Origin: Clostridia bacterium
GTDB taxonomy: Bacteria > Bacillota > Clostridia > UMGS1883
Assembly: GCA_017505525.1 (NCBI GenBank)
Contig: JAFVPB010000006.1
Coordinates: 1-58,689, forward strand
DNA length: 58,689 bases
Direction of reading: 5' to 3'
How positions within the stretch are numbered: position 1 is the first letter of the stretch; every line of letters begins with the position of its first letter. A program made the translations under genes and the position numbers. Of this stretch, positions 1 to 58,689 are shown piece by piece. The notes under the pieces were generated by a model, which searched no databases, was not told the origin of the DNA, and was given only the letters and a program-made list of their open reading frames with translations.

Positions 1-131
1 AAAAAATAACCCATTTATGGGTAGCAAGTAAAAAATGCATGGCTGGCAGGCCAACCCCAAAACGCACTTGTGCGTTGCCAGTAGCATTAGGGCTATGCCC
101 GAAAAGGAAAAACCACCCGCTATGCGGGTGG
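1..131 (+). ncRNA. Possible structured RNA, 3' part, cut by window edge
   Basis: This non-coding stretch is dense in short perfect hairpins: 9-22 (ACCCAT/ATGGGT), 61-76 (AACGCAC/GTGCGTT), 90-100 (GGGC/GCCC) and 113-131 (CCACCCGC/GCGGGTGG). CTGGC near 43-47 can also pair with GCCAG at 77-81, enclosing the 61-76 hairpin. The last hairpin is followed by an AT-rich tail and could terminate transcription. Hairpin spacing and G/C-rich joining segments look like a folded RNA rather than a plain leader, but the 5' part is outside the window and I cannot assign a family. The short reading frame here has no coding character. Confidence 0.35.
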
Positions 132-211
132 ATAATTATTATCTTACTTTGACGAAAAATGTAGAATTTGGAATAAACTTCCAAAAAAATCAATTAATTT
201 CCAAAAAATGG

Positions 212-240
212 TTGACAATTGACATTTAAACCATTATAAT
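212..240 (+). promoter_or_regulatory. Consensus sigma-A promoter of the AbrB-like gene
   Basis: TTGACA (212-217) and TATAAT (235-240) are separated by exactly 17 bases. Direct repeats TTCCAAAAAA lie just upstream (about 179-207) and ACATATGGT occurs twice downstream (about 245 and 278). These could be sites for the regulator itself, which is inference. Confidence 0.75.
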
Positions 241-311
241 AACAACATATGGTAGATAGCTATTGGATTGCCGAACTACATATGGTTAAATAAAAAAGGA
301 GGTTACAAAAT

Positions 312-560
312 ATGACGCAGATGGAATACAGAACCCTTGACGAAACAAGCAGAGTACTCATCCCCAAAAAATTCAGAGAAGCACTGCATCTGGAACCTAA
401 AAGTCAGCTGAAGATTTATCTTGAAGAAAACAGAATTATTATAGAAAAAGCAGAGCTTTCATGCAGAATGTGCGGAAGTAAGGAAGATTTGATAGAGGGC
501 TTCCCAATGTGCCGCTCCTGTGCGGAAAAAGCGGCGTTTTTACTGCAGGCATCGAAATAG
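312..560 (+). CDS. AbrB/SpoVT-type regulator with C-terminal zinc ribbon
   Basis: This 82-residue protein has an N-terminal swapped-hairpin AbrB domain (about residues 5-47, with the SRVLIPKKFREAL signature) that normally dimerises and binds DNA. A short tail has four cysteines spaced C51-x2-C54-x12-C67-x2-C70, the pattern of a zinc ribbon. AbrB-type transition-state regulators usually carry no metal site, so the tail may add a metal- or redox-sensing or protein-contact role; that is inference. Start: ATG preceded by AAGGAGG at a good distance. The gene stands alone between a consensus promoter and a strong terminator, so it is monocistronic. Confidence 0.85.
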   Translation: MTQMEYRTLDETSRVLIPKKFREALHLEPKSQLKIYLEENRIIIEKAELSCRMCGSKEDLIEGFPMCRSCAEKAAFLLQASK

Positions 561-601
561 AAAAAATGGTGTAAAAAACTTAGTTTTTTACACCATTTTT
601 T
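561..601. terminator. Strong bidirectional terminator
   Basis: A perfect stem pairs AAAAAATGGTGTAAAAAAC with GTTTTTTACACCATTTTTT around a TTA loop. It ends the AbrB gene and can work on either strand. Confidence 0.9.
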
Positions 602-676
602 ACCGTATAGGAAATTGCAGTTTTTATCGCGAGCAATATTTGTCGGATTTAAGTTAAGTTTGGACGCGACATGGGT

Positions 677-697
677 GAAGCGGCATGCTTCTTTTTT
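677..697 (+). terminator. Short plus-strand terminator-like hairpin
   Basis: GAAGC, a 5-base loop and GCTTC are followed by six T, overlapping the stop codon of the minus-strand repeat protein. No plus-strand gene is visible in 602-676, so the hairpin either closes an unrecognised small transcript or is incidental. Confidence 0.4.
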
Positions 698-3464
698 AGT
701 AGGTAATATCTGCTGTTTTAGTTTCCTGATTCCAGTTAACCTGAGCACCAAAGGCTTCGCTTGCAGCTCGCATTGGAATCATCAATCTTTCTTCATATAT
801 GAAAGCAGGCGAATCAAGGGGATATTCCTTGCCATTTACAATCACAGTGTAGCGTTGAGGTGCAAATTCAACTGTGATTTCTCCTTTTGTTGCAATTGCA
901 GTCTTTGTTTCCTCAACCCAAATCACCTCAGCTTCAAGAGCTTCGAAAACAGCCCTCATAGGTATCATTGTTCTGGAGAGTACCATCATAGGAGGAACAT
1001 CAGCTACAATCAAGCTTCCGTTTACCTTAACCGTCAGCGGAAGATGAATTCTGTGCTTTTCGGCATATTCATAGGCAAAAGTTCCGTAAGGCGCATACAT
1101 CGTTACAAAATTAGAGCCGGTAAATGGATAATCGCTGATTTCACTAAGCTTGGAATTTTGCGAGAAATTAACCTTTTCAAGATAAGCACAACCACCGAAA
1201 GCATTAGATTTAATGGACGTTACACTGTCGGGCATGTTAAATTCTTTAAGACTGTTGCAACCGTAAAAAGCATATGCTCCAATGGTTGAGAGGTTGGAAT
1301 TTTCTTCGAAAATAACCTCCGATAGATTTGTGCAGCCGGAGAATGCTGACGAGCCTATGCTTGTGATTTCCTTGGGAATCGTTATTGTTTTTAATGACTT
1401 GCAGTTCTGAAAAACACTGCTGTCTATTTCAGAAAGACTGCCCGGTATAATAATTTCTTCAAGATTTTTGGCATTCTCAAAAACACCGCTTTTAATAGTG
1501 GTTACGCTGTCGGGGATGGTAAAGGATTTGTTGTCGGAAAGCTTTGGATACCATACAAGCTCGTTTTTGCAATAATAAAGTGCGCCGCACTCATCTGTAG
1601 AATAATAAGGGTTTTGTTTAGAAACAGTTATTTTTTCAAGAGCATTTGAGTAGGCAAATGCCATAGGGTCAAGCCACGAAAGGCTTGCTGGAAGAATTAC
1701 TTCTCTAAGGGCATCGCAAGTACCAAAAGCAGTGTGCCCTATTGCAGTTAAGCCTTCGGGAAGGTTGATTTTTTCAAGATTGTCGCAACCATAAAAAGCG
1801 CCATTGGCGATAACAGTTACGCTTTGTGGAATATCAACAGACTTTATTCCCGACCAACGGAAAGCAGAATCCTTTATTTCCGTAAGACCATCGGGAAGTA
1901 CAACCTCGTCGAGATAATAACAATTATCAAACGCAGCCTCGCCGATAAATTTTACTCCCTCGGGCAAAGTAATTCTTTTTAGTGAAGAATCGGAAAATGC
2001 ATTGTGAGTAACTGATGCAAGAGCGGAATTCTCTTCAAAATTAACTTCTTCAAGCACGCTGCATCCGTCAAATGCGTAGGGATAAATTTCTGCTACACTG
2101 GCGGGCACAGTATAGCTTTTCAATTTTGACGCTGCGGGGAATTTTATAAGAGCAGTTTTATCTTCGTTATACAAAACTCCGTTTTCATCCGAGGAAAAAG
2201 CTGAATTGTTGGGCGAAACCGTATACTTTTCAGCAGAGTCAAGCCCGTGAAGCGCCCAACCGCCGATAGCATACATAGAAGATGGAATTACAAGCTCGGT
2301 AAGGGAGGAGCAACCATAAAGAGAACTATCGCCAAGGCTGGCAAAGCCCTCGGGAAAATTTATGCTTTTAAGATTTTCGCACGCGTAAAATGCGTTTTTG
2401 CCTATTGATTTGAGCGTTGAGGGGAGGGTAATGCTTTCTAAATTATCAAAATGCGAGAAATTATAAATGCCGATATGGGTTATTCCTTCTGCAATAACAA
2501 GTTTTTTCAGTCCCCTATATATATACTGATACCAAGGGGCGTGCGAAGATGAAGGAAAATCCTCTATTTCTCCGCTGCCTGAAACACTAAGAGTTCCGTC
2601 GATTGTATAGCTCCATAAAATGCCATTTGAAAGCTTTCCGCTGCGTATAACGATTGATCCGTTATAAGAGGTTGAATGTGGAAAACCGTTTGACTGTGCA
2701 TAGTCTTGAGCAAAGCTTCCTTCATTGGCAATAATAAGTGGCCAGGTGCCAGAAAAGGCGTTTGTTGCTATAGAGCTTACAGTTTCGGGAATGCTTACAT
2801 AGTTAAGAGACCAACATCCGTAAAATGCGTTTTCTCCAATGGTGGTAATGCCTTTTGGAAGAACAACGCTTGTAAGCCCGTTGCAGTGAACAAATGCTCC
2901 CTCTGATATTTCAGAGAGCGCCCCATCTGAAGGAAATGAAACGGAATATAATTCTCCGCAGTCGCTAAAGGAATATGCCCCTAACTTTTCAAGATTTTTG
3001 CAATTACTCAGGTCTGCTTCTTCCATCTGGTAGCAGTTTTTAAATGCCTCGATTCCTATTGTGCGCAAGGAGCTTCCCTCGGGGAAGGATATTCTTTTTA
3101 TTTGTTTGCCCCAGAAAGCCTTTTCGCCTATTTCTTCAAGGCTTTTCGGGAAAATAATTTCTGTAAGGTTGTGGCAACTCATAAAGGCGCGTTCGCCGAT
3201 CGAGGTAATTCCTTCTTCAATAACCAAAGCGGTTACGTACCTTGCAATATCATAAGTGATAGCAAAATCGCTGCGGTCGGATTCAAAATCGTATGTAGCT
3301 CCGCTTCCCGAAACTGTGAGAACATGATCCTCAATAGTCCAGATTATGTTATCGCCAAGCTTTCCTGATGCTTTTTGTGCTTCGTTATCTGTGGCAAATG
3401 CCGTGCTAACAGTAAAAAGCATAGATAAAATAATCAGTGCAGATAAAATACGTTTTACTTTCAT
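696..3464 (-). CDS. Secreted BspA-type leucine-rich-repeat protein with copper-amine-oxidase-like C-terminus
   Basis: This 922-residue exported protein has a signal peptide (residues 1-25, KR then a hydrophobic core ending AFA). Two long blocks of LRR_5 repeats follow (about 60-265 and 300-800), with recurring units like IGENAFYGC and ITLPSTLKSIG. The C-terminus (about 810-922) holds two copies of the motif RTMIPMRAVFEAL / RLMIPMRAASEAFGA, the copper-amine-oxidase N-terminal (stalk) domain common in clostridial surface proteins. BspA repeats are known from surface proteins that bind host or other cells; binding partners here are unknown. No sortase motif or SLH domain is visible. The start has a strong CGGAGG site. 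It is a single gene, about 130 bases from upp. Confidence 0.85.
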   Translation of the reverse strand: MKVKRILSALIILSMLFTVSTAFATDNEAQKASGKLGDNIIWTIEDHVLTVSGSGATYDFESDRSDFAITYDIARYVTALVIEEGITSIGERAFMSCHNLTEIIFPKSLEEIGEKAFWGKQIKRISFPEGSSLRTIGIEAFKNCYQMEEADLSNCKNLEKLGAYSFSDCGELYSVSFPSDGALSEISEGAFVHCNGLTSVVLPKGITTIGENAFYGCWSLNYVSIPETVSSIATNAFSGTWPLIIANEGSFAQDYAQSNGFPHSTSYNGSIVIRSGKLSNGILWSYTIDGTLSVSGSGEIEDFPSSSHAPWYQYIYRGLKKLVIAEGITHIGIYNFSHFDNLESITLPSTLKSIGKNAFYACENLKSINFPEGFASLGDSSLYGCSSLTELVIPSSMYAIGGWALHGLDSAEKYTVSPNNSAFSSDENGVLYNEDKTALIKFPAASKLKSYTVPASVAEIYPYAFDGCSVLEEVNFEENSALASVTHNAFSDSSLKRITLPEGVKFIGEAAFDNCYYLDEVVLPDGLTEIKDSAFRWSGIKSVDIPQSVTVIANGAFYGCDNLEKINLPEGLTAIGHTAFGTCDALREVILPASLSWLDPMAFAYSNALEKITVSKQNPYYSTDECGALYYCKNELVWYPKLSDNKSFTIPDSVTTIKSGVFENAKNLEEIIIPGSLSEIDSSVFQNCKSLKTITIPKEITSIGSSAFSGCTNLSEVIFEENSNLSTIGAYAFYGCNSLKEFNMPDSVTSIKSNAFGGCAYLEKVNFSQNSKLSEISDYPFTGSNFVTMYAPYGTFAYEYAEKHRIHLPLTVKVNGSLIVADVPPMMVLSRTMIPMRAVFEALEAEVIWVEETKTAIATKGEITVEFAPQRYTVIVNGKEYPLDSPAFIYEERLMIPMRAASEAFGAQVNWNQETKTADITY

Positions 3465-3602
3465 TAGAAAACCTCCGTTCGTTAATGGAATATCCTGTCA
3501 TTTTTATGATAACATTACACCTATTTTAAGTCAATCGAAACGCCGAAATGTTATGAAGCAGTAACAGTTATGTAAAGAAACAGAGGAATTTATTTTTAAA
3601 TA

Positions 3603-3632
3603 AAAAAGTAGGGCAGGGGCTTGCCCCTGCCG
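3603..3632 (-). terminator. upp terminator built from a TGTAGGG-type hairpin repeat
   Basis: On the minus strand GGCAGGGGC pairs with GCCCCTGCC and is followed by CTAC and a T-run, so it would terminate upp. On the plus strand the same hairpin begins GTAGGG, like the repeats at 14557, 20328 and 32064. A mobile or amplified hairpin seems to serve as the terminator. Confidence 0.7.
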
Positions 3633-3644
3633 TAAATCTTTCTC

Positions 3645-4274
3645 TTATTCGGTTCCGAAAAGTCTGTCGCCAGCATCTCCAAGTCCGGGAAGAATATAGC
3701 CTTTTTCGTTAAGCTTTTCATCCATAACTCCAAGGTAAATGTGAACATCGGGATGAGCCTCGTGCACTTTATTAACGCCTTCCTCAACTCCAACAATGCT
3801 GAGTACCTTAATGTTTTTTGCACCGCTCTCTTTAAGAAGCGATACAGCAGCTGCAAGTGAGCCGCCTGTTGCAAGCATCGGGTCGAGAACAAAAACTGTT
3901 CTTTCTCCAATATCTGCAGGAAGATTGCAATAGTATTTTTCAGGCTGAAGTGTATCGTGATTTCTGCACATTCCAATATGACCGATTTTTGAAGACGGAA
4001 GAATTTTAAGCATACCGTCAACCATACCAAGACCTGCTCTGAGAATAGGAACAATTACAGGCTTATCAGTTGTAATCATCTGGCATTTTGCCGTCATAAG
4101 AGGGGTTGGTACATCTACTGCGTGCGTTTTCATATCACGTGTAGCTTCGTAGCAGATAAGCATTGCAATTTCGCTTACAAGCTCGCGGAATGCCTTGCCG
4201 TCAGTTGATTGATGGCGAAGAAGAGCAAGCTTATGAGAAATAAGCGGATGGTCCATAACTGTGAGATTGTTCAT
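3645..4274 (-). CDS. upp: Uracil phosphoribosyltransferase
   Basis: Upp converts uracil and PRPP to UMP in pyrimidine salvage; it is cytosolic. The 209-residue length is normal. The PRPP-binding loop is visible as VLDPMLATGGSLAAA (about residues 129-143), and the uracil-contacting C-terminal region GYILPGLGDAGDRLFG is intact. The start has AAGGA upstream. It lies downstream of murC and the small Cys-rich gene on the same strand and may be cotranscribed, although a 64-base gap precedes it. It ends at a hairpin terminator. Confidence 0.97.
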   Translation of the reverse strand: MNNLTVMDHPLISHKLALLRHQSTDGKAFRELVSEIAMLICYEATRDMKTHAVDVPTPLMTAKCQMITTDKPVIVPILRAGLGMVDGMLKILPSSKIGHIGMCRNHDTLQPEKYYCNLPADIGERTVFVLDPMLATGGSLAAAVSLLKESGAKNIKVLSIVGVEEGVNKVHEAHPDVHIYLGVMDEKLNEKGYILPGLGDAGDRLFGTE

Positions 4275-4338
4275 TTGTTATCAGTCCTTTTTTATTTTTA
4301 TATTTTGATTATACTACTCTTGACTTAAATTGTCTATA

Positions 4339-4482
4339 TCATTTTTTTTTGTTGCACGGAATCGAGCAGCTTCCGCAACCGCACGAGCAACCCTTTTTCT
4401 TGTTTTTTCTGTAGGCTATTACAGAAAAAACACACAGAACTAAAATTATAATCGCAACAATAATTGTAGATAAATTTTCCAT
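4339..4482 (-). CDS. Small FeoB-associated-type Cys-rich membrane protein (orphan copy)
   Basis: A 47-residue protein: an N-terminal hydrophobic segment (residues 4-22), a basic stretch (YRKNKKKG) and a cysteine cluster CSCGCGSCSIPC followed by NKKK. This matches the FeoB-associated Cys-rich membrane protein family. A second, different copy follows feoB at 38885. This copy sits 12 bases after the murC stop, with AGGTG as ribosome site, so it is probably cotranscribed with murC and upp and not with iron uptake genes. Metal binding is inferred from the cysteines. Confidence 0.75.
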   Translation of the reverse strand: MENLSTIIVAIIILVLCVFSVIAYRKNKKKGCSCGCGSCSIPCNKKK

Positions 4483-4494
4483 AACAACACCTGT

Positions 4495-5874
4495 TTACTC
4501 GTTGCTGAGCAATATATCCCCGATTCTGTATACGTCGCCTGCGCCCATTGTGATAACAATATCACCGCGCTTTGCCTGCTGCTTGATGAAATTGGCAACT
4601 TCTTCAAAAGTTTGCCTGTATACAGCATTGGGAATACAAGATGCAAGCTCCTGTGCCGATACAAGACCGGTATCCTTTTCTCGTGCGGCATAGATATCTG
4701 TGATAACAATATTTGCTTCGCTTTCTGTGAGCACCTTTACAAAATCATCAAAAAGAGTTTTTGTTCTTGTGTAGGTATGAGGCTGGAACACGCACCACAC
4801 GTTGTTATATTTCATTGCTTTAGCGGCGCTGAGTGCTGCTTTTATTTCTGTCGGGTGGTGTGAATAATCGTCTACCACCATTATTCCGCCCATTATTCCG
4901 CGTGTTTCAAATCTGCGGTGAGTTCCTCCGAAATGGTAAAGAGAATCGCAAACGTCTTCGCCTGAAAGACCGATGTAATCTGCCGTAGCAAATGCAGCCA
5001 GGGCATCGTAAACATTGTGAAGCCCGGGAACAGAAAGCCTTACCTCGCCAATACTTTTTCCGTGCTTGCAAACAGTGAATGTGTAATGATTGAAGCTATC
5101 GTGCGTCATATCGCTTATAGTGTAATCAAAATCTCCGCAAAGGCCGAAGGTAACAATCTTGCGGTCAATCCCGCTAACGGCTTTCTTTATGTTTTCGTCT
5201 TCGCCGTTAATAATTATAGCTCCGTCTTCAGGAGTTAAGAGTGCTAAACCTCTGAATGTTTCAATAATATGGTCAAGGTCTTTAAAGTAATCAAGATGGT
5301 CTGCCTCGATATTAGTTATAACAGATATTTTCGGGAAAAATCTTAAAAAGCTCTGATGATACTCGCAAGCCTCACAAATGAAATATTTTTTTCCGCCCAC
5401 GTGTACGTTGCCGTGAATAATATCAATTTCACCACCCACTGTAACCGTTGGGTCGGTTCCACATTCCATAAAAATATGGGTAAGCATTCCCGTAGTGGTT
5501 GTTTTTCCGTGAGTGCCGCTAATGGCAATCGGAAAATCGTAGCCTTTCATAATGATTCCAAGCATTTCTGCGCGGTCGATTTGGGGAATACCAAGCTCGC
5601 GTGCGCGCATTCTTTCGGGGTTATCCTCGTGGATTGCGGCACTGTATACCACAAGGTCGCAATCGTGAATATTATCAGCGCTGTGCCCTATGTGTACTGT
5701 GGCTCCCATAGCAACAAGTTTATCTGTAAGGGGAGAGGCGCTGCGGTCGGAACCCGAAACAATACATTTATCTTTAATAAGCATCTGAGCAATACCGGAC
5801 ATACTTATTCCGCCTATGCCGATAAGATAAACTCTCAGCCCCTCTTTTATAGTTATGTTATTCAAAAATATCAC
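4495..5874 (-). CDS. murC: UDP-N-acetylmuramate--L-alanine ligase
   Basis: MurC adds L-alanine to UDP-MurNAc with ATP, the first peptide step of peptidoglycan synthesis. The 459-residue protein shows the N-terminal nucleotide-binding motif GIGGISMSGIAQML (about 18-31), the ATP P-loop SGTHGKTTTTGML (about 117-129), and the DDYSHHPTEI motif of Mur ligases (about 335-345). The start is uncertain: a GTG at 5874 sits almost on the AAAGGTGA site, while an in-frame TTG at 5865 has better spacing. The gene is divergent from spoVG. Confidence 0.95.
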   Translation of the reverse strand: MIFLNNITIKEGLRVYLIGIGGISMSGIAQMLIKDKCIVSGSDRSASPLTDKLVAMGATVHIGHSADNIHDCDLVVYSAAIHEDNPERMRARELGIPQIDRAEMLGIIMKGYDFPIAISGTHGKTTTTGMLTHIFMECGTDPTVTVGGEIDIIHGNVHVGGKKYFICEACEYHQSFLRFFPKISVITNIEADHLDYFKDLDHIIETFRGLALLTPEDGAIIINGEDENIKKAVSGIDRKIVTFGLCGDFDYTISDMTHDSFNHYTFTVCKHGKSIGEVRLSVPGLHNVYDALAAFATADYIGLSGEDVCDSLYHFGGTHRRFETRGIMGGIMVVDDYSHHPTEIKAALSAAKAMKYNNVWCVFQPHTYTRTKTLFDDFVKVLTESEANIVITDIYAAREKDTGLVSAQELASCIPNAVYRQTFEEVANFIKQQAKRGDIVITMGAGDVYRIGDILLSNE

Positions 5875-5922
5875 TCACCTTTTATATATTTCGTCAAAAT
5901 AACAAAAATTTTCATTTTTTTG

Positions 5923-5951
5923 TTGAAATAATATCTTTTATTTGATATTAT
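5923..5951 (+). promoter_or_regulatory. Promoter of spoVG
   Basis: TTGAAA, 17 bases, TATTAT. An AT-rich leader with the inverted repeat TTTTCATTTT / AAAATGAAAA follows before the GGAGG site. Confidence 0.6.
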
Positions 5952-6023
5952 ACATATTAGAGAGAAAAATCAATAAGAAAATGAAAAAAAACAAAAAAAT
6001 TTTCATTTTGGAGGGAAAAAAGT

Positions 6024-6296
6024 ATGCAGATTACAGACATTAAAGTGAGAAAAGTTTCACAGGAAGGAAAAATGAAAGCCGTTGTTTCGGTTACCTTTGA
6101 CGATTCTTTTGTTGTTCACGACATTAAGGTTATCGAGGGTAAGGAAAAGCTTTTTGCTGCTATGCCAAGCAGAAAATCAGCAGACGGTAATTACAGGGAT
6201 ATCGTGCATCCCATCACAAGCGAAATGCGCGAAGAGCTTCAAAACGCAATTCTTAAAAAGTATGAAGAGTTTTTAGAAAGTGAAGAGGCTCAATAA
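6024..6296 (+). CDS. spoVG: SpoVG family RNA/DNA-binding regulator
   Basis: A 90-residue SpoVG protein, a small nucleic-acid-binding regulator of septation, sporulation and capsule genes in Firmicutes. The N-terminal sequence ITDIKVRKV and the central [15 protein letters not shown] and [18 protein letters not shown] are diagnostic. TTTTGGAGGG precedes the ATG. It lies immediately upstream of prs, an arrangement also known in Bacillus (spoVG near glmU-prs). Confidence 0.95.
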
Positions 6297-6355
6297 TATC
6301 ATTATATGCAACGCATAAAAAGAGCGACAAAATTTATAATACGGAGGATTAAGAC

Positions 6356-7315
6356 ATGATAACACACGGCAAAAACATTAAATTATTTTCAGCAAATTCC
6401 AATCCGAAGCTTGCAGAAGAAATAGCTTCACAGCTTAAGCTTCCCTTGGGAGAATCAAAAGTAGGTTTATTCTCAGACGGAGAAATTTTTGTAAACATTG
6501 GCGAAACAGTTCGCGGAAGCGACGTTTTCGTTGTTCAGTCTACAAGCTCTCCCGTAAACGATAACTTAATGGAAATGCTGATTATGATTGATGCGTTTAA
6601 GCGTGCTTCAGCAGGAAGAATCACAGCAGTAATTCCTTATTTTGGATATGCCCGTCAGGACAGAAAGGCAAAGGCGAGAGACCCGATCAGTGCAAAGCTT
6701 GTGGCAGACCTTATTGCTACAGCAGGTGCCGACAGAGTTCTTACAATGGACCTTCACGCAGCACAGATACAGGGCTTCTTTAATATTCCTGTAGACCACT
6801 TGTTGGGCGGACCTATTCTTGCTCCGTATTTTATTGAAAAGTTTAAAGATGATATGGAAGATATAGTGGTAGTATCTCCCGATTTCGGCAGCGTTACACG
6901 TGCAAGAAACTTTGCACAGAAGCTTAATGTGCCGATTGCTATTATCGACAAGCGCCGTCCGAAGCCAAATGTTAGTGAGGTTATGAACATAATCGGCGAT
7001 GTTAATGGTAAAAAGGTTATCCTTGTTGACGATATGATTGATACTGCAGGTACAATCGTTAAAGGCGCAGAAGCTCTTGTTGAAAAGGGAGGAGCAAAAG
7101 AAGTTTATGCTTGCTGCACACACCCTGTTCTCAGCGGTCCCGCTATCGAGCGTCTTGAAGCAAGTCCGATTAAAGAACTTATCTGTCTTAACACAATAGA
7201 GCTTCCTCCCGAAAAGATTATGAAGAAGACAAAAGTTTTAAGTGTTGCTCCAATGTTTGCCGAAGCTATCGAGCGTATTTATGAAGATGTTTCGGTTAGT
7301 CCTCTTTTTACATAA
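6356..7315 (+). CDS. prs: Ribose-phosphate pyrophosphokinase
   Basis: Prs makes PRPP from ribose 5-phosphate and ATP for nucleotide, His and Trp synthesis. At 319 residues it has normal length. The ATP-contact region [12 protein letters not shown], the catalytic/flexible segment [18 protein letters not shown] (about 100-117) and the PRPP loop [14 protein letters not shown] (about 220-233) are intact. The start is ATG with GGAGG upstream. It is probably in the same transcription unit as spoVG and pth. Confidence 0.97.
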
Positions 7316-7342
7316 TAAATAAATAATCAGAATATACTATAA

Positions 7343-7373
7343 ATGATGCCGCCCCGGAAATCCCTGGGCGGCA
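7343..7373 (+). other. GC-rich hairpin between prs and pth
   Basis: ATGCCGCCC pairs with GGGCGGCAT immediately before the pth ribosome site. No T-run follows, so an mRNA stability or processing element is more likely than a terminator. Confidence 0.5.
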
Positions 7374-7390
7374 TTGTGAGGTGCAAAAAA

Positions 7391-7954
7391 ATGTATTTAA
7401 TTGTTGGATTAGGTAATCCGGGGAAAGATTATGAAAGAACGCGTCATAATGTTGGCTTTGTGGCAATCGACTATCTTTCTTCCGCGTATAATATAAAAAT
7501 GACAAAGCTTAAATTCAAGGGAGTTTATGGCGAGGGAAATATTGGCGGAGAGAAATGTATTCTTCTTAAACCGCAAACATATATGAACTTAAGCGGAGAA
7601 AGTGTGCGCGAGGCGGCAGATTTTTATAAAATCCCTGCTGAAAACATCATAATTGTATACGACGATATTGCGCTTGAGCCGGGCAAAGTAAGAATACGTC
7701 CAAACGGAAGTGCAGGTGGGCACAACGGTATGAAAAGCATTATATATCTTTTAAATACCGATCAGTTTCCGCGCATAAGATTTGGTGTGGGCGCACCAAA
7801 GAGCGACCTTTCAAATCACGTTCTGGGGCATTTTTCCGAAGAAGATGGGAAAAGCGTTACAAGTGCAATAAAAAAGCTTGATGAAATTATAGAAACTATA
7901 ATAAAAAGCGATATAAGCGATGCAATGAGTAAGTTCAATAATAAGGTGCTGTGA
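7391..7954 (+). CDS. pth: Peptidyl-tRNA hydrolase
   Basis: Pth releases tRNA from prematurely dropped peptidyl-tRNA. The 187-residue protein begins MYLIVGLGNPG at 7391, with GAGGTG at ideal spacing. A longer frame from 7343 would only translate the upstream hairpin. The catalytic His is in TRHNVGF (about residue 20). The family motifs KPQTYMNLSG and VYDDIALEPGKVRIRPNGSAGGHNG are present. pth-mfd order is typical of Firmicutes. Confidence 0.96.
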   Translation: MYLIVGLGNPGKDYERTRHNVGFVAIDYLSSAYNIKMTKLKFKGVYGEGNIGGEKCILLKPQTYMNLSGESVREAADFYKIPAENIIIVYDDIALEPGKVRIRPNGSAGGHNGMKSIIYLLNTDQFPRIRFGVGAPKSDLSNHVLGHFSEEDGKSVTSAIKKLDEIIETIIKSDISDAMSKFNNKVL

Positions 7955-7957
7955 TTT

Positions 7958-10900
7958 ATGAATGTGCTGAATACAATACTTGCCACATCAAAAGAAATCA
8001 GGGAAATTACAGAAAAAATCGGGGCGAAGAGCTTCCCTTTAAATATTTCGGGCGCAAGCGATTCGCAAAAAGCGCATCTTATTGCAACGGTATGTGCTTC
8101 GATTGATAAAAAGCCTTTCGTTGTAACTTATAACGAAATCCAGGCAAAAAGGCTATCGGACGATTTAGCATACTTCCTTGAAAATAAATGTGTGAATATC
8201 CCTCCCGAGGCGATAGTCCTTTATAATGTTGATGCCCAGAATCGCGAAATGGACAATAAAAGGGCAGCGGCACTTGGAGAATTTTCCGGGGGAAAGGCAG
8301 CAGTAGTTTCAATTGAATCTCTGTTGCACTTTGTTATGCCCAAAAATGATTTTGAGAATATGTGCCTCCACTTTAATTATGGTGGCACATTTAATGTTGA
8401 AACCCTTCCTGACAGACTTGTTGAGATGGGATATTCGAGGGTTGATGTAATTTCGGATGCAGGGCAGTTTGCAATCCGTGGCGGCATTGTGGATATATAC
8501 TCGCCCGATAGCGATATGCCAGTAAGAATGGAGTTTTTCGGCGATGAAATTGATTCTGTAAGATATTTCGATTGCGAAACACAGCTCAGTACAGAAAAAA
8601 TAAAAGATGTTAAAATTCTCCCGGTAAAATCTGAAACGGCAAGAGCTTCTATGCTTTCTTATTTGGACGACAGTTATCAGATTTTCCTCGATGAGCCTCA
8701 AAGAGTATCTGAGTCTGCCAAGGCGGTTGAGTGGGAGATAGCAGAAAATATAAAAACCCTTGCCGAAAAGAATGTGGAAATAGCAGAGAAAATCCACATT
8801 AATAGCTACAACGATATTATTTCCGAAATGAAAAACAGTGTTGTGGGAATAATGAACGTTTTAAGTGCTGTGCCCGATTATAAAGTGAAAACAGAGCTTT
8901 CTGTAACCGCAAAGGGACTGAGCAGCTACAGTGGAAATATCGAGTTTTTTATAAGCGACCTTATGCAGTGGCTTAAAGAAAGGCAAAGAGTTGTAATTCT
9001 TGGCGGAAGCACTCAGCGTGCGAAAAAAATTCACGAAATGCTTGGGGAACGTGATATAGCCTCACGTTATTTTGAAAATGTGGAAGAGCTTAGTGATAAA
9101 TATGTTACCGTTACAACTGGAAGTATAACGCGTGGATTTGAATATCCTAAAGACGGACTCGTTGTAGTGAGCGACAGAGAAATTTTTTCGGCTGAAAAGA
9201 AAAAACGCCGCGTTAAACGCGATGCCGATACAATGAAAATAAAAAGCGCCGATCAGCTTGAGCTTGGAGATTATGTTGTGCACAACACACATGGAATAGG
9301 AAGATACCTTGGCATTGTGAGGATGAAAGTAAACAATGTTGTAAAGGATTATATAAAACTTGAATACAGGGGAGAGGATTATTTATATCTTCCCGTAGGT
9401 CAGCTCGACAGCGTAAGTAAATATATGGGTGGCGAGAATAAAACGGTAAGGCTTAACCGTATGGGCTCGCCCGAGTGGGCAAATGCAAAACGAAAAGTTC
9501 GCCAGAATGTTGAGGAAATGGCAAGCCGCCTTGTGGCACTTTACGCCGAGCGAGAAAGAAGCGAGGGCGTGAAATTTTCGCCCGATACACCATGGCAACA
9601 CGATTTTGAAGATCAATTCCCATACGAGGAAACCGAGGATCAGCTTATAAGCATTTCCGAAATGAAAAAGGATATGGAATCAAGCCGTCCGATGGATAGG
9701 CTTTTATGCGGCGATGTGGGATATGGAAAAACAGAGGTTGCAATGCGTGGCGCATTCAAAGCCGTTATGGAAGGCTATCAGGTGGCATATCTTGTGCCCA
9801 CAACAATACTTGCTTCGCAGCATTATCAGAATTTTGTGGAAAGAATGAAAGAATTCCCGGTAACGGTAAGGATGCTTTCACGCTTCTGCACTCCCACTGA
9901 ATCTAAAAAAACACTCAAGATGCTTCAAAACGGAGAATGCGACATAGTTGTGGGAACACATAAGCTGCTTTCCAAAAATGTGATATTTAAAAAGCTTGGC
10001 TTTTTAATAGTTGACGAAGAACAGCGCTTCGGCGTTACACATAAGGAAAAAATAAAGGAAATGAAAAAGAATGTGGATGTGCTTACTTTGAGCGCTACCC
10101 CCATTCCAAGAACGCTCCATATGGCAATGATAGGTATTCGAGATATGAGCGTACTCACATCTCCTCCAAGCGACCGCTACCCTGTGCAGACATATGTGCT
10201 TGAATATAATGAAGCAGTTTGTAAAAACGCTATCGAGCGCGAGCTTGCACGCGGGGGGCAGGTATATTATCTTCATAACCGTGTTGAAACAATCCACAAA
10301 GCAGCAGAGCGTGTAAGGGCACTTGTGCCCGATGCCCGCGTTGGCGTTGCCCACGGAAAAATGAACGAAACAGAACTCGACGATGTGATGATGAAGGTGC
10401 AGGACAAAGAAATTGATGTGCTTTGCTGTACCACAATCATTGAAACAGGACTTGATATTTCAAATGTTAACACCATAATTATAGAAAATGCCGATACCTT
10501 GGGACTTAGCCAGCTTTATCAGCTGAGGGGCAGAGTAGGAAGAACAAACCGCTTGGCTTACGCATATCTTACTTATAAGAAAAATAAAATGCTTGATGAA
10601 ACGGCAGAAAAACGCCTGAGGGCAATCCGTGAATTCACCGAATTCGGCTCGGGTTTCCGCATTGCGTTGCGCGATCTTGAAATAAGGGGTGCGGGAAATG
10701 TGCTTGGTCCCGAACAGCACGGATTTATGGCAAGCGTGGGATATGATATGTATTGCACTATACTGGAAGATGCTGTGAATGATGCTATGGGCAAACCCAA
10801 GCGAGAGGAAAAAACGGAAACGGTTATCGACCTTAATGTGAGTGCATTTATTCCTGACAGTTATATCCCGACATCAAACCTCAGGATAGAAGCTTACAAG

Positions 10901-11266
10901 CAGATTGCCGCAATTGAAAATATAGGCGACCGCTATGGAGTGGAGGAATCTTTTGAAGACCGATATGGAGAAATCCCAAACGAAACATATGCTCTTCTCG
11001 ATATACAGATGATTCGCACAGATGCGCAAAATTTAGGCATTAAGGAAATAAGCCATGCCGAGGGAGGAATTATATTCAAACTTGATAAAGTAACCCCCGA
11101 AATGGTTGATAAAGTGGCTTCGCTTGCATCGCGGCGCAGGGGCAAAATTCTTTTTGGAGCAGGAGACAACAGCTATATCCTGCTTCGCGAAAAGAACTTA
11201 AAAGCCAACGAGATAATTGAAAGTGTGAATATTATATTAAAGGACTTGCAAAATGAAAAAGAATGA
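7958..11266 (+). CDS. mfd: Transcription-repair coupling factor
   Basis: Mfd removes RNA polymerase stalled at DNA lesions and recruits UvrA. This 1102-residue protein has all modules: UvrB-like N-terminal domains (about 1-330), the RNA-polymerase-interaction domain (about 430-500, starting QLELGDYVVHNTHGIGRYLG), translocase motifs (Walker A CGDVGYGKTEV near 585, DEEQRFG near 685, SATPIPRT near 712, QLRGRVGRTNR near 855) and the C-terminal TRCF domain (about 950-1050). It starts 3 bases after pth and is cotranscribed. Confidence 0.97.
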   Translation: MNVLNTILATSKEIREITEKIGAKSFPLNISGASDSQKAHLIATVCASIDKKPFVVTYNEIQAKRLSDDLAYFLENKCVNIPPEAIVLYNVDAQNREMDNKRAAALGEFSGGKAAVVSIESLLHFVMPKNDFENMCLHFNYGGTFNVETLPDRLVEMGYSRVDVISDAGQFAIRGGIVDIYSPDSDMPVRMEFFGDEIDSVRYFDCETQLSTEKIKDVKILPVKSETARASMLSYLDDSYQIFLDEPQRVSESAKAVEWEIAENIKTLAEKNVEIAEKIHINSYNDIISEMKNSVVGIMNVLSAVPDYKVKTELSVTAKGLSSYSGNIEFFISDLMQWLKERQRVVILGGSTQRAKKIHEMLGERDIASRYFENVEELSDKYVTVTTGSITRGFEYPKDGLVVVSDREIFSAEKKKRRVKRDADTMKIKSADQLELGDYVVHNTHGIGRYLGIVRMKVNNVVKDYIKLEYRGEDYLYLPVGQLDSVSKYMGGENKTVRLNRMGSPEWANAKRKVRQNVEEMASRLVALYAERERSEGVKFSPDTPWQHDFEDQFPYEETEDQLISISEMKKDMESSRPMDRLLCGDVGYGKTEVAMRGAFKAVMEGYQVAYLVPTTILASQHYQNFVERMKEFPVTVRMLSRFCTPTESKKTLKMLQNGECDIVVGTHKLLSKNVIFKKLGFLIVDEEQRFGVTHKEKIKEMKKNVDVLTLSATPIPRTLHMAMIGIRDMSVLTSPPSDRYPVQTYVLEYNEAVCKNAIERELARGGQVYYLHNRVETIHKAAERVRALVPDARVGVAHGKMNETELDDVMMKVQDKEIDVLCCTTIIETGLDISNVNTIIIENADTLGLSQLYQLRGRVGRTNRLAYAYLTYKKNKMLDETAEKRLRAIREFTEFGSGFRIALRDLEIRGAGNVLGPEQHGFMASVGYDMYCTILEDAVNDAMGKPKREEKTETVIDLNVSAFIPDSYIPTSNLRIEAYKQIAAIENIGDRYGVEESFEDRYGEIPNETYALLDIQMIRTDAQNLGIKEISHAEGGIIFKLDKVTPEMVDKVASLASRRRGKILFGAGDNSYILLREKNLKANEIIESVNIILKDLQNEKE

Positions 11267-11319
11267 TGTATAATAAAACACAAACTTATATTTTCACAAA
11301 TGGAAGGAATGTTTTAAAC

Positions 11320-12504
11320 ATGAAAAAAAGAATTATATCTTTATTCGCATTAGTACTTGCTTTAAGTATGGCACTTTGCGGATGTGGCGGAAAAACTATT
11401 GAAACAGAAGAAAGCAAAGACCTTGATTCTTCTATAATTGCAACGGTAGAGGGGCAGAAAATTTCACAGGCTGACTATAACTTTATCTATAGTCTTGTTT
11501 ACAACAATATGAGTCAGTATTCAATGTACTATGGTGCAGATTGGGAAAACATGGAGATTGAAGAAGGCAAAACAATAGCTGAGTTTATGGAAGAGAACGC
11601 ACTCGACCAGGTTAAGCAGATGGCAATGGTTGTTGAACTTGCTAAAGAAAAGGGCATTACAGTTAAAGATATAAAAGAAGATGTTGAAAAGCAGAAAAAA
11701 GAAGTAATTGAAAGCTATCAGGGTGAAGACAAATATAAGGAGTTCCTTGTGGCTTCACATACAACGGATAAAGCTATCGACCGTTATCTTGAAATCAGCG
11801 CAATCTATGCGAAGTATTATGAAAATCTTACAGCTAAAGGCGGAGAGCTGAAGGTTGATACTAAAGAGCTTGAAAAGCAGTTCCTTGAAGACTACAAGGG
11901 TAAGTGGAGAGCTCAGCACATTTTAGTTTCAACTCAGGCACAGCAGGATGCAGAAGGCAAAGAAGTTCCTGGAAAAACTGATGAGGAAGCTAAGAAAATA
12001 GCTCTTGAAGTTATAGAAAAGCTTAACGCAGGCGAAGATTTTGATGCTCTTATCGAGCAGTATAATGAAGACCCCGGTTTAACAAAGGGTAACTACTATA
12101 TCTTCGGTACAGGCGAAATGGTTGAGCCATTTGAAAAAGCTACAGATGCTCTTAAAATTGGTGAATACACAAAAGAACCTGTTAAGACAGACTTTGGTTA
12201 TCATATAATCAAGAGATACGAAATCAACACCGAAATTCCTGAATTTGCACAGTTTAAGGAATCTAAGCTTCAGGAAAAAGCTATGGAGTTAATTACCAAA
12301 AAGGTTAAGGATGCAAAGGTTAAGGTTGAGAAAAAAGAACTCGAAGCTTATATGAAGAAGTGGGCAAAGGAAAGAGCTGCAGAAGCTAAGAAGGCAGAAG
12401 AAGAGGCTAAGAAGGCTCAGGAAGAAGCACAGAAGAATGCAGAAGCAGAACCTGCTGGCGATGCCAAGACAGAAGAAAAGGCTGAAGAGAAGAAAGCTGA
12501 ATAA
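11320..12504 (+). CDS. PrsA-like parvulin peptidyl-prolyl isomerase lipoprotein
   Basis: An extracytoplasmic foldase anchored as a lipoprotein. The signal peptide ends in lipobox LCGC with the modified Cys at residue 22. A SurA-like N-terminal region (about 35-180) is followed by a PpiC/parvulin domain (about 198-310; RAQHILVS and GYHIIKRYE are its edges). The C-terminal tail is rich in Lys, Glu and Ala and probably helical. Start at 11320 is supported by GGAAGGAA and by the signal peptide; an upstream frame would bury the signal sequence. It follows mfd closely and may share its transcript. Confidence 0.9.
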   Translation: MKKRIISLFALVLALSMALCGCGGKTIETEESKDLDSSIIATVEGQKISQADYNFIYSLVYNNMSQYSMYYGADWENMEIEEGKTIAEFMEENALDQVKQMAMVVELAKEKGITVKDIKEDVEKQKKEVIESYQGEDKYKEFLVASHTTDKAIDRYLEISAIYAKYYENLTAKGGELKVDTKELEKQFLEDYKGKWRAQHILVSTQAQQDAEGKEVPGKTDEEAKKIALEVIEKLNAGEDFDALIEQYNEDPGLTKGNYYIFGTGEMVEPFEKATDALKIGEYTKEPVKTDFGYHIIKRYEINTEIPEFAQFKESKLQEKAMELITKKVKDAKVKVEKKELEAYMKKWAKERAAEAKKAEEEAKKAQEEAQKNAEAEPAGDAKTEEKAEEKKAE

Positions 12505-12521
12505 TTAAAATTTGAATATTT

Positions 12522-12633
12522 TCAGGGCAGGGTGAAATTCCCGACCGGTGGTATAGTCCACGAGCCGAAGCATATGCTCAGGTTGATACAGTGAAATTCT
12601 GTAACCGACGGTAGAGTCCGGATGGAAGAAAAT
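12522..12633 (+). promoter_or_regulatory. FMN riboswitch (RFN element)
   Basis: The conserved FMN aptamer segments occur in order: AGGGCAGGGTGAAATTCCC, GACCGGTGGTATAGTCC, ACGAGCC, TTGATACAGTGAAATTCTG, and AACCGACGGTAGAGTCCGGATG. It lies directly upstream of ribU. A terminator at 12681 follows, which fits FMN-induced termination. Confidence 0.97.
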
Positions 12634-12680
12634 TTATAAAGGGATAATTAATTCCCATAGCCAAAAAGGCAAAGATTATA

Positions 12681-12720
12681 AAGGCAGAGCCCTATCCTTA
12701 GATAGAGCCCTGCCTTTTTT
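12681..12720 (+). terminator. Riboswitch-controlled terminator
   Basis: A stem of AAGGCAGAGCCCTATC with GATAGAGCCCTGCCTT (14 of 16 pairs) is followed by six T. It lies between the FMN aptamer and ribU and is the likely expression platform. Confidence 0.85.
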
Positions 12721-12738
12721 ATTTCAGAGGTGTATTGT

Positions 12739-13374
12739 ATGTCGAAAACGAAAAAAATGGTGTTTACCGCACTTATATGTGCGCTAAGCTTTGTTCTTAC
12801 AATGTTTGTGAAAATACCGATAAGCACAGTAGACTTTTTAAAGTACGACCCTAAAGATGTGATAATAGTTATTGCAGGCTTTATTTTCGGGCCGCTTACT
12901 ACGGTTGTTGTTACAATCATAGTTGCATTCATAGAAATGATAACAATAAGCTCCACAGGACCAATTGGCTTTTTAATGAACGTTATATCAACTGTTGCTT
13001 TTGCAACTGTTGCCGCTTCGATTTACAAAGTCAACCGCACAATGAAAGGTGCAATTCTTGCTCTTGTGATGGGCATAATTTCGCAAACTGCTGCAATGCT
13101 TTTATGGAATTATGCTATTACTCCGCTTTATATGCCGGGAGTAACCAGAGCAGACCTTGTAAAAATGCTCATCCCCGTATTTTTGCCGTTTAACCTTATA
13201 AAAAGCAGCGTTAATGCCGCACTCACACTTATTATTTATAAGCCTTTTGTAAGAGTGATGCATGGAATAGGACTTATAGAAAAAGAAAGCAGTTCAAAAT
13301 CTTATTTGCCTCTTTTAATAGCATCTGTAATCGTGATAGTGTTATGTATGGGGGCGGTTTTAATACTTAAATAG
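12739..13374 (+). CDS. ribU: Riboflavin ECF transporter substrate-binding (S) component
   Basis: A 211-residue integral membrane protein of the RibU family, with about six hydrophobic segments (residues about 8-28, 42-70, 77-100, 105-130, 145-170, 185-210). RibU binds riboflavin and uses a shared energising module encoded elsewhere. Assignment is strong because it follows an FMN riboswitch. Start ATG 12739 has AGAGG eight bases upstream; a GTG at 12730 lies inside that site. Its stop overlaps the end of convergent spoIIID by 8 bases. Confidence 0.93.
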   Translation: MSKTKKMVFTALICALSFVLTMFVKIPISTVDFLKYDPKDVIIVIAGFIFGPLTTVVVTIIVAFIEMITISSTGPIGFLMNVISTVAFATVAASIYKVNRTMKGAILALVMGIISQTAAMLLWNYAITPLYMPGVTRADLVKMLIPVFLPFNLIKSSVNAALTLIIYKPFVRVMHGIGLIEKESSSKSYLPLLIASVIVIVLCMGAVLILK

Positions 13375-13630
13375 TGTTCGATCTTCTGGAGAGATATTTC
13401 TGCTTTGTGGCAATGCCGCCGCGGATATGTCTCTCCGCTTTGTTTTTATCAAGCACTTTTTTTACCTTCATTGCAAGCAGCGGGTCTATCTTTAAAAGTC
13501 TTTCCGTAACGTCTTTGTGCACACTTGATTTAGAAAGAGAAAATTCCTTTGCGGCAGAGCGCACAGTGGCGTTGTTTTCTATAATATATGCCGCAAGCAG
13601 ATTTATTCGCTGTTCAATATAATCCTTCAA
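13367..13630 (-). CDS. spoIIID: Sporulation transcription regulator SpoIIID
   Basis: SpoIIID is the small mother-cell regulator acting with sigma-E in sporulation. The 87-residue protein matches throughout: MKDYIEQR at the N-terminus, the helix-turn-helix VRSAAKEFSLSKSSVHKDVTERL (about 22-44) and HIRGGIATKQKYL. The start codon is TTG at 13630-13628. Its ribosome site (GAGGTGAG) forms the 3' arm of a perfect 15-bp hairpin. An in-frame ATG AGG TGA just upstream cannot start the protein because of its stop codon. Confidence 0.95.
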   Translation of the reverse strand: MKDYIEQRINLLAAYIIENNATVRSAAKEFSLSKSSVHKDVTERLLKIDPLLAMKVKKVLDKNKAERHIRGGIATKQKYLSRRSNTI

Positions 13631-13631
13631 A

Positions 13632-13679
13632 AAAACTCACCTCATAAATTTCCTTTGTAAACTATATGAGGTGAGTTTT
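13632..13679 (-). promoter_or_regulatory. Hairpin sequestering the spoIIID ribosome-binding site
   Basis: On the minus strand AAAACTCACCTCATA pairs perfectly with TATGAGGTGAGTTTT (15 bp, 18-base loop) and is followed by three more T, then the spoIIID TTG. The 3' arm contains the Shine-Dalgarno site. The structure is a credible terminator and would also block translation when formed. The loop carries AAAGGA followed by an ATG AGG TGA minicistron. Confidence 0.75.
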
Positions 13680-13761
13680 ATTTTTATTACACGGTTTGAT
13701 TTCTTTTAAAATTGCCCTTTTGGTATATGCGCGTGTGGCTATGTTTGAAAGAAAACGGCAT

Positions 13762-14532
13762 TTATTCATCTGCTACTATAACATCAATATCCTTTGCACT
13801 TAATTTAGATAGCTTAGAAGCATCTGCGTTGCTGCTTGTTACAATTGTATCGATTTTATCAAGTGAATCAATTTCAGCAAAAGCAGTTCTTCCAATTTTA
13901 CTGTAATCTGCGGCAACTATGGTGCGGTTTGAATTGAGCATCATATAACGGCAGATTTCTGCTTCCTGATAATAGAAAGTGGAAATACCTTTATTCACAT
14001 CGATTCCGTCTACCGAAAGAATAAAAAGGTTTGCAGTGTATTGCTCAAGAGCTTTGATGGCTGAAATTCCATATGTGAACTGATACTCACTGTCGACATC
14101 GCCGCCAAGCAGAATAATCTTGAAATTCGGGTTTTTTGCTCCCTCTACGGCAAGGGCGATAGAGTTTGTAACAATTGTAAGGCGCTTATCACTAAGTTCG
14201 CGCATAACAAAAATAGGCGTTGTGCCAGCATTCATCATAATGGTATCGTTATCCTTTACCATTTCGTTTATCTTTTTTCCGATGCTTATTTTTTCGTTTG
14301 AATTTGTGTTCAGGCGCTGCATTAAGCTCATATCGTAATAAGATTTATAGCTTGTGATTGCTCCGCCGTGAACGCGCGTGAGCATTCCTTGTTTTTCAAG
14401 CTCTGTTAAATCCTGGCGGATGGCAACGTTTGAAATCTTAAATATACTACTCAGTTCGTTAACAGTTACCTTTCCGCTTTCGTTAAGAAGCTCCAGTATT
14501 TTATTTCTTCGTTCAAGTGATGTAAGGTTCAT
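13762..14532 (-). CDS. DeoR-family sugar-phosphate-responsive repressor
   Basis: A 256-residue regulator with an N-terminal DeoR winged HTH (about 1-57; RRNKILELLNESGKVTVNELS then VAIRQDLTELEKQGMLTRVHGGA). A C-terminal ISOCOT-fold sensor domain (about 75-240; MNAGTTPIFVMREL, LLGGDVDSEYQFTYG) is known in this family to bind phosphorylated sugars. It is divergent from the five-gene operon starting at 14789 and is very likely its repressor. Three repeats of the form ACGAAAAC between the genes are candidate operators. The start has AGGAGA upstream. Confidence 0.9.
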   Translation of the reverse strand: MNLTSLERRNKILELLNESGKVTVNELSSIFKISNVAIRQDLTELEKQGMLTRVHGGAITSYKSYYDMSLMQRLNTNSNEKISIGKKINEMVKDNDTIMMNAGTTPIFVMRELSDKRLTIVTNSIALAVEGAKNPNFKIILLGGDVDSEYQFTYGISAIKALEQYTANLFILSVDGIDVNKGISTFYYQEAEICRYMMLNSNRTIVAADYSKIGRTAFAEIDSLDKIDTIVTSSNADASKLSKLSAKDIDVIVADE

Positions 14533-14556
14533 AGTGGCTCTCCTTGAATAGCAAAA

Positions 14557-14615
14557 TGTAGGGACCGGCCTCCGGACGGTCCGAAAACGGGCGGTCGAGG
14601 ATTCCTACCCCTGCA
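14557..14615 (+). repeat. TGTAGGG-type hairpin repeat
   Basis: It starts TGTAGGGACCGG, forms a hairpin with CCGGACGGTCC, and ends with GGTCGAGGA and CCTACCCCTGCA, giving partly inverted ends. It is related to 3608-3632, 20328-20353 and 32064-32090 (the last shares GTCGAGGA and CCCTACA). Confidence 0.6.
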
Positions 14616-14698
14616 GCAATTTCCCAAAGATGATTAAATCAGTGCTTAATGATATAATAACATTTAAAAGTTATTTAGTCAACAAAGGAGTATTTTTA

Positions 14699-14772
14699 TT
14701 GACAAAAATGCGCTGTTATGGTATATTATGAATGTAATACAAACGAAAACAAAACCGAAACAAAACGAAAGT
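14699..14772 (+). promoter_or_regulatory. Promoter and candidate DeoR operators of the sugar operon
   Basis: TTGACA (14699-14704), 17 bases, TATATT (14722-14727). Directly downstream, about 14738-14770 contains AACGAAAAC, ACCGAAAC and AACGAAAG in tandem at 10-12 base spacing. This resembles A-rich direct-repeat sites of Gram-positive DeoR repressors. Confidence 0.7.
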
Positions 14773-14788
14773 GAATGGAGATGTTAAA

Positions 14789-15493
14789 ATGTATAAAGGT
14801 TTAGAAATTAAACCCCCGTTTTTCGAGATTGGGCCAAAGGCGTTCCTTTATGGCGAAAAGATGCTTGCTCTTGCAAAAGTAATCGATAAAACCGCTATGA
14901 AATACGACCTTGATGTTATCGTAACTCCGCAGTATACCGATATTCAGTTGCTCGCAGAAAACACCGAAAGAATTTTAGTGTTTGCTCAGCATATGGACTA
15001 CCTCACTCCGGGTCGCGGTCTTGGCAGTGTTCTTCCCGAAGCAGTTAAGGCAGCAGGCGCAGTAGGTGTTATGCTTAACCACGCTGAAAAGCCACTTACA
15101 ATGGAAGAAATCGAAAAGACTATTGCACGTGCTGATGAAGTTGGTCTTGGTACAATCGTTTGTGCCGATACTGTTGAAGACGTTAAGAAGATTGCAAAGA
15201 TGGGTCCCAACCTTATCGTTGCAGAGCCTACCGATTTAATTGGAACAGGCCAGACAAGCGATAGCAACTATGTTATCGAAACAATCAAGACTGTTAACGA
15301 AATCAATCCCGATATAATGGTGCTTCAGGGCGCTGGAATATCAAACGGACAGGACGTTTACAACACAATCAAGCTTGGTGCTCAGGCAACAGGTACAACA
15401 AGCGGTATTATGAAGAGCGACAGACCTTATGAAATGGTTGAGGAAATGCTCTATAATCTCCGCAAAGCTTGGGATGAATTGCATGGTTGCTGA
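14789..15493 (+). CDS. Archaeal-type triosephosphate-isomerase-like sugar-phosphate isomerase
   Basis: A 234-residue TIM-family protein. It resembles archaeal triosephosphate isomerases (short, about 225 residues) more than the bacterial enzyme: FAQHMDYLTPGRG, VLPEAVKAAGAVGVMLNHAEK (catalytic His, about 95), IVAEPTDLIGTG (catalytic Glu, about 145) and VLQGAGISNGQDV. Retained His and Glu support isomerase activity. In this setting it more likely acts on a dedicated sugar phosphate (compare the erythrulose-phosphate isomerases of tetritol pathways) than on glycolytic triose phosphate; that is inference. Start 14789 has GGAGA upstream. It is first in a DeoR-controlled operon. Confidence 0.8.
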   Translation: MYKGLEIKPPFFEIGPKAFLYGEKMLALAKVIDKTAMKYDLDVIVTPQYTDIQLLAENTERILVFAQHMDYLTPGRGLGSVLPEAVKAAGAVGVMLNHAEKPLTMEEIEKTIARADEVGLGTIVCADTVEDVKKIAKMGPNLIVAEPTDLIGTGQTSDSNYVIETIKTVNEINPDIMVLQGAGISNGQDVYNTIKLGAQATGTTSGIMKSDRPYEMVEEMLYNLRKAWDELHGC

Positions 15494-15601
15494 AAAACGG
15501 CACCGAACGCATAAGGCGTGAGATAATAATTAGGAGAATGTGTTGTTTGGGGAAAGAGTAATGCGGAAAAAATTCGCTCAAGGCGAATTTTGATTGTATA
15601 C

Positions 15602-15718
15602 GCCTTATGCTATGCATGAACTTCGCCTCTCGCTGTACCTATGTACAGCTTCGGGTAACCCACGGCAAGCCGTGGCTCAGTTCATACATTCTGCACCATT
15701 TTTGAGCAACCTTTCCTA
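15602..15718 (+). repeat. Compact copy (C) of the three-way-junction repeat
   Basis: This is homologous to the larger elements at 19906-20257 and 49851-50198. Shared strings are ACTTCGCCTCTCGC, CTTCGGGTAACC, GGCTCAGTT and TTCTG. The outer helix here pairs ATGAACT with AGTTCAT, whereas the others pair ACAAACT with AGTTTGT. The inner arm is only TGTAC-CTAT-GTACA, replacing about 190 bases. The third arm is CCACGG-CAAG-CCGTGG, with no sequence match to the others but equal function as a stem. Confidence 0.8.
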
Positions 15719-15853
15719 CTCGTGTCTTTTCAAAAGTCTGAAAAGCAGCACCGACGGCAAAACACTTAAAAAGTAGCACTAAATAAAAAATCGAAATGAG
15801 AAATTTGGAATTCGAAATAAATTTGGATTTTTGCCTTGGCGAAAATCGTCCAT

Positions 15854-15888
15854 CATTCCGCATTCCACATTCTGCATTTTGCACTTAA
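15854..15888 (+). repeat. Degenerate 7-bp tandem repeat
   Basis: Successive heptamers are CATTCCG, CATTCCA, CATTCTG, CATTTTG and CACTTAA, ending near the ribosome site of the SIS gene. Confidence 0.65.
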
Positions 15889-15909
15889 TCAGTAAAGGAC
15901 TACATAACT

Positions 15910-16503
15910 ATGAAAAAAGAAGCACTTGAAATGGCTAAACAGGCCTATATAACAGAGAGTGAATGTATTGCTGAAATGGCAAACTACTTTGACGAAGAAG
16001 CTTACGGCAAAGCGGTGGAGCTTCTTAAGAATGCTCAGCGCATCGGCACAAGCGGATGTGGACACAGCGGCATCATCTGTCAGCACTTCTCTCATCTTTT
16101 GTGCTGTATAGAGCAGCCTTCAAGATTTATTTCCCCTGCAGAGGGACCGCACGGCGCAACAGGTTTTTTGCAGCCGGGCGACGTAATGGTATTTGCATCG
16201 CGCGGTGGTAAAACAAAGGAGCTTATGGTTCTTGTCGATATCTGCAAGAAGAAAGGCGTTAAGATTATCACAATCACAGAAAATCTTGAATCTCCCCTTG
16301 CAGAGGCTGCAGATGTTGTGTTAAAGCAGTATGTAAACCGTGAAACGGATAAGTACAACTGCCAGGGAACAACATCATCCACATCGCTCGCAGTAATTTT
16401 CCACGTACTGCAGACAATGCTTATTGAAGAAACCGGATTTTTAAACGAGCAGTTTGCGCTTGTTCATCCCGGCGGAGCAGTAGGGGAAAGATTAAATAAG
16501 TAA
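15910..16503 (+). CDS. SIS-domain sugar-phosphate isomerase (KpsF/GutQ-like, no CBS domains)
   Basis: A 197-residue single SIS domain. GTSGCGHSGIICQHFSHLL (about 46-64) and FASRGGKTKELMVLVD (about 96-111) are the phosphosugar-binding motifs; QGTTSSTSLAV and HPGGAVGERL match arabinose-5-phosphate isomerases (KdsD/KpsF). It lacks the C-terminal CBS pair of those enzymes, giving the length of 6-phospho-3-hexuloisomerases. Probable aldose-ketose isomerase in the operon's pathway; the substrate is unknown. The start site is weak (AGTAAAGGA with a longer spacer). Confidence 0.82.
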   Translation: MKKEALEMAKQAYITESECIAEMANYFDEEAYGKAVELLKNAQRIGTSGCGHSGIICQHFSHLLCCIEQPSRFISPAEGPHGATGFLQPGDVMVFASRGGKTKELMVLVDICKKKGVKIITITENLESPLAEAADVVLKQYVNRETDKYNCQGTTSSTSLAVIFHVLQTMLIEETGFLNEQFALVHPGGAVGERLNK

Positions 16504-16542
16504 ATTAATTAAAAAAATATATATTTAAAGGAGTTTTTAAAA

Positions 16543-17163
16543 ATGGAATTTAAAGTTTATCAAAAAGAAGTTGAACTTCAGTCAAGAGGTTGGATCCCCA
16601 CATTCCACGACATTTCAAAGGAAGTAAATGAAATCGTTGCTGCATCAGGTATCAAGAACGGTACTGTTGCAATCGTTTCTCACCACACAACATGTTCAGT
16701 TATGGTTCAGGAATGCTCACACGATATCGATTCATTCGACCTTGAATTCTTACAGCACGACCTTCTCGATATTATGAGAAAGATGATCCCCGATTTCGCT
16801 GAAGAACATCAGTATCGTCATCCCGGCCCAATCCATGCTCAGTTCGGCAGATACGTAAACGAACCCGGCGACTACTCAAGCATGAACACAGACGGTCACC
16901 TTCGTAGCTGCTTCTTCGGCAGAAGCGAAACAATGACAATTAAAGACGGCGTTGTAGACGGCGGTCAGTTTGCTCACGTTTACTTCATCGACTGGGATCA
17001 CGTTATCGCAAGAAGAAGACAGGTTAACATCACAGTTATGGGTACAACAGAAGCTGTTGAAGACAGAAAGTGGAACGACGGTCAGGTAATTGATACTCGT
17101 CATAAGTTCATCGATGAAGAAAAGGCTTATGATGTTCATTACGACCTTCAGCAGAAGAGATAA
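16543..17163 (+). CDS. YjbQ/UPF0047 family protein, long form
   Basis: A 206-residue member of UPF0047 (COG0432), a family usually 130-140 residues long and linked in E. coli to a weak thiamine-phosphate-synthase activity. Motifs: VSHHTTCSVMVQECSHD (about 46-62), HRHPGP-like YRHPGPIHAQFGR (about 88-100), HLRSCFFGRSETMTI and GGQFAHVYFIDWDH (about 145-158). The conserved His and Glu suggest a metal or phosphosugar site. The central and C-terminal extensions are unlike the short form. Its place inside a sugar-phosphate operon suggests a catalytic role there, not in thiamine synthesis. AAAGGAG precedes the ATG. Confidence 0.8.
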   Translation: MEFKVYQKEVELQSRGWIPTFHDISKEVNEIVAASGIKNGTVAIVSHHTTCSVMVQECSHDIDSFDLEFLQHDLLDIMRKMIPDFAEEHQYRHPGPIHAQFGRYVNEPGDYSSMNTDGHLRSCFFGRSETMTIKDGVVDGGQFAHVYFIDWDHVIARRRQVNITVMGTTEAVEDRKWNDGQVIDTRHKFIDEEKAYDVHYDLQQKR

Positions 17164-17167
17164 AGCT

Positions 17168-18565
17168 ATGAATTTAATGGGTATAGATGTTGGAACAACA
17201 TCAGTTAAAACAGCAGTTTTTAATGAAAAACTGGAAATGGTTTCAGATTCAAATATCGACTATACCCTTGAAACACGCGGAGATATCGTTGAATTTGAAG
17301 CTGAAAATTACTGGAATATTGTTAAAAAGGAAATTGACTCTCTCGACCTTAAGGTTGAGGGAGTCAGTCTCGATACGCAGTGTGAAACACTTATTCTCAC
17401 TGATGAAAACGGAAACCCCGTAAGAAAAGCTATAGTGTGGCTTGATAACCGTGCAACGAAAGAGGCAGAACAAATAGAATCTCACTTTGGCAGAAAAAAA
17501 GTGTACGAGGTTACAGGTCAGCCCGAAATTACGGCTACATGGCCTGCTTGCAAGCTTTTGTGGGTTAAGAATAACGAGCCTGAAATTTGGGAGAAAACAA
17601 AGAAAATCTTCCTTTTGGAGGATTATTTGCTCTATAAATTAACGGGCGAGTTTGTAACTGAAAAAACACTTCAGTCGTCAACCATATATTTCGACATCAA
17701 CGGCGCCGTATGGTGGAAAGAGATGCTCGATTTTATTGACGTTGGTGAGGATATGCTTCCAAAGCTTTGCGACAGCGGAAAATGCGTTGGTGAATACAAC
17801 GGAATAAAGGTTGTAACAGGCGCTATGGACCAGGTTGCAGGTGCTATTGGAGCAGGCGTTATTAAAAAGGGAATAGTAAGCGAAATGACAGGCACCACAA
17901 TGGTTGTTTTCAGCCCTTGTGATGATGTGCCCGCATTTGTTGAAGACAGCATCATTCCTTGCCACTATAACTACGATGGCAAGTATTGTCTTCTTACGTG
18001 GTCGCCTACGGCAGGTATGGCGCTTAAATGGTTTAAGAATAATTTCTGCGAAGGATATTCTTTTGACGACCTTAATGTGCTTGCCGAAAAGGTTGCCCCG
18101 GGATGCGACGGACTTACTTTTCTTCCTTATCTTTGCGGCTCAACAATGCCAAAATACAATCCCGATGCCCGCGGAAGCTTCACAGGGCTTACCCCCGAGC
18201 ACACACGCGGCCATTTTGCACGCAGCATAATGGAAGCAGTTTCATATACTCTTAAAGAAAACCTTGATTATCTTAACTTGGGTGCTACAGAAATCCGCGC
18301 TATGGGTGGCGGTGCAAACAGCCCTCTCTGGTGCCAGATGAAAGCAGATATGACAAAGAAAACACTGGTTACTCTTGAGAATAAGGAAACGGCTTGCCTT
18401 GGCAGTGCAATACTTGCAGGCGTGGGAACAGGTGTGTTTGCATCTGTTGAAGAGGCAGCAAAGAATATAAAAATAAAGGATAAATACGTTCCTCAGGATG
18501 TGGATTATTCCGCTTCGTACGAGCGTTATCTTAAAACAGATGGTATTTTAAACGTGAAGAACTGA
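17168..18565 (+). CDS. FGGY-family carbohydrate kinase
   Basis: A 465-residue sugar kinase of the xylulokinase/gluconokinase superfamily. It has the N-terminal phosphate-1 motif MGIDVGTTSVKTAVF, catalytic region WLDNRA (about 95), GAMDQVAGAIGAG with the likely catalytic Asp (about 221), and the C-terminal adenosine motif MGGGANSPLWCQMKAD (about 378). It presumably phosphorylates the ketose or polyol entering this pathway. Substrate cannot be read from sequence; it is distinct from the xylulokinase at 25983. The start at 17168 follows the YjbQ stop by 4 bases; an ATG at 17177 is also possible. Confidence 0.87.
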   Translation: MNLMGIDVGTTSVKTAVFNEKLEMVSDSNIDYTLETRGDIVEFEAENYWNIVKKEIDSLDLKVEGVSLDTQCETLILTDENGNPVRKAIVWLDNRATKEAEQIESHFGRKKVYEVTGQPEITATWPACKLLWVKNNEPEIWEKTKKIFLLEDYLLYKLTGEFVTEKTLQSSTIYFDINGAVWWKEMLDFIDVGEDMLPKLCDSGKCVGEYNGIKVVTGAMDQVAGAIGAGVIKKGIVSEMTGTTMVVFSPCDDVPAFVEDSIIPCHYNYDGKYCLLTWSPTAGMALKWFKNNFCEGYSFDDLNVLAEKVAPGCDGLTFLPYLCGSTMPKYNPDARGSFTGLTPEHTRGHFARSIMEAVSYTLKENLDYLNLGATEIRAMGGGANSPLWCQMKADMTKKTLVTLENKETACLGSAILAGVGTGVFASVEEAAKNIKIKDKYVPQDVDYSASYERYLKTDGILNVKN

Positions 18566-18578
18566 TTGGAGATGTCTT

Positions 18579-19253
18579 ATGTTATTTCTACTTGATACTG
18601 CAGATATAGAAGCAATTCGCCACTGCAACGAATTCTATCCCATCGCAGGTGTTACCACAAACCCGACTATTGCAACTAAAGAAAAAAAGGATTTCTGGGA
18701 ACTTGCACGCGGAATAAGAAAAGTTATCGGTGATGAAAAGATGCTTCACATTCAAACTGTGCAGAAAACGGCAGATAAAATGGTTGAGGAGGCACTTCTT
18801 CTTAAAAAAGAAGTTGGCGGAAATTTCTATGTGAAAATTCCGATTTGTGAAGAGGGCCTTAAAGCAACAAAGGAGCTTAAAAAACTTGGTATCGGCGTAA
18901 CGATAACGGCAATTTTCACTGCGCCTCAGGCTCTTATAGCCGCAAAGGCAGGGGCAGATTTTGTTGCGCCGTATGTTAACCGTCTCGATAATATTATCGG
19001 CGACGGTACAGAGGTTGTTTCACAGATTGTTGAGCAGCTCGACCATTATAAAATTGATTGTAAGGTTCTGGCGGCAAGCTTTCGTAATGCCGAGCAGGTA
19101 CATAAGTGCGCAACCTTCGGATGCCACAGCGTAACTGTTACTCCCAAAATTTTAAATACAATCATCACCCATCCTATGACGGATAATGCACTGCTTGATT
19201 TCGACAGAGACTGGAAAGCAGTATACGGAGATAAAACAATACTTGATTTTTAA
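18579..19253 (+). CDS. Fructose-6-phosphate-aldolase-like (small transaldolase family) enzyme
   Basis: A 224-residue class I aldolase/transaldolase. D6 (LLDTADI), Schiff-base K86 (FYVKIPI) and ASFRN are present. Q59 (LHIQTV) and Y132 (APYVNRLDN) match E. coli FSA Q59 and Y131, residues that favour aldolase over transaldolase chemistry; true transaldolases have Glu and Phe there. Likely reaction: reversible cleavage of a ketose phosphate to dihydroxyacetone or a similar ketone plus an aldehyde phosphate. It is the last gene of the DeoR operon, 13 bases after the kinase. Confidence 0.85.
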   Translation: MLFLLDTADIEAIRHCNEFYPIAGVTTNPTIATKEKKDFWELARGIRKVIGDEKMLHIQTVQKTADKMVEEALLLKKEVGGNFYVKIPICEEGLKATKELKKLGIGVTITAIFTAPQALIAAKAGADFVAPYVNRLDNIIGDGTEVVSQIVEQLDHYKIDCKVLAASFRNAEQVHKCATFGCHSVTVTPKILNTIITHPMTDNALLDFDRDWKAVYGDKTILDF

Positions 19254-19282
19254 TGATTATATATTAAAAAGGAGGATTTAAA

Positions 19283-19816
19283 ATGGAACTTAAAGGTTCA
19301 AAAACAGAGAAAAACTTAATGGAGGCTTTTGCAGGCGAAAGCCAGGCAAGAAATAAGTATACATACTTTGCTTCTGTTGCTAAAAAAGAGGGCTATCAGC
19401 AGATTTCTGCTATCTTTGAAGAAACTGCAAACAACGAAAAAGAGCATGCTAAATTATGGTTTAAGGCTCTTGGCGAGCTTTCTGATACAGCTCAGAATCT
19501 TCTCCACGCGGCTGAAGGCGAGTACTACGAGTGGACAGATATGTACGACCGTTTCGCAAAAGAAGCTGAAGAAGAAGGTTTCACAGAGTTAGCTGCAAAA
19601 TTCCGTATGGTAGCAAAAATTGAAAAAACTCATGAAGAGCGTTACAGAAAGCTTTTAAACAACGTTGAAATGAAAGCAGTGTTTGAAAAGAGCGAAGAAA
19701 CCATGTGGGAATGCCGCAACTGCGGCCACCTTGTAATGGGTAAGAAAGCTCCCCAGCTTTGCCCCGTATGTGCTCATCCGCAGAGTTACTTTGAAGTAAG
19801 AAAAGAAAATTACTAA
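19283..19816 (+). CDS. rbr: Rubrerythrin
   Basis: A 177-residue peroxide reductase of anaerobes. The diiron four-helix domain has Glu ligands in [13 protein letters not shown] and [14 protein letters not shown], with the second pair in [26 protein letters not shown]. The C-terminal rubredoxin-type iron site is [12 protein letters not shown] and [18 protein letters not shown] site precedes the ATG. It lies 29 bases after the aldolase and could be read through from that operon, but its role is oxidative defence. Confidence 0.97.
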
Positions 19817-19880
19817 AAGGTGATGGATAAAAAGTCCAGACCGCAAAAAGGCAACGAATATATTAATTATAAATAGTTCA

Positions 19881-19923
19881 AAGAATGAGGTTTTTCAAAT
19901 TATTGTTGAAAAATCTCATTCTT
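19881..19923 (+). terminator. Hairpin after rbr
   Basis: AAGAATGAG-G-TTTTTCAA pairs with TTGAAAAA-T-CTCATTCTT (17 of 18 positions). A short T-rich tail follows. The 3' arm is shared with the upstream edge of repeat element A. Confidence 0.6.
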
Positions 19924-20257
19924 CAATTTTTCTATATTTTAAAGCCTTTTTGCTACGAACAAACTTCGCCTCTCGCACGTCGCAAGGCTCGCTGAGGTTT
20001 AAGTTTTAATAAAACTTAAACTTGCCGCTCGTTTGCTCCTTTTCCCCTTAAAGTCTTGCGACTTTCGGGGACCCCGAAAAGCAGACTATGCTTTTTGGGG
20101 AGAAGGAAAAATAAAGCATAGTGCGAATGTTTTGCTTTTTAGCAAAACGAAGCATCGTCTGCTTTGTTTTGACGTTGTACGCCTTCGGGTAACCTGTAAA
20201 TACCTGCTATACAGGTATTTACAGCTCAGTTTGTCCGTTCTGAACATTTTCTCCTAT
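19906..20257 (+). repeat. Structured repeat element, copy A
   Basis: This ~350-base element is about 90-95% identical over its ~310-base core to the reverse complement of 49851-50198. The outer helix is ACAAACT (19960-19966) with AGTTTGT (20228-20234). Inner stems include GTTTAAGTTTT/AAAACTTAAAC, AAAGTC/GACTTT, TCGGGG/CCCCGA and GTTTTGCT/AGCAAAAC. A closing ACGTC...GACGT bounds the large arm. The hairpin after CTTCGGGTAACC is TGTAAATACCTG/CAGGTATTTACA, unlike the sequence at that place in the other copies. No ORF, transposase or clear terminal repeats are seen. Confidence 0.85.
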
Positions 20258-20264
20258 CCCCTTA

Positions 20265-20302
20265 AAAGAAGCCTGAAAACAAAAGTTTTCAGGCTTCTTT
20301 TT
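20265..20302 (+). terminator. Terminator
   Basis: AAAGAAGCCTGAAAAC and GTTTTCAGGCTTCTTT pair perfectly around AAAA, with further T residues. It would end any transcript of repeat element A. Confidence 0.9.
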
Positions 20303-20327
20303 CGTAATCTCAGACAGAGGGAGGACT

Positions 20328-20353
20328 TGTAGGGCAGGGCCTTGGCCCTGCCG
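20328..20353 (+). repeat. TGTAGGG-type hairpin repeat
   Basis: TGTAGGGCAGGGCC-TT-GGCCCTGCCG, nearly the same as 3608-3632. Confidence 0.7.
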
Positions 20354-20384
20354 CATAAATAAACAATTGTTCACACTTTCTTTA

Positions 20385-20412
20385 TTGCATCTTTACAAAT
20401 TTATGCTATAAT
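20385..20412 (+). promoter_or_regulatory. Promoter of the alarmone synthetase
   Basis: TTGCAT, 16 bases, TATAAT; GAGGTGA ribosome site follows. Confidence 0.6.
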
Positions 20413-20431
20413 AAAAAAGAGGTGAATTCAA

Positions 20432-21118
20432 ATGGAATGGACACAGGCAGACGAAAAGATTAAAAATGATATTGTGGATTTTTTTGATAAGGATACCACT
20501 TGCTGGATAGAAGAGAAAGCAAAGGATATAGCAAAGATAATGTCGTACTATCGTTGTGCGATGATGGAAATTGAAACAAAATTTAAGGTGCTTAATATTG
20601 AATACTCATTAAAGAACGACAGAAATCCCATAAGCAGCATAAAAACAAGGCTTAAGGATATGCAGAGCATCAGGGGGAAGTTTGAACGCAAGAGTATCAA
20701 AATGTCGCTTGAAGCTTTGGAAAAAGAAATAAATGATATTGCAGGTGTGAGGGTGGTTTGCTCTTTTCCTGCCGATGTTTACGAAATTGCAGAGGCACTT
20801 TTAAAGCAAGATGATGTGCGATTGATTGAAATGAAGGATTACATAAAAAATCCGAAACCCAATGGCTACAGAAGCCTGCATATAATAGTGGAAATCCCGA
20901 TTTTCCTTTCAGCGGAAAAGAAACTGATGAAGGTGGAAATTCAGCTTCGTACTATTGCTATGGATTTTTGGGCAAGTCTTGAGCATCAGTTAAGATACAA
21001 AAAAGATGTTGAATTCACGGAAGAAATGGCGCACGAACTTATGGAGTGCGCAAGCATAAGTGCTACTCTTGATGAAAGAATGGATAAGCTGAGAAACAGC
21101 GTAGGAAATAACGAGTAA
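20432..21118 (+). CDS. Small alarmone synthetase (RelQ/RelP-like GTP pyrophosphokinase)
   Basis: A 228-residue single-domain (p)ppGpp synthetase, without HD hydrolase, TGS or ACT domains. RelA/SpoT synthetase motifs: SSIKTRLK (ATP-binding, about 65-72), DIAGVRVVCSF (about 102-112), NPKPNGYRSLHIIVE (about 138-152) and EIQLRTIAMDFWASLEHQLRYK (about 167-188). It makes the stringent-response alarmone from ATP and GTP/GDP, usually under transcriptional control such as cell-wall stress. It is a single gene with its own promoter and terminator. Confidence 0.9.
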   Translation: MEWTQADEKIKNDIVDFFDKDTTCWIEEKAKDIAKIMSYYRCAMMEIETKFKVLNIEYSLKNDRNPISSIKTRLKDMQSIRGKFERKSIKMSLEALEKEINDIAGVRVVCSFPADVYEIAEALLKQDDVRLIEMKDYIKNPKPNGYRSLHIIVEIPIFLSAEKKLMKVEIQLRTIAMDFWASLEHQLRYKKDVEFTEEMAHELMECASISATLDERMDKLRNSVGNNE

Positions 21119-21135
21119 AAACTGAATTTTTTAAT

Positions 21136-21174
21136 AAAAAAGGTGTTGACAAAACACCTTTTTTAGTTTATACT
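21136..21174 (+). promoter_or_regulatory. ylxM-ffh promoter nested in the upstream terminator
   Basis: A perfect 12-bp hairpin, AAAAAAGGTGTT/AACACCTTTTTT (21136-21164), terminates the alarmone gene. TTGACA (21146-21151) lies in its loop and TATACT (21169-21174) follows at exactly 17 bases, so the same DNA is a near-consensus promoter. Confidence 0.8.
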
Positions 21175-21218
21175 AAGAACGTTGTAAAGTTTGTGAGCTT
21201 TACACAGGAGTGAAAATT

Positions 21219-21578
21219 ATGGAAAAAAATCTTATTTACGGCGAATTACTTGATATATATAAGGCGCTTCTCACTGAAAAACAGGCAGAGGCTATGGAAT
21301 ATTATTACGAAAGCGACTATTCTTTGGGCGAAATATCGGAATTAATGGATATTTCACGCCAGGGGGTACGCGATTTTATTAAGCGCGGCGAAGCCGTTAT
21401 GGACGAAATGGAAGAAAAGCTTAAGCTTATTGAAAAGTTCCGTGCAGTAAATAATATTCTTTCTTGTGCCGAAGAAATAAAGGCAATAAACAAAAGGCTT
21501 GCAGAAAGCAGAGATATTGATGCGCTTTCTGATAAAATTATTGAATCAGTAAGGCTTATAGAGAACGGAGTAGAGTAA
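21219..21578 (+). CDS. ylxM: YlxM, SRP-associated DNA-binding-like protein (UPF0122)
   Basis: A 119-residue sigma-70 region-4-like helix-turn-helix protein (LTEKQAEAMEYYYESDYSLGE, then ISELMDISRQGVRDFIKRGE). In streptococci YlxM associates with the SRP and stimulates Ffh/FtsY GTPases. The ATG at 21219 has AGGAG upstream; the GTG at 21210 lies too close to that site. The stop overlaps the ffh start (TAATG), which indicates translational coupling. Confidence 0.92.
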   Translation: MEKNLIYGELLDIYKALLTEKQAEAMEYYYESDYSLGEISELMDISRQGVRDFIKRGEAVMDEMEEKLKLIEKFRAVNNILSCAEEIKAINKRLAESRDIDALSDKIIESVRLIENGVE

Positions 21579-22900
21579 TGGCTTTTGAATCTTTGGGTGA
21601 AAAGCTCCAGGAAACCTTTAAAAAGCTTAAAGGTCAGGGAGTTGTAACTGAAAAAGACGTTAAGGCTGCAATGCGAGAGGTAAGGCTTGCGCTACTTGAA
21701 GCCGACGTTGGATATAAAATAGTTAAAGAATTTGAAAAACGAGTTTACGAAAAAGCTACTGGAAGTGAAGTGCTTGAAAGCCTTACTCCCGGTCAGCAGA
21801 TTATAAAGATAGTACGTGACGAGTTAACGTGGCTTATGGGCGGTGCTCAGTCGAAGCTTGCAGTATCGTCTAAGCTTCCCACTGTGTATATGCTTGTTGG
21901 TCTTCAGGGTGCAGGTAAAACAACAACTGCCGCAAAGCTTGGTGGCGTGCTTAAAAAGCAGGGAAAACGCCCAATGCTTGTAGGGTGCGATGTTTATCGT
22001 CCCGCGGCTATAAAGCAGCTTCAGGTTGTGGGCGAGCAGCTTTCGCTTGAGGTTTATGCCGATTTTGAAGAGAAAGACCCTGTTAAAATTGCAACAGATG
22101 CAGTAAAGAAATGCGATACATCAAGGTTTGATACTGTTATTATCGATACGGCAGGTCGCTTGCATATTGACGAAACTTTGATGGATGAGCTTTCAAATAT
22201 TAAAAAATCGGTGCATCCTACAGAAATACTTCTCGTTGTCGATTCAATGACAGGTCAGGATGCAGTTAACGTTGCTTCAAGCTTTGACGAGCAGCTTGGA
22301 ATCGACGGAATAATTTTAACAAAGCTCGATGGCGATACCCGTGGCGGTGCGGCGCTCAGCGTAAGGGCGGCAACGGGTAAAAACATTAAGTTTGCCGGTA
22401 TGGGCGAAAAGCTTACCGACCTCGAGCCTTTCTATCCCGACAGAATGGCTTCGCGCATATTGGGAATGGGCGATATGCTCTCACTTATCGATAAGGCGCA
22501 GGAAGCATTCGACGAAAAAAAGGCGATAGAGCTTGAAAAGAAAATTCGTGCCCAGAAGTTCGACCTTAACGATTATCTTGAACAGCTGAGGCAAATGAAA
22601 AATATGGGCTCGCTTGAAAGCATACTTGCTATGATGCCGGGCGTTGGCGCAAAATTAAAGGGTGCAAAGGTTGACGAAAAGCAGCTTTCCCGAATTGAAG
22701 CAATCATCTGCTCGATGACGGTTAAAGAGCGCGAAAACCCCGAAATTTTAAACGGTAGCCGCAAGAAAAGAATTGCAAACGGAAGCGGCACCGATGTCAG
22801 CCAGATTAATTTGTTTTTAAAACAATTCGAGCAAATGCAAAAAATGATGAAAATGTTTTCCGATCCCAAAAAGATGAAAAGAATGCGTTTTCCGTTTTGA
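21578..22900 (+). CDS. ffh: Signal recognition particle protein Ffh
   Basis: A 440-residue SRP GTPase that delivers nascent membrane proteins to FtsY and SecYEG. NG domain: GLQGAGKTTTAAKLG (about 108-122), DVYRPAAIKQL, DTAGRLH and TKLDGDTRGGAAL. The M domain (about 300-440) has methionine-rich helices and the RNA-binding segment with SxMTVKERENPEIL and GSGTDVSQIN. It ends QMQKMMKMFSDPKKMKRMRF. Normal length. Confidence 0.98.
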   Translation: MAFESLGEKLQETFKKLKGQGVVTEKDVKAAMREVRLALLEADVGYKIVKEFEKRVYEKATGSEVLESLTPGQQIIKIVRDELTWLMGGAQSKLAVSSKLPTVYMLVGLQGAGKTTTAAKLGGVLKKQGKRPMLVGCDVYRPAAIKQLQVVGEQLSLEVYADFEEKDPVKIATDAVKKCDTSRFDTVIIDTAGRLHIDETLMDELSNIKKSVHPTEILLVVDSMTGQDAVNVASSFDEQLGIDGIILTKLDGDTRGGAALSVRAATGKNIKFAGMGEKLTDLEPFYPDRMASRILGMGDMLSLIDKAQEAFDEKKAIELEKKIRAQKFDLNDYLEQLRQMKNMGSLESILAMMPGVGAKLKGAKVDEKQLSRIEAIICSMTVKERENPEILNGSRKKRIANGSGTDVSQINLFLKQFEQMQKMMKMFSDPKKMKRMRFPF

Positions 22901-22986
22901 TGAGCATACGGGCGTCAGATTAAACTTGTTAATAACGAAAGTTATTATATAATTAACTAATCATATTTTATTCGGAGGTGAAAGAA

Positions 22987-23232
22987 ATGGCAGTAAAAAT
23001 CAGACTTAGAAGAGTTGGTGCGAAAAAAGCTCCTTTTTATCGTGTAGTAGTTGCAGATTCACGTTATCCTCGTGATGGTAGATTCATTGAAGAGGTTGGA
23101 ACATACAATCCTCTTACAGAACCTTCAACATTCACTGTTGACGGCGACAAGGTTAAGCAGTGGATTTCTAACGGTGCTCAGCCTACAGATACAGTTAAGA
23201 GCTTACTTAAGAAGAACGGCATTATCGACTAA
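22987..23232 (+). CDS. rpsP: 30S ribosomal protein S16
   Basis: An 81-residue S16: [24 protein letters not shown] at the N-terminus is diagnostic (quoted here as the first 25 residues). The start at 22987 has GGAGGTG at ideal spacing. It follows ffh as in many Firmicutes. rimM, trmD and rplS, the usual downstream partners, do not follow khpA here. Confidence 0.97.
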
Positions 23233-23245
23233 TTAATGCTGCTCT

Positions 23246-23272
23246 GCAGAAAAGGGAACTCCCTTTTCTGCA
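23246..23272 (+). other. Hairpin between rpsP and khpA
   Basis: GCAGAAAAGGGA pairs with TCCCTTTTCTGC around a very short loop, with no T-run after it. Possibly a processing or stability element. Confidence 0.55.
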
Positions 23273-23298
23273 CACTCTTAATGAAAGGTTGAAAACAG

Positions 23299-23529
23299 AT
23301 GAAAGAACTTCTTGAAACTATTGTAAAGCCTTTAGTGGAAAATCCCGAAGAGGTTAATGTTACTTTGGTTGAACGCGAAGATGCCGATGTGCTCGAGCTT
23401 CGCGTTAATCCTTCCGATATGGGTAAGGTTATTGGTAAGCAGGGAAGAATTGCAAAAGCAATCAGAACTGTTATCCGTGCTGCAGCCATGAAAGACGGAA
23501 AGAAAATCATTGTTGATATAGTTGAATAA
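23299..23529 (+). CDS. khpA: KH-domain RNA-binding protein KhpA
   Basis: A 76-residue KH protein (formerly YlqC). It has the KH signature VNPSDMGKVIGKQGRIAKAIRTVIRAA (residues 36-62, GKQG being the GXXG loop). In pneumococcus and relatives KhpA pairs with KhpB/EloR in cell elongation and RNA regulation. It follows rpsP by 66 bases and ends at a strong terminator. Confidence 0.94.
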   Translation: MKELLETIVKPLVENPEEVNVTLVEREDADVLELRVNPSDMGKVIGKQGRIAKAIRTVIRAAAMKDGKKIIVDIVE

Positions 23530-23557
23530 AAAAAGACCGCATAGCGGTCTTTTTTTA
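23527..23557. terminator. Bidirectional terminator between khpA and cysK
   Basis: AAAAAAAGACCGC-ATA-GCGGTCTTTTTTT serves both convergent genes; its edge overlaps the cysK stop. Confidence 0.92.
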
Positions 23558-24481
23558 TTTGAACATTGGTGTAGATAAATATCTCTCTCCCGTGTCGGGC
23601 AGTATAACAACAATGGATTTTCCCTTGTTTTCTGGGCGACGTGCAAGCTCTTTTGCGGCAAACAGTGCTGCACCTGAGGATATTCCAACTAAAAAACCTT
23701 CGGTGCGGGCAATATCTTTTCCCTCGCGGAAAGCGTCTTCGTCAGAAACTGCAATAACCTTGTCGTAAATTGATTTATCAAGATTATCGGGCACAAAGTT
23801 TGCACCAATCCCCTGAATGCCGTGCGGGCCTGCAGTTCCCTTTGAAAGAAGCGGAGAAGCTTCTGGCTCAACGGCAATAACTTTAATATCGGGATTTTTT
23901 TCTTTAAGGAATTTCCCGGTTCCGCTCAAAGTTCCGCCCGTTCCAACGCCTGCAACAAATATATCAACGCTTCCGTCGGTGTCGTTCCAGATTTCAACGC
24001 CTGTGCTCTCGTAATGAGCAAGGGGGTTAGAGGGGTTATCAAACTGACCGGGGATAAAGCTTCCCTCGATCTCTTTTGAAAGCTCGATTGCTTTTTCAAT
24101 TGCTCCGCTCATTCCTTTTTTGCCATCAGTAAGCACAATTTCTGCACCATAGGCTGAAAGCAGATTTCTTCTTTCAATGCTCATTGTTTCGGGCATCGTG
24201 AGTATTGCTCTGTAGCCACGGGAAGCGGCAATCGATGCAAGTGCGATTCCGGTGTTTCCGCTTGTAGGCTCAATAATAACTGCACCTTTTTTTATTTTTC
24301 CGCTTTTTTCTGCATCGTCAAGCATTTTTAGTGCAACTCTGTCTTTGGCACTTCCTGCAGGATTAAAAAATTCAAGCTTTGCATATATTTTAGCATTAAG
24401 GTTATTTTTCTTTTCATAATTCGATAATTCCAATAAGGGTGTTTTTCCGATAAGCTCGGTTATACTACGATATATTTTCAT
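23555..24481 (-). CDS. cysK: Cysteine synthase A (O-acetylserine sulfhydrylase)
   Basis: This PLP enzyme makes cysteine from O-acetylserine and sulfide. At 308 residues it has normal length. The PLP Lys lies in PAGSAKDRVALKM (about 42), the phosphate-binding PTSGNTGIALA (about 69-79) and the loop GVGTGGTLSGTGKFLKE (about 176-192) are intact. The start at 24481 is set by GGAGGAAAAT; an upstream in-frame ATG at 24493 overlaps that site. It is monocistronic. Confidence 0.95.
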   Translation of the reverse strand: MKIYRSITELIGKTPLLELSNYEKKNNLNAKIYAKLEFFNPAGSAKDRVALKMLDDAEKSGKIKKGAVIIEPTSGNTGIALASIAASRGYRAILTMPETMSIERRNLLSAYGAEIVLTDGKKGMSGAIEKAIELSKEIEGSFIPGQFDNPSNPLAHYESTGVEIWNDTDGSVDIFVAGVGTGGTLSGTGKFLKEKNPDIKVIAVEPEASPLLSKGTAGPHGIQGIGANFVPDNLDKSIYDKVIAVSDEDAFREGKDIARTEGFLVGISSGAALFAAKELARRPENKGKSIVVILPDTGERYLSTPMFK

Positions 24482-24572
24482 ATTTTCCTCCATGCTGAAT
24501 AGTATTAATATAAGGTATTATATCACAAAAAATGCTTAATCCAATACATTTTTTTTATTTTGAAAAAAATTC

Positions 24573-24601
24573 TTGACAAATGCTGTGTTTTAATGTATAC
24601 T
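24573..24601 (+). promoter_or_regulatory. Promoter of the tRNA pair
   Basis: TTGACA, 17 bases, TATACT, about 34 bases before tRNA-Glu. Confidence 0.8.
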
Positions 24602-24634
24602 TTTAACTGTTGCAAAAAGCAATAAAACAAATGT

Positions 24635-24709
24635 GGCCCGTTGGTCAAGCGGTTAAGACACCGCCCTTTCACGGCGGTAACACGAGTTCAAATCTCGTAC
24701 GGGTCACCA
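24635..24709 (+). tRNA. tRNA-Glu (TTC)
   Basis: The full cloverleaf is visible: acceptor GGCCCGT/ACGGGTC, anticodon loop CTTTCAC between CCGCC and GGCGG, T-arm ACGAGTTCAAATCTCGT and encoded CCA. Confidence 0.95.
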
Positions 24710-24712
24710 TAA

Positions 24713-24789
24713 GGGCTTTTAGCTCAGTTGGTTAGAGCAACCGGCTCATAACCGGTCGGTCCGGGGTTCGAGTCCCTGAAGGCCCACCA
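24713..24789 (+). tRNA. tRNA-Met or tRNA-Ile2 (CAT anticodon)
   Basis: Acceptor GGGCTTT/GAAGGCCC, D-arm AGCTCAGTTGGTTAGAGC, anticodon loop CTCATAA between CCGG and CCGG, T-loop GTTCGAGTC, encoded CCA. CAT reads Met; the CATAACC context also occurs in tRNA-Ile2 whose C34 is changed to lysidine, so the identity is open. Confidence 0.92.
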
Positions 24790-24790
24790 G

Positions 24791-24821
24791 AAAAAAGCAT
24801 CGACTATGTCGGTGCTTTTTT
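24791..24821 (+). terminator. tRNA operon terminator
   Basis: AAAAAAGCATCGAC-TAT-GTCGGTGCTTTTTT, 14 pairs with one wobble. Confidence 0.9.
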
Positions 24822-24825
24822 CAAC

Positions 24826-25004
24826 GAAATAAATCCTTTCAGGATTTGTGAAATGCCCTTCGGGCGTGAAATATTGCTTCACAATGTGAAATACGCCTGC
24901 GGCGTGTGAGAAAGGATTTATTTTATTTCACAGAAAGCGTTAGATTTCCATTTCACAATTTACGAAGTAAATTATTTCATATCGAACGCAGAGAGATATT
25001 TCAC
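24826..25004 (+). repeat. Hairpin array 1 (GTGAAAT / ATTTCAC heptamers)
   Basis: In the left half GTGAAAT precedes each of several small hairpins: AAATCC/GGATTT, GCCC-TTC-GGGC, ATTG/CAAT and ACGCC/GGCGT. In the right half the inverse heptamer ATTTCA(C) separates hairpins such as AATTTAC-GAA-GTAAATT. The halves are joined where AAAGGATTTATTT can pair back to AAATAAATCCTTT at the start. The total length is 179 bases. Array 2 (28889-29068, 180 bases) has the same plan with a different heptamer. No gene is seen between the tRNA terminator and 25089. Confidence 0.85.
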
Positions 25005-25017
25005 TAAAATATAAATG

Positions 25018-25075
25018 GCATCTAAACTATTCGGCTCTTCCAATGCAAAAAAGACGCCATCAGGCGTCTTTTTTT
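25018..25075 (+). terminator. Conserved module plus terminator after array 1
   Basis: GCATCTAAACTATTCGGCTC, TTCCAATGC, then AAAAAAGACGCC-ATCA-GGCGTCTTTTTTT. A near-identical module and terminator follow array 2 (29076-29135), and a third copy of the module precedes array 2 (28822-28850). Confidence 0.85.
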
Positions 25076-25089
25076 GTGCTATTTTTTAA

Positions 25090-25875
25090 TCAAAATTCTT
25101 CTTTTAATTGAACCTTTAATCTGTTTCTGTACTCTGCAGGAGTAATTCCAAGAATGTTTTTAAAATTTCTGTTAAAGCTTCGAACTGATTGATAACCGCT
25201 TTCTAATGCACATTGAAGAATTGAATAATGGGAATTGGCCAAAAGATAACATGCATTATTAATTCTGTATCTGTTTTTATATGAATTAAAAGAAATTCCT
25301 GTTGTTTTCTTGAAATAACGTGACAAATATGAGTAGCTGTATCCGGTATCATCAGCGAGACTATGCAGTTCGCAATCGGTACAGTAATTTTTTTCAATAA
25401 AGAGAAAAATGTTTTGTAAAATATTTTCGTCGAACGAAGGTTTTTGCACATATTCTGCATTTTTATCAAATTCGGCACAGATAGAATAAAGAATGCCTTT
25501 CTTTTCAAATGTAGAGGATTCCTCTGAAAGATTATCCAATGCATTTATCAGGTGTTTATTCAGCGTAACGACATTTTGATCTGGTTTTTTGTTTGAAATT
25601 TTTGATGCATAAGATTTTACAATTTCTGGCGAGAAAATGCAGAGCATATGTTCGCTGTTGCTGCTTGATAAAGAATGTAACTGATGCGGGAAAATAAGCA
25701 CAGAATCCCATTCTTTGAGTTTATATAGGTTGTTGTCAACGGTTACATGCATTTCTCCTGAGAGGACAACAATAAATTCAAATGATTGATGAAGGTGTGT
25801 AGGAAAATTAAAATTTTTTCCGTATTCTTTGCAAAAATATTCGGATATACCAAAATGTTGAGTTTGATAAAACAT
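25090..25875 (-). CDS. AraC-family regulator of the xylose genes
   Basis: A 261-residue regulator with an N-terminal cupin-like sensor domain (about 10-95; HLHQSFEFIVVLSGEMHVTV) and a C-terminal double HTH AraC domain (about 160-258; LADDTGYSYSYLSRYFKKTTGISF and ALESGYQSVRSFNRNFKNILG). It is divergent from xylB-xylA with 107 bases between, so it probably controls them, likely activating with xylose; ligand identity is inferred from the neighbours. AGGTGA precedes the ATG. Confidence 0.88.
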   Translation of the reverse strand: MFYQTQHFGISEYFCKEYGKNFNFPTHLHQSFEFIVVLSGEMHVTVDNNLYKLKEWDSVLIFPHQLHSLSSSNSEHMLCIFSPEIVKSYASKISNKKPDQNVVTLNKHLINALDNLSEESSTFEKKGILYSICAEFDKNAEYVQKPSFDENILQNIFLFIEKNYCTDCELHSLADDTGYSYSYLSRYFKKTTGISFNSYKNRYRINNACYLLANSHYSILQCALESGYQSVRSFNRNFKNILGITPAEYRNRLKVQLKEEF

Positions 25876-25888
25876 AAAATCACCTAAA

Positions 25889-25903
25889 AGACAAATTTTG
25901 TCT
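25889..25903. promoter_or_regulatory. Palindrome between the AraC gene and xylB
   Basis: AGACAAA-T-TTTGTCT is a perfect 7-bp inverted repeat next to the AraC start, a candidate operator. Confidence 0.45.
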
Positions 25904-25982
25904 ATTAATTATATATAATTTTGCGAGAAAAGTCAAGAAAAGAGTGGTATTATTTACATATAGTAAAAAAGAAGGTGTGTTT

Positions 25983-27461
25983 ATGAATTACTACATTGGT
26001 GCAGACCTTGGAACATCAGGATTAAAGCTTTTGCTTGTTGATACTGAGGGAAGGATTTTGAATTCTGTTACAAAAAGCTATGATGTATACTACCCGAATC
26101 CTGGTTGGAGTGAACAAAACCCAGATGATTGGTGGAATGCCTTTGTCAGTGGTGTTGGAGAGTTACTTTCAAAATTTGATGCAAAATGTGTCAGGGGAAT
26201 ATCTGTTGCAGGCCAAATGCACGGGCTTGTAATTCTGGATGAAAATGATAAGGTTATCCGCCCGGCAATACTCTGGAACGATGGCAGAACCTATAAGGAA
26301 ACAGAATATTTGAATACAGTGGTAGATAAGCAAAAATTGTCCGATTACACAGCAAATATTGCTTTTGCAGGCTTTACTGCACCAAAGATTTTGTGGCTTA
26401 AAAATAACGAGATAGAAAACTTTGATAAAATATCAAAGATAATGCTCCCAAAAGACTATATCGCATACCGTCTTACAGGAGTACATTCAATAGACTATTC
26501 TGATGCGTCAGGTATGCTTTTGCTTGATGTGAAGAATAAATGCTGGTCAAGGGAAATGCTTGAGATTTGCGATGTTAAGAAAGAACAACTTCCTAAACTT
26601 TACGAGAGCTTTGATTGTACAGGTGAAGTTCTCCCCGAAATAGCAAAGATCCTTTGCTTCAGCGATGGAGTAAAGGTCGAAGCAGGTGCAGGGGATAACG
26701 CAGGTGCAGCAATCGGTACCGCAACAGTTGGTGAGGGTAAATGTAATATATCACTTGGTACTTCAGGAACAATCTTTATTTCATCAGAAAAGTTCGGAGT
26801 GGATAAGTTTAATGCACTGCATTCATTTTGTCATTCAGACGGAGGATACCACCTTATGGGTTGTATCTTGTCTGCGGCATCCTGTAACAAGTGGTTCTAT
26901 GAAGAAATTCTTAAAACCAATGACTATAATGGCGAACAAGCAGGAATTTTGGATGAAAATCTTGGCAAAAATCACACATATTTTTTGCCATATTTAATGG
27001 GTGAAAGAAGCCCTATTAACGATACTGATGCAAGGGGGCTGTTTATCGGTATGCGACCTGATACCACCAGACAGCATATGGTTCAGGCAGTTTTGGAGGG
27101 CGTTGCCTTTGCTTTTCGTGATAATCTTGAAATTGCAAAAAGTCTTGGAATCAATGTAACTGTCAGCACAATCTGTGGTGGCGGTGCTAAGTCAAAATTA
27201 TGGCAGAAGATTATTGCAAATATACTCAATATTGAGCTTGAAATCCCTGCGGTTGAAGAGGGGCCCGGACTTGGTGCGGCAATGCTTGCAATGGTTGCTT
27301 GTGGCGAATATGAATCTGTTTTGGAGTGTGCAGAAAAACTGGTTGTAAAGAAAGAGAAAATTAAACCTGTTGCTGAAATTGTATCAAGATATGAAGAAAG
27401 CTATCAGAAGTACAAAAAAATATATCCAAGAGTGAAAGAATTATATAAAGAACTTATATAG
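25983..27461 (+). CDS. xylB: Xylulokinase
   Basis: XylB phosphorylates D-xylulose to xylulose 5-phosphate. The 492-residue FGGY kinase has YIGADLGTSGLKLLLVD (N-terminal phosphate motif), the xylulokinase-specific GQMHGLVILD (about 77-86) and WNDGRTYKETEYL, GAGDNAGAAIGTATV with the catalytic Asp (about 238), and CGGGAKSKLWQKIIANIL. The start at 25983 follows AAGGTG; the frame extends upstream without a better site. It is followed 12 bases later by xylA. Confidence 0.95.
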   Translation: MNYYIGADLGTSGLKLLLVDTEGRILNSVTKSYDVYYPNPGWSEQNPDDWWNAFVSGVGELLSKFDAKCVRGISVAGQMHGLVILDENDKVIRPAILWNDGRTYKETEYLNTVVDKQKLSDYTANIAFAGFTAPKILWLKNNEIENFDKISKIMLPKDYIAYRLTGVHSIDYSDASGMLLLDVKNKCWSREMLEICDVKKEQLPKLYESFDCTGEVLPEIAKILCFSDGVKVEAGAGDNAGAAIGTATVGEGKCNISLGTSGTIFISSEKFGVDKFNALHSFCHSDGGYHLMGCILSAASCNKWFYEEILKTNDYNGEQAGILDENLGKNHTYFLPYLMGERSPINDTDARGLFIGMRPDTTRQHMVQAVLEGVAFAFRDNLEIAKSLGINVTVSTICGGGAKSKLWQKIIANILNIELEIPAVEEGPGLGAAMLAMVACGEYESVLECAEKLVVKKEKIKPVAEIVSRYEESYQKYKKIYPRVKELYKELI

Positions 27462-27473
27462 GAGGAAAATAAA

Positions 27474-28787
27474 ATGAGTGAAATTTTTAAAAACATTCCG
27501 CAAATTAAATATGAGGGCAAAGATAGTAAGAATCCCTTCGCATTTAAATATTATGATGCAGAAAAGAAGATTATGGGAAAAACAATGAAAGAACACCTGC
27601 CTTTTGCAATGGCATGGTGGCATAACCTTTGCGCAGCGGGTACAGACATGTTCGGCAGAGATACTACTGATAAATCATTTGGGGCTGAAATAGGAACAAT
27701 GGCACATGCAAAGGCAAAAGTTGATGCGGGTTTTGAATTCATGAAAAAACTTGGAATCGAATACTTCTGTTTCCATGATGTTGACCTTGTTCCCGAAGCA
27801 GACGATATCAAGGAAACGAACCGCAGACTTGATGAAATCACAGACTACATTCTTGAAAAAATGCATGGCACAAACATCAAGTGCCTCTGGGGAACGGCAA
27901 ATATGTTTTCTAATCCAAGATATATGAACGGAGCGGGCAGTACCAATTCGGCAGAAGTATTCTGCTTTGCTGCAGCTCAAATTAAAAAGGCGTTAGATAT
28001 TACAGTAAAACTTGGTGGAAAAGGTTATGTTTTTTGGGGAGGAAGAGAAGGTTATGAAACTCTTTTAAATACCGATATGAAGTTTGAACAGGAAAACATT
28101 GCAAGACTTATGAAAATGGCTGTTATATATGGTCGTTCAATTGGTTTTGAAGGTGATTTTTATATTGAGCCCAAGCCAAAGGAACCCATGAAGCACCAGT
28201 ACGATTTTGATGCATCAACAGCTATCGGTTTTTTGAAAAAATACGGACTTGACAAAGATTTTAAGCTTAACATTGAAGCGAATCACGCAACACTTGCAGG
28301 TCATACATTTCAGCATGAACTTCGTGTTTCTGCAATTAACGGAATGCTTGGCTCAATTGATGCAAATCAGGGTGATATGCTTCTTGGTTGGGATACAGAT
28401 GAATTTCCGTCTGATGTATACAGTGCAACTCTCTGTATGTATGAGGTTCTCAGGTCAGGCGGACTTACCGGCGGACTTAACTTTGACTCAAAGAACAGAA
28501 GGGCAAGTAACACATACGAAGATATGTTCCATGGTTTCATTCTTGCTATGGATACATTTGCCCTTGGACTCATCAAAGCGGCAGTTTTAATTGAAGATGG
28601 CAGAATTGATAAATTTGTAAAGGAAAAATATAGTAGCTTCGAAACTGAAATAGGCAAGAAGATATTGAATGGTACAACTTTAGAGGAGCTTGCAGTATAT
28701 GCAGAAAAACTTGGATCAACAACCCAACCGCAAAGTGGCCGACAGGAATACCTTGAGAGTGTTCTTAATAATGTGATGTTTAACTAA
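27474..28787 (+). CDS. xylA: Xylose isomerase
   Basis: A 437-residue TIM-barrel isomerase converting D-xylose to D-xylulose. The first signature [11 protein letters not shown] contains the catalytic His (about 101-104), and [16 protein letters not shown] (about 185-200), [16 protein letters not shown] (metal Glu, about 231-246) and [11 protein letters not shown] (about 304-314) are intact. Its length and insertions match class II xylose isomerases of Clostridia. GGAGG ribosome site. No transporter gene is adjacent. Confidence 0.97.
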
Positions 28788-28850
28788 TAATAAAACACGT
28801 TTCATACATTGTCAGCATAAGAGTCATCTAAATCGTTCGGTTCTTCCATG

Positions 28851-28886
28851 AAAAAAGCGTACTGAAATTTTTCAGTACGCTTTTTT
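28851..28886 (+). terminator. xylBA terminator
   Basis: AAAAAAGCGTACTGAAA pairs with TTTCAGTACGCTTTTTT. It is preceded at 28822-28850 by the module GTCATCTAAATCGTTCGGTT / CTTCCATG, related to those after the two arrays. Confidence 0.9.
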
Positions 28887-28888
28887 CA

Positions 28889-29068
28889 GCGATATAAATT
28901 CCTGTCGGAATTTGATATATGTACTTTGTCCGCGATATATCTACGATGCGATATGTTGCCTTTCGGCAATGAGAAAAAGGAATTTATATCATATCGCAAC
29001 CGAATGAAGTGAGGTTATATCGAATTTGCGAAGCAGATATATCGCACGAGCGTAAGCGAGTATATCGC
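28889..29068 (+). repeat. Hairpin array 2 (GCGATAT / ATATCGC heptamers)
   Basis: The left half has GCGATAT (or GATATAT) before hairpins AAATTCC/GGAATTT, ATC-TAC-GAT and GTTGCC/GGCAAT. The right half has ATATCGC after hairpins AACC/GGTT, TTTGC-GAA-GCAGA and ACGAGCG/CGAGT. AAAGGAATTTATATC near the middle can pair back to GATATAAATTCC at the start. The architecture, length (180 bases) and flanking terminators match array 1, while the heptamer is different. Confidence 0.85.
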
Positions 29069-29075
29069 CTAAAAC

Positions 29076-29135
29076 CTGTGCATCCCAACCATTCGGTTCT
29101 TCAAATGCGAAAAGACGCCATCAGGCGTCTTTTTT
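29076..29135 (+). terminator. Conserved module plus terminator after array 2
   Basis: GCATCCCAACCATTCGGTTC, TTCAAATGCG, then AAAAGACGCC-ATCA-GGCGTCTTTTTT. Same module and terminator as 25018-25075. Confidence 0.85.
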
Positions 29136-29139
29136 GCAT

Positions 29140-29178
29140 TGGTGAGTTTTGGGGAATCGAACCCTGAGAGGGCAACAA
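29140..29178 (-). pseudogene. tRNA-like 3' remnant
   Basis: On the minus strand CAGGGTTCGATTCCC looks like a tRNA T-arm (GTTCGATTC) and the segment ends in ACTCACCA, like an acceptor end with CCA. The T-stem has mismatches and the arm is one base short, and no anticodon arm is present. A decayed tRNA end or old integration scar is possible. Confidence 0.35.
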
Positions 29179-29183
29179 GCGTT

Positions 29184-29238
29184 AAAAAACGATTGATAAT
29201 CGTTTTTTATTGACAAACAGAAATAATTAATATACAAT
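29184..29238 (+). promoter_or_regulatory. Terminator overlapping the rpiR promoter, and candidate operators
   Basis: AAAAAACGATT-GAT-AATCGTTTTTT (29184-29208) is a terminator. TTGACA begins two bases later (29210-29215), with TACAAT at 17 bases (29233-29238). Downstream, ATAGAA-ATACA-TTCTAT (about 29236-29253) and a further ATAGAAT are candidate RpiR sites. Confidence 0.65.
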
Positions 29239-29301
29239 AGAAATACATTCTATCTAATTTTAAATAAATAGAATATAATTCCAAAAAACGGAGAACTTGA
29301 T

Positions 29302-30141
29302 ATGATTATTCCAAAAATACATAATGCGTTTGCACACCTTACAGAAACAGAACAAAAGATTGCATCTTATATTTTAGAAGTTCCGGAAAAGGTTGTTAAT
29401 ATGACGGCAAAAGAGCTTGCAAATGAATGTGGCACCGTTGCGTCGGCTGTTAACCGTATGTGTAAATCTATTGGGGTGGAAGGTTTTGCAAAGCTGAAAA
29501 TTTCTTTAGCTACTGCAGTTGGTAAGGAAAGCGGCAATGAAAAGAATATTCCGTTTGATAAAGAAGATGACACTGAGTTGATTTTCAATAAGGTTTTTAA
29601 TTCAGGGATAAATACGCTTAAAAACACTTGTCAAATGATAGATTTTTCAGAGGTTGAAGAAATCTCAAAAATACTTGCATCGGCGCAGCGTATTTTTATA
29701 TTCGGAGTTGGAACATCTTCTGTGGTTGCATCTGATGCTGCTTACAGGTTTTCTCAACTTGATGTTCAGGCGTATGCTTACACAGACATTTTACAGATGA
29801 ATGTTATGGCAAGTAATATGAAAAAAGGCGATGTTGCATTTGGAATTTCACACAGCGGAAGAACAAAAGCTGTTGTTGATGCAATGCGCTGTGCAAATAA
29901 AGCAGGTGCAACAACGATAGCATTAACCAGTTTTACAAAAAGTCTTTTATATACAGAGAGTGATTATTCAATTTCGGTGTATTCTGATGAAAAAAATTAT
30001 CCTGTCGAAGCTGTATCAGCCCGCATAGCACATATGTGTGTAATTGATGCACTTATGCTGACAATAGCTTCTCTTAATTATGAAGATTATTCAAAACATA
30101 TTTCCTTAAGAAATGCTGCCCTTGATGGAATTAGATATTAA
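29302..30141 (+). CDS. MurR/RpiR-family regulator
   Basis: A 279-residue regulator with an N-terminal RpiR HTH (about 1-75; LTETEQKIASYILEVPEKVV, AKELANECGTVASAVNRMCKS) and a C-terminal SIS sugar-phosphate sensor (about 105-250; FIFGVGTSSVVASDAAYRFS and FGISHSGRTKAVVDAM). It leads a cluster with a phosphodiesterase and an AEC transporter that it may control. Ligand unknown. Confidence 0.9.
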   Translation: MIIPKIHNAFAHLTETEQKIASYILEVPEKVVNMTAKELANECGTVASAVNRMCKSIGVEGFAKLKISLATAVGKESGNEKNIPFDKEDDTELIFNKVFNSGINTLKNTCQMIDFSEVEEISKILASAQRIFIFGVGTSSVVASDAAYRFSQLDVQAYAYTDILQMNVMASNMKKGDVAFGISHSGRTKAVVDAMRCANKAGATTIALTSFTKSLLYTESDYSISVYSDEKNYPVEAVSARIAHMCVIDALMLTIASLNYEDYSKHISLRNAALDGIRY

Positions 30142-30164
30142 AACAGAAAGGAGTCTATAGTAAA

Positions 30165-30950
30165 ATGAATAAAAAGGTTATTTTAATTTCAATTGACGGT
30201 ATGCGGCCTGATGGACTTATAAAATGCGAAAATCCTTATGTTGAGAAATTAAAGAAAATGGCATCTTATACTTTTTGTGCAAGAACAGTATTTCCATCTG
30301 TTACACTTCCATGCCATATATCAATGTTTCATAGCGTACCTCCGGAAAGGCACGGAACAACCACAAACGTATATATGCCGCAGGTGCGACCGATTAATGG
30401 TCTATTTGAACAGTTAAAAAATGCAGATAAAGTATCTGCTATGTATTATGGTTGGGAACCACTTCGAGATGTATCCAGACCGGGTTCTCTTACGGAATCC
30501 GGATATACAAATGCATATTCGTTTGAGCATACTGATGCAATATTAACCGAAAAAGCACTTAGCTACATTAAGGTGGCTAAACCTGATTTTGTGTTTCTTT
30601 ATATGGTTGAAACAGATGAAAAGGGTGGGCATGACAATGGATGGATGAGTTCAGTATACCTTGATTATATTAACCGTGCAATCGATAATGTTAAAAGAGT
30701 AGTTGAAGAAACAAATGGAGAATACTCCGTAATTGTAACAGCCGACCACGGCGGGCATGATAGGGCGCATGGAAGCAATATGGACGAGGATATGACAATA
30801 CCGATGTTTTTTTATGGTCCTCAATTTGAAGCGGGCAAAGAGCTTAGCGGAGTAAGTATTCTTGACATAGCACCAACAATAGCTGATATTATGGGGGTTC
30901 CCCGAGCAAAAGAATGGGAGGGAAAATCGCTTGTAGGAGCTGCAAAATAA
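30165..30950 (+). CDS. Alkaline-phosphatase-superfamily phosphodiesterase/nucleotide pyrophosphatase
   Basis: A 261-residue type I phosphodiesterase (NPP-like) without signal peptide. Metal ligands: D10 in ISIDGMRPDG, the Thr nucleophile in FPSVTLPCH (about 46), DEKGGHDNG (about 152-160), ADHGGHDRAHG (about 198-208). Cytosolic members act on small phosphodiesters or phosphonates; the substrate is unknown. The stop overlaps the next start (TAATG). Confidence 0.82.
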   Translation: MNKKVILISIDGMRPDGLIKCENPYVEKLKKMASYTFCARTVFPSVTLPCHISMFHSVPPERHGTTTNVYMPQVRPINGLFEQLKNADKVSAMYYGWEPLRDVSRPGSLTESGYTNAYSFEHTDAILTEKALSYIKVAKPDFVFLYMVETDEKGGHDNGWMSSVYLDYINRAIDNVKRVVEETNGEYSVIVTADHGGHDRAHGSNMDEDMTIPMFFYGPQFEAGKELSGVSILDIAPTIADIMGVPRAKEWEGKSLVGAAK

Positions 30951-31879
30951 TGAATGCTTTTTTTACTACATTAAATCAGATATCTTTTCTTTTTGGGTTT
31001 ATTGTTATAGGGTACATACTCGTTAAATTTAAAGTGCTGCCTGAAAATTCATCTGCGGTTTTATCAAAACTGGAAAACACCGTTTTTATACCTGCACTTG
31101 TTATGGGAACATTTATTGAAAATTTTACCACAGAGAGAATAGTTGCAGCGTGGAAACTGTTGTCGGTAAGTTTTATAATAGCTTTTATTGCAATTCCCTT
31201 TGCAATATTAATTTCTAAATTGATTACAAAAGATAGGTATATACAGAAAATTTACACGTATGGGTTGTCGTTTTCAAATTTTGGATTCATGGGAAATGCA
31301 GTGGTAAGCAGCTTGTTTCCCGATATTTTTTTTGAATATCTGATTTTCACGCTGCCTTTGTGGATGTTAATATATCTTTGGGGAGTACCAAGACTTCTTA
31401 TTATAGATTCAGGAAAAAAATATACTTTTAAGGAATCTTTGAAATCTTTTGTTAATCCAATGTTTATAGCGATGCTTGTGGGTATAGTAATTGGTCTGTT
31501 AAAAATTCGTCTTCCCGGATGGACTATGTCGCTTATTGATGTGTCGGGGAACTGTATGTCGCCGATTGCTATGATTCTTACCGGAGTGGTAGTAGCATCA
31601 ATATCTTTGAAAAATACTTTTATAAATGTAAGGATTTATATTGTTTCATTTATAAGGCTCATTATTATGCCTGTCCTTTTTATAGCGATGGCGTCTTTTT
31701 TCAAAATGCCTGATACAACCTATATCTGCGCTCTTTGTTCACTTGCGATGCCTCTTGGCCTTAATACCATTGTTATTCCAAGTGCGCTGGGTAAGGACAC
31801 AACGGTTGCAGCAGGTATGGCGGTGATTTCCCACTTGCTTTCCATTATAACGATTCCGTTAATCTTTTCGATTGTATAA
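30950..31879 (+). CDS. AEC-family (auxin efflux carrier-like) transporter
   Basis: A 309-residue membrane protein with about ten hydrophobic segments in two inverted halves. The first half has LENTVFIPALVMGTF and FSNFGFMGNAVVSSLF; the second half has LCSLAMPLGLNTIVIPSALG, typical of the AEC/BART superfamily. Bacterial members move organic acids such as malate. The start at 30950 overlaps the previous stop, giving translational coupling; it may export or import the product of the phosphodiesterase. Confidence 0.87.
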   Translation: MNAFFTTLNQISFLFGFIVIGYILVKFKVLPENSSAVLSKLENTVFIPALVMGTFIENFTTERIVAAWKLLSVSFIIAFIAIPFAILISKLITKDRYIQKIYTYGLSFSNFGFMGNAVVSSLFPDIFFEYLIFTLPLWMLIYLWGVPRLLIIDSGKKYTFKESLKSFVNPMFIAMLVGIVIGLLKIRLPGWTMSLIDVSGNCMSPIAMILTGVVVASISLKNTFINVRIYIVSFIRLIIMPVLFIAMASFFKMPDTTYICALCSLAMPLGLNTIVIPSALGKDTTVAAGMAVISHLLSIITIPLIFSIV

Positions 31880-31990
31880 AAGATTACAAAGGCAGAGAAA
31901 GGGACTGGGAAAAAGGAAGGTAAATCTGTTCAATACAAACTCGTCGGCGTACGATGGTACGATAGAGATTGTATTGAACAGAAGCAAACA

Positions 31991-32023
31991 AAAGTCCCTG
32001 AAAACCAAGGTTTCAGGGACTTT
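31991..32023 (+). terminator. Terminator of the rpiR cluster
   Basis: AAAGTCCCTGAAA pairs with TTTCAGGGACTTT, followed by CTT. Confidence 0.85.
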
Positions 32024-32063
32024 CTTAACTTTTACTTTTTTTGATAAAAATTATATTGTTAAC

Positions 32064-32090
32064 GGTTCGTCGAGGACGCCGAACCCTACA
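32064..32090 (-). repeat. TGTAGGG-type hairpin repeat, inverted
   Basis: On the minus strand it reads TGTAGGGTTCGGCG, TCCTCGACGAACC, with GGTTCG/CGAACC as the stem. Confidence 0.55.
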
Positions 32091-32183
32091 AATTTATAAA
32101 ATTATAATTTTGTTTGTGGTTGACCGACTTTTTCGACGGTCTGAGGGACTGTAAATAAAATTTACAGTCCCTTCTATTGCTTT

Positions 32184-33053
32184 TTAATGCACCGAATTTT
32201 TATACTCACTCGGCGTCATATTAGTAACTCTTTTAAAAACTCTTGAAAAATAGTGGGGGTTATCAAAAGAAAGCTTATCTGAAATCTGTGTGAAATTCAT
32301 ATTTTTTTCGCGAATCAGTTTTTTTGCCTCTTTTATCTTTTGCAACACAATATATTCTAAAATTGTGTAGTCTGTTTCCTGTTTGAAAATTTTTGAAAGG
32401 TATGCTCTTGAATAATTTAGTTGGTTGCAAATCTGCGCGATTGAAATATCTTTATAAATATTAGCATCAATCCATTTCATCATTTCGGAAACAAGATGGT
32501 TTTCCATACTCTCTTTTGATGGAAAAACCCTTAAATTCTTTTTGCCTTGCTCATGACGGATTAAAAGAATTAAAAACTGCTCAAGATATGTTTTTATCAT
32601 CTGCTGGCTTCCTATGGGAGGATTATCTTTAATGCTGAGCTTCACATCGTTTGGTTGCATCGGGAAAAAGGTTTCTTTATATTCTTCAATAATTGAAGAA
32701 ATATGCTTTTTTAAATTCGAGGGCACACTCATCATTTTCCCGTCGAAAAAATGCATGGATTCAGAAGAACATACAAACGATATTACGAAAACATTGGCGG
32801 CAGTTTTTTTGTTGGCGTTAAGTGTGTGAAATTCATCAGGCTTGTGAAAAATAATGTCGCCCTGCTTTAAAACCGATAATTTTTCGTCGGTGCTTATCTC
32901 AACACTACCTGAATCAACATACACCATTTCCCAGAAATTATGCCTTTCGCCACTATAGGAAAAATCTTTTCCAAGCTCGTAATAATGGATGGTAACGATT
33001 TTATTGATATTTATAACATTCGCAATCTTGTGTTTTATATAATTTAATTTCAT
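32184..33053 (-). CDS. AraC-family regulator
   Basis: A 289-residue regulator with an N-terminal cupin sensor (about 20-110; YSGERHNFWEMVYVDSGSVEI, DIIFHKPDEFHTL) and a C-terminal AraC double HTH (about 185-288; IAQICNQLNYSRAYLSKIFKQ and ISDKLSFDNPHYFSRVFKRVTNMTPSEYK). Divergent from the isomerase/dehydrogenase operon at 33160, which it probably regulates. AGGTGAAATT precedes the ATG. Confidence 0.88.
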   Translation of the reverse strand: MKLNYIKHKIANVININKIVTIHYYELGKDFSYSGERHNFWEMVYVDSGSVEISTDEKLSVLKQGDIIFHKPDEFHTLNANKKTAANVFVISFVCSSESMHFFDGKMMSVPSNLKKHISSIIEEYKETFFPMQPNDVKLSIKDNPPIGSQQMIKTYLEQFLILLIRHEQGKKNLRVFPSKESMENHLVSEMMKWIDANIYKDISIAQICNQLNYSRAYLSKIFKQETDYTILEYIVLQKIKEAKKLIREKNMNFTQISDKLSFDNPHYFSRVFKRVTNMTPSEYKNSVH

Positions 33054-33159
33054 AATTTCACCTGTTTACAAAATTGAACTTATCGTATAAAAAAATGCAT
33101 TCAAATATTTCCTTGTTTATAATATCATATTATCGGAGTAAAATCAAGGAGGAATAATT

Positions 33160-33996
33160 ATGAAAAAAGGTATAAGTATCTGGTCTTTTGCAGAAACAGA
33201 TTTAAGAAAGTGTATGGAACTTGCAAAAAGCGCAGGTTTCGATGGAATTGAGCTCGCACTTGATGAAGATTCTATGGTATCAATGAAGTCTACCAAGGAA
33301 GATATACTTGAAGTTAAGAAAATGGCAGAAGAGATCGGCCTTGAACTTTACAGTGTTGCAAGCGGTCTTTACTGGCAGTATAACTACACGTCGGCAAATC
33401 CTGAAAACGTGAAATACGCAAAGGAAATCACAAAGAAGCAGCTTCAGGTTGCTGCATGGCTTGGCTGCGATACTATTTTAGTTGTTCCCGGTGCAGTTGA
33501 AGTAGCTTTCGATCCGGGCGAAGTTGTAGAATACGATGTTGCTTACGAAAGAGCACTTGAGGCGCTTCGCGAATTAGCTCCTGTGGCTGAAGAATTAAAC
33601 GTACATATCGGCGTTGAAAACGTTTGGAACAGATTCTTACTCTCACCTATGGAAATGAGAGATTTTATAGATAAAGTTGGAAGCACTCACGTGGGTTCTT
33701 ATTTCGATGTGGGTAATGTGTTGTACGATGGTTATCCAGAGCATTGGATTAAGATTCTTAACAAGAGAATCAAGAAAGTTCATTTCAAGGATTACAGACG
33801 TGCAGCAGGCGACCTTTACGGATTTGTCGACCTTTTGGCAGGTGAGGTTAATTACCCATCAGTTATGGCTCAGCTTGAAAATATCGGTTACGACAACTGG
33901 GTAACTGCAGAAATGCTTCCGCCATATACTCATTATCCTGAAACAATTCTTTACAACACTTCAAATTCAATGGACAAAATTTTAGGGAGGAAATAA
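33160..33996 (+). CDS. Xylose-isomerase-like TIM-barrel sugar isomerase/epimerase
   Basis: A 278-residue AP-endonuclease-2-family barrel related to UlaE/IolE-type enzymes. Metal-site residues appear in IGVENVWNRFL (Glu, about 150), VGSYFDVGNVLYDG (Asp, about 183-190), VHFKDYR (His, about 207) and WVTAEMLPP (Glu, about 250). It likely isomerises, epimerises or dehydrates a sugar or inositol derivative together with the two dehydrogenases that follow. Substrate unknown. AAGGAGG ribosome site. Confidence 0.85.
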   Translation: MKKGISIWSFAETDLRKCMELAKSAGFDGIELALDEDSMVSMKSTKEDILEVKKMAEEIGLELYSVASGLYWQYNYTSANPENVKYAKEITKKQLQVAAWLGCDTILVVPGAVEVAFDPGEVVEYDVAYERALEALRELAPVAEELNVHIGVENVWNRFLLSPMEMRDFIDKVGSTHVGSYFDVGNVLYDGYPEHWIKILNKRIKKVHFKDYRRAAGDLYGFVDLLAGEVNYPSVMAQLENIGYDNWVTAEMLPPYTHYPETILYNTSNSMDKILGRK

Positions 33997-33999
33997 ACT

Positions 34000-34980
34000 A
34001 TGTTAAAAGTAGGATTAATCGGTTGCGGCTTTATGGGAACAATGCACGCAAACTGCTATAAGAGCATCGAAGGCGTGGAGCTTGTTGCTCTTGCAGATTT
34101 AAGAAAAGAATGTGCACAAAAGCTTGCAGAAGGAACAAATGCTGCTCTTTATGGCGATGGAAAAGATTTAATCAATAATGCAGATGTTGATATTATCGAT
34201 ATCTGCCTGCCCACATATCTCCACAGCGAATATGCAATCGCGGCTATGGATAAGGTGAAATATGTTTTCGTTGAAAAGCCTGTGGCTCTCACAAAAGAGC
34301 AGGGCGAAGCGATGATTAAAAAAGCTCAGGAAACAGGTGCAAATGTTCAGGTTGGTCAGGTTATCCGTTTCTGGGACGAATATGTTGAACTTGCAAAAAT
34401 CATAAAGGCAGGCACCTACGGAAAGGTGCTTAACGCAAATTTCAGAAGAATCAGCCCTATTCCAACATGGGGATGGGAAAACTGGCTTTTAAAGAACGAG
34501 CTTTCGGGCGGTGCAGCACAGGATTTACATATTCACGATGTTGACTATGTGTTGTCGCAGTTTGGCGCACCAAAGGTAGTTAAAAGTGTGAAAAACAAAA
34601 TGGGAGAAAAATCTTCTTATATCAATTCTCTCTTTGAATATGACGATTTCGTTGTAAGCGTTGAGGGTACATGGGCGCTTCCGGGAACACATCCTTTCGA
34701 AGCTACTTTCAGAGTTGTTTTTGAAAATGGTGTTGTTGAAAATGCCGGTGGCAAATTTATGCTCTATACCGATAGCGAAGCAAAAGAAATTGTTATCGAA
34801 AAGAAAGAGGGCCTTGGCGAGGGCTTTGAAGGCGGAAATATATCAGACCTTGGCGGTTACTACAACGAGCTTGTATATTTCACAGATTGCGTTAAAAACA
34901 AAAAAGCAGTTGAAAAGGCTACTGTTAAAGACGGCGTAGAATCATTAGCCTTTGTTCTGGAGGAAATTAAGAATGCTTAG
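34000..34980 (+). CDS. Gfo/Idh/MocA-family oxidoreductase (first copy)
   Basis: A 326-residue NAD(P)-dependent sugar dehydrogenase. Rossmann motif GLIGCGFMGTMHANCY (about 4-19), cofactor-site EKPVALTKEQG (about 95-105), and the catalytic His in AQDLHIHDVDYV (about 172-183). It starts 3 bases after the isomerase. Two paralogues in tandem plus a TIM-barrel isomerase suggest a multi-step oxidation of inositols or uncommon sugars; this is inference. Confidence 0.9.
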   Translation: MLKVGLIGCGFMGTMHANCYKSIEGVELVALADLRKECAQKLAEGTNAALYGDGKDLINNADVDIIDICLPTYLHSEYAIAAMDKVKYVFVEKPVALTKEQGEAMIKKAQETGANVQVGQVIRFWDEYVELAKIIKAGTYGKVLNANFRRISPIPTWGWENWLLKNELSGGAAQDLHIHDVDYVLSQFGAPKVVKSVKNKMGEKSSYINSLFEYDDFVVSVEGTWALPGTHPFEATFRVVFENGVVENAGGKFMLYTDSEAKEIVIEKKEGLGEGFEGGNISDLGGYYNELVYFTDCVKNKKAVEKATVKDGVESLAFVLEEIKNA

Positions 34981-35995
34981 AGTTGGAATTGTAGGCTGCG
35001 GTAATATTTTCACAATGCACGCAACCAGCGCACATCATTTAAAAAATGCAGAAATCGTCGGCGTGTGCGATATTAAAAAGGATAGAGCTGACAAGGCGGC
35101 AAAAAAATATAATTGCAAAGCTTATTACGACTATAAAGAGTTAATCAATAAAGAAAATATAGATGTAGTGCACGTTTGCATACCGCATTACCTGCACCCT
35201 GTAGTTTCAAAATACGCAATAGAAGCAGGTGTTCACGTGCTTTGCGAAAAGCCGATGAGCATTAAATACGAAGATGCTATCGAAAACGTAAGGCTTGCCG
35301 AGGAGCATAATGTTAAATACGGAATTATTTTCCAGTGCAGATATAACGATGCATCTAAGCTTGTTAAAGAAAAGCTTGAAGATGGCACGCTTGGAAAAGT
35401 TATTTCTGCAAGAGTTGTGCTAACGTGGAGCAAACCCGATGAATACTATAGCCTTTCCGATTGGAAAGGAACGTGGGACAAAGAGGGCGGCGGCGTTATG
35501 ATAGACCAGGCAATCCACTCTATGGACCTTGCAAACTGGTTTATAAACGACGAGGTTGAAAGTGTAAGCGCGCATATGGCTAACCGCAATCATTCAATTA
35601 TGGAAGTGGATGATACGGCAGAGGGCTTTGTTAAGTATAAAAACGGTGCAACACTTGGCTTCTGGGCTATGAATAACTATGGTTGCGACGACCCGATTGA
35701 AATAAGGCTTTTATGCGAAAACGGAAAAGTTGTTATGGACTATGATAATGCCGTAATTACATTGAATAACGGCGAAAAAATAGAAGCGAAAACAGTGATA
35801 GACCCCGATGTTGTTTATGAAGACGGAAAGGACTATTGGGGATTTCAGCATATCCGCGAGATTGAAGATTTCTACAGAGCAGTTGAAAACGATGTAGAGC
35901 CTACAATCAGCGGCAGAGAAGCACTTAAAATACAGAAGCTTATGTGCGAAATCTATAAAGAGGGCACAAAAAACTTCGAAAAAGTTAATAACTAA
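34973..35995 (+). CDS. Gfo/Idh/MocA-family oxidoreductase (second copy)
   Basis: A 340-residue paralogue of the preceding enzyme: RVGIVGCGNIFTMHAT (about 3-18), HVLCEKPMSIKYEDA (about 87-101), and GGGVMIDQAIHSMDLANWF with the catalytic Asp/His (about 170-188). Its start overlaps the preceding stop by 8 bases (ATGCTTAG), which fits translational coupling. A strong terminator follows. Confidence 0.9.
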   Translation: MLRVGIVGCGNIFTMHATSAHHLKNAEIVGVCDIKKDRADKAAKKYNCKAYYDYKELINKENIDVVHVCIPHYLHPVVSKYAIEAGVHVLCEKPMSIKYEDAIENVRLAEEHNVKYGIIFQCRYNDASKLVKEKLEDGTLGKVISARVVLTWSKPDEYYSLSDWKGTWDKEGGGVMIDQAIHSMDLANWFINDEVESVSAHMANRNHSIMEVDDTAEGFVKYKNGATLGFWAMNNYGCDDPIEIRLLCENGKVVMDYDNAVITLNNGEKIEAKTVIDPDVVYEDGKDYWGFQHIREIEDFYRAVENDVEPTISGREALKIQKLMCEIYKEGTKNFEKVNN

Positions 35996-36000
35996 ACTGA

Positions 36001-36039
36001 AAGGTGTTTAAAAACAAAAAGTTTTTAAACACCTTTTTT
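36001..36039. terminator. Terminator between the dehydrogenases and the DtxR gene
   Basis: AAGGTGTTTAAAAAC pairs with GTTTTTAAACACCTT, with T-rich flank; it can serve both convergent genes. Confidence 0.9.
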
Positions 36040-36044
36040 ATATA

Positions 36045-36413
36045 TCAGTTAAATTTTTTTCTGTGCTCTTTCAATCTGGCAAATGTTTCGGGGCTTATTA
36101 CGTGCTCAATCTTGCAACTGTCTTCATAGGCAATATCTTCAGGTACGCCAAGTGAAATCAGCATTGATGCAATAATTTCGTGGCGTTCATAAACATTCTC
36201 GGCAATAATACGCCCTTCCTCAGTAAGGGAAATAGCACCCTTTTCATCTATCGAAATATATCCATTATCTTTTAAGGATTTCATAGCAATTGAAACACTG
36301 GGCTTTGAAAATGAGAGCATATGAGCAATGTCGATGCTTCGAACATAGCCTTGCTGTTTTTTTATTATTAATATGGTTTCTAAATAGTTTTCAGCCGATT
36401 CTTTAAGTTTCAT
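36045..36413 (-). CDS. DtxR/MntR-family metal-dependent repressor
   Basis: A 122-residue repressor with the N-terminal winged HTH (about 5-62; YLETILIIKKQQGYVRSIDIA, SFSKPSVSIAMKSLKDNG) and the metal-binding dimerisation domain (about 65-122; ERHEIIASMLISLGV, EDSCKIEHVISPETF). The SH3-like third domain is absent, as in MntR-type members. It is divergent from feoA-feoB, and GTTAG/CTAAC palindromes in front of feoA and feoB are its likely operators, giving iron (or manganese) control of Feo. Confidence 0.9.
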   Translation of the reverse strand: MKLKESAENYLETILIIKKQQGYVRSIDIAHMLSFSKPSVSIAMKSLKDNGYISIDEKGAISLTEEGRIIAENVYERHEIIASMLISLGVPEDIAYEDSCKIEHVISPETFARLKEHRKKFN

Positions 36414-36502
36414 AATCTATAACCTACCTTGAAAATATTCTAACATATACCCGGGGGATTGTCAACTTTGGCAAATTTGTAAAATAAATTTCCAAAATTA
36501 TC

Positions 36503-36555
36503 TTGACAACTTAATAGAGTTATGCTAAACTAACTTAAGTTAGATAAGGCTAACC
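36503..36555 (+). promoter_or_regulatory. feoA promoter and DtxR-type operators
   Basis: TTGACA (36503-36508), 17 bases, TAAACT (36526-36531). The palindrome CTAACTTAAGTTAG (36530-36543) overlaps the -10, and GTTAG-ATAAGG-CTAAC (36539-36554) overlaps it again, matching the DtxR-family TTAGGTTAGGCTAACC pattern. Confidence 0.75.
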
Positions 36556-36575
36556 AAAGTAAAAGAGGGGATATT

Positions 36576-36788
36576 ATGAATTTAACACAGGCACAAATTG
36601 AAAAAGAGTATATTATTAAATCAATCAATACAGATGATGAAGAGCTTAACTCGTTCCTTTTTTCTTTAGGTTGCTACAGTGGAGAGCCAATAACCGTTGT
36701 TGCATTCAGAAAAGGTGGATGCACAGTATCGATTAAGGATGGAAGATATAGCATCGATAATCAGTTGGCAGAAGCTATAATTATTTAA
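36576..36788 (+). CDS. feoA: Ferrous iron transport protein A
   Basis: A 70-residue SH3-like FeoA domain protein (YIIKSINTDDEELNSFLFSLG, GEPITVVAFRKGGCTVSI, SIDNQLAEAIII). FeoA is a small cytosolic partner needed for FeoB-dependent Fe(II) uptake. Two mutually exclusive hairpins begin within its last codons. AGAGGGG precedes the ATG. Confidence 0.9.
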   Translation: MNLTQAQIEKEYIIKSINTDDEELNSFLFSLGCYSGEPITVVAFRKGGCTVSIKDGRYSIDNQLAEAIII

Positions 36789-36814
36789 TATAGCTTCTGC
36801 GGCTATATTTTTTT
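36768..36814 (+). promoter_or_regulatory. Alternative hairpins between feoA and feoB
   Basis: Hairpin 1 pairs GCAGAAGCTATA (36768-36779, inside feoA) with TATAGCTTCTGC (36789-36800). Hairpin 2 pairs AATATAGC (36787-36794) with GCTATATT (36802-36809) followed by a T-run to 36814. They share TATAGC, so only one can form: an antiterminator/terminator arrangement, or a terminator with nearby complementarity. Confidence 0.6.
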
Positions 36815-36821
36815 GACTGAT

Positions 36822-36839
36822 AGTTAGTTATGCCTAACT
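36822..36839. promoter_or_regulatory. Second DtxR-type operator, before feoB
   Basis: AGTTAG-TTATGC-CTAACT is a perfect 6-bp inverted repeat next to TTGACT (36813-36818), so feoB may also have its own metal-regulated promoter. Confidence 0.65.
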
Positions 36840-36891
36840 TCAATATATAAATTATAATTCGAAAGGATTTAATAATAAGGAGGAATATATC

Positions 36892-38880
36892 ATGAGAATT
36901 GCCTTAACAGGTAATCCTAACTCCGGTAAAACCACAATGTATAATGCTCTTACCGGTCGTAACGAAAAGGTTGGTAACTGGGCAGGTGTTACTGTTGAGC
37001 GAAAGGAACATCCAATCAAAAAGGCTTACTACAAAGGAGCCGAAGAACTTATCGCCGTGGACTTGCCCGGTGCTTATTCGATGTCACCGTTTACATCAGA
37101 AGAAAGCATCACAAGCTCTTATGTGAAGAAAGAAAACCCCGATGTTATTATCAATATCGTGGATGCTACAAATCTTAGCCGTTCTCTTTTCTTCACAACT
37201 CAGCTTTTAGAGCTTGGCGTACCTTTGGTTGTTGCTCTTAACAAAAGCGACATCAACGAAAAGAAAGGTACAAAGATTGATATAGAAAAGCTTTCAGAAA
37301 AGCTTGCTTGCCCTGTAATCGAAACTGTTTCAATTTCTTCAAACGGTTTGCAGACAGTTGTTGAAGCTGCCATAAAGCAGGCAGGAAACACACAGCAGGC
37401 AGTTTATTCACAGGGAAACATTGACCTTACAAGCAAAGATGCAGTTGAGGCCGCTGACCGTAAACGTTTTGAATTCGTGAATAAAATTGTAAAAGCTGTT
37501 GAAACCCGTAAGGTTCTCACAAAAGATAAGAACTTTGGGGATAAAATCGATGCTGTTCTTACAAATAAATGGCTTGGTATTCCGATCTTTGCTTTAGTAA
37601 TGTATCTTGTATTCCAGATTTCTCAGGTTTGGGTAGGTACTCCTGTTGCAGACTTACTTGTAGGCTTACTTGAAGGATTCCAGGGATGGGTTGGAAAGCT
37701 TCTTGGTGACGCAAATCCTCTGCTTTCAGCAATCCTTGTTGATGGTGTAATCGGCGGTGTTGTAGCCGTTGTTGGTTTCTTGCCGCTTGTTATGGTAATG
37801 TACTTCCTGATTGCCCTTTTGGAAGATTGCGGTTATATGTCAAGAGCGTGCGTTGTTCTTGACCCGATATTCAAAAAAGTTGGACTTTCAGGAAAATCTG
37901 TAATTCCGTTTGTTATCACAATCGGTTGTGCAGTTCCCGGTATTATGGCTAGCCGTACTATCAAAAATGAACGCGAAAGAAGAGCAACGGTAATGCTTGC
38001 TCCGTTTATGCCGTGTGGTGCTAAAATTCCCGTAATTGCTCTTTTTGCAGGTGCTTTCTTTAATGATGCAGGCTGGGTTAGCACAGTTATGTACCTTTCA
38101 GGTATCGTGCTCATATTCTTAGGTGCTTTGCTTGTAAATAAAATTACAGGTTATAAAGCAAGAAAATCATTCTTTATCATTGAATTACCTGAATACAAAG
38201 TTCCGTCTTTGTGGGGTGCTTTTAAATCAATGTGTAGTCGTGGTTGGGCTTACATAGTGAAAGCTGCTACAATTATTCTTCTTTGTAACATGGCAGTACA
38301 TCTTATGCAGACATTTACCTGGAGTTTTCAGGTTGCAGAAACTGCAGATTCTTCAATTCTTGCATCTGTTGCAAGGCCCTTTGCTTATATCCTCTTTCCG
38401 ATTGTCGGTGTGATTTCATGGCAGCTTGCAGCCGCAGCAGTTACAGGCTTTATTGCCAAAGAAAATGTTGTGGGAACACTTGCAGTTTGCTTTGTAGGCC
38501 TTGAAAATCTTATCGACACCGAAGAACTTGCTTTGATGGAAGGAGCAGGAGCGGAGGTGGCATCTGTATTTGCAATTACAAAAATTGCGGCGCTCAGCTA
38601 TTTGATGTTTAACCTCTATACGCCCCCTTGTTTTGCTGCTATCGGAGCTATGAATGCAGAAATGAAAAGTGCAAAGTGGCTGTGGGGAGGCATAGGGCTG
38701 CAGCTTGGCATAGGTTATAGCCTTTCATATTTGGTATACACGATAGGCACTCTTATTACAGCACCGCATTTGCTTAACGTTGGTGCAGCAGCTACAGGCT
38801 TTGCATTGGTTGGTGCAATTGCAATTATTATTGCAGTTTTCATAAAAAAGAATAATAAAATTTTGAAATCAGGGTTGTGA
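36892..38880 (+). CDS. feoB: Ferrous iron transport protein B
   Basis: A 662-residue Fe(II) transporter. The N-terminal G domain has GNPNSGKTTMYNAL (P-loop, about 7-20), GNWAGVTVE (switch I), DLPGAYS (G3) and ALNKSD (G4, about 117). The membrane part (about 220-655) has about eight or more segments in two Gate domains, including IGCAVPGIMASRTI and PFMPCGAKIPVIALF with conserved Cys residues. It works with FeoA and the Cys-rich partner that follows. GGAGG ribosome site. Confidence 0.97.
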   Translation: MRIALTGNPNSGKTTMYNALTGRNEKVGNWAGVTVERKEHPIKKAYYKGAEELIAVDLPGAYSMSPFTSEESITSSYVKKENPDVIINIVDATNLSRSLFFTTQLLELGVPLVVALNKSDINEKKGTKIDIEKLSEKLACPVIETVSISSNGLQTVVEAAIKQAGNTQQAVYSQGNIDLTSKDAVEAADRKRFEFVNKIVKAVETRKVLTKDKNFGDKIDAVLTNKWLGIPIFALVMYLVFQISQVWVGTPVADLLVGLLEGFQGWVGKLLGDANPLLSAILVDGVIGGVVAVVGFLPLVMVMYFLIALLEDCGYMSRACVVLDPIFKKVGLSGKSVIPFVITIGCAVPGIMASRTIKNERERRATVMLAPFMPCGAKIPVIALFAGAFFNDAGWVSTVMYLSGIVLIFLGALLVNKITGYKARKSFFIIELPEYKVPSLWGAFKSMCSRGWAYIVKAATIILLCNMAVHLMQTFTWSFQVAETADSSILASVARPFAYILFPIVGVISWQLAAAAVTGFIAKENVVGTLAVCFVGLENLIDTEELALMEGAGAEVASVFAITKIAALSYLMFNLYTPPCFAAIGAMNAEMKSAKWLWGGIGLQLGIGYSLSYLVYTIGTLITAPHLLNVGAAATGFALVGAIAIIIAVFIKKNNKILKSGL

Positions 38881-38884
38881 TTGA

Positions 38885-39040
38885 ATGAAAAATATTATAG
38901 TTGTGATTATATTAGTGGCTATTATATCAATGGCGGTTTTATATATTTTAAAACAAAAAAAGAAAGAAATAGGGTGCATTGGTTGTCCGGCAAACACAAA
39001 ATGCCCTAACAAAGGGAAAAACTGTTGCTCCGATAAATAA
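38885..39040 (+). CDS. FeoB-associated Cys-rich membrane protein
   Basis: A 51-residue protein with one hydrophobic helix (residues 3-22), a basic stretch KQKKK and the cysteine cluster CIGCPANTKCPNKGKNCC (residues 31-48). It starts 4 bases after feoB, the usual place for this family, and probably helps FeoB function through metal binding. A distinct homologue lies between murC and upp (4339-4482). Confidence 0.88.
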   Translation: MKNIIVVIILVAIISMAVLYILKQKKKEIGCIGCPANTKCPNKGKNCCSDK

Positions 39041-39080
39041 AAAATGGAGGGTGTAAACTTTGTTTGCATCCTCCATTTTT
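39040..39080. terminator. Bidirectional terminator
   Basis: AAAAATGGAGGGTGTAAAC pairs (two wobbles) with GTTTGCATCCTCCATTTTT, between the Feo operon and the convergent oxidoreductase. Confidence 0.88.
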
Positions 39081-39088
39081 ATTGCTTG

Positions 39089-40390
39089 TTATTCTTTAAG
39101 CCCTTTAGTTGCGGGATTGTTTAAAAGACTTCCATCTTCGCCAAAGCGTGAGCCGTGGCACGAGCAATCCCACGAGTGCTCGTGCTTATTCCATTTGAGT
39201 GCACAACCAAGATGGGGGCAACGCCTCCGCGTGGGGATTACAAAATTAGAAATGGTTTCAACTCCGTTTATAAATAACTGCGGTGTTATGATGCTCCGCG
39301 AGGGAGAGAAAATATCAGCGTAATCGTTTTCTTTGCCGTTTATCATATCACACAGAACAGTTGCCGCAACCATAGAAGAAGTCATCCCCCATTTATTAAA
39401 ACCTGTAGCAACATAAAGATTTGGATTGTTTTTATAATAAAGCCCGATGTAGGGGATTTTATCGAGACTCATACAGTCCTGTGCTGCCCACTTGTATTTA
39501 ATTTTACTTTTTGGATAGTGCTTTCTTGCAAAGCGTTCAAGCTCTGCCCATCCTCCGCATTTTTTACCTGTTCTTTCTCCGCCACCGCCTAAAAGCAGCA
39601 GATTACCGCTTGTGCGGAATGAAAGACCAAGCTCGTCATCGTCCACATACATTCCGTCGACATTTTGGGCGTTTTCAAGAGCAATAACATAGCTTCGGTG
39701 CTGATAAAGTTTTATAAAGTAGTTTCCGTGCTTGTTTATAAAAGGAAAATGAGTTGCAACTATTATTTTTTCTGCTTTCACTTTGTATTTGCTGCAGATA
39801 GCCCCCTCAGAAGTAACTTCAATTACAGGAGTGTTTTCGTAGATAGGAAGGTCTTTTACAATAGCCTTTAAAAACTTAAGCGGATTAAACTGTGCCTGAT
39901 TATCTAAGCCAACTGCACCTTTGAACCCGATTGGAAGAGAAGATTCAAGCATCATTTTGGCATTTGCTCCAAGAGAATTCAGTGCGTTGAATTCCTCCTG
40001 AATAATTTTTATATTATCCCTTGAATAAGTGCAGGCAGTTTGAAATTCGAAATCACAATCAATATTTCTAGATAATTCACTGTATTTTTTTATTGCATCT
40101 TCATTTGCACAAAAATACTTTTGTGCAGTTTCTTTGCCAAAATTTTTAATCAAATCTTTATAGACAAGTCCGTGCAAAGATGTGATTTTGGCAGTGGTGT
40201 TCTGTGTGGTGCCACCACAGATTCTATCTTTTTCAAGCAGCACACAGTTAAGCCCCGATTGTTTTAAAAAGTATGTGCATAAAATTCCGCATATTCCGCC
40301 ACCTATTATTAAAACATCTGTTTTTATATTTTTATCAAGCGTTGGGAAACTGGGGAGTTCAACGCTTTCTGTCCATAAAGATTTGTGCAT
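39089..40390 (-). CDS. FAD-dependent oxidoreductase with C-terminal Rieske domain
   Basis: A 433-residue DAO-superfamily protein. The N-terminal FAD motif is VLIIGGGICGILCTYFLKQSG (about 28-48); the C-terminal Rieske [2Fe-2S] site is CPHLGCALKWN and CSCHGSRFGEDG (about 385-420). The end NNPATKGLKE matches the usual C-terminus of this family, so it is complete though somewhat short (often ~500). Function is unassigned; homologues are often annotated as amino-acid or glycine-type oxidases. AAAGGAG precedes the ATG. Monocistronic. Confidence 0.87.
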   Translation of the reverse strand: MHKSLWTESVELPSFPTLDKNIKTDVLIIGGGICGILCTYFLKQSGLNCVLLEKDRICGGTTQNTTAKITSLHGLVYKDLIKNFGKETAQKYFCANEDAIKKYSELSRNIDCDFEFQTACTYSRDNIKIIQEEFNALNSLGANAKMMLESSLPIGFKGAVGLDNQAQFNPLKFLKAIVKDLPIYENTPVIEVTSEGAICSKYKVKAEKIIVATHFPFINKHGNYFIKLYQHRSYVIALENAQNVDGMYVDDDELGLSFRTSGNLLLLGGGGERTGKKCGGWAELERFARKHYPKSKIKYKWAAQDCMSLDKIPYIGLYYKNNPNLYVATGFNKWGMTSSMVAATVLCDMINGKENDYADIFSPSRSIITPQLFINGVETISNFVIPTRRRCPHLGCALKWNKHEHSWDCSCHGSRFGEDGSLLNNPATKGLKE

Positions 40391-40454
40391 AGCTATCTCC
40401 TTTGAAAAGTTTAAATATATTATGCCTGAAATTGAGGAATTATATTAATTGATG

Positions 40455-40483
40455 TTGACAACAATCCTCCATTTTTTTATAAT
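40455..40483 (+). promoter_or_regulatory. Consensus promoter of the LOG operon
   Basis: TTGACA, 17 bases, TATAAT. Confidence 0.8.
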
Positions 40484-40543
40484 AAAATAAAGTGATTATA
40501 TTAATAAACAGGGTTGAATATAATGAACAGGGAGGTAGATATT

Positions 40544-41110
40544 ATGTCGAAAAGATATTATGCTTGTGTGTATGGCGGAGCATCGAAATTGCTCGATGAT
40601 GTATATATTAAAGAGGTTGAAAGATTGGGCGAGAAAATTACGGAAAATGGTTTTAATCTTGTATATGGAGCAGGTGCGTCGGGTTGTATGGGTGCAGTTG
40701 CAAGAGGAGTTAAAAGAAGCGGAGGATATATTCTTGGCGTTTCTCCGCATTTTATACGTGAGTTCGAGCCTATATTTGATTGCGATAATTCCGTTCTTGT
40801 AGATACTATGAGCGAAAGAAAAATGCTTATGGAAAAGCACGCCGATATTTTTATTATCACTCCGGGCGGAGTGGGAACAATGGACGAGTTTTTTCAGGTG
40901 CTTACTCTGCGTCATTTAAAGCAGATTGATACGCCTATTGTAATTTTAAACATAAATGGCTTTTACGATAGCCTTTTAAAACTGATGGATAGCCTTATAG
41001 AATTAAAAGTTGTGTCTAAAGAAGTAACGGAATATTACGATGTAATAACATCGGTTGATGACGCTGTGCTTGCAGAAAGATTTAATGAAATAAAAAAGGA
41101 TAAACGATGA
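40544..41110 (+). CDS. LOG-family nucleotide phosphoribohydrolase (TIGR00730)
   Basis: A 188-residue lysine-decarboxylase-like fold protein. MSERKMLMEKHADIFI and the hallmark PGGVGTMDEF (about 108-117) mark the LOG family, which releases a base from nucleoside 5'-monophosphates (cytokinin activation in plants; purine nucleotide turnover is likely in bacteria). The start at 40544 follows AGGGAGGT; a longer frame begins upstream of that site. The stop overlaps the next ATG (ATGA). Confidence 0.9.
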   Translation: MSKRYYACVYGGASKLLDDVYIKEVERLGEKITENGFNLVYGAGASGCMGAVARGVKRSGGYILGVSPHFIREFEPIFDCDNSVLVDTMSERKMLMEKHADIFIITPGGVGTMDEFFQVLTLRHLKQIDTPIVILNINGFYDSLLKLMDSLIELKVVSKEVTEYYDVITSVDDAVLAERFNEIKKDKR

Positions 41111-41766
41111 GAATAACATATAAACACACTGGCGACAGTACAAAACCATCAGTTATAACAATAGGAGAAAATTCCACTCCCGTATGGATTCAGCAGGAGT
41201 GGGAAACGGGAAAGTACGCTGAGTTTATAAGAAAAAACGGTTGCGGTCATTGCTGCACTTCTATGGCACTCAACCTAAACGGAATTAAAATTAACCCGCA
41301 CGAGGAATTTTCTCTCTGCCGTAAAATGTGGGGAGAACCAAGAATGGGTGAGCCGCTTTTTGAGGATAATTTCTTAAGCGAAACAGGAATTGAAGAAATT
41401 ATAAAGAGCTTTGGAATTTGTGCAAAAGCATATGGCGTTGAAAATGGAAAAGCATATGAAGCTTCTGTTTTTATAGAAAATCAGCTTAAAGATGGTAAGC
41501 AGGTTATATTCTGGTCGCACCCATCTGATAAGCTTCCTGATAATCCGTTTTCATCGGGCGAGCATTATGTGCTTGCGGTGGGTATTATGGAGGATGGCAG
41601 AATACTTGTTGCCAACAGCTCTAAAAAAGCCCATACAGAAACGGGCATACAATTTACAGACCGCGAAACTATAGAAAAAGTTCTTTTTGAGGGAACACAA
41701 ACCTCGGATTATACCTGGGGAAGATACGATTTTACCAAAAGCGGAGCATTTGTGGTTGTGGGATAG
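41107..41766 (+). CDS. C39-like papain-fold peptidase or amidase, cytosolic
   Basis: A 219-residue protein with the catalytic Cys motif NGCGHCCTSMALNLNG (about 36-51) and the His motif GEHYVLAVGIMEDGRILVANS (about 151-171, Asn completing the site), as in peptidase C39-like family 2. No signal peptide or membrane segment is seen, so it would act in the cytoplasm unless secreted otherwise. It is coupled to LOG upstream and to a permease downstream; a joint role is not known. Confidence 0.75.
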   Translation: MRITYKHTGDSTKPSVITIGENSTPVWIQQEWETGKYAEFIRKNGCGHCCTSMALNLNGIKINPHEEFSLCRKMWGEPRMGEPLFEDNFLSETGIEEIIKSFGICAKAYGVENGKAYEASVFIENQLKDGKQVIFWSHPSDKLPDNPFSSGEHYVLAVGIMEDGRILVANSSKKAHTETGIQFTDRETIEKVLFEGTQTSDYTWGRYDFTKSGAFVVVG

Positions 41767-41779
41767 CACAGGAGATAAA

Positions 41780-42877
41780 ATGACAAAATTCATAAGAAAA
41801 AATGCGGTAATGGTAATCAGCTTTATTGCCGCTTTAGTAACAAGCTTTATAATTGCACCAAATAAAGAGTATCTGAATTATTTTGATTTTAAGACGCTTG
41901 CGTGTCTTTTCTGCGTTCTTTGTGTGGTGTGCGCCCTCAAGAATATAAACTTTTTCTATATGCTTGCAAGGCGCGTAGTACAGTTTTTTAAAACAACAAG
42001 AATGTCGATTCTGGCACTTATTTATATAACGTTTATCGGCTCGATGCTTATTGCAAACGATATGGCACTTTTAACATTTCTGCCGCTTGGATTTTTTGTG
42101 CTCTCGGCAACAGATAAAAAAGAGCATATGGCTTTTACTTTTATAATGCAGAATATTGCCGCAAACCTTGGCGGAATGCTCACTCCGTTTGGAAATCCGC
42201 AGAATTTATATTTATATTCAACCTTTGATATCCCAAACGGGGAGTTTATGAAAATTATGGCTCCACCATTTATTCTTTCGGTTGCACTTATAACAATCTG
42301 CCCTTTTATATTCGTTAAAAACGAGCCTCTTTCACTGCCCGAGGAAAAACTTAATGTAAATAAAAAAAAGGCAGCAATGTACCTTTTTCTTTTTGCGCTT
42401 TCAATCGCCATTGTTTTCAGGGGAATTCCCTATTGGACAGGCCTTGTAATAATTCCTGCAGTACTTCTCTTTATGGATAGAAAAGCACTTAAAATGGTTG
42501 ATTATCCGCTTTTATTAACGTTTGTGTTTTTCTTTATCTTTTCGGGGAATATGGCAAGAATAGAAGCAGTGCACGAATTCTTTTCGGCGCTTCTCGATAA
42601 AAGCACGCTTCTTTTTTCGGCTTTTTCGTGCCAGGTGATAAGTAATGTTCCCTCTGCAATATTGCTTTCGCAGTTTACAACTAACTATAAAGAGCTTCTT
42701 TTAGGAGTAAACATCGGGGGAGCGGGAACTTTGATTGCTTCGCTTGCAAGCCTTATCACGTTCAGGGAATACATAAAGCATAATCCCACCCGAATAAAAT
42801 ACTATATCGGTATGTTTTCGGCATATAATTTCGGATTTTTATTTGTGCTTTTAGCATTTTGTTATTTCATTTGCTGA
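41780..42877 (+). CDS. SLC13/ArsB-like anion permease
   Basis: A 365-residue membrane protein with about ten hydrophobic segments. The motifs IANDMALLTFLPLGFFVL and GGMLTPFGNPQNLYLY match the citrate/Na+:anion (ion transporter) superfamily, and the C-terminal half has VISNVPSAILLSQF. Possible substrates are dicarboxylates or other anions. The start at 41780 follows AGGAGATAA; an upstream in-frame start would lie inside the previous gene. The stop directly abuts the convergent LysR gene with no intergenic base. Confidence 0.83.
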   Translation: MTKFIRKNAVMVISFIAALVTSFIIAPNKEYLNYFDFKTLACLFCVLCVVCALKNINFFYMLARRVVQFFKTTRMSILALIYITFIGSMLIANDMALLTFLPLGFFVLSATDKKEHMAFTFIMQNIAANLGGMLTPFGNPQNLYLYSTFDIPNGEFMKIMAPPFILSVALITICPFIFVKNEPLSLPEEKLNVNKKKAAMYLFLFALSIAIVFRGIPYWTGLVIIPAVLLFMDRKALKMVDYPLLLTFVFFFIFSGNMARIEAVHEFFSALLDKSTLLFSAFSCQVISNVPSAILLSQFTTNYKELLLGVNIGGAGTLIASLASLITFREYIKHNPTRIKYYIGMFSAYNFGFLFVLLAFCYFIC

Positions 42878-43819
42878 TTATTGATAAATTTCCTTTGCCG
42901 TTTGTATAAATTTAAGCATCGCTCTGTTGAGATGCTTATTTTTTTTGCTTAAAATGTAGAGCTGACGAGTGGTGTTCTGGCTGTTGATTTTATAAAACAA
43001 TAAATCGTCGCTGGGAGATACTGCCTTTATTAAAGTATCACTCACAAGCGCTATTCCCATACCAAGGAGCGACATATTATAAGATGTCATAAGCTGGTCG
43101 AGATATATACTGCATTTAGGCGTGAAGCCTGCTTCTTCGCAAAGCTCAAATGCGAACCTTCCCATATTGTTGCCCCTCTTAAGAAGAATAAAGTTTTCAT
43201 CCTTAAATAAGGATAAATCCACACTGGGGCAGTCTTCCAAAAGATGCTTGCCCGAATGAAAATCACTTGATGTAAGAGCATAATCCTTTAAGGATTCATT
43301 GATTTTAAATGTAGCGGGAACACTTAAAACAACAGTTTCGTTTAAAAGTAAATCTGCATTAATATTATCGTTGTTATAGCCATAGTCGAAAATCAAATCA
43401 ACAGATTCATCAATAAGATACTTTTCTAGCTCCTTTGAGTTTGATTCAACAAGTCCGATTTGTATTTTGGGGTATTTTTCAAGATATGTCTGAATTATTT
43501 TTGAAAGCACAAAAGAAGATATAAAATGTGCTCCGCTTACAGTAAAGCTTCCGGCGTTAAGGTTTGCAAGGTCGATAACCTTGTTGTTGTATTCCTTTTC
43601 AAGTGCGTAAATCTTCTCAATGGTTTCAATATAGTATTTCCCCTCCTGCGTGAGAGAAATAGGAAAAGTAGAGCGGTCAAAGATTTGAATATTAAGCTTT
43701 TCTTCCGTCTTTTTTATAATAGCACTTAGTGCAGGCTGTGAAATAAAAAGCTTGTTTGCCGCCTTTGTAAAGCTCTTTTCTTTATAGACTGTGTAAATAT
43801 AGTCTTTATGTTCAAACAT
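42878..43819 (-). CDS. LysR-family transcriptional regulator
   Basis: A 313-residue LTTR. The N-terminal winged HTH (about 1-60; YTVYKEKSFTKAANKLFISQPALSAIIKKTEEKL) is followed by a periplasmic-binding-like effector domain (about 90-295). It is divergent from the aminotransferase at 43932 and is its likely regulator. GAGGTGG precedes the ATG. No terminator separates it from the permease end. Confidence 0.92.
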   Translation of the reverse strand: MFEHKDYIYTVYKEKSFTKAANKLFISQPALSAIIKKTEEKLNIQIFDRSTFPISLTQEGKYYIETIEKIYALEKEYNNKVIDLANLNAGSFTVSGAHFISSFVLSKIIQTYLEKYPKIQIGLVESNSKELEKYLIDESVDLIFDYGYNNDNINADLLLNETVVLSVPATFKINESLKDYALTSSDFHSGKHLLEDCPSVDLSLFKDENFILLKRGNNMGRFAFELCEEAGFTPKCSIYLDQLMTSYNMSLLGMGIALVSDTLIKAVSPSDDLLFYKINSQNTTRQLYILSKKNKHLNRAMLKFIQTAKEIYQ

Positions 43820-43931
43820 AATTCCACCTCATATGTGTATAGTTATAAATATTATATTTCTATATGTATTTGATTATATCACAGTGGGGTGCTATAATCA
43901 AGAAGAATTTTTTTCAGAAGAGGCGATAATA

Positions 43932-45134
43932 ATGATTTCAACAAAGCTTAAAGAGGTCCATTCAGATATACGCGGAGAGCTTTATCATATGGCACTTGAA
44001 ATGGAAAGAAACGGCGAAAGAGTTCTTAAGCTAAATACTGGCAATCCCGCAAAATTTGGATTTAAAATGCCCGAAAGCATTAAAGGGATAATCACTGGGA
44101 ATTTAGATATGTCAACTCCGTATTGTGATATAAAAGGAATGACTCATTCACGTGAGGCAATAAAAGAGTATCACAGTTTAAAGGGCATAGAAGGGATTAC
44201 AACTGATGATGTTTTTATAACTAACGGAGTGAGCGAAGCATCGCACCTTATAATAAGTGCCCTTTGTTCGGAAGGGGATGAGTTTTTAATGCCATCGCCA
44301 TGCTATTCACTGTGGGTAAATATGGTGCGACTTGCGGGTGGAAAGGCGGTTTTTTACGATTGCGATGAAAAACAGGAATGGATGCCCGAAATAGAAAGCA
44401 TTAAAAATAAAATCACAAACAAAACAAAAGCCATATTGATAATAAACCCTAATAATCCAACAGGAACTGTATATGGGAACGACGTATTACAAAAGATTTA
44501 TGCTCTTGCAAAAGAGAAGAATTTAATCATTCTTTCAGATGAAATTTACGATAGGCTTGTATATAATAATCTGCCCTTCACTTCCACCGCTTCAATAGGA
44601 AATGATGTGCTTACTGTAACCTTTAACGGACTTTCAAAATCGCATTCCGTGTGCGGACTTCGCTCGGGGTGGCTGGTTTTAAGCGGTCCCGAGGATAAGA
44701 AAAAAGAACTTCGGTCTGCTCTTGTTACAGTGGCATCGATAAGGCTCTGCTCGAATGCTCTGATGCAGCTTGCAATTCCTGTAGCTCTTAAAGATAGTGC
44801 GTACACTGACGGTATGATAAACGAAAACGGAAGGCTTTATATTCAGCAAAAAGCTCTTTGCGCGGAACTTGAAAAAACAGAAGGGATAACATTTGTCAGA
44901 AACAAGGCATCTTTTTATGTGTTTCCTAAAATTGATTTAGTAAAATATGATTTTGAAAGCGACAGGGATTTTTCAAATAAGCTTCTTTGCGAGAAAAAGA
45001 TTCTTGTTGTACCGGGAAGCGGTTTTTATGCTAATGATAATTCTCATTTCAGAATTGTTGGTCTGCCCGAGGAAAACGATCTTAGAAACGCGGTGAAAAG
45101 TATGGGAGAATTGCTTTTGAAATACAGAAAATAA
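43932..45134 (+). CDS. Class I PLP-dependent aminotransferase (AlaA-like)
   Basis: A 400-residue fold-type I aminotransferase. It has TNGVSEASHLIISALCSEGDE (about 97-117), NPNNPTGTVYG (about 176-186), DEIYDRL (PLP Asp/Tyr, about 205-211), and the PLP Lys in FNGLSKSHSVCGLRSGWLVL (about 235-254). Best guess is an alanine-type aminotransferase making alanine or glutamate from pyruvate/2-oxoglutarate. Start at 43932 has AGAGGCG upstream; the longer frame begins in the divergent promoter region. Confidence 0.87.
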   Translation: MISTKLKEVHSDIRGELYHMALEMERNGERVLKLNTGNPAKFGFKMPESIKGIITGNLDMSTPYCDIKGMTHSREAIKEYHSLKGIEGITTDDVFITNGVSEASHLIISALCSEGDEFLMPSPCYSLWVNMVRLAGGKAVFYDCDEKQEWMPEIESIKNKITNKTKAILIINPNNPTGTVYGNDVLQKIYALAKEKNLIILSDEIYDRLVYNNLPFTSTASIGNDVLTVTFNGLSKSHSVCGLRSGWLVLSGPEDKKKELRSALVTVASIRLCSNALMQLAIPVALKDSAYTDGMINENGRLYIQQKALCAELEKTEGITFVRNKASFYVFPKIDLVKYDFESDRDFSNKLLCEKKILVVPGSGFYANDNSHFRIVGLPEENDLRNAVKSMGELLLKYRK

Positions 45135-45163
45135 TTGACGGCAATATTGTGCTGTGGTAAAGT
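45135..45163 (+). promoter_or_regulatory. Promoter of the hisJ gene
   Basis: TTGACG, 17 bases, TAAAGT. Confidence 0.5.
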
Positions 45164-45195
45164 ATAGGAAGAGATTTTCAAAAGGAGAAAATAAG

Positions 45196-45963
45196 ATGCT
45201 AGCAAACTACCACACGCACACCTATTTGTGCAAGCACGCCAATGGAAATATGGAGGAATATGTGGAAAACGCTATAAAAAGCGGGCTTCAGATACTCGGA
45301 TTTTCAGACCACGCACCCGTGCGCTATTCAACAGGCTATCAATCCTATTTCAAAATGCATCCTGAGGAGCTTAGCTTGTATGTGAACGAGGTTTTAAGGC
45401 TTAAAGAAAAATATAAAAGCGACATTGAAATTCTTTTGGGATATGAAGCAGAATATTATCCCCTTGAATTTAAGAATATGATTGATGTGATAAGCCTATA
45501 CCCTTATGATTATCTTATACTTGGTCAGCATTATACAAAAAACGAGTACGATGGTTTTTATCCCGGTTTTCGCACGGAGGATGAAAACATTCTCAAGGAT
45601 TATGTAAATCAGCTTATTTGCGGAATTGAAACGGGAATGTTTACATATATTGCCCATCCTGATTTAATAAATTATGTGGGCGATGAAAAAATATACATAG
45701 AAGAGCTTCAAAAGGTTTGCCAAGCTGCAAAAAAAGCCAATATGCCTCTTGAATACAATATTCTGGGGCTTAGGCAAAACAGGCAATATCCAAACCCTCT
45801 TTTCTGGAAAATCGCTGCAGGGGAGGAAAACACCGTCATAATAGGCAGTGATGCTCACACTCCCGTTGATGTGTTTGATAAAGAAAGCACAATTCGGGCA
45901 ATAGAAGAGATAGAAAGTATGGGATTAAAGAGAGTGGAAAATAATATACTTGAGATTATCTGA
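45196..45963 (+). CDS. Histidinol-phosphatase, PHP family (HisJ-like)
   Basis: A 255-residue PHP-domain phosphatase. The metal motifs are NYHTHTYLCKHANG (residues 4-17), FSDHAPVRY (about 36-44), a central GYEAEYYP, YIAHPDLINY and the C-terminal GSDAHTPVDV. This is the HisK/HisJ type of histidinol-phosphate phosphatase. No other his genes are nearby, so it may be a lone histidine gene or a related phosphatase. AAAGGAG site. Confidence 0.87.
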   Translation: MLANYHTHTYLCKHANGNMEEYVENAIKSGLQILGFSDHAPVRYSTGYQSYFKMHPEELSLYVNEVLRLKEKYKSDIEILLGYEAEYYPLEFKNMIDVISLYPYDYLILGQHYTKNEYDGFYPGFRTEDENILKDYVNQLICGIETGMFTYIAHPDLINYVGDEKIYIEELQKVCQAAKKANMPLEYNILGLRQNRQYPNPLFWKIAAGEENTVIIGSDAHTPVDVFDKESTIRAIEEIESMGLKRVENNILEII

Positions 45964-45979
45964 TGCAGAAGGTGGTTAT

Positions 45980-46279
45980 ATGAACTCTTTTGAAAAAATT
46001 TACGAGGTTGTAAAAACCATACCGAAAGGAAAGGTTGCCACTTATGGCGATATTGCCTTTCTTGCAGGTAATTCCCGATGGTCAAGAGTTGTCGGGTATG
46101 CCCTTCATTCAAATCCCGATCCTGAAAGTATTCCGTGCCATCGCGTTGTAAACCGTGAAGGAAAGGTGGCGCAAAGCTTTGTTTTTGGAGGAGCTAGGGT
46201 TCAGCGCCAAAAGCTTGAGGCAGAGGGAATTGTATTTGAAGAAGACGGAAGAATAGATTTATCAAAATACAGAATATAA
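45980..46279 (+). CDS. MGMT-family O6-alkylguanine-DNA alkyltransferase domain protein
   Basis: A 99-residue protein equal to the DNA-binding/catalytic half of O6-methylguanine methyltransferase. It has VKTIPKGKVATYGDIA, WSRVVGYALHSNP and the active-site box PCHRVVNREGKVA. Unlike many alkyltransferase-like (ATL) proteins of this size, the reactive Cys is present, so repair activity is possible. It lacks the N-terminal domain. AAGGTGG site; it follows hisJ closely. Confidence 0.87.
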   Translation: MNSFEKIYEVVKTIPKGKVATYGDIAFLAGNSRWSRVVGYALHSNPDPESIPCHRVVNREGKVAQSFVFGGARVQRQKLEAEGIVFEEDGRIDLSKYRI

Positions 46280-46292
46280 CAGAGGTGATTTT

Positions 46293-47315
46293 GTGCCACT
46301 TCAGATTGTACGGCAAGATATAACAAAAATGAAAGTTGATGCCATTGTTAACACCACTAACGAGGAAATGATAGGCTATAGCGGTGTTGATTTTGCAGTG
46401 CATCAGGGAGCGGGTCAAAAGCTCGATAAAGCTTGCTCCAGGATTGCTCCGCTTGGACTTGGAGAGGCGAAAATAACTAAAGGATACAACCTTGATGCAA
46501 AATATATAATACACACATCAGGACCGGTGTGGCGTGGCGGACTTGAGGGTGAAAGTATAATTCTTAAATCCTGTTATACAGAAGCGTTGAAAATTGCAGT
46601 CAGCAAAGGCCTTAAAAGTATTGCATTCCCTCTTATTTCATCGGGAGCATACGGATATCCGAAAGACAAGGTGCTTAAATTTGCCGTGCAGGTCATAACT
46701 GAATTTTTATGTGAACACGAGCTTGCGGTATATCTTTGTGTGTTTGACAAAAAATCGTATGAATTCAGCAAAACTCTTTTTGAGGAAATCTGCAATTTTA
46801 TAGAGGGTAAGCTCGAAGATCAAGTCCCTGAAAAATGTCGGGCTTATAAAAAGGCATTACAGCCTATGGTGGTTGAAAGTAGAAATTATGCCGAGGTTTG
46901 CAGCACTCACGGGAAAATGCAAAGTCCATGCAGAGAAGCAGATGAATCACTGCATGATTATATGAAAAAGAAAGATAAGTCGTTTGCATATAAACTATTT
47001 GATTTAATAGACGAGCGCGGCATGACAGATGTGGAATGCTATAAAAAAGCAAACGTTGATAAAAAGACTTTTTCAAAAATCAAGTGTAAGGGAGATACAT
47101 ACAGACCATCAAAGCAAACGGCAGTTGCCTTTGCAATAGCATTGAAACTTGATCTGGAAGAAACTCAGGATTTACTTGCATCTGCAGGATTAACACTGTC
47201 ATATAGCTTCACGTTCGATAAAATTATAATGTATTTTATTCAAAAAGAAATTTATAATATATTTGAAATAAACGAAGCACTTTTTGAGTTTGATCAGGTA
47301 TTATTGGGTGTGTAA
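46293..47315 (+). CDS. Macrodomain protein fused to a C-terminal helical domain
   Basis: A 340-residue protein. The N-terminal macrodomain (about 1-170) has VDAIVNTTNEEMIGYSGVDFAVHQGAG, GEAKITKGYNL, IIHTSGPVW and FPLISSGAYGYP, the ADP-ribose-binding loops. A linker (about 171-225) leads to an all-helical domain (about 228-340: SFAYKLFDLIDERGMTDVECYKKANVDKKTFSKIKC, then PSKQTAVAFAIALKL). The second domain resembles HTH-containing tails found on other clostridial macrodomain proteins. Likely role: binding or hydrolysis of ADP-ribose marks, with the tail contacting nucleic acid or protein (inference). GTG start with AGAGGTGA upstream. Confidence 0.85.
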   Translation: MPLQIVRQDITKMKVDAIVNTTNEEMIGYSGVDFAVHQGAGQKLDKACSRIAPLGLGEAKITKGYNLDAKYIIHTSGPVWRGGLEGESIILKSCYTEALKIAVSKGLKSIAFPLISSGAYGYPKDKVLKFAVQVITEFLCEHELAVYLCVFDKKSYEFSKTLFEEICNFIEGKLEDQVPEKCRAYKKALQPMVVESRNYAEVCSTHGKMQSPCREADESLHDYMKKKDKSFAYKLFDLIDERGMTDVECYKKANVDKKTFSKIKCKGDTYRPSKQTAVAFAIALKLDLEETQDLLASAGLTLSYSFTFDKIIMYFIQKEIYNIFEINEALFEFDQVLLGV

Positions 47316-47344
47316 TTTTAATAGCGAAGATATTATAAGAGAAT

Positions 47345-47387
47345 AGAACCCGAGCCAAACATCATCTGCGGAGCTCGGGTTCTTTTC
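47345..47387. terminator. Bidirectional terminator inside the end of the MocR gene
   Basis: AGAACCCGAGC pairs with GCTCGGGTTCT; the MocR stop codon lies in the loop. On the plus strand a T-rich tail follows for the macrodomain gene. Confidence 0.85.
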
Positions 47388-48456
47388 TCTTAATTCTTCT
47401 GACTTTATTTATATGCCTTTCAAAATCCCCATTTTTGATCAGTTCTGCCAAAACAAACTGTATATAGGTAGGTACTGTGCAAGAGTAAAAACCAAGCTTC
47501 TTTTTATAAGCTTCTGCCAGATGTCTGGGAAGTATTACATATCCTACACGGAATGAAGGCGAGACCGTCATAGAAAAAGTGTTCATATAAATAACATTTT
47601 CTTTTTTTGAATGAGAAAACAAAGTTTCAACATTTTTTTTTGAAACCGAAAATTCTGATTCAAAATCATCTTCAATAATGTAGCGGTTGTTTGTTTCTGC
47701 CCATGTCAGGTATTCGTGTTTTTTTGAGGCAGTGGCAGTAACTCCGCTTGGATAACTTCTGTAGGGCGATATATGAAGAATATCTGCATTGCATTTTTGC
47801 AGTGCTTCACTTTCTATGCCATCGATTCCGAGAGGTAGTTTTTTTAACTTTATTGAGGCAGACATATATACCTTTTCAATCTGTTTATAAGAGGGGGATT
47901 CAATAGCATACGAGAGATTTCTTCCCAAAAGCTCAATAAGCAATGTATACAGATGTTCTGAACCCGAACCAATTATAATCTGATCAATATCTGCAATTAT
48001 TCCCCGGCTTTGTGCCAAATAAATTCTTATTGCCTCACGAAGCTCGATGCAACCGGAGTTTGGAGAGCGATCGAGGATTCCCTCTCCCAGATTGCTGATA
48101 ACACTTCGCATGGTTTTTGCCAAAACTGAAAAGGGAAAATCAATATTGGAACTGCTATGGTGGTGTGAAGCATTATAAGAAATATTTTTAGGAGATGGAG
48201 AGACAAATCCTGAGTCAGTTGTGAATATTACAAAATAGCCGCTTCGTTCCTTCGCTTCTACATATCCCTCATCACAGAGCAGCGCATAGGCATGCTCAAC
48301 CGTTATTGTACTAATACCAACATCTGAAGATATAGTACGCTTTGAGGGTAATTTACTATTGTGCGGATATACCCCTTTTATAATATCATCACGTACCAGC
48401 ATATATAGTTGTAAATAAGCAGGTAATCTGCTGTTTTCATCGAGTATGTATTTCAT
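47362..48456 (-). CDS. MocR/GntR-type regulator, degenerate and C-terminally truncated
   Basis: A 364-residue protein with a GntR winged HTH (about 8-75; LPSKRTISSDVGISTITVEHAYALL) and an aminotransferase-like domain (about 110-364). The usual family length is 440-490. The domain stops just after HINKVRRIKRKEPELRR, where related proteins continue for about 80 residues, and the stop lies in a terminator loop. The PLP-binding Lys expected in FSKT is Met296 (TFSMTVSPSFRVGY), while EDDFESEF is kept. PLP cannot bind covalently. It is divergent from an ECF vitamin transporter S subunit, the setting of PdxR-like regulators of vitamin B6 genes. Confidence 0.83.
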   Translation of the reverse strand: MKYILDENSRLPAYLQLYMLVRDDIIKGVYPHNSKLPSKRTISSDVGISTITVEHAYALLCDEGYVEAKERSGYFVIFTTDSGFVSPSPKNISYNASHHHSSSNIDFPFSVLAKTMRSVISNLGEGILDRSPNSGCIELREAIRIYLAQSRGIIADIDQIIIGSGSEHLYTLLIELLGRNLSYAIESPSYKQIEKVYMSASIKLKKLPLGIDGIESEALQKCNADILHISPYRSYPSGVTATASKKHEYLTWAETNNRYIIEDDFESEFSVSKKNVETLFSHSKKENVIYMNTFSMTVSPSFRVGYVILPRHLAEAYKKKLGFYSCTVPTYIQFVLAELIKNGDFERHINKVRRIKRKEPELRR

Positions 48457-48548
48457 CTGGTTATATAACTTTCTCCTTTTTTGATTATTTTTATAGTATC
48501 AGATTTATTATATACTACTATTACAGAGATTTCAATAGGAGGAAAAAT

Positions 48549-49049
48549 ATGAACGATAATAAGACAAAAAATCTTGTGATGGCTGCTATGTTTACAACGC
48601 TATGTTGCGTAGCAACAATGATTATCAAAATTCCGTCGCCGTTTAAAGGCTTTTTGAATCTGGGCGATTGCGTAGTTCTTCTTTCAGGCTTTATGTTATC
48701 TCCTGTTTATGGATTTTTTGCAGCGGGCATCGGTTCTGCTTTGGCAGATGTATTCTCTGGCTATGTCATATATGCCCCTGTTACATTTGTGATTAAAGGT
48801 GTTATGGCAATCGTTGCACATTTTTGCTTTAAGGGACTACATAAAAAGCTCGGTAATACTGCTTCTGGATTTGTAGGTGGAGTGCTGGCAGAAACTCTAA
48901 TGGTCATTGGATACTTTATGTTTGAAGGATTTTTGTATGGTTTTGCACCATCAGTTATAAATATCCCTGCGAATGGTGTACAGGGAGTTGCAGGCCTTAT
49001 CATAAGCTTAATACTTGTTAAAATTTTCGAAAAATCAAAGCTGTTTTAA
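48549..49049 (+). CDS. ECF transporter S component, probably for a B6 vitamer
   Basis: A 166-residue integral membrane S component with about six hydrophobic segments; the N-terminal NLVMAAMFTTLCCVATMIIKIP and NLGDCVVLLSGFMLSP are typical of ECF S subunits. The adjacent divergent MocR-type regulator suggests pyridoxine or a related vitamer (PdxU type), which is inference. The energising module is not in this window. AGGAGG site. Confidence 0.78.
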   Translation: MNDNKTKNLVMAAMFTTLCCVATMIIKIPSPFKGFLNLGDCVVLLSGFMLSPVYGFFAAGIGSALADVFSGYVIYAPVTFVIKGVMAIVAHFCFKGLHKKLGNTASGFVGGVLAETLMVIGYFMFEGFLYGFAPSVINIPANGVQGVAGLIISLILVKIFEKSKLF

Positions 49050-49077
49050 AAAGGTCTCCCGCGGGGCGACCTTTTTA
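49049..49077 (+). terminator. Terminator of the ECF gene
   Basis: AAAAAGGTC pairs with GACCTTTTT around a GC-rich loop. Confidence 0.85.
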
Positions 49078-49092
49078 ATCTTAAAACAAACT

Positions 49093-49139
49093 ATAATGTG
49101 ATTGTAAGGTTAAAGCCTATGCAATCACATTATTTTTTT
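49093..49139 (+). terminator. Second terminator directly before the VWA gene
   Basis: ATAATGTGATTG pairs with CAATCACATTAT and is followed by seven T, only about 14 bases before the VWA start. It may act as leader attenuation for that gene or as a backup terminator. Confidence 0.8.
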
Positions 49140-49152
49140 GGAGGTATTTAAT

Positions 49153-49812
49153 ATGAGCGAGAAAATTAAAAACGGAATTACTGAATTGGTATTTATTTTA
49201 GACAGAAGCGGATCAATGTCGGGACTGGAAGCTGATACTGTAGGTGGATTTAATTCGATGATTGAAAAGCAAAAGAAGGTTGATGGAAAATGCTTTGTTT
49301 CAACTGTTTTGTTTGACAACGAGAACGAAGTAATTCACGATAGAGTAAAACTTGAAAATGTGAAGCCGATGACAGACAAAGATTATACTGTAAGAGGATG
49401 TACAGCACTTTTGGATGCCATAGGCGGAGCAATCAGGCACATAGGAAATATTCATAAATATGCTCGTCCTGAAGATGTTCCTGAAAATACGATGTTTGTC
49501 ATTACAACAGACGGAATGGAAAATGCAAGCCGCGTGTATGATAAAAGTCGGATTAAAGAAATGATTGAAAATCAAAAGAGCAAATATGGCTGGGAATTTA
49601 TATTTGTGGCGGCAAATATTGATGCTGTTTCAACGGCGCGGGATTTCGGGATTAATGAAAATCGTGCGGTGAATTATCATGCTGATAAAAAAGGCACTGC
49701 CTTTCTTTATGAAAACATATCAAATGTGGTTTGCTCTGCGCGAAAGGGAAACCCCATAAATGATAACTGGTCAGGTCAACTGAAAGAGGATTTTAAAAGA
49801 AGAAAAAAATAA
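49153..49812 (+). CDS. VWA-domain protein, cytosolic
   Basis: A 219-residue von Willebrand factor A domain with a complete metal-ion-dependent adhesion site: DRSGSMSG (about 17-24), Thr in RGCTALLDAIG (about 85) and TTDGMENAS (about 118-126). No signal peptide or membrane anchor is visible. Cytosolic VWA proteins of this size often occur with tellurite-resistance/TerD-type or phage-defence genes, but no such partner is adjacent. The start at 49153 follows GGAGG. Confidence 0.82.
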   Translation: MSEKIKNGITELVFILDRSGSMSGLEADTVGGFNSMIEKQKKVDGKCFVSTVLFDNENEVIHDRVKLENVKPMTDKDYTVRGCTALLDAIGGAIRHIGNIHKYARPEDVPENTMFVITTDGMENASRVYDKSRIKEMIENQKSKYGWEFIFVAANIDAVSTARDFGINENRAVNYHADKKGTAFLYENISNVVCSARKGNPINDNWSGQLKEDFKRRKK

Positions 49813-49850
49813 TTTAAAATGTTTTGCAAATAAATTGATGAAAAAGTATA

Positions 49851-50198
49851 ATAGGAAAAAATGCTTCAGAAAGGACAAACTGAGCTGAGAAAGCCTGTGT
49901 CAGGATTTCTCAGGTTACCCGAAGCGGCATCAAAACAAAGCAGGCGATGCTTCGTTTTGCTTAAAAGCAAAACATTCGCACTATGCTTTATTTTTCCTTC
50001 TCCCCAAAAAGCCATTGTCTGCTTTTCGGGGTCCCCGAAAGTCGCAAGACTTTAAGGGGAAAAGGAGCAAACGAGCGGCAAGTTTAAGTTTTATAAAAAC
50101 TTAAACCTTAGCGAGCCTTGCGACGTGTGAGAGGCGAAGTTTGTTCGTAGCAAAAAGGCATAAAGACTACGAAAAATCTAATAAATAAGATTTTTCAA
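49851..50198 (-). repeat. Structured repeat element, copy B (inverted relative to A)
   Basis: Read on the minus strand it matches element A (19906-20257) almost base for base from GCCTTTTTGCTACG to CCTAT, with mostly single-base differences. Both sides of the GTTTAAGTTTT stem and the GTTTTGCT stem are conserved. The variable hairpin after CTTCGGGTAACC is GAGAAA-T-CCTG/CAGG-C-TTTCTC, wholly different from A and C yet still a stem. The outer helix ACAAACT/AGTTTGT is as in A. Confidence 0.85.
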
Positions 50199-50436
50199 CC
50201 AAATTAACACTTTTTAAAATTACAATATATCGGCAAGTAGTTTTGATAACGCCTTTTTGCGATCTGGACTTTTTTTACATCCCCAGTTATTGCGTTTTAG
50301 TTGATGGTGGATATCATTATCATAATGAAAGAGGGTAACTTTTCGCATGTTGGAGAAAGTTTGCGAATATATTGGAACGTTGGAAAGGAGCATATCATTT
50401 TTATTAAACAAATTATATTTTGCAACATTCTCCCTG

Positions 50437-50465
50437 TTGACAAAGATATAAAAGCGCGGTATAAT
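50437..50465 (+). promoter_or_regulatory. Consensus promoter of the AbrB-UGT pair
   Basis: TTGACA, 17 bases, TATAAT. Confidence 0.8.
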
Positions 50466-50496
50466 TAATCATACTAATCATACGGAGGCGAAGAGA

Positions 50497-50706
50497 GTGA
50501 ATGTGCACGATGGAAAATATGCATGGATAGTTAAAATAGGAGAAAAGGGGCAGTTTGTTATTCCCAAAGAAGCGAGAGATATGTTTAAATTTCATCCGGG
50601 AGATGAGATTTTAGTGCTTGGTGATGAAAAAAGGGGAATAGCAATTCTTCCGAAAGATAAGCAAAAAGAGTATATAAAAAAAGTTTTTTGTGAAATAGAA
50701 GAATGA
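50497..50706 (+). CDS. AbrB-family DNA-binding protein
   Basis: A 69-residue AbrB-like swapped-hairpin domain (KIGEKGQFVIPKEARDMFKF, HPGDEILVLGDEKRGIAILP) with a short acidic tail. GTG start supported by CGGAGG. It lies 14 bases before the glycosyltransferase and is probably its regulator. It could alternatively be an antitoxin-type AbrB, but no toxin follows. Confidence 0.87.
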   Translation: MNVHDGKYAWIVKIGEKGQFVIPKEARDMFKFHPGDEILVLGDEKRGIAILPKDKQKEYIKKVFCEIEE

Positions 50707-50720
50707 AATAAGGTGGAATA

Positions 50721-51923
50721 ATGAGTAAGATAGTTTTCTTTGGTATTCCAGCGCATGGGCATACAAATCCTACCTTGGAAATTGTAAAAGAGTTGGTTTC
50801 CCGCGGACACGAGGTTTGGTATTATTCATATATCATTATGCGTGAAAAAATCGAGTCGGCAGGTGCAAATTTTATATCCTGCGACAATTATGATGCCGAG
50901 CAGAGGCTTAGTGCTAAAGATGCTACACGTGTAGGAAAAGATCTGGCGTTTTCCACAAAGATATTGGTAGATACCACATTGGCACTCGATGATAAGGTTT
51001 GCAACGATATGGCAGAGCTTAAGCCTGATTGTATCGTTGCAGATTCCATGGCACTATGGGGGAAAGCCGTTGCACTAAAGCTCGGTATTCCTTTTGTTTC
51101 TTCAACAACAACCTTTGCCTTTAATCAGCACTCGGCAAAGATTATTAAACAAAGCATCGGAGATTTGTTAAAGATGATTTTCGCAATGCCAAAAACATCA
51201 AAACAAGTCAAAAGACTAAAGGATAAGGGGTATCCAGTTAAGAACATTCTTGATATTATCGGTAATGACGATAAAACACATACCATTGTATATACATCTC
51301 GCGAGTTTCAACCATTCTCAGAAACTTTTTCGGAAAAGTACGCATTTGTGGGACCCTCAATTCGTACTGCAACTGATAAAATAGAGAAAAACAGGGATAA
51401 ACTGATTTATATATCCATGGGAACTGTTAATAACGATATGATGCCTTTTTATAAAAAGTGTATATCCGCTTTTAAAAACACCGATTATCAGGTAATTATG
51501 TCTGTTGGTAATTTGGTATCTGTCAATGATTTTGGAGAACTTCCTGAAAACATATCAGTTTATTCGCATGTTGACCAAATTGCTGTTTTGGAAAAAGCTG
51601 ATGTGTTTGTATCACACTGCGGAATGAATAGCGTTAGCGAGAGCTTGTATTTTGAAGTTCCGCTTGTTATGCTTCCGCAGACGGCAGAACAAAAAGGTGT
51701 TGCCGAGCGGGTAGCGCAACTTGGTGCAGGATTAAAACCTGACAAAAGCGATGGTGATTCTCTTTTAAAAGCTATAAATCAAATTTTCAGAGTTAATACA
51801 TACAAGGAAAATGCGAAAAAAATTGCTCTCGGGTTTTCAAATTCTTCTGGAGTAAGAGGCGCAGCAGACAAAATTATGCAGGTTTGCACTGCACAAAACG
51901 ATGGAAATGATGCGATGAAATGA
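50721..51923 (+). CDS. UGT/MGT-family glycosyltransferase
   Basis: A 400-residue GT-B fold enzyme of the macrolide glycosyltransferase type. The N-terminal acceptor domain begins IVFFGIPAHGHTNPTLEIVKEL with the catalytic His (about 13). The C-terminal donor domain has ISMGTVNNDMMPFYKKC and the nucleotide-sugar motif VFVSHCGMNSVSESLYFEVPLVMLP (about 291-315). It probably glycosylates a small hydrophobic molecule, for instance to inactivate an antibiotic such as a macrolide, or to make a glycolipid; the acceptor is unknown. Confidence 0.87.
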   Translation: MSKIVFFGIPAHGHTNPTLEIVKELVSRGHEVWYYSYIIMREKIESAGANFISCDNYDAEQRLSAKDATRVGKDLAFSTKILVDTTLALDDKVCNDMAELKPDCIVADSMALWGKAVALKLGIPFVSSTTTFAFNQHSAKIIKQSIGDLLKMIFAMPKTSKQVKRLKDKGYPVKNILDIIGNDDKTHTIVYTSREFQPFSETFSEKYAFVGPSIRTATDKIEKNRDKLIYISMGTVNNDMMPFYKKCISAFKNTDYQVIMSVGNLVSVNDFGELPENISVYSHVDQIAVLEKADVFVSHCGMNSVSESLYFEVPLVMLPQTAEQKGVAERVAQLGAGLKPDKSDGDSLLKAINQIFRVNTYKENAKKIALGFSNSSGVRGAADKIMQVCTAQNDGNDAMK

Positions 51924-52000
51924 GTGGATTTTTAAGAGATATGTGGATTTTTCTTCGTGGTATAAAATAGTGTTATTATCTGATGAACCGTAGTCGAAAT

Positions 52001-52037
52001 AAAAAAGCAAGGTTTTGACTATACAAAACCTTGTTTT
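52001..52037 (-). terminator. Terminator following the tRNA-Ser fragment
   Basis: On the minus strand CAAGGTTTTG pairs with CAAAACCTTG, followed by CTTTTTT. Confidence 0.85.
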
Positions 52038-52092
52038 GGCGGAGAAGGTGGGATTCGAACCCACGTGCCCGTGAAGGTAAACGCATTTCGAG
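52037..52092 (-). pseudogene. 3' half of tRNA-Ser (CGA), severed at the anticodon loop
   Basis: On the minus strand the sequence runs from the anticodon loop CTCGAAA through 3' anticodon stem TGCG, a long variable arm (CCTTCACGGG), T-arm GTGGGTTCGAATCCCAC, acceptor CTTCTCCG and encoded CCA. The 5' half of the tRNA is missing: AACAG precedes CTCGAAA. Homology starting exactly at the anticodon loop is typical of an integrase crossover site, leaving a displaced tRNA 3' end. Confidence 0.85.
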
Positions 52093-52259
52093 CTGTTAGA
52101 GAGTCTTTTTAGATAGAGTAAATTAGCGGAAGTTAAAGGAACTTAAAAAGCGATAAAAACCGCATAAAATAAGGGCTTTGAGGGCTTAAAAACCTTCAAA
52201 GCCTTTGCTGTTCTATGAGTTTTCGTATTGCCACTTTTTGATGCATTTTTTGGGTTTTC

Positions 52260-52293
52260 GCTAGAAAAGTGCTAGAAAAATGTTAGAAAAAAT
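52260..52293 (+). repeat. Three tandem 11-base direct repeats beside the tRNA-Ser fragment
   Basis: GCTAGAAAAGT, GCTAGAAAAAT and GTTAGAAAAAA (allowing the first G from position 52260). Short tandem repeats near a tRNA att core resemble arm-type integrase binding sites; that is inference. Confidence 0.5.
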
Positions 52294-52360
52294 TATGAGT
52301 TGTTTTGGCGTTATTGAAATACCTATGAATATATAGTATAATTGATATAGAGGTGATGTT

Positions 52361-53056
52361 ATGAACAGACCGCACATAATCTGTCACATGGTGACATCAA
52401 TAGACGGAAAGGTTACGGGAGAATTTTTGTCCCGACCGGAATGTGAAAAGGCTACGGATATTTATTATGAGTTAAATCGTGAGTACAACAGAAATGGTGC
52501 AAGTGGTTTTATTTGCGGACGTGTAACTATGGAAGGCAGTTTCACGGGCGGTTGGTATCCTGATTTGGCGAAGTACCAGCCTATTGATAATAAAAATGAT
52601 TTTATCCCTGATAATTTGTCGGGGTTCTATGCAGTAAGCTTTGACCCCAAGGGTAAGCTTGGATGGAAAAGCAACAAAATAATTGACGAAGATCCCGGAT
52701 ACGGCGATGCACAAATAATAGAAGTTTTGACAGAACAGGCAGACGCCCGTTATCTTGCCTATCTTCAGAGTATGGAGATTCCATATATCTTTGCAGGCGA
52801 AAAAGAAATTGATGTTAAAATCGCTCTTGAAAAGCTTAAAAACCTTATGGATATAAACTGTCTTCTTTTAGAGGGCGGAAGCATTGTAAATGGATATTTT
52901 CAGCGTGCAGATGTGATTGACGAGATTAGCCTTGTTGTCGCACCGATTGTTGCAGACGCTGAAGATAAACCAATATTTATGGATAGCACATTATCCGAAT
53001 TTAAATTAAAAGAAATCAAACAATACGATGATGTTGTTTGGATGAATTATATATGA
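52361..53056 (+). CDS. RibD C-terminal/dihydrofolate-reductase-fold protein
   Basis: A 231-residue reductase-fold protein (MVTSIDGKVTGEFL, GASGFICGRVTMEGSF, NCLLLEGGSIVNGYFQRADVIDEISLVVAPIV), as in the pyrimidine reductase half of RibD and stand-alone YwjB-like proteins. It probably uses NADPH; the substrate is unknown and no riboflavin gene is adjacent. GAGGTGA precedes the ATG, and a 17-base-spaced promoter lies upstream. First gene right of the tRNA-Ser scar. Confidence 0.83.
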   Translation: MNRPHIICHMVTSIDGKVTGEFLSRPECEKATDIYYELNREYNRNGASGFICGRVTMEGSFTGGWYPDLAKYQPIDNKNDFIPDNLSGFYAVSFDPKGKLGWKSNKIIDEDPGYGDAQIIEVLTEQADARYLAYLQSMEIPYIFAGEKEIDVKIALEKLKNLMDINCLLLEGGSIVNGYFQRADVIDEISLVVAPIVADAEDKPIFMDSTLSEFKLKEIKQYDDVVWMNYI

Positions 53057-53104
53057 AAATAGAAAGATTCACGAATTTTGGTGAAATAAAGAAGGGAGAA
53101 ACTT

Positions 53105-53362
53105 ATGCCGTATAATTGTAAAGGAGATTTATACAAAATAGAAATTGTTAAAAAATTGCAGAATATGGGATATGATGTTAAAAGTGTAAATGCACTAAAT
53201 AAGCTTATGGAAGCGATGGGCTTGCTGATTCATTACGGTAATGGTTGGGGAACTACTGATAAAGGTGCTAAGTTCTCGATGTGGCATAAGGGGGTACTGA
53301 ATTCAGATGCATGGCATCCGGAATTGGTGGATGAAATTGTCAAGTATTTGAAAAGCAAATAA
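53105..53362 (+). CDS. Small hypothetical protein
   Basis: An 85-residue protein with no family I can name. It is mixed helical with a central YGNGWGTTDKGAKFSMWHKG segment, weakly like the C-terminal part of some phage antirepressor/regulator proteins. Start has GGGAG upstream (GAAGGGAGAAACTT). Real coding is supported by the ribosome site and by fitting between neighbours without overlap. Confidence 0.6.
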   Translation: MPYNCKGDLYKIEIVKKLQNMGYDVKSVNALNKLMEAMGLLIHYGNGWGTTDKGAKFSMWHKGVLNSDAWHPELVDEIVKYLKSK

Positions 53363-53412
53363 TATATCTCATTTAAAGAATGTCAAATAAAGTACAAAAG
53401 GAGAATAAAGAA

Positions 53413-53571
53413 ATGGCAACCAAAAGATACTTGGAGATTAATAGGAAAAAACATGGGTTTTTATGGTGTTTATGCATTGGATGGTGGGAAAGACCAATAG
53501 CAACTGTTTTGTGGTTGACATTAGCCAGTATTTGTGGTTTTAAGGGAGTACAATATAATTATTATAAGTGA
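53413..53571 (+). CDS. Small basic hydrophobic hypothetical protein
   Basis: A 52-residue protein with a basic N-terminus (MATKRYLEINRKKHG) and a hydrophobic centre with FLWCLCIGWWERP and VLWLTLASICGF, probably membrane-associated. The ATG at 53413 has AAAGGAG at good spacing; an upstream in-frame ATG (53380) lacks one. Function unknown. Confidence 0.5.
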   Translation: MATKRYLEINRKKHGFLWCLCIGWWERPIATVLWLTLASICGFKGVQYNYYK

Positions 53572-53659
53572 CATATATGTTTAGTCCTAACTTGATATAA
53601 ACTTGTTGTTAAAAACTTTGGCATATAGTTTATACAGTCTTTATAAGGTGGTTTATTAA

Positions 53660-55024
53660 ATGAATGACAAAAAGGAATTTTTAGCGACAGAGCCTATCGG
53701 TAAGCTTTTGTTCAGACTGTCCATTCCAACGGTTGTGGCACAGCTTATCAATATGCTTTACAATATAGTTGACCGCATATACATAGGTCATATGCCCGGT
53801 GATGGTAGCTTGGCACTTACAGGGGTTGGTGTATGTATGCCCCTGATTATGCTTGTTGCAGCTTTTGCTGCTCTTGTAAGCTCAGGCGGTGCACCGAGAG
53901 CATCTATCTTTATGGGTGAAAAGGATAACGAATCTGCCGAAAAGACACTTGGCAACTGCTTTAGTCTGCAGATTGTTGTTTCAATCATTTTGACGGCTAT
54001 TTCGCTTATATGGAACAAGGACTTGCTCCTTGCCTTTGGTGCAAGTGAAAACACAATCGGCTATGCGACCGATTATATGAGCATATATGCCATTGGCACA
54101 CTGTTTGTGCAGATGACCCTGGGTATGAATACATTCATAACTGCACAGGGCTTTACCACTGTATCTATGGTTTCGGTGATTATCGGTGCGGTGTGCAACA
54201 TTGTGCTTGACCCTATATTTATTTTTGGATTTGGTATGGGCGTAAAAGGTGCGGCACTTGCAACCATTATTTCGCAGATGCTTTCCTGTGTATGGATTAT
54301 CTCTTTCCTTTGCGGCAAAAAGACACAGCTCAAAATAAAAAAAGAAAATCTGAAACTCAGAGCGGACATAATACTGCCATGTATCGCACTTGGAACAGCG
54401 GCATTTGTAATGCAGTCGAGCGAGAGCGTGATTTCTGTTTGCTTTAATTCTTCACTCCTTAAATATGGCGGAGATATTGCAGTCGGTGCTATGACCATTA
54501 TGACAAGCGTAATGCAGTTTGCAATGTTACCTCTGCAGGGAATTGCACAAGGTGCTCAGCCCATTACAAGCTATAATTTTGGTGCTAAAAATGCGGATAG
54601 AGTTAAGAAAACCTTCCGTCTGCTTTTAATCACTTGTTTAACATATTCCATAGCACTCTGGGCGGCGGTTATGATTGCACCTCAGATGTTTGTTAAGATA
54701 TTTACATCAGATAGCACACTTGCACAGTTTGCAGCACCGATGCTAAGAATTTATCTTGGCGGACTTGGACTCTTTGGCATACAGATTGCCTGCCAGATGA
54801 CATTTACATCACTTGGCAAAGCGGCAAACTCCATTGTTGTTGCTGTTGTGCGTAAATTCGTATTGCTCCTTCCGCTGATTTATATCATGCCAAGCATTTT
54901 GGCAGACAAGACACAGGCGGTCTATATGGCAGAACCCGTCGCAGATATTATTGCGGTTACATTTACGGCAATACTGTTTACATTCCAGTTTAAGAAGGCA
55001 TTAAAAGAGATAACGGAGGTGTAA
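53660..55024 (+). CDS. MATE-family multidrug efflux transporter
   Basis: A 454-residue antiporter with about twelve hydrophobic segments in two homologous halves (IGKLLFRLSIPTVVAQLINMLYNIVDRIYIGHMPG at the N-terminus; PLQGIAQGAQPITSYNFGAKN in the second half). It belongs to the NorM/DinF-like clostridial branch that exports cationic drugs with Na+ or H+. It is followed 2 bases later by the disulfide reductase gene, so the two are cotranscribed. Confidence 0.92.
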   Translation: MNDKKEFLATEPIGKLLFRLSIPTVVAQLINMLYNIVDRIYIGHMPGDGSLALTGVGVCMPLIMLVAAFAALVSSGGAPRASIFMGEKDNESAEKTLGNCFSLQIVVSIILTAISLIWNKDLLLAFGASENTIGYATDYMSIYAIGTLFVQMTLGMNTFITAQGFTTVSMVSVIIGAVCNIVLDPIFIFGFGMGVKGAALATIISQMLSCVWIISFLCGKKTQLKIKKENLKLRADIILPCIALGTAAFVMQSSESVISVCFNSSLLKYGGDIAVGAMTIMTSVMQFAMLPLQGIAQGAQPITSYNFGAKNADRVKKTFRLLLITCLTYSIALWAAVMIAPQMFVKIFTSDSTLAQFAAPMLRIYLGGLGLFGIQIACQMTFTSLGKAANSIVVAVVRKFVLLLPLIYIMPSILADKTQAVYMAEPVADIIAVTFTAILFTFQFKKALKEITEV

Positions 55025-55026
55025 AA

Positions 55027-56703
55027 ATGAAGATAGTTATTGTTGGAGGAGTTGCAGGCGGTGCTACGGCTGCGGCAAGAATCAGAAGACTTGATGAAAA
55101 TGCAGAGATAATCATTTTTGAACGAAGCGGATATGTTTCATATGCAAATTGCGGACTCCCTTACTATATCGGTGGAGAAATCTCTGACAAAGAAGATTTG
55201 TTTTTGCAGACTCCCGAAGGATTTTGGTCGAGATTTAAAATTGATGTAAGAACCCTCCATGAGGTAACTAAAATAAATCGCAAAAGAAAAACTGTTACGG
55301 TTTTGGATAAGAATGCTGGAAACGTGTTTGAAGAAAGCTATGACAAACTTATTTTATCTCCTGGTGCAAAGCCTGTTATGCCTGACTTTTGCATAGGTGA
55401 TTGCAGTAACATTTTCACACTGCGCACAGTAGAAGATACGCTTAAAATTCGTGAGTTTACAGACAACAATCCGATTAAGACAGCCGTTATCATCGGCGGT
55501 GGTTTTATAGGACTTGAGATGGCGGAAAATCTTAAAAACCGCAGTATAGATATTACTGTCATCCAAAAAGGCGACCACCTTTTAAACACAGTAGATAGTG
55601 ACATTGCATCATTTGTTCACACAAATTTAAGGACAAAGGGCATCAATATTCTTTTAAATGCCAATGTAAAAAGCATTGAGAATAATATGGTTGTTACCGA
55701 TTGTCAGGAAATACCTGCCGATATGGTCATTGTATCTGTTGGTGTTTCACCTGAAAACACGCTTGCAAAGGATGCGGGACTCGCATTGGGCGTAAAGGGG
55801 GCAATTGCAGTTTCTGACAATATGCAAACCTCGGACGAGGACATTTATGCAGTCGGTGATGCGGTAGAGGTTATAAACTTTATTTCAAAGGGTAAGGCAG
55901 TTATAACATTAGCGGGCCCTGCAAATAAGCAGGGGCGAATTGCAGCAGATAATATTTGCGGCATTAACAGCACCTATAAAGGTACGCAAGGTGCATCGGT
56001 TATTAAACTATTTGATATGACAGTAGCATCAACAGGAATGACTGAAACTCAGCTTAAATTAAGCAATATTGCTTACGAAAAAGTCATTCTTTCGCCCCTT
56101 TCTCACGCGGGATATTACCCGGGGGCAACAGTTATGACCTTAAAGGTTATATTTGAAAAGGAAACCTATAAAATCCTCGGCGCACAAGCGGTAGGTTATG
56201 AGGGTGTTGAAAAAAGAATTGATGTAATTGCTACGGCAATTTTTGCAGGACTTACAGCGGACAAGCTAAAAGACCTTGAGCTTTCCTATGCGCCACCATA
56301 TTCTTCGGCAAAAGACCCTGTGAATATGGCAGGCTTTATCATTGAAAATATGAAAAATGGTATTGTAGGGCAGTTCTATTATGAGGATATTCCTCTTCTT
56401 CAAAAAAGAGATGATATCACGCTTTTAGATACAAGAACTGTCTACGAATATATGCGCGGTCATGCAGAGGGCTTTATCAATATCCCCGTTGATGAATTGC
56501 GTGAAAGATTCACAGAACTCGATAAATCAAAGCCTGTATATGTGATGTGCCAGAGCGGTTTAAGGAGCTATCTTGCGACAAGAATACTTATGCAAAACGG
56601 TTTTGATGCCTACAATTTTGCAGGCGGATACAGACTTTATGGCACGATGTACTATGATGAGGCCAAATCAAAAAGAGCATATGACTGCGGAATGGAGAAA
56701 TAA
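55027..56703 (+). CDS. CoA-disulfide reductase with C-terminal rhodanese domain
   Basis: A 558-residue flavoprotein of the CoADR-RHD type. FAD motif VIVGGVAGGATAAARIRR (about 3-20), the single active Cys in SYANCGLPYYIGG (C43), the NAD(P)H motif AVIIGGGFIGLEMAENL (about 156-172) and FAD-binding YAVGDAVEV. The rhodanese part (about 455-550) has LLDTRTVYEYMRGHAEGFINIP and the active-site loop VMCQSGLRS. Known homologues reduce CoA persulfides, polysulfide or CoA disulfide. GGAGG site. Confidence 0.92.
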   Translation: MKIVIVGGVAGGATAAARIRRLDENAEIIIFERSGYVSYANCGLPYYIGGEISDKEDLFLQTPEGFWSRFKIDVRTLHEVTKINRKRKTVTVLDKNAGNVFEESYDKLILSPGAKPVMPDFCIGDCSNIFTLRTVEDTLKIREFTDNNPIKTAVIIGGGFIGLEMAENLKNRSIDITVIQKGDHLLNTVDSDIASFVHTNLRTKGINILLNANVKSIENNMVVTDCQEIPADMVIVSVGVSPENTLAKDAGLALGVKGAIAVSDNMQTSDEDIYAVGDAVEVINFISKGKAVITLAGPANKQGRIAADNICGINSTYKGTQGASVIKLFDMTVASTGMTETQLKLSNIAYEKVILSPLSHAGYYPGATVMTLKVIFEKETYKILGAQAVGYEGVEKRIDVIATAIFAGLTADKLKDLELSYAPPYSSAKDPVNMAGFIIENMKNGIVGQFYYEDIPLLQKRDDITLLDTRTVYEYMRGHAEGFINIPVDELRERFTELDKSKPVYVMCQSGLRSYLATRILMQNGFDAYNFAGGYRLYGTMYYDEAKSKRAYDCGMEK

Positions 56704-56704
56704 A

Positions 56705-57067
56705 ATGTTAAATAAATTATTAAAAAGCGTATTGGACCAGGACACAGCCCCTGTGGTTGTTTGCGATATAGATGATATTATTGTATATATGAATCCATCT
56801 GCGATTACTCGGTATCACAAGGATTTGACAGGCAGAAGTATTAAAGACTGCCATCCGCCAAAGGCAAATGAAATGATTGACAAGGTGGTTGCCTGGTTTC
56901 GCGAAAGCAAGGATAACAACATCATATACACCTATCGCAATGACGAGGAAAACAAGGATGTATATATGGTTGCTCTTCGTGATGACGACGGGACCTTAAT
57001 CGGCTATTACGAAAAACACGAATACAGAAACAAAGAAACAGTAGGGCTTTATCAGCCAAAAAAATAA
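56705..57067 (+). CDS. Small PAS-domain protein
   Basis: A 120-residue single PAS fold (APVVVCDIDDIIVYMNPSAI, then TGRSIKDCHPP, FRESKDNNIIYTYRNDEENKDVYMVAL). No output domain is attached. Single PAS proteins of this form bind small ligands or cofactors such as heme or flavin; ligand unknown. It starts one base after the disulfide reductase stop, coupled to it, and is followed by a NifX-like protein, suggesting a redox or sulfur-linked sensor role. Confidence 0.82.
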   Translation: MLNKLLKSVLDQDTAPVVVCDIDDIIVYMNPSAITRYHKDLTGRSIKDCHPPKANEMIDKVVAWFRESKDNNIIYTYRNDEENKDVYMVALRDDDGTLIGYYEKHEYRNKETVGLYQPKK

Positions 57068-57090
57068 ATTATTAAAGGAGACAAAACACT

Positions 57091-57495
57091 ATGAAAATTG
57101 CAGTAACTTATGAAAACGGAGAAATCTTTGGACATTTTGGACACACAAAACAGTTTAAGGTATATGAGACCGAAAACGGAAAAATAATTTCATCAAAAGT
57201 AGTAGATACAAACGGAAGCGGACATGGAGCACTTGCCGGTATGCTCTCTGCACTCAATATTGATGTGCTTATATGCGGCGGTATCGGCGGAGGTGCACAG
57301 ATGGCTCTCGCTCAGGCAGGAATTAAATTATTCGGCGGAGTTCAGGGCAATGCAGACAAAGCGGTGGAGGATTACCTTAACGACGCTCTTTCATACGACC
57401 CCGATGCAAAATGCGACCACCACGACCACGAACACACTGATAGTCACACTTGCGGTGAACACGGTTGCGGCGGAAACTGTCACGGACACAACTAA
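57091..57495 (+). CDS. NifX/NafY-like (dinitrogenase FeMo-cofactor biosynthesis fold) protein with His-rich tail
   Basis: A 134-residue protein. The NifX/NifB-C fold covers about 1-105 (KIAVTYENGEIFGHFGHTKQF, VLICGGIGGGAQMALAQAGIKLF). The last ~28 residues hold many His and Cys (CDHHDHEHTDSHTCGEHGCG), a likely metal-binding tail. Nitrogenase genes are absent, so it probably carries iron, molybdenum or an Fe-S cluster for another purpose. AAAGGAG site. Confidence 0.87.
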   Translation: MKIAVTYENGEIFGHFGHTKQFKVYETENGKIISSKVVDTNGSGHGALAGMLSALNIDVLICGGIGGGAQMALAQAGIKLFGGVQGNADKAVEDYLNDALSYDPDAKCDHHDHEHTDSHTCGEHGCGGNCHGHN

Positions 57496-57518
57496 AGGTT
57501 TTATAAAAGAGGTACAAC

Positions 57519-57854
57519 ATGAGAACAAGACAAGAAGTGATCGATTTTTGTCTATCGCTTAATGACACATACGAAGATTATCCCTTCCATGACTTTAACT
57601 GGACAGTGATGCGACACAAGGGTAATCAAAAGATGTTTGCAGCTATATATGAGCATTTGGATAACATCTGGGTTAATGTGAAATGCGACCCTAATCTTAC
57701 ATATATGTGGCGTTCTACCTATGATGCAGTCGTTCCTGCATATCATATGAATAAATGGCATTGGAATTCCATTATTCTCGACGGAAGCATACCGCCAGAT
57801 GAAATCAAGAATATGATTGACGACAGTTTTGAGCTGACCAAACCAAAAAAGTGA
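57519..57854 (+). CDS. MmcQ/YjbR-family DNA-binding-like protein
   Basis: A 111-residue YjbR/CyaY-fold protein (RTRQEVIDFCLSLNDTYEDYPF, MFAAIYEHLDNIWVNVKCDP, PAYHMNKWHWNSIIL). The family is often annotated as DNA-binding, but its biochemical role is not established. Its stop overlaps the alternative GTG start of the sirtuin gene. Confidence 0.88.
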   Translation: MRTRQEVIDFCLSLNDTYEDYPFHDFNWTVMRHKGNQKMFAAIYEHLDNIWVNVKCDPNLTYMWRSTYDAVVPAYHMNKWHWNSIILDGSIPPDEIKNMIDDSFELTKPKK

Positions 57855-57862
57855 GGCAAAAA

Positions 57863-58603
57863 ATGATGATAGAAAAATTTGCAGAGATGATTAAAGAGTG
57901 CAGTAGCATCGTTTTCTTTGGCGGTGCAGGTGTTTCTACCGAAAGCGGTGTTAAGGACTATCGCAGCCAAGACGGACTTTATAACACCGTGAAAGAATAC
58001 GGTGTACCTCCAGAAGAAATTTTAAGCCATGACTTCTTTTTTCAAAACACCGAAACTTTTTATGATTTTTACAGAAAATATTTTATCATTGAAGTTGAGC
58101 CTAACAATGCCCACAAAGTGTTGGCAAAGCTTGAAAACATGGGTAAACTCAAAGCAGTAATAACGCAAAACATAGATGGTCTGCATCAAAGAGCAGGCAG
58201 TAAAATTGTAATTGAACTCCACGGAACTGCAGAGAAATTTTATTGTGCCTCCTGCGGTAAAAAGGGCGATACAGACAAGGTCTTGTCAGAAATCAAAGAC
58301 AAGAATGTGCCAAAGTGTGAATGCGGTGGCATTATGAAACCAAAGGTTGTTCTCTATGGCGAAAATCTCTATGATGGAGTTGCGGAATCGGCAATACGAC
58401 ATATCGAAAACGCTGATATGCTGATAGTTGGAGGAACTTCTCTTGCGGTGTATCCAGCCGCATCATTTGTGAGATATTTCAGAGGCAAATATATCGTTAT
58501 GATTAATAAGTCTGAAACGGAATACGATAACAACGCCGACCTGGTTATCAGGGAAAATATCGGCGAAGTATTCAGTCAAGTAATGGAAAAGATTGAGGGT
58601 TAA
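57863..58603 (+). CDS. Sir2-family NAD-dependent protein deacylase
   Basis: A 246-residue sirtuin. NAD-binding GGAGVSTESGVKDYRS (about 19-34; VKDY replaces the usual IPDF), the catalytic region TQNIDGLHQRAGS with His (about 97-109), ELHGTAEKFYC, zinc ligands CASCGKKG and CECGG, and GGTSLAVYPAASF. Likely lysine deacetylase or deacylase. The ATG at 57863 fits the GTGAGG site; a GTG at 57851 overlaps the yjbR stop. Confidence 0.93.
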   Translation: MMIEKFAEMIKECSSIVFFGGAGVSTESGVKDYRSQDGLYNTVKEYGVPPEEILSHDFFFQNTETFYDFYRKYFIIEVEPNNAHKVLAKLENMGKLKAVITQNIDGLHQRAGSKIVIELHGTAEKFYCASCGKKGDTDKVLSEIKDKNVPKCECGGIMKPKVVLYGENLYDGVAESAIRHIENADMLIVGGTSLAVYPAASFVRYFRGKYIVMINKSETEYDNNADLVIRENIGEVFSQVMEKIEG

Positions 58604-58607
58604 TGTG

Positions 58608-58689
58608 ATGAAGAAAGCACTATGTATTATATCAGTTCTGCTTTGCATACTGCTCACCGCTTGCGGAGATGATAGCAGTGTCGGAATTA
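58608..58689 (+). CDS. N-terminus of a lipoprotein, cut by window end
   Basis: The 27 visible residues form a lipoprotein signal peptide: MKKALCIISVLLCILLTACG, lipobox LTAC with Cys19. A GTG immediately upstream is an alternative start. It lies 5 bases after the sirtuin gene. The mature part is outside the window, so the function cannot be told. Confidence 0.7.
   Translation, partial: MKKALCIISVLLCILLTACGDDSSVGI

Follow-up and report, generated by a model that had tools for sequence, protein, structure and literature searches.

The three-way junction at 15602-15718 of the window (the whole stretch of DNA analysed, 58,689 nucleotides of a Clostridia bacterium draft genome) is the core of a larger element, and this element is probably one of a new family of mobile elements in the chromosomes of Clostridia, non-coding and foldable, which take up positions at gene 3' ends. 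Its mobility is likely to be non-autonomous, with the element being recognised through its fold. The dispersal, placement, orientation, structure and copy-specific ends of the copies were observed directly, and the mobile-element reading is drawn from empty sites, near-identical copies, direct repeats, tandem arrays and decayed copies.

Structure of the element

The full element in this copy (copy C) is approximately 227 nt long, 15485-15711, and the 117-base copy reported in the initial annotation is real but represents its three-way core, in the 3' part of the fold, with limits set too narrowly to take in the whole of P1, P3 and P4. There are five helices in the element, and 5' of the copy C core lie two further helices and one hairpin. 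From 5' to 3', copy C consists of the P1 arm, a P3 strand, a poorly conserved loop of about 50 nt between this strand and P4, P4 itself, the second P3 strand, the core and the P1 partner; the core runs from P2 through TCGCCTCTCG, hp2, CTTCGGGTAAC, hp3 and CTC to the closing P2 strand, with TCGCCTCTCG, CTTCGGGTAAC and CTC being conserved. Family members are about 200-300 nt in size, or about 450 nt with a long arm. The features are:

14771-15493, + strand: upstream gene, resembling triosephosphate isomerase (Pfam TIM); its final codons and stop make up the P1 arm
15485-15500, + strand: left end (LE), 5' arm of the outer stem P1, GGTTGCTGAAAAACGG (from sequence reading)
15485-15500 / 15696-15711, + strand: outer stem GGTTGCTgAAAAAcGG / CCaTTTTTgAGCAACC
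15509-15519, + strand: P3 5' strand GCATAAGGCGT (from sequence and folding)
15569-15591, + strand: P4 hairpin AAAATTCGC-tcaag-GCGAATTTT, inside P3 (arms 15569-15577 / 15583-15591)
15600-15610, + strand: P3 3' strand ACGCCTTATGC, pairing with GCATAAGGCGT
15616-15622, + strand: P2 5' strand ATGAACT, with double changes in 5 of 7 pairs class-wide
15623-15649, + strand: conserved TCGCCTCTC and hairpin hp2, GCTGTAC-ctat-GTACAGC; an arm of ~190 nt instead in copies A and B
15649-15660, + strand: conserved CTTCGGGTAACC, in which GG pairs with CC from TCGCC (internal loop; supported by two double changes)
15660-15675, + strand: hairpin hp3, CCACGG-caag-CCGTGG (arms 15660-15665 / 15670-15675)
15679-15685, + strand: P2 3' strand AGTTCAT, with conserved CTC before it
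15696-15711, + strand: right end (RE), P1 3' arm CCATTTTTGAGCAACC, complementary to the sequence with which the upstream gene ends
15738-15758, + strand: partial direct repeat of LE, CTGAAAAGCAGCACCGACGGC (compare CTGAAAAACGGCACCGAACGC)
19819-20303 (copy limits also given as ~19819-20261), + strand: copy A, with the ~190-nt arm, following a rubrerythrin stop codon by 3 nt (gene end 19816)
49848-50284, - strand: copy B, with the ~190-nt arm

The window thus holds three copies, and the P2 and hp3 helices, the base changes in them and the replacement of the hp2 hairpin of copy C by a ~190-nt arm in copies A and B were all as first described. The shared strings ACTTCGCCTCTCGC (15620-15633) and CTTCGGGTAACC were likewise found where they had been placed, and each occurs three times in the window compared to 0.07-0.20 times expected by chance, a number never reached in shuffles; the claim that they are kept in all three copies holds for their position but not to the letter, the first string having one mismatch in copy B (ACTTCGCCTCTCAC). 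Between the element and the SIS gene, at 15790-15895, lies a further repeat that is unrelated to the element (..CATTCCGCATTCCACATTCTGCATTTTGCAC..), and congener G004 has a similar one at its empty site (L271).

In other copies the same partners are paired using different sequences, in P3 (GCAAAAAGGC/GCCTTTTTGC, GTTTATTGGC/GCCAATAAAC, CACAAAGCA/TGCTTTGTG), in P4, which covaries (GAAAAATC/GATTTTTC, GAAATCCGTA/TACGGATTTC, CAAATTCTGAA/TTCAGAATTTG), and in P1 (AAGGATG/CATCCTT, GGAATG/CATTCC, AGGGAATG/CATTCCCT), with the element ends being of the GGGGATG../..CATCCCC type. Some copies other than A and B also carry the long arm of ~190 nt in the hp2 position, certain copies are without hp2/hp3 or without the P3-P4 arm, and minimal forms comprise hardly more than both ends, or one left end alone (L082-L085, comprising versions with deletions and one isolated left end). 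The ~190-nt arm (19976-20183 and 49925-50127 in the window, also in several other copies) is hairpin-rich and looks like a separate module replacing hp2. Three copies from G002 and G004 (L072, L073 and L077) contain another interspersed repeat, AAGGCTCCCTTGTGTAAAGGGAGCTGTCACGAAGTGACTGAGGGATTG, in the P3-P4 loop, a repeat nested in a repeat, and one locus (L316, G137:C2) is a mosaic array repeating only the three-way core and ends, with P3 and P4 missing.

Covariation of the helices

Among 19 core sequences from the genus, aligned with plain MAFFT, 96.0% of cells were paired and 31 were double-changed, compared to 8.4 in shuffles. For 70 distinct cores from many genera across the class, 96.5% of pair cells were paired and 173 were double-changed (35.8 +/- 4.5 when shuffled, with register shifts coming nowhere near), although these class-wide counts come from a model-fitted alignment, which leans towards structure. 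RNAalifold gave an extra CC:GG pair linking both conserved strings, with two double changes. All of the helices of the element covary. The initial annotation had proposed covarying stems around an invariant junction with arms that can be swapped, and this extends over the whole bacterial class, with covariation persisting when more copies were aligned (13 of the 17 core pairs were double-changed in the 70 sequences).

Distribution in Clostridia

The source genome (a 2.4 Mb draft) contains 58 BLAST pieces of the element, and a covariance model of the core found copies in all 6 congeners, in 19 of 21 family genomes and in 25 of 28 order genomes. Across the class sample, copies were found in 46 of 291 genomes and 28 of 180 genera, with 1-50 copies detected per carrier genome, all of these genomes being draft assemblies in which contig ends often fall at copies. 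The source genome was the only match in a phylum sample of 398 genomes. Named carriers are metagenome-assembled Clostridia, Oscillospiraceae and one Ruminococcus, and the metagenomes include those of goat, deer and water buffalo. The viral contigs (2.9 million), phages and plasmids searched yielded zero copies, which is odd for a free transposon and counts against the mobile reading. Two copies from two species (L014, G000:C32:~18.7 kb, and L055, G004:C17) lie behind an apparent phage major capsid gene, perhaps that of a domesticated prophage.

Placement behind stop codons, and attached terminators

The most telling feature, missed by the initial annotation, is the position of the element at stop codons in the gene's own direction. 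A sufficient left flank was available for 131 distinct copies, 115 of which have close by the end of a same-strand ORF of 70 or more codons. In 92 of these 115 (80%) the stop codon fell no more than 20 nt before or 15 nt behind LE, compared to 10 of 105 in a mirror-image control on the other side and about 19% for a uniform spread. Copy B is an exception, its left neighbour (50721-51923, + strand) being divergent. The orientation of the downstream gene was mixed (41:43, for copies with a sense left neighbour).

In some copies the gene runs into the element itself. The LE of copy C carries the final two codons and stop of the upstream gene, GGT TGC TGA, with the TGA at 15491-15493, and the P1 left arm is likewise formed from last codons and stop in L076 (AAG GCT TGA) and in L111 (GAC AGA TAA, before an apparent tpiA). 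The pairing of LE with RE is copy-specific, at -16.0 kcal/mol for a copy's own ends compared to -12.3 (-11.7 to -12.8) for swapped ends. A perfect 8-bp hairpin was present within 90 nt 3' of 71 of 145 copies but in only 4 of 243 control segments, and 50 of the 71 had a T-rich tail; about half of the copies are followed by an intrinsic-terminator-like hairpin, as is copy A (from ~20265). We also considered an attenuator, in which RE would pair alternately with LE or with the 5' arm of the terminator; this is possible for some copies, but as the alternative pairing is, by eye, clearly absent in others the idea was not adopted.

The main rival to the mobile-element reading is that the element is a cis-acting 3'-UTR RNA whose sense fold stabilises the mRNA, couples the termination of translation and transcription, or blocks 3' exonucleases. 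The strictly sense placement could equally reflect such a function, and this counts against the mobile reading. The closed outer stem containing the stop codon, the attached terminator hairpins and the strong covariation also speak for the 3'-UTR RNA. Similar 3'-UTR roles have been proposed for REP elements. A lowering of translation is reported for REPs that lie no more than 15 nt from a stop codon (PMC12306157). Against this, the host genes are unrelated and there are empty and decayed sites, and the fold of the sense strand, described below, also speaks against it. We regard a 3'-UTR RNA as a possible but rather unlikely explanation for the family, although such a role could coexist with mobility.

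Which strand folds

An A.C mismatch on the gene strand is a G.U pair on the opposite strand, and if the mRNA fold were selected, G.U should exceed A.C on the gene strand. The reverse was found, as the non-Watson-Crick cells of the distinct stems P1, P2, P3 and P4 on the gene strand comprised 66 A.C and 32 G.U (G.U/A.C of 6/16 in P3, 11/9 in P4, 3/3 in P2 and 12/38 in the outer P1), counts which are not independent since the copies are related, and this argues against selection on an mRNA fold. One hp2 column pair (38/77) is A.C in 21 of 83 rows and otherwise shows all four Watson-Crick types. Folding is stronger for the opposite strand in 119 of 120 copies, part of which is explained by base composition; with shuffle control, z-scores favoured the opposite strand in two of the three copies tested (-5.0 vs -2.8 and -6.1 vs -4.2) and the sense strand in the third (-4.3, vs -3.7 for the opposite strand). 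The sequence of the conserved loops is rich in pyrimidines on the sense strand and in purines on the opposite strand (CGAGAGGCGAAG, GGUUACCCGAAG).

We take the wobble and fold data to be good evidence against a function of the sense RNA alone; for a fold at the level of DNA or of the opposite strand, the evidence they give is moderate. The initial annotation had suggested a conserved RNA or cruciform DNA, and of these the RNA is the less supported (A.C exceeding G.U on the gene strand) while foldable DNA fits better. A fold of the opposite strand might also belong to an RNA that acts in trans, is made from the strand opposite the upstream gene and ends at the stop codon of this gene, which the better fold, the z-scores of two copies and the purine-rich conserved loops would suit. 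We consider this improbable: near-identical dispersed copies have no common flank on the side where its promoter would be required, a promoter-like site is absent from that strand around copy C, the third z-score favours sense, and a convergent neighbouring gene is not preferred.

Signs of movement

The junction occupied by copy C is empty in congeners G001 and G004, and occupied in G000, G005 and G002, with the G002 copy having different stems. LE is present in the occupied orthologues and absent from the empty ones (L269, L271), and the upstream gene ends in ..HGC* or ..NGR* when the site is occupied and in ..DELH* or ..DECNA* when it is empty. The empty G001 site has one copy of a short sequence which is found twice in occupied sites (compare 15738-15758). 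Eleven near-identical copies were found at unrelated loci in G160, all with a closely similar spacer and terminator at their end (one of these terminators having a compensated pair), further near-identical copies lie at unrelated loci in G078, and G022 has tandem arrays with a period of 242 nt. This combination of dispersed, tandem, deleted and missing copies is a pattern typical of mobile DNA.

Direct repeats between LE and the right flank were copy-specific (mean score 36.0 for own flanks vs 18.4 swapped, the top scores coming from tandem units), and in L097 and L125 they take in codons and stop of the host gene. Their lengths lie between ~14 and more than 50 nt, and they take in a portion of the element. 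A simple target-site duplication was considered but not adopted, the direct repeats being real, yet with lengths and limits that define no single size; neither a fixed target duplication length nor a target sequence was definable, which counts against the mobile reading. In G160 the flanks of some copies, such as L301, pair with each other (AAAAAATGGGG/CCCCATTTTTT), as they would after the opening of a native terminator, but at the ACP gene the native terminator seen in G112 is missing in G160 rather than displaced, a further point against.

None of the copies inspected encoded a transposase or recombinase or was an ORF-bearing version, and this too counts against the mobile reading. The Y1 transposase (RAYT, PF01797) was present in 15 of 18 carrier genomes and absent from G000, G022 and G304, and reverse transcriptase (RVT_1, PF00078) was absent from 12 of the 18, including the source genome, G160, G078, G022, G027, G304 and G000, although such absences rest on drafts, which may lack genes, and past enzymes may have been lost. 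A resident Y1 transposase or reverse transcriptase is not required. A Y1-transposase-like frame lies on the opposite strand ~130 nt from one copy (L312, G182:C6:54231-54711), possibly by chance. A group IIC-like or retron-like RNA copied by a resident reverse transcriptase would agree with an element that inserts at gene ends and terminators, keeps one orientation and has a structured RNA-like body, but it is very improbable and is largely refuted by the lack of RVT_1, barring an enzyme missing from the drafts or an unrecognised reverse transcriptase fold, and no match to an intron or other RNA family in Rfam beyond chance was found for it, either in the window or with the element at relaxed threshold.

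A proposed mode of spread

Taking the mobile-element reading further, we suggest that the element would move as DNA, with a single strand, more likely the one opposite to the gene, folding into the branched structure, and that a trans-acting host enzyme may recognise this folded strand through its conserved junction loops. The element would then insert into, or replace, the terminator region behind a stop codon, where LE and RE would pair so that the gene would still terminate in a closed stem and terminator. Such a re-formed gene end would render insertions nearly harmless, and may be the reason for the placement pattern; the compensatory changes may reflect selection for foldability during spread and afterwards for a harmless 3' end. 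The complete scheme, in which an enzyme that is neither Y1 nor a recognisable reverse transcriptase would spread the element to intrinsic terminators and stops via one foldable strand of DNA, with RE fitted to the end of the host gene, is put forward tentatively and we hold it to be doubtful as a whole.

This would be a class-wide repeat family of gut Clostridia at gene 3' ends, with up to 50 detected copies per genome and with placement rules that are exact and testable. If mobile, it requires an enzyme not yet recognised; if functional, it would couple the two endings, of translation and of transcription, in many operons, such as that of apparent phosphoglycerate kinase and triosephosphate isomerase. 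Either way, the element is missing from the genome annotation of its carriers.

Comparison with known families

A search of the window against Rfam 15 at gathering scores gave only FMN, Gut-1 and two tRNAs, and the best hit to the element itself at a relaxed threshold had an E of 0.43 and 19 bits, against a cut-off of 216, so that known RNA families, including introns and ribozymes, were rejected. An HDV-like pseudoknot was also rejected, the required upstream P1 strand being missing by eye. The FMN riboswitch (12514-12637, + strand, 119.6 bits) lies just behind one ORF (11263-12504) and before another (12730-13374), and the Gut-1 RNA (RF01706; 24822-24897, + strand) is directly behind two tRNA genes (24635-24786). 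The copies fit no RNA family in Rfam 15, and they appear to form a new family of small repeats that are mobile; a description of such an element in Clostridia was not found in the literature searched.

Integron attC sites have a foldable single DNA strand with conserved unpaired bases among variable stems and lie directly behind stop codons, all of which the element resembles, but it is found outside cassette arrays and attC consensus boxes were not recognised by eye. Group IIC introns insert at intrinsic terminators in one direction, as the element does, but the element needs no reverse transcriptase and does not match intron models. The terminal inverted repeats typical of MITEs are present, LE and RE being complementary in a copy-specific manner. 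MITEs also have a target duplication of fixed length; the direct repeats of the element are copy-specific and of variable size, ~14 to more than 50 nt, with part of the element inside them. A full-length relative carrying a transposase gene, a further mark of MITEs, was not seen among the copies inspected.

The folded single-stranded ends of IS200/IS605 elements are recognised by a Y1 enzyme, which they need, and no larger target duplications are made (PMC2817692); recognition of a folded single strand would be shared by our element, which differs in its direct repeats of ~14-50 nt and in its presence in G000, G022 and G304, which lack Y1. REP/BIME sequences are single palindromes of 20-40 nt with a GTAG/CGTC-type head and a Y1 (RAYT) transposase (PMC2817692, PMC12306157), and like the element they are extragenic and multicopy at gene 3' ends, some within 15 nt of the stop, and tandem or mosaic (PMC2817692, PMC12306157), but the element has a branched fold of ~227 nt and no GTAG-type head, and the same three genomes carry it without Y1. 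BOX and SPRITE of Streptococcus pneumoniae are short and interspersed, with modular swappable middles, pairing ends and presumed non-autonomous mobility, and SPRITE resembles a rho-independent terminator (PMC3049150). The comparison here is by architecture (interspersed, swappable middle, pairing ends; PMC3049150). Our element is placed sense behind stops, has a covarying multi-branch core in 28 sampled genera, and in some copies travels together with a terminator. The family is thus of a kind close to BOX, SPRITE and REP/BIME, and differs from them in its size, its fold, its sense placement at stop codons, its co-travelling terminator and its breadth.
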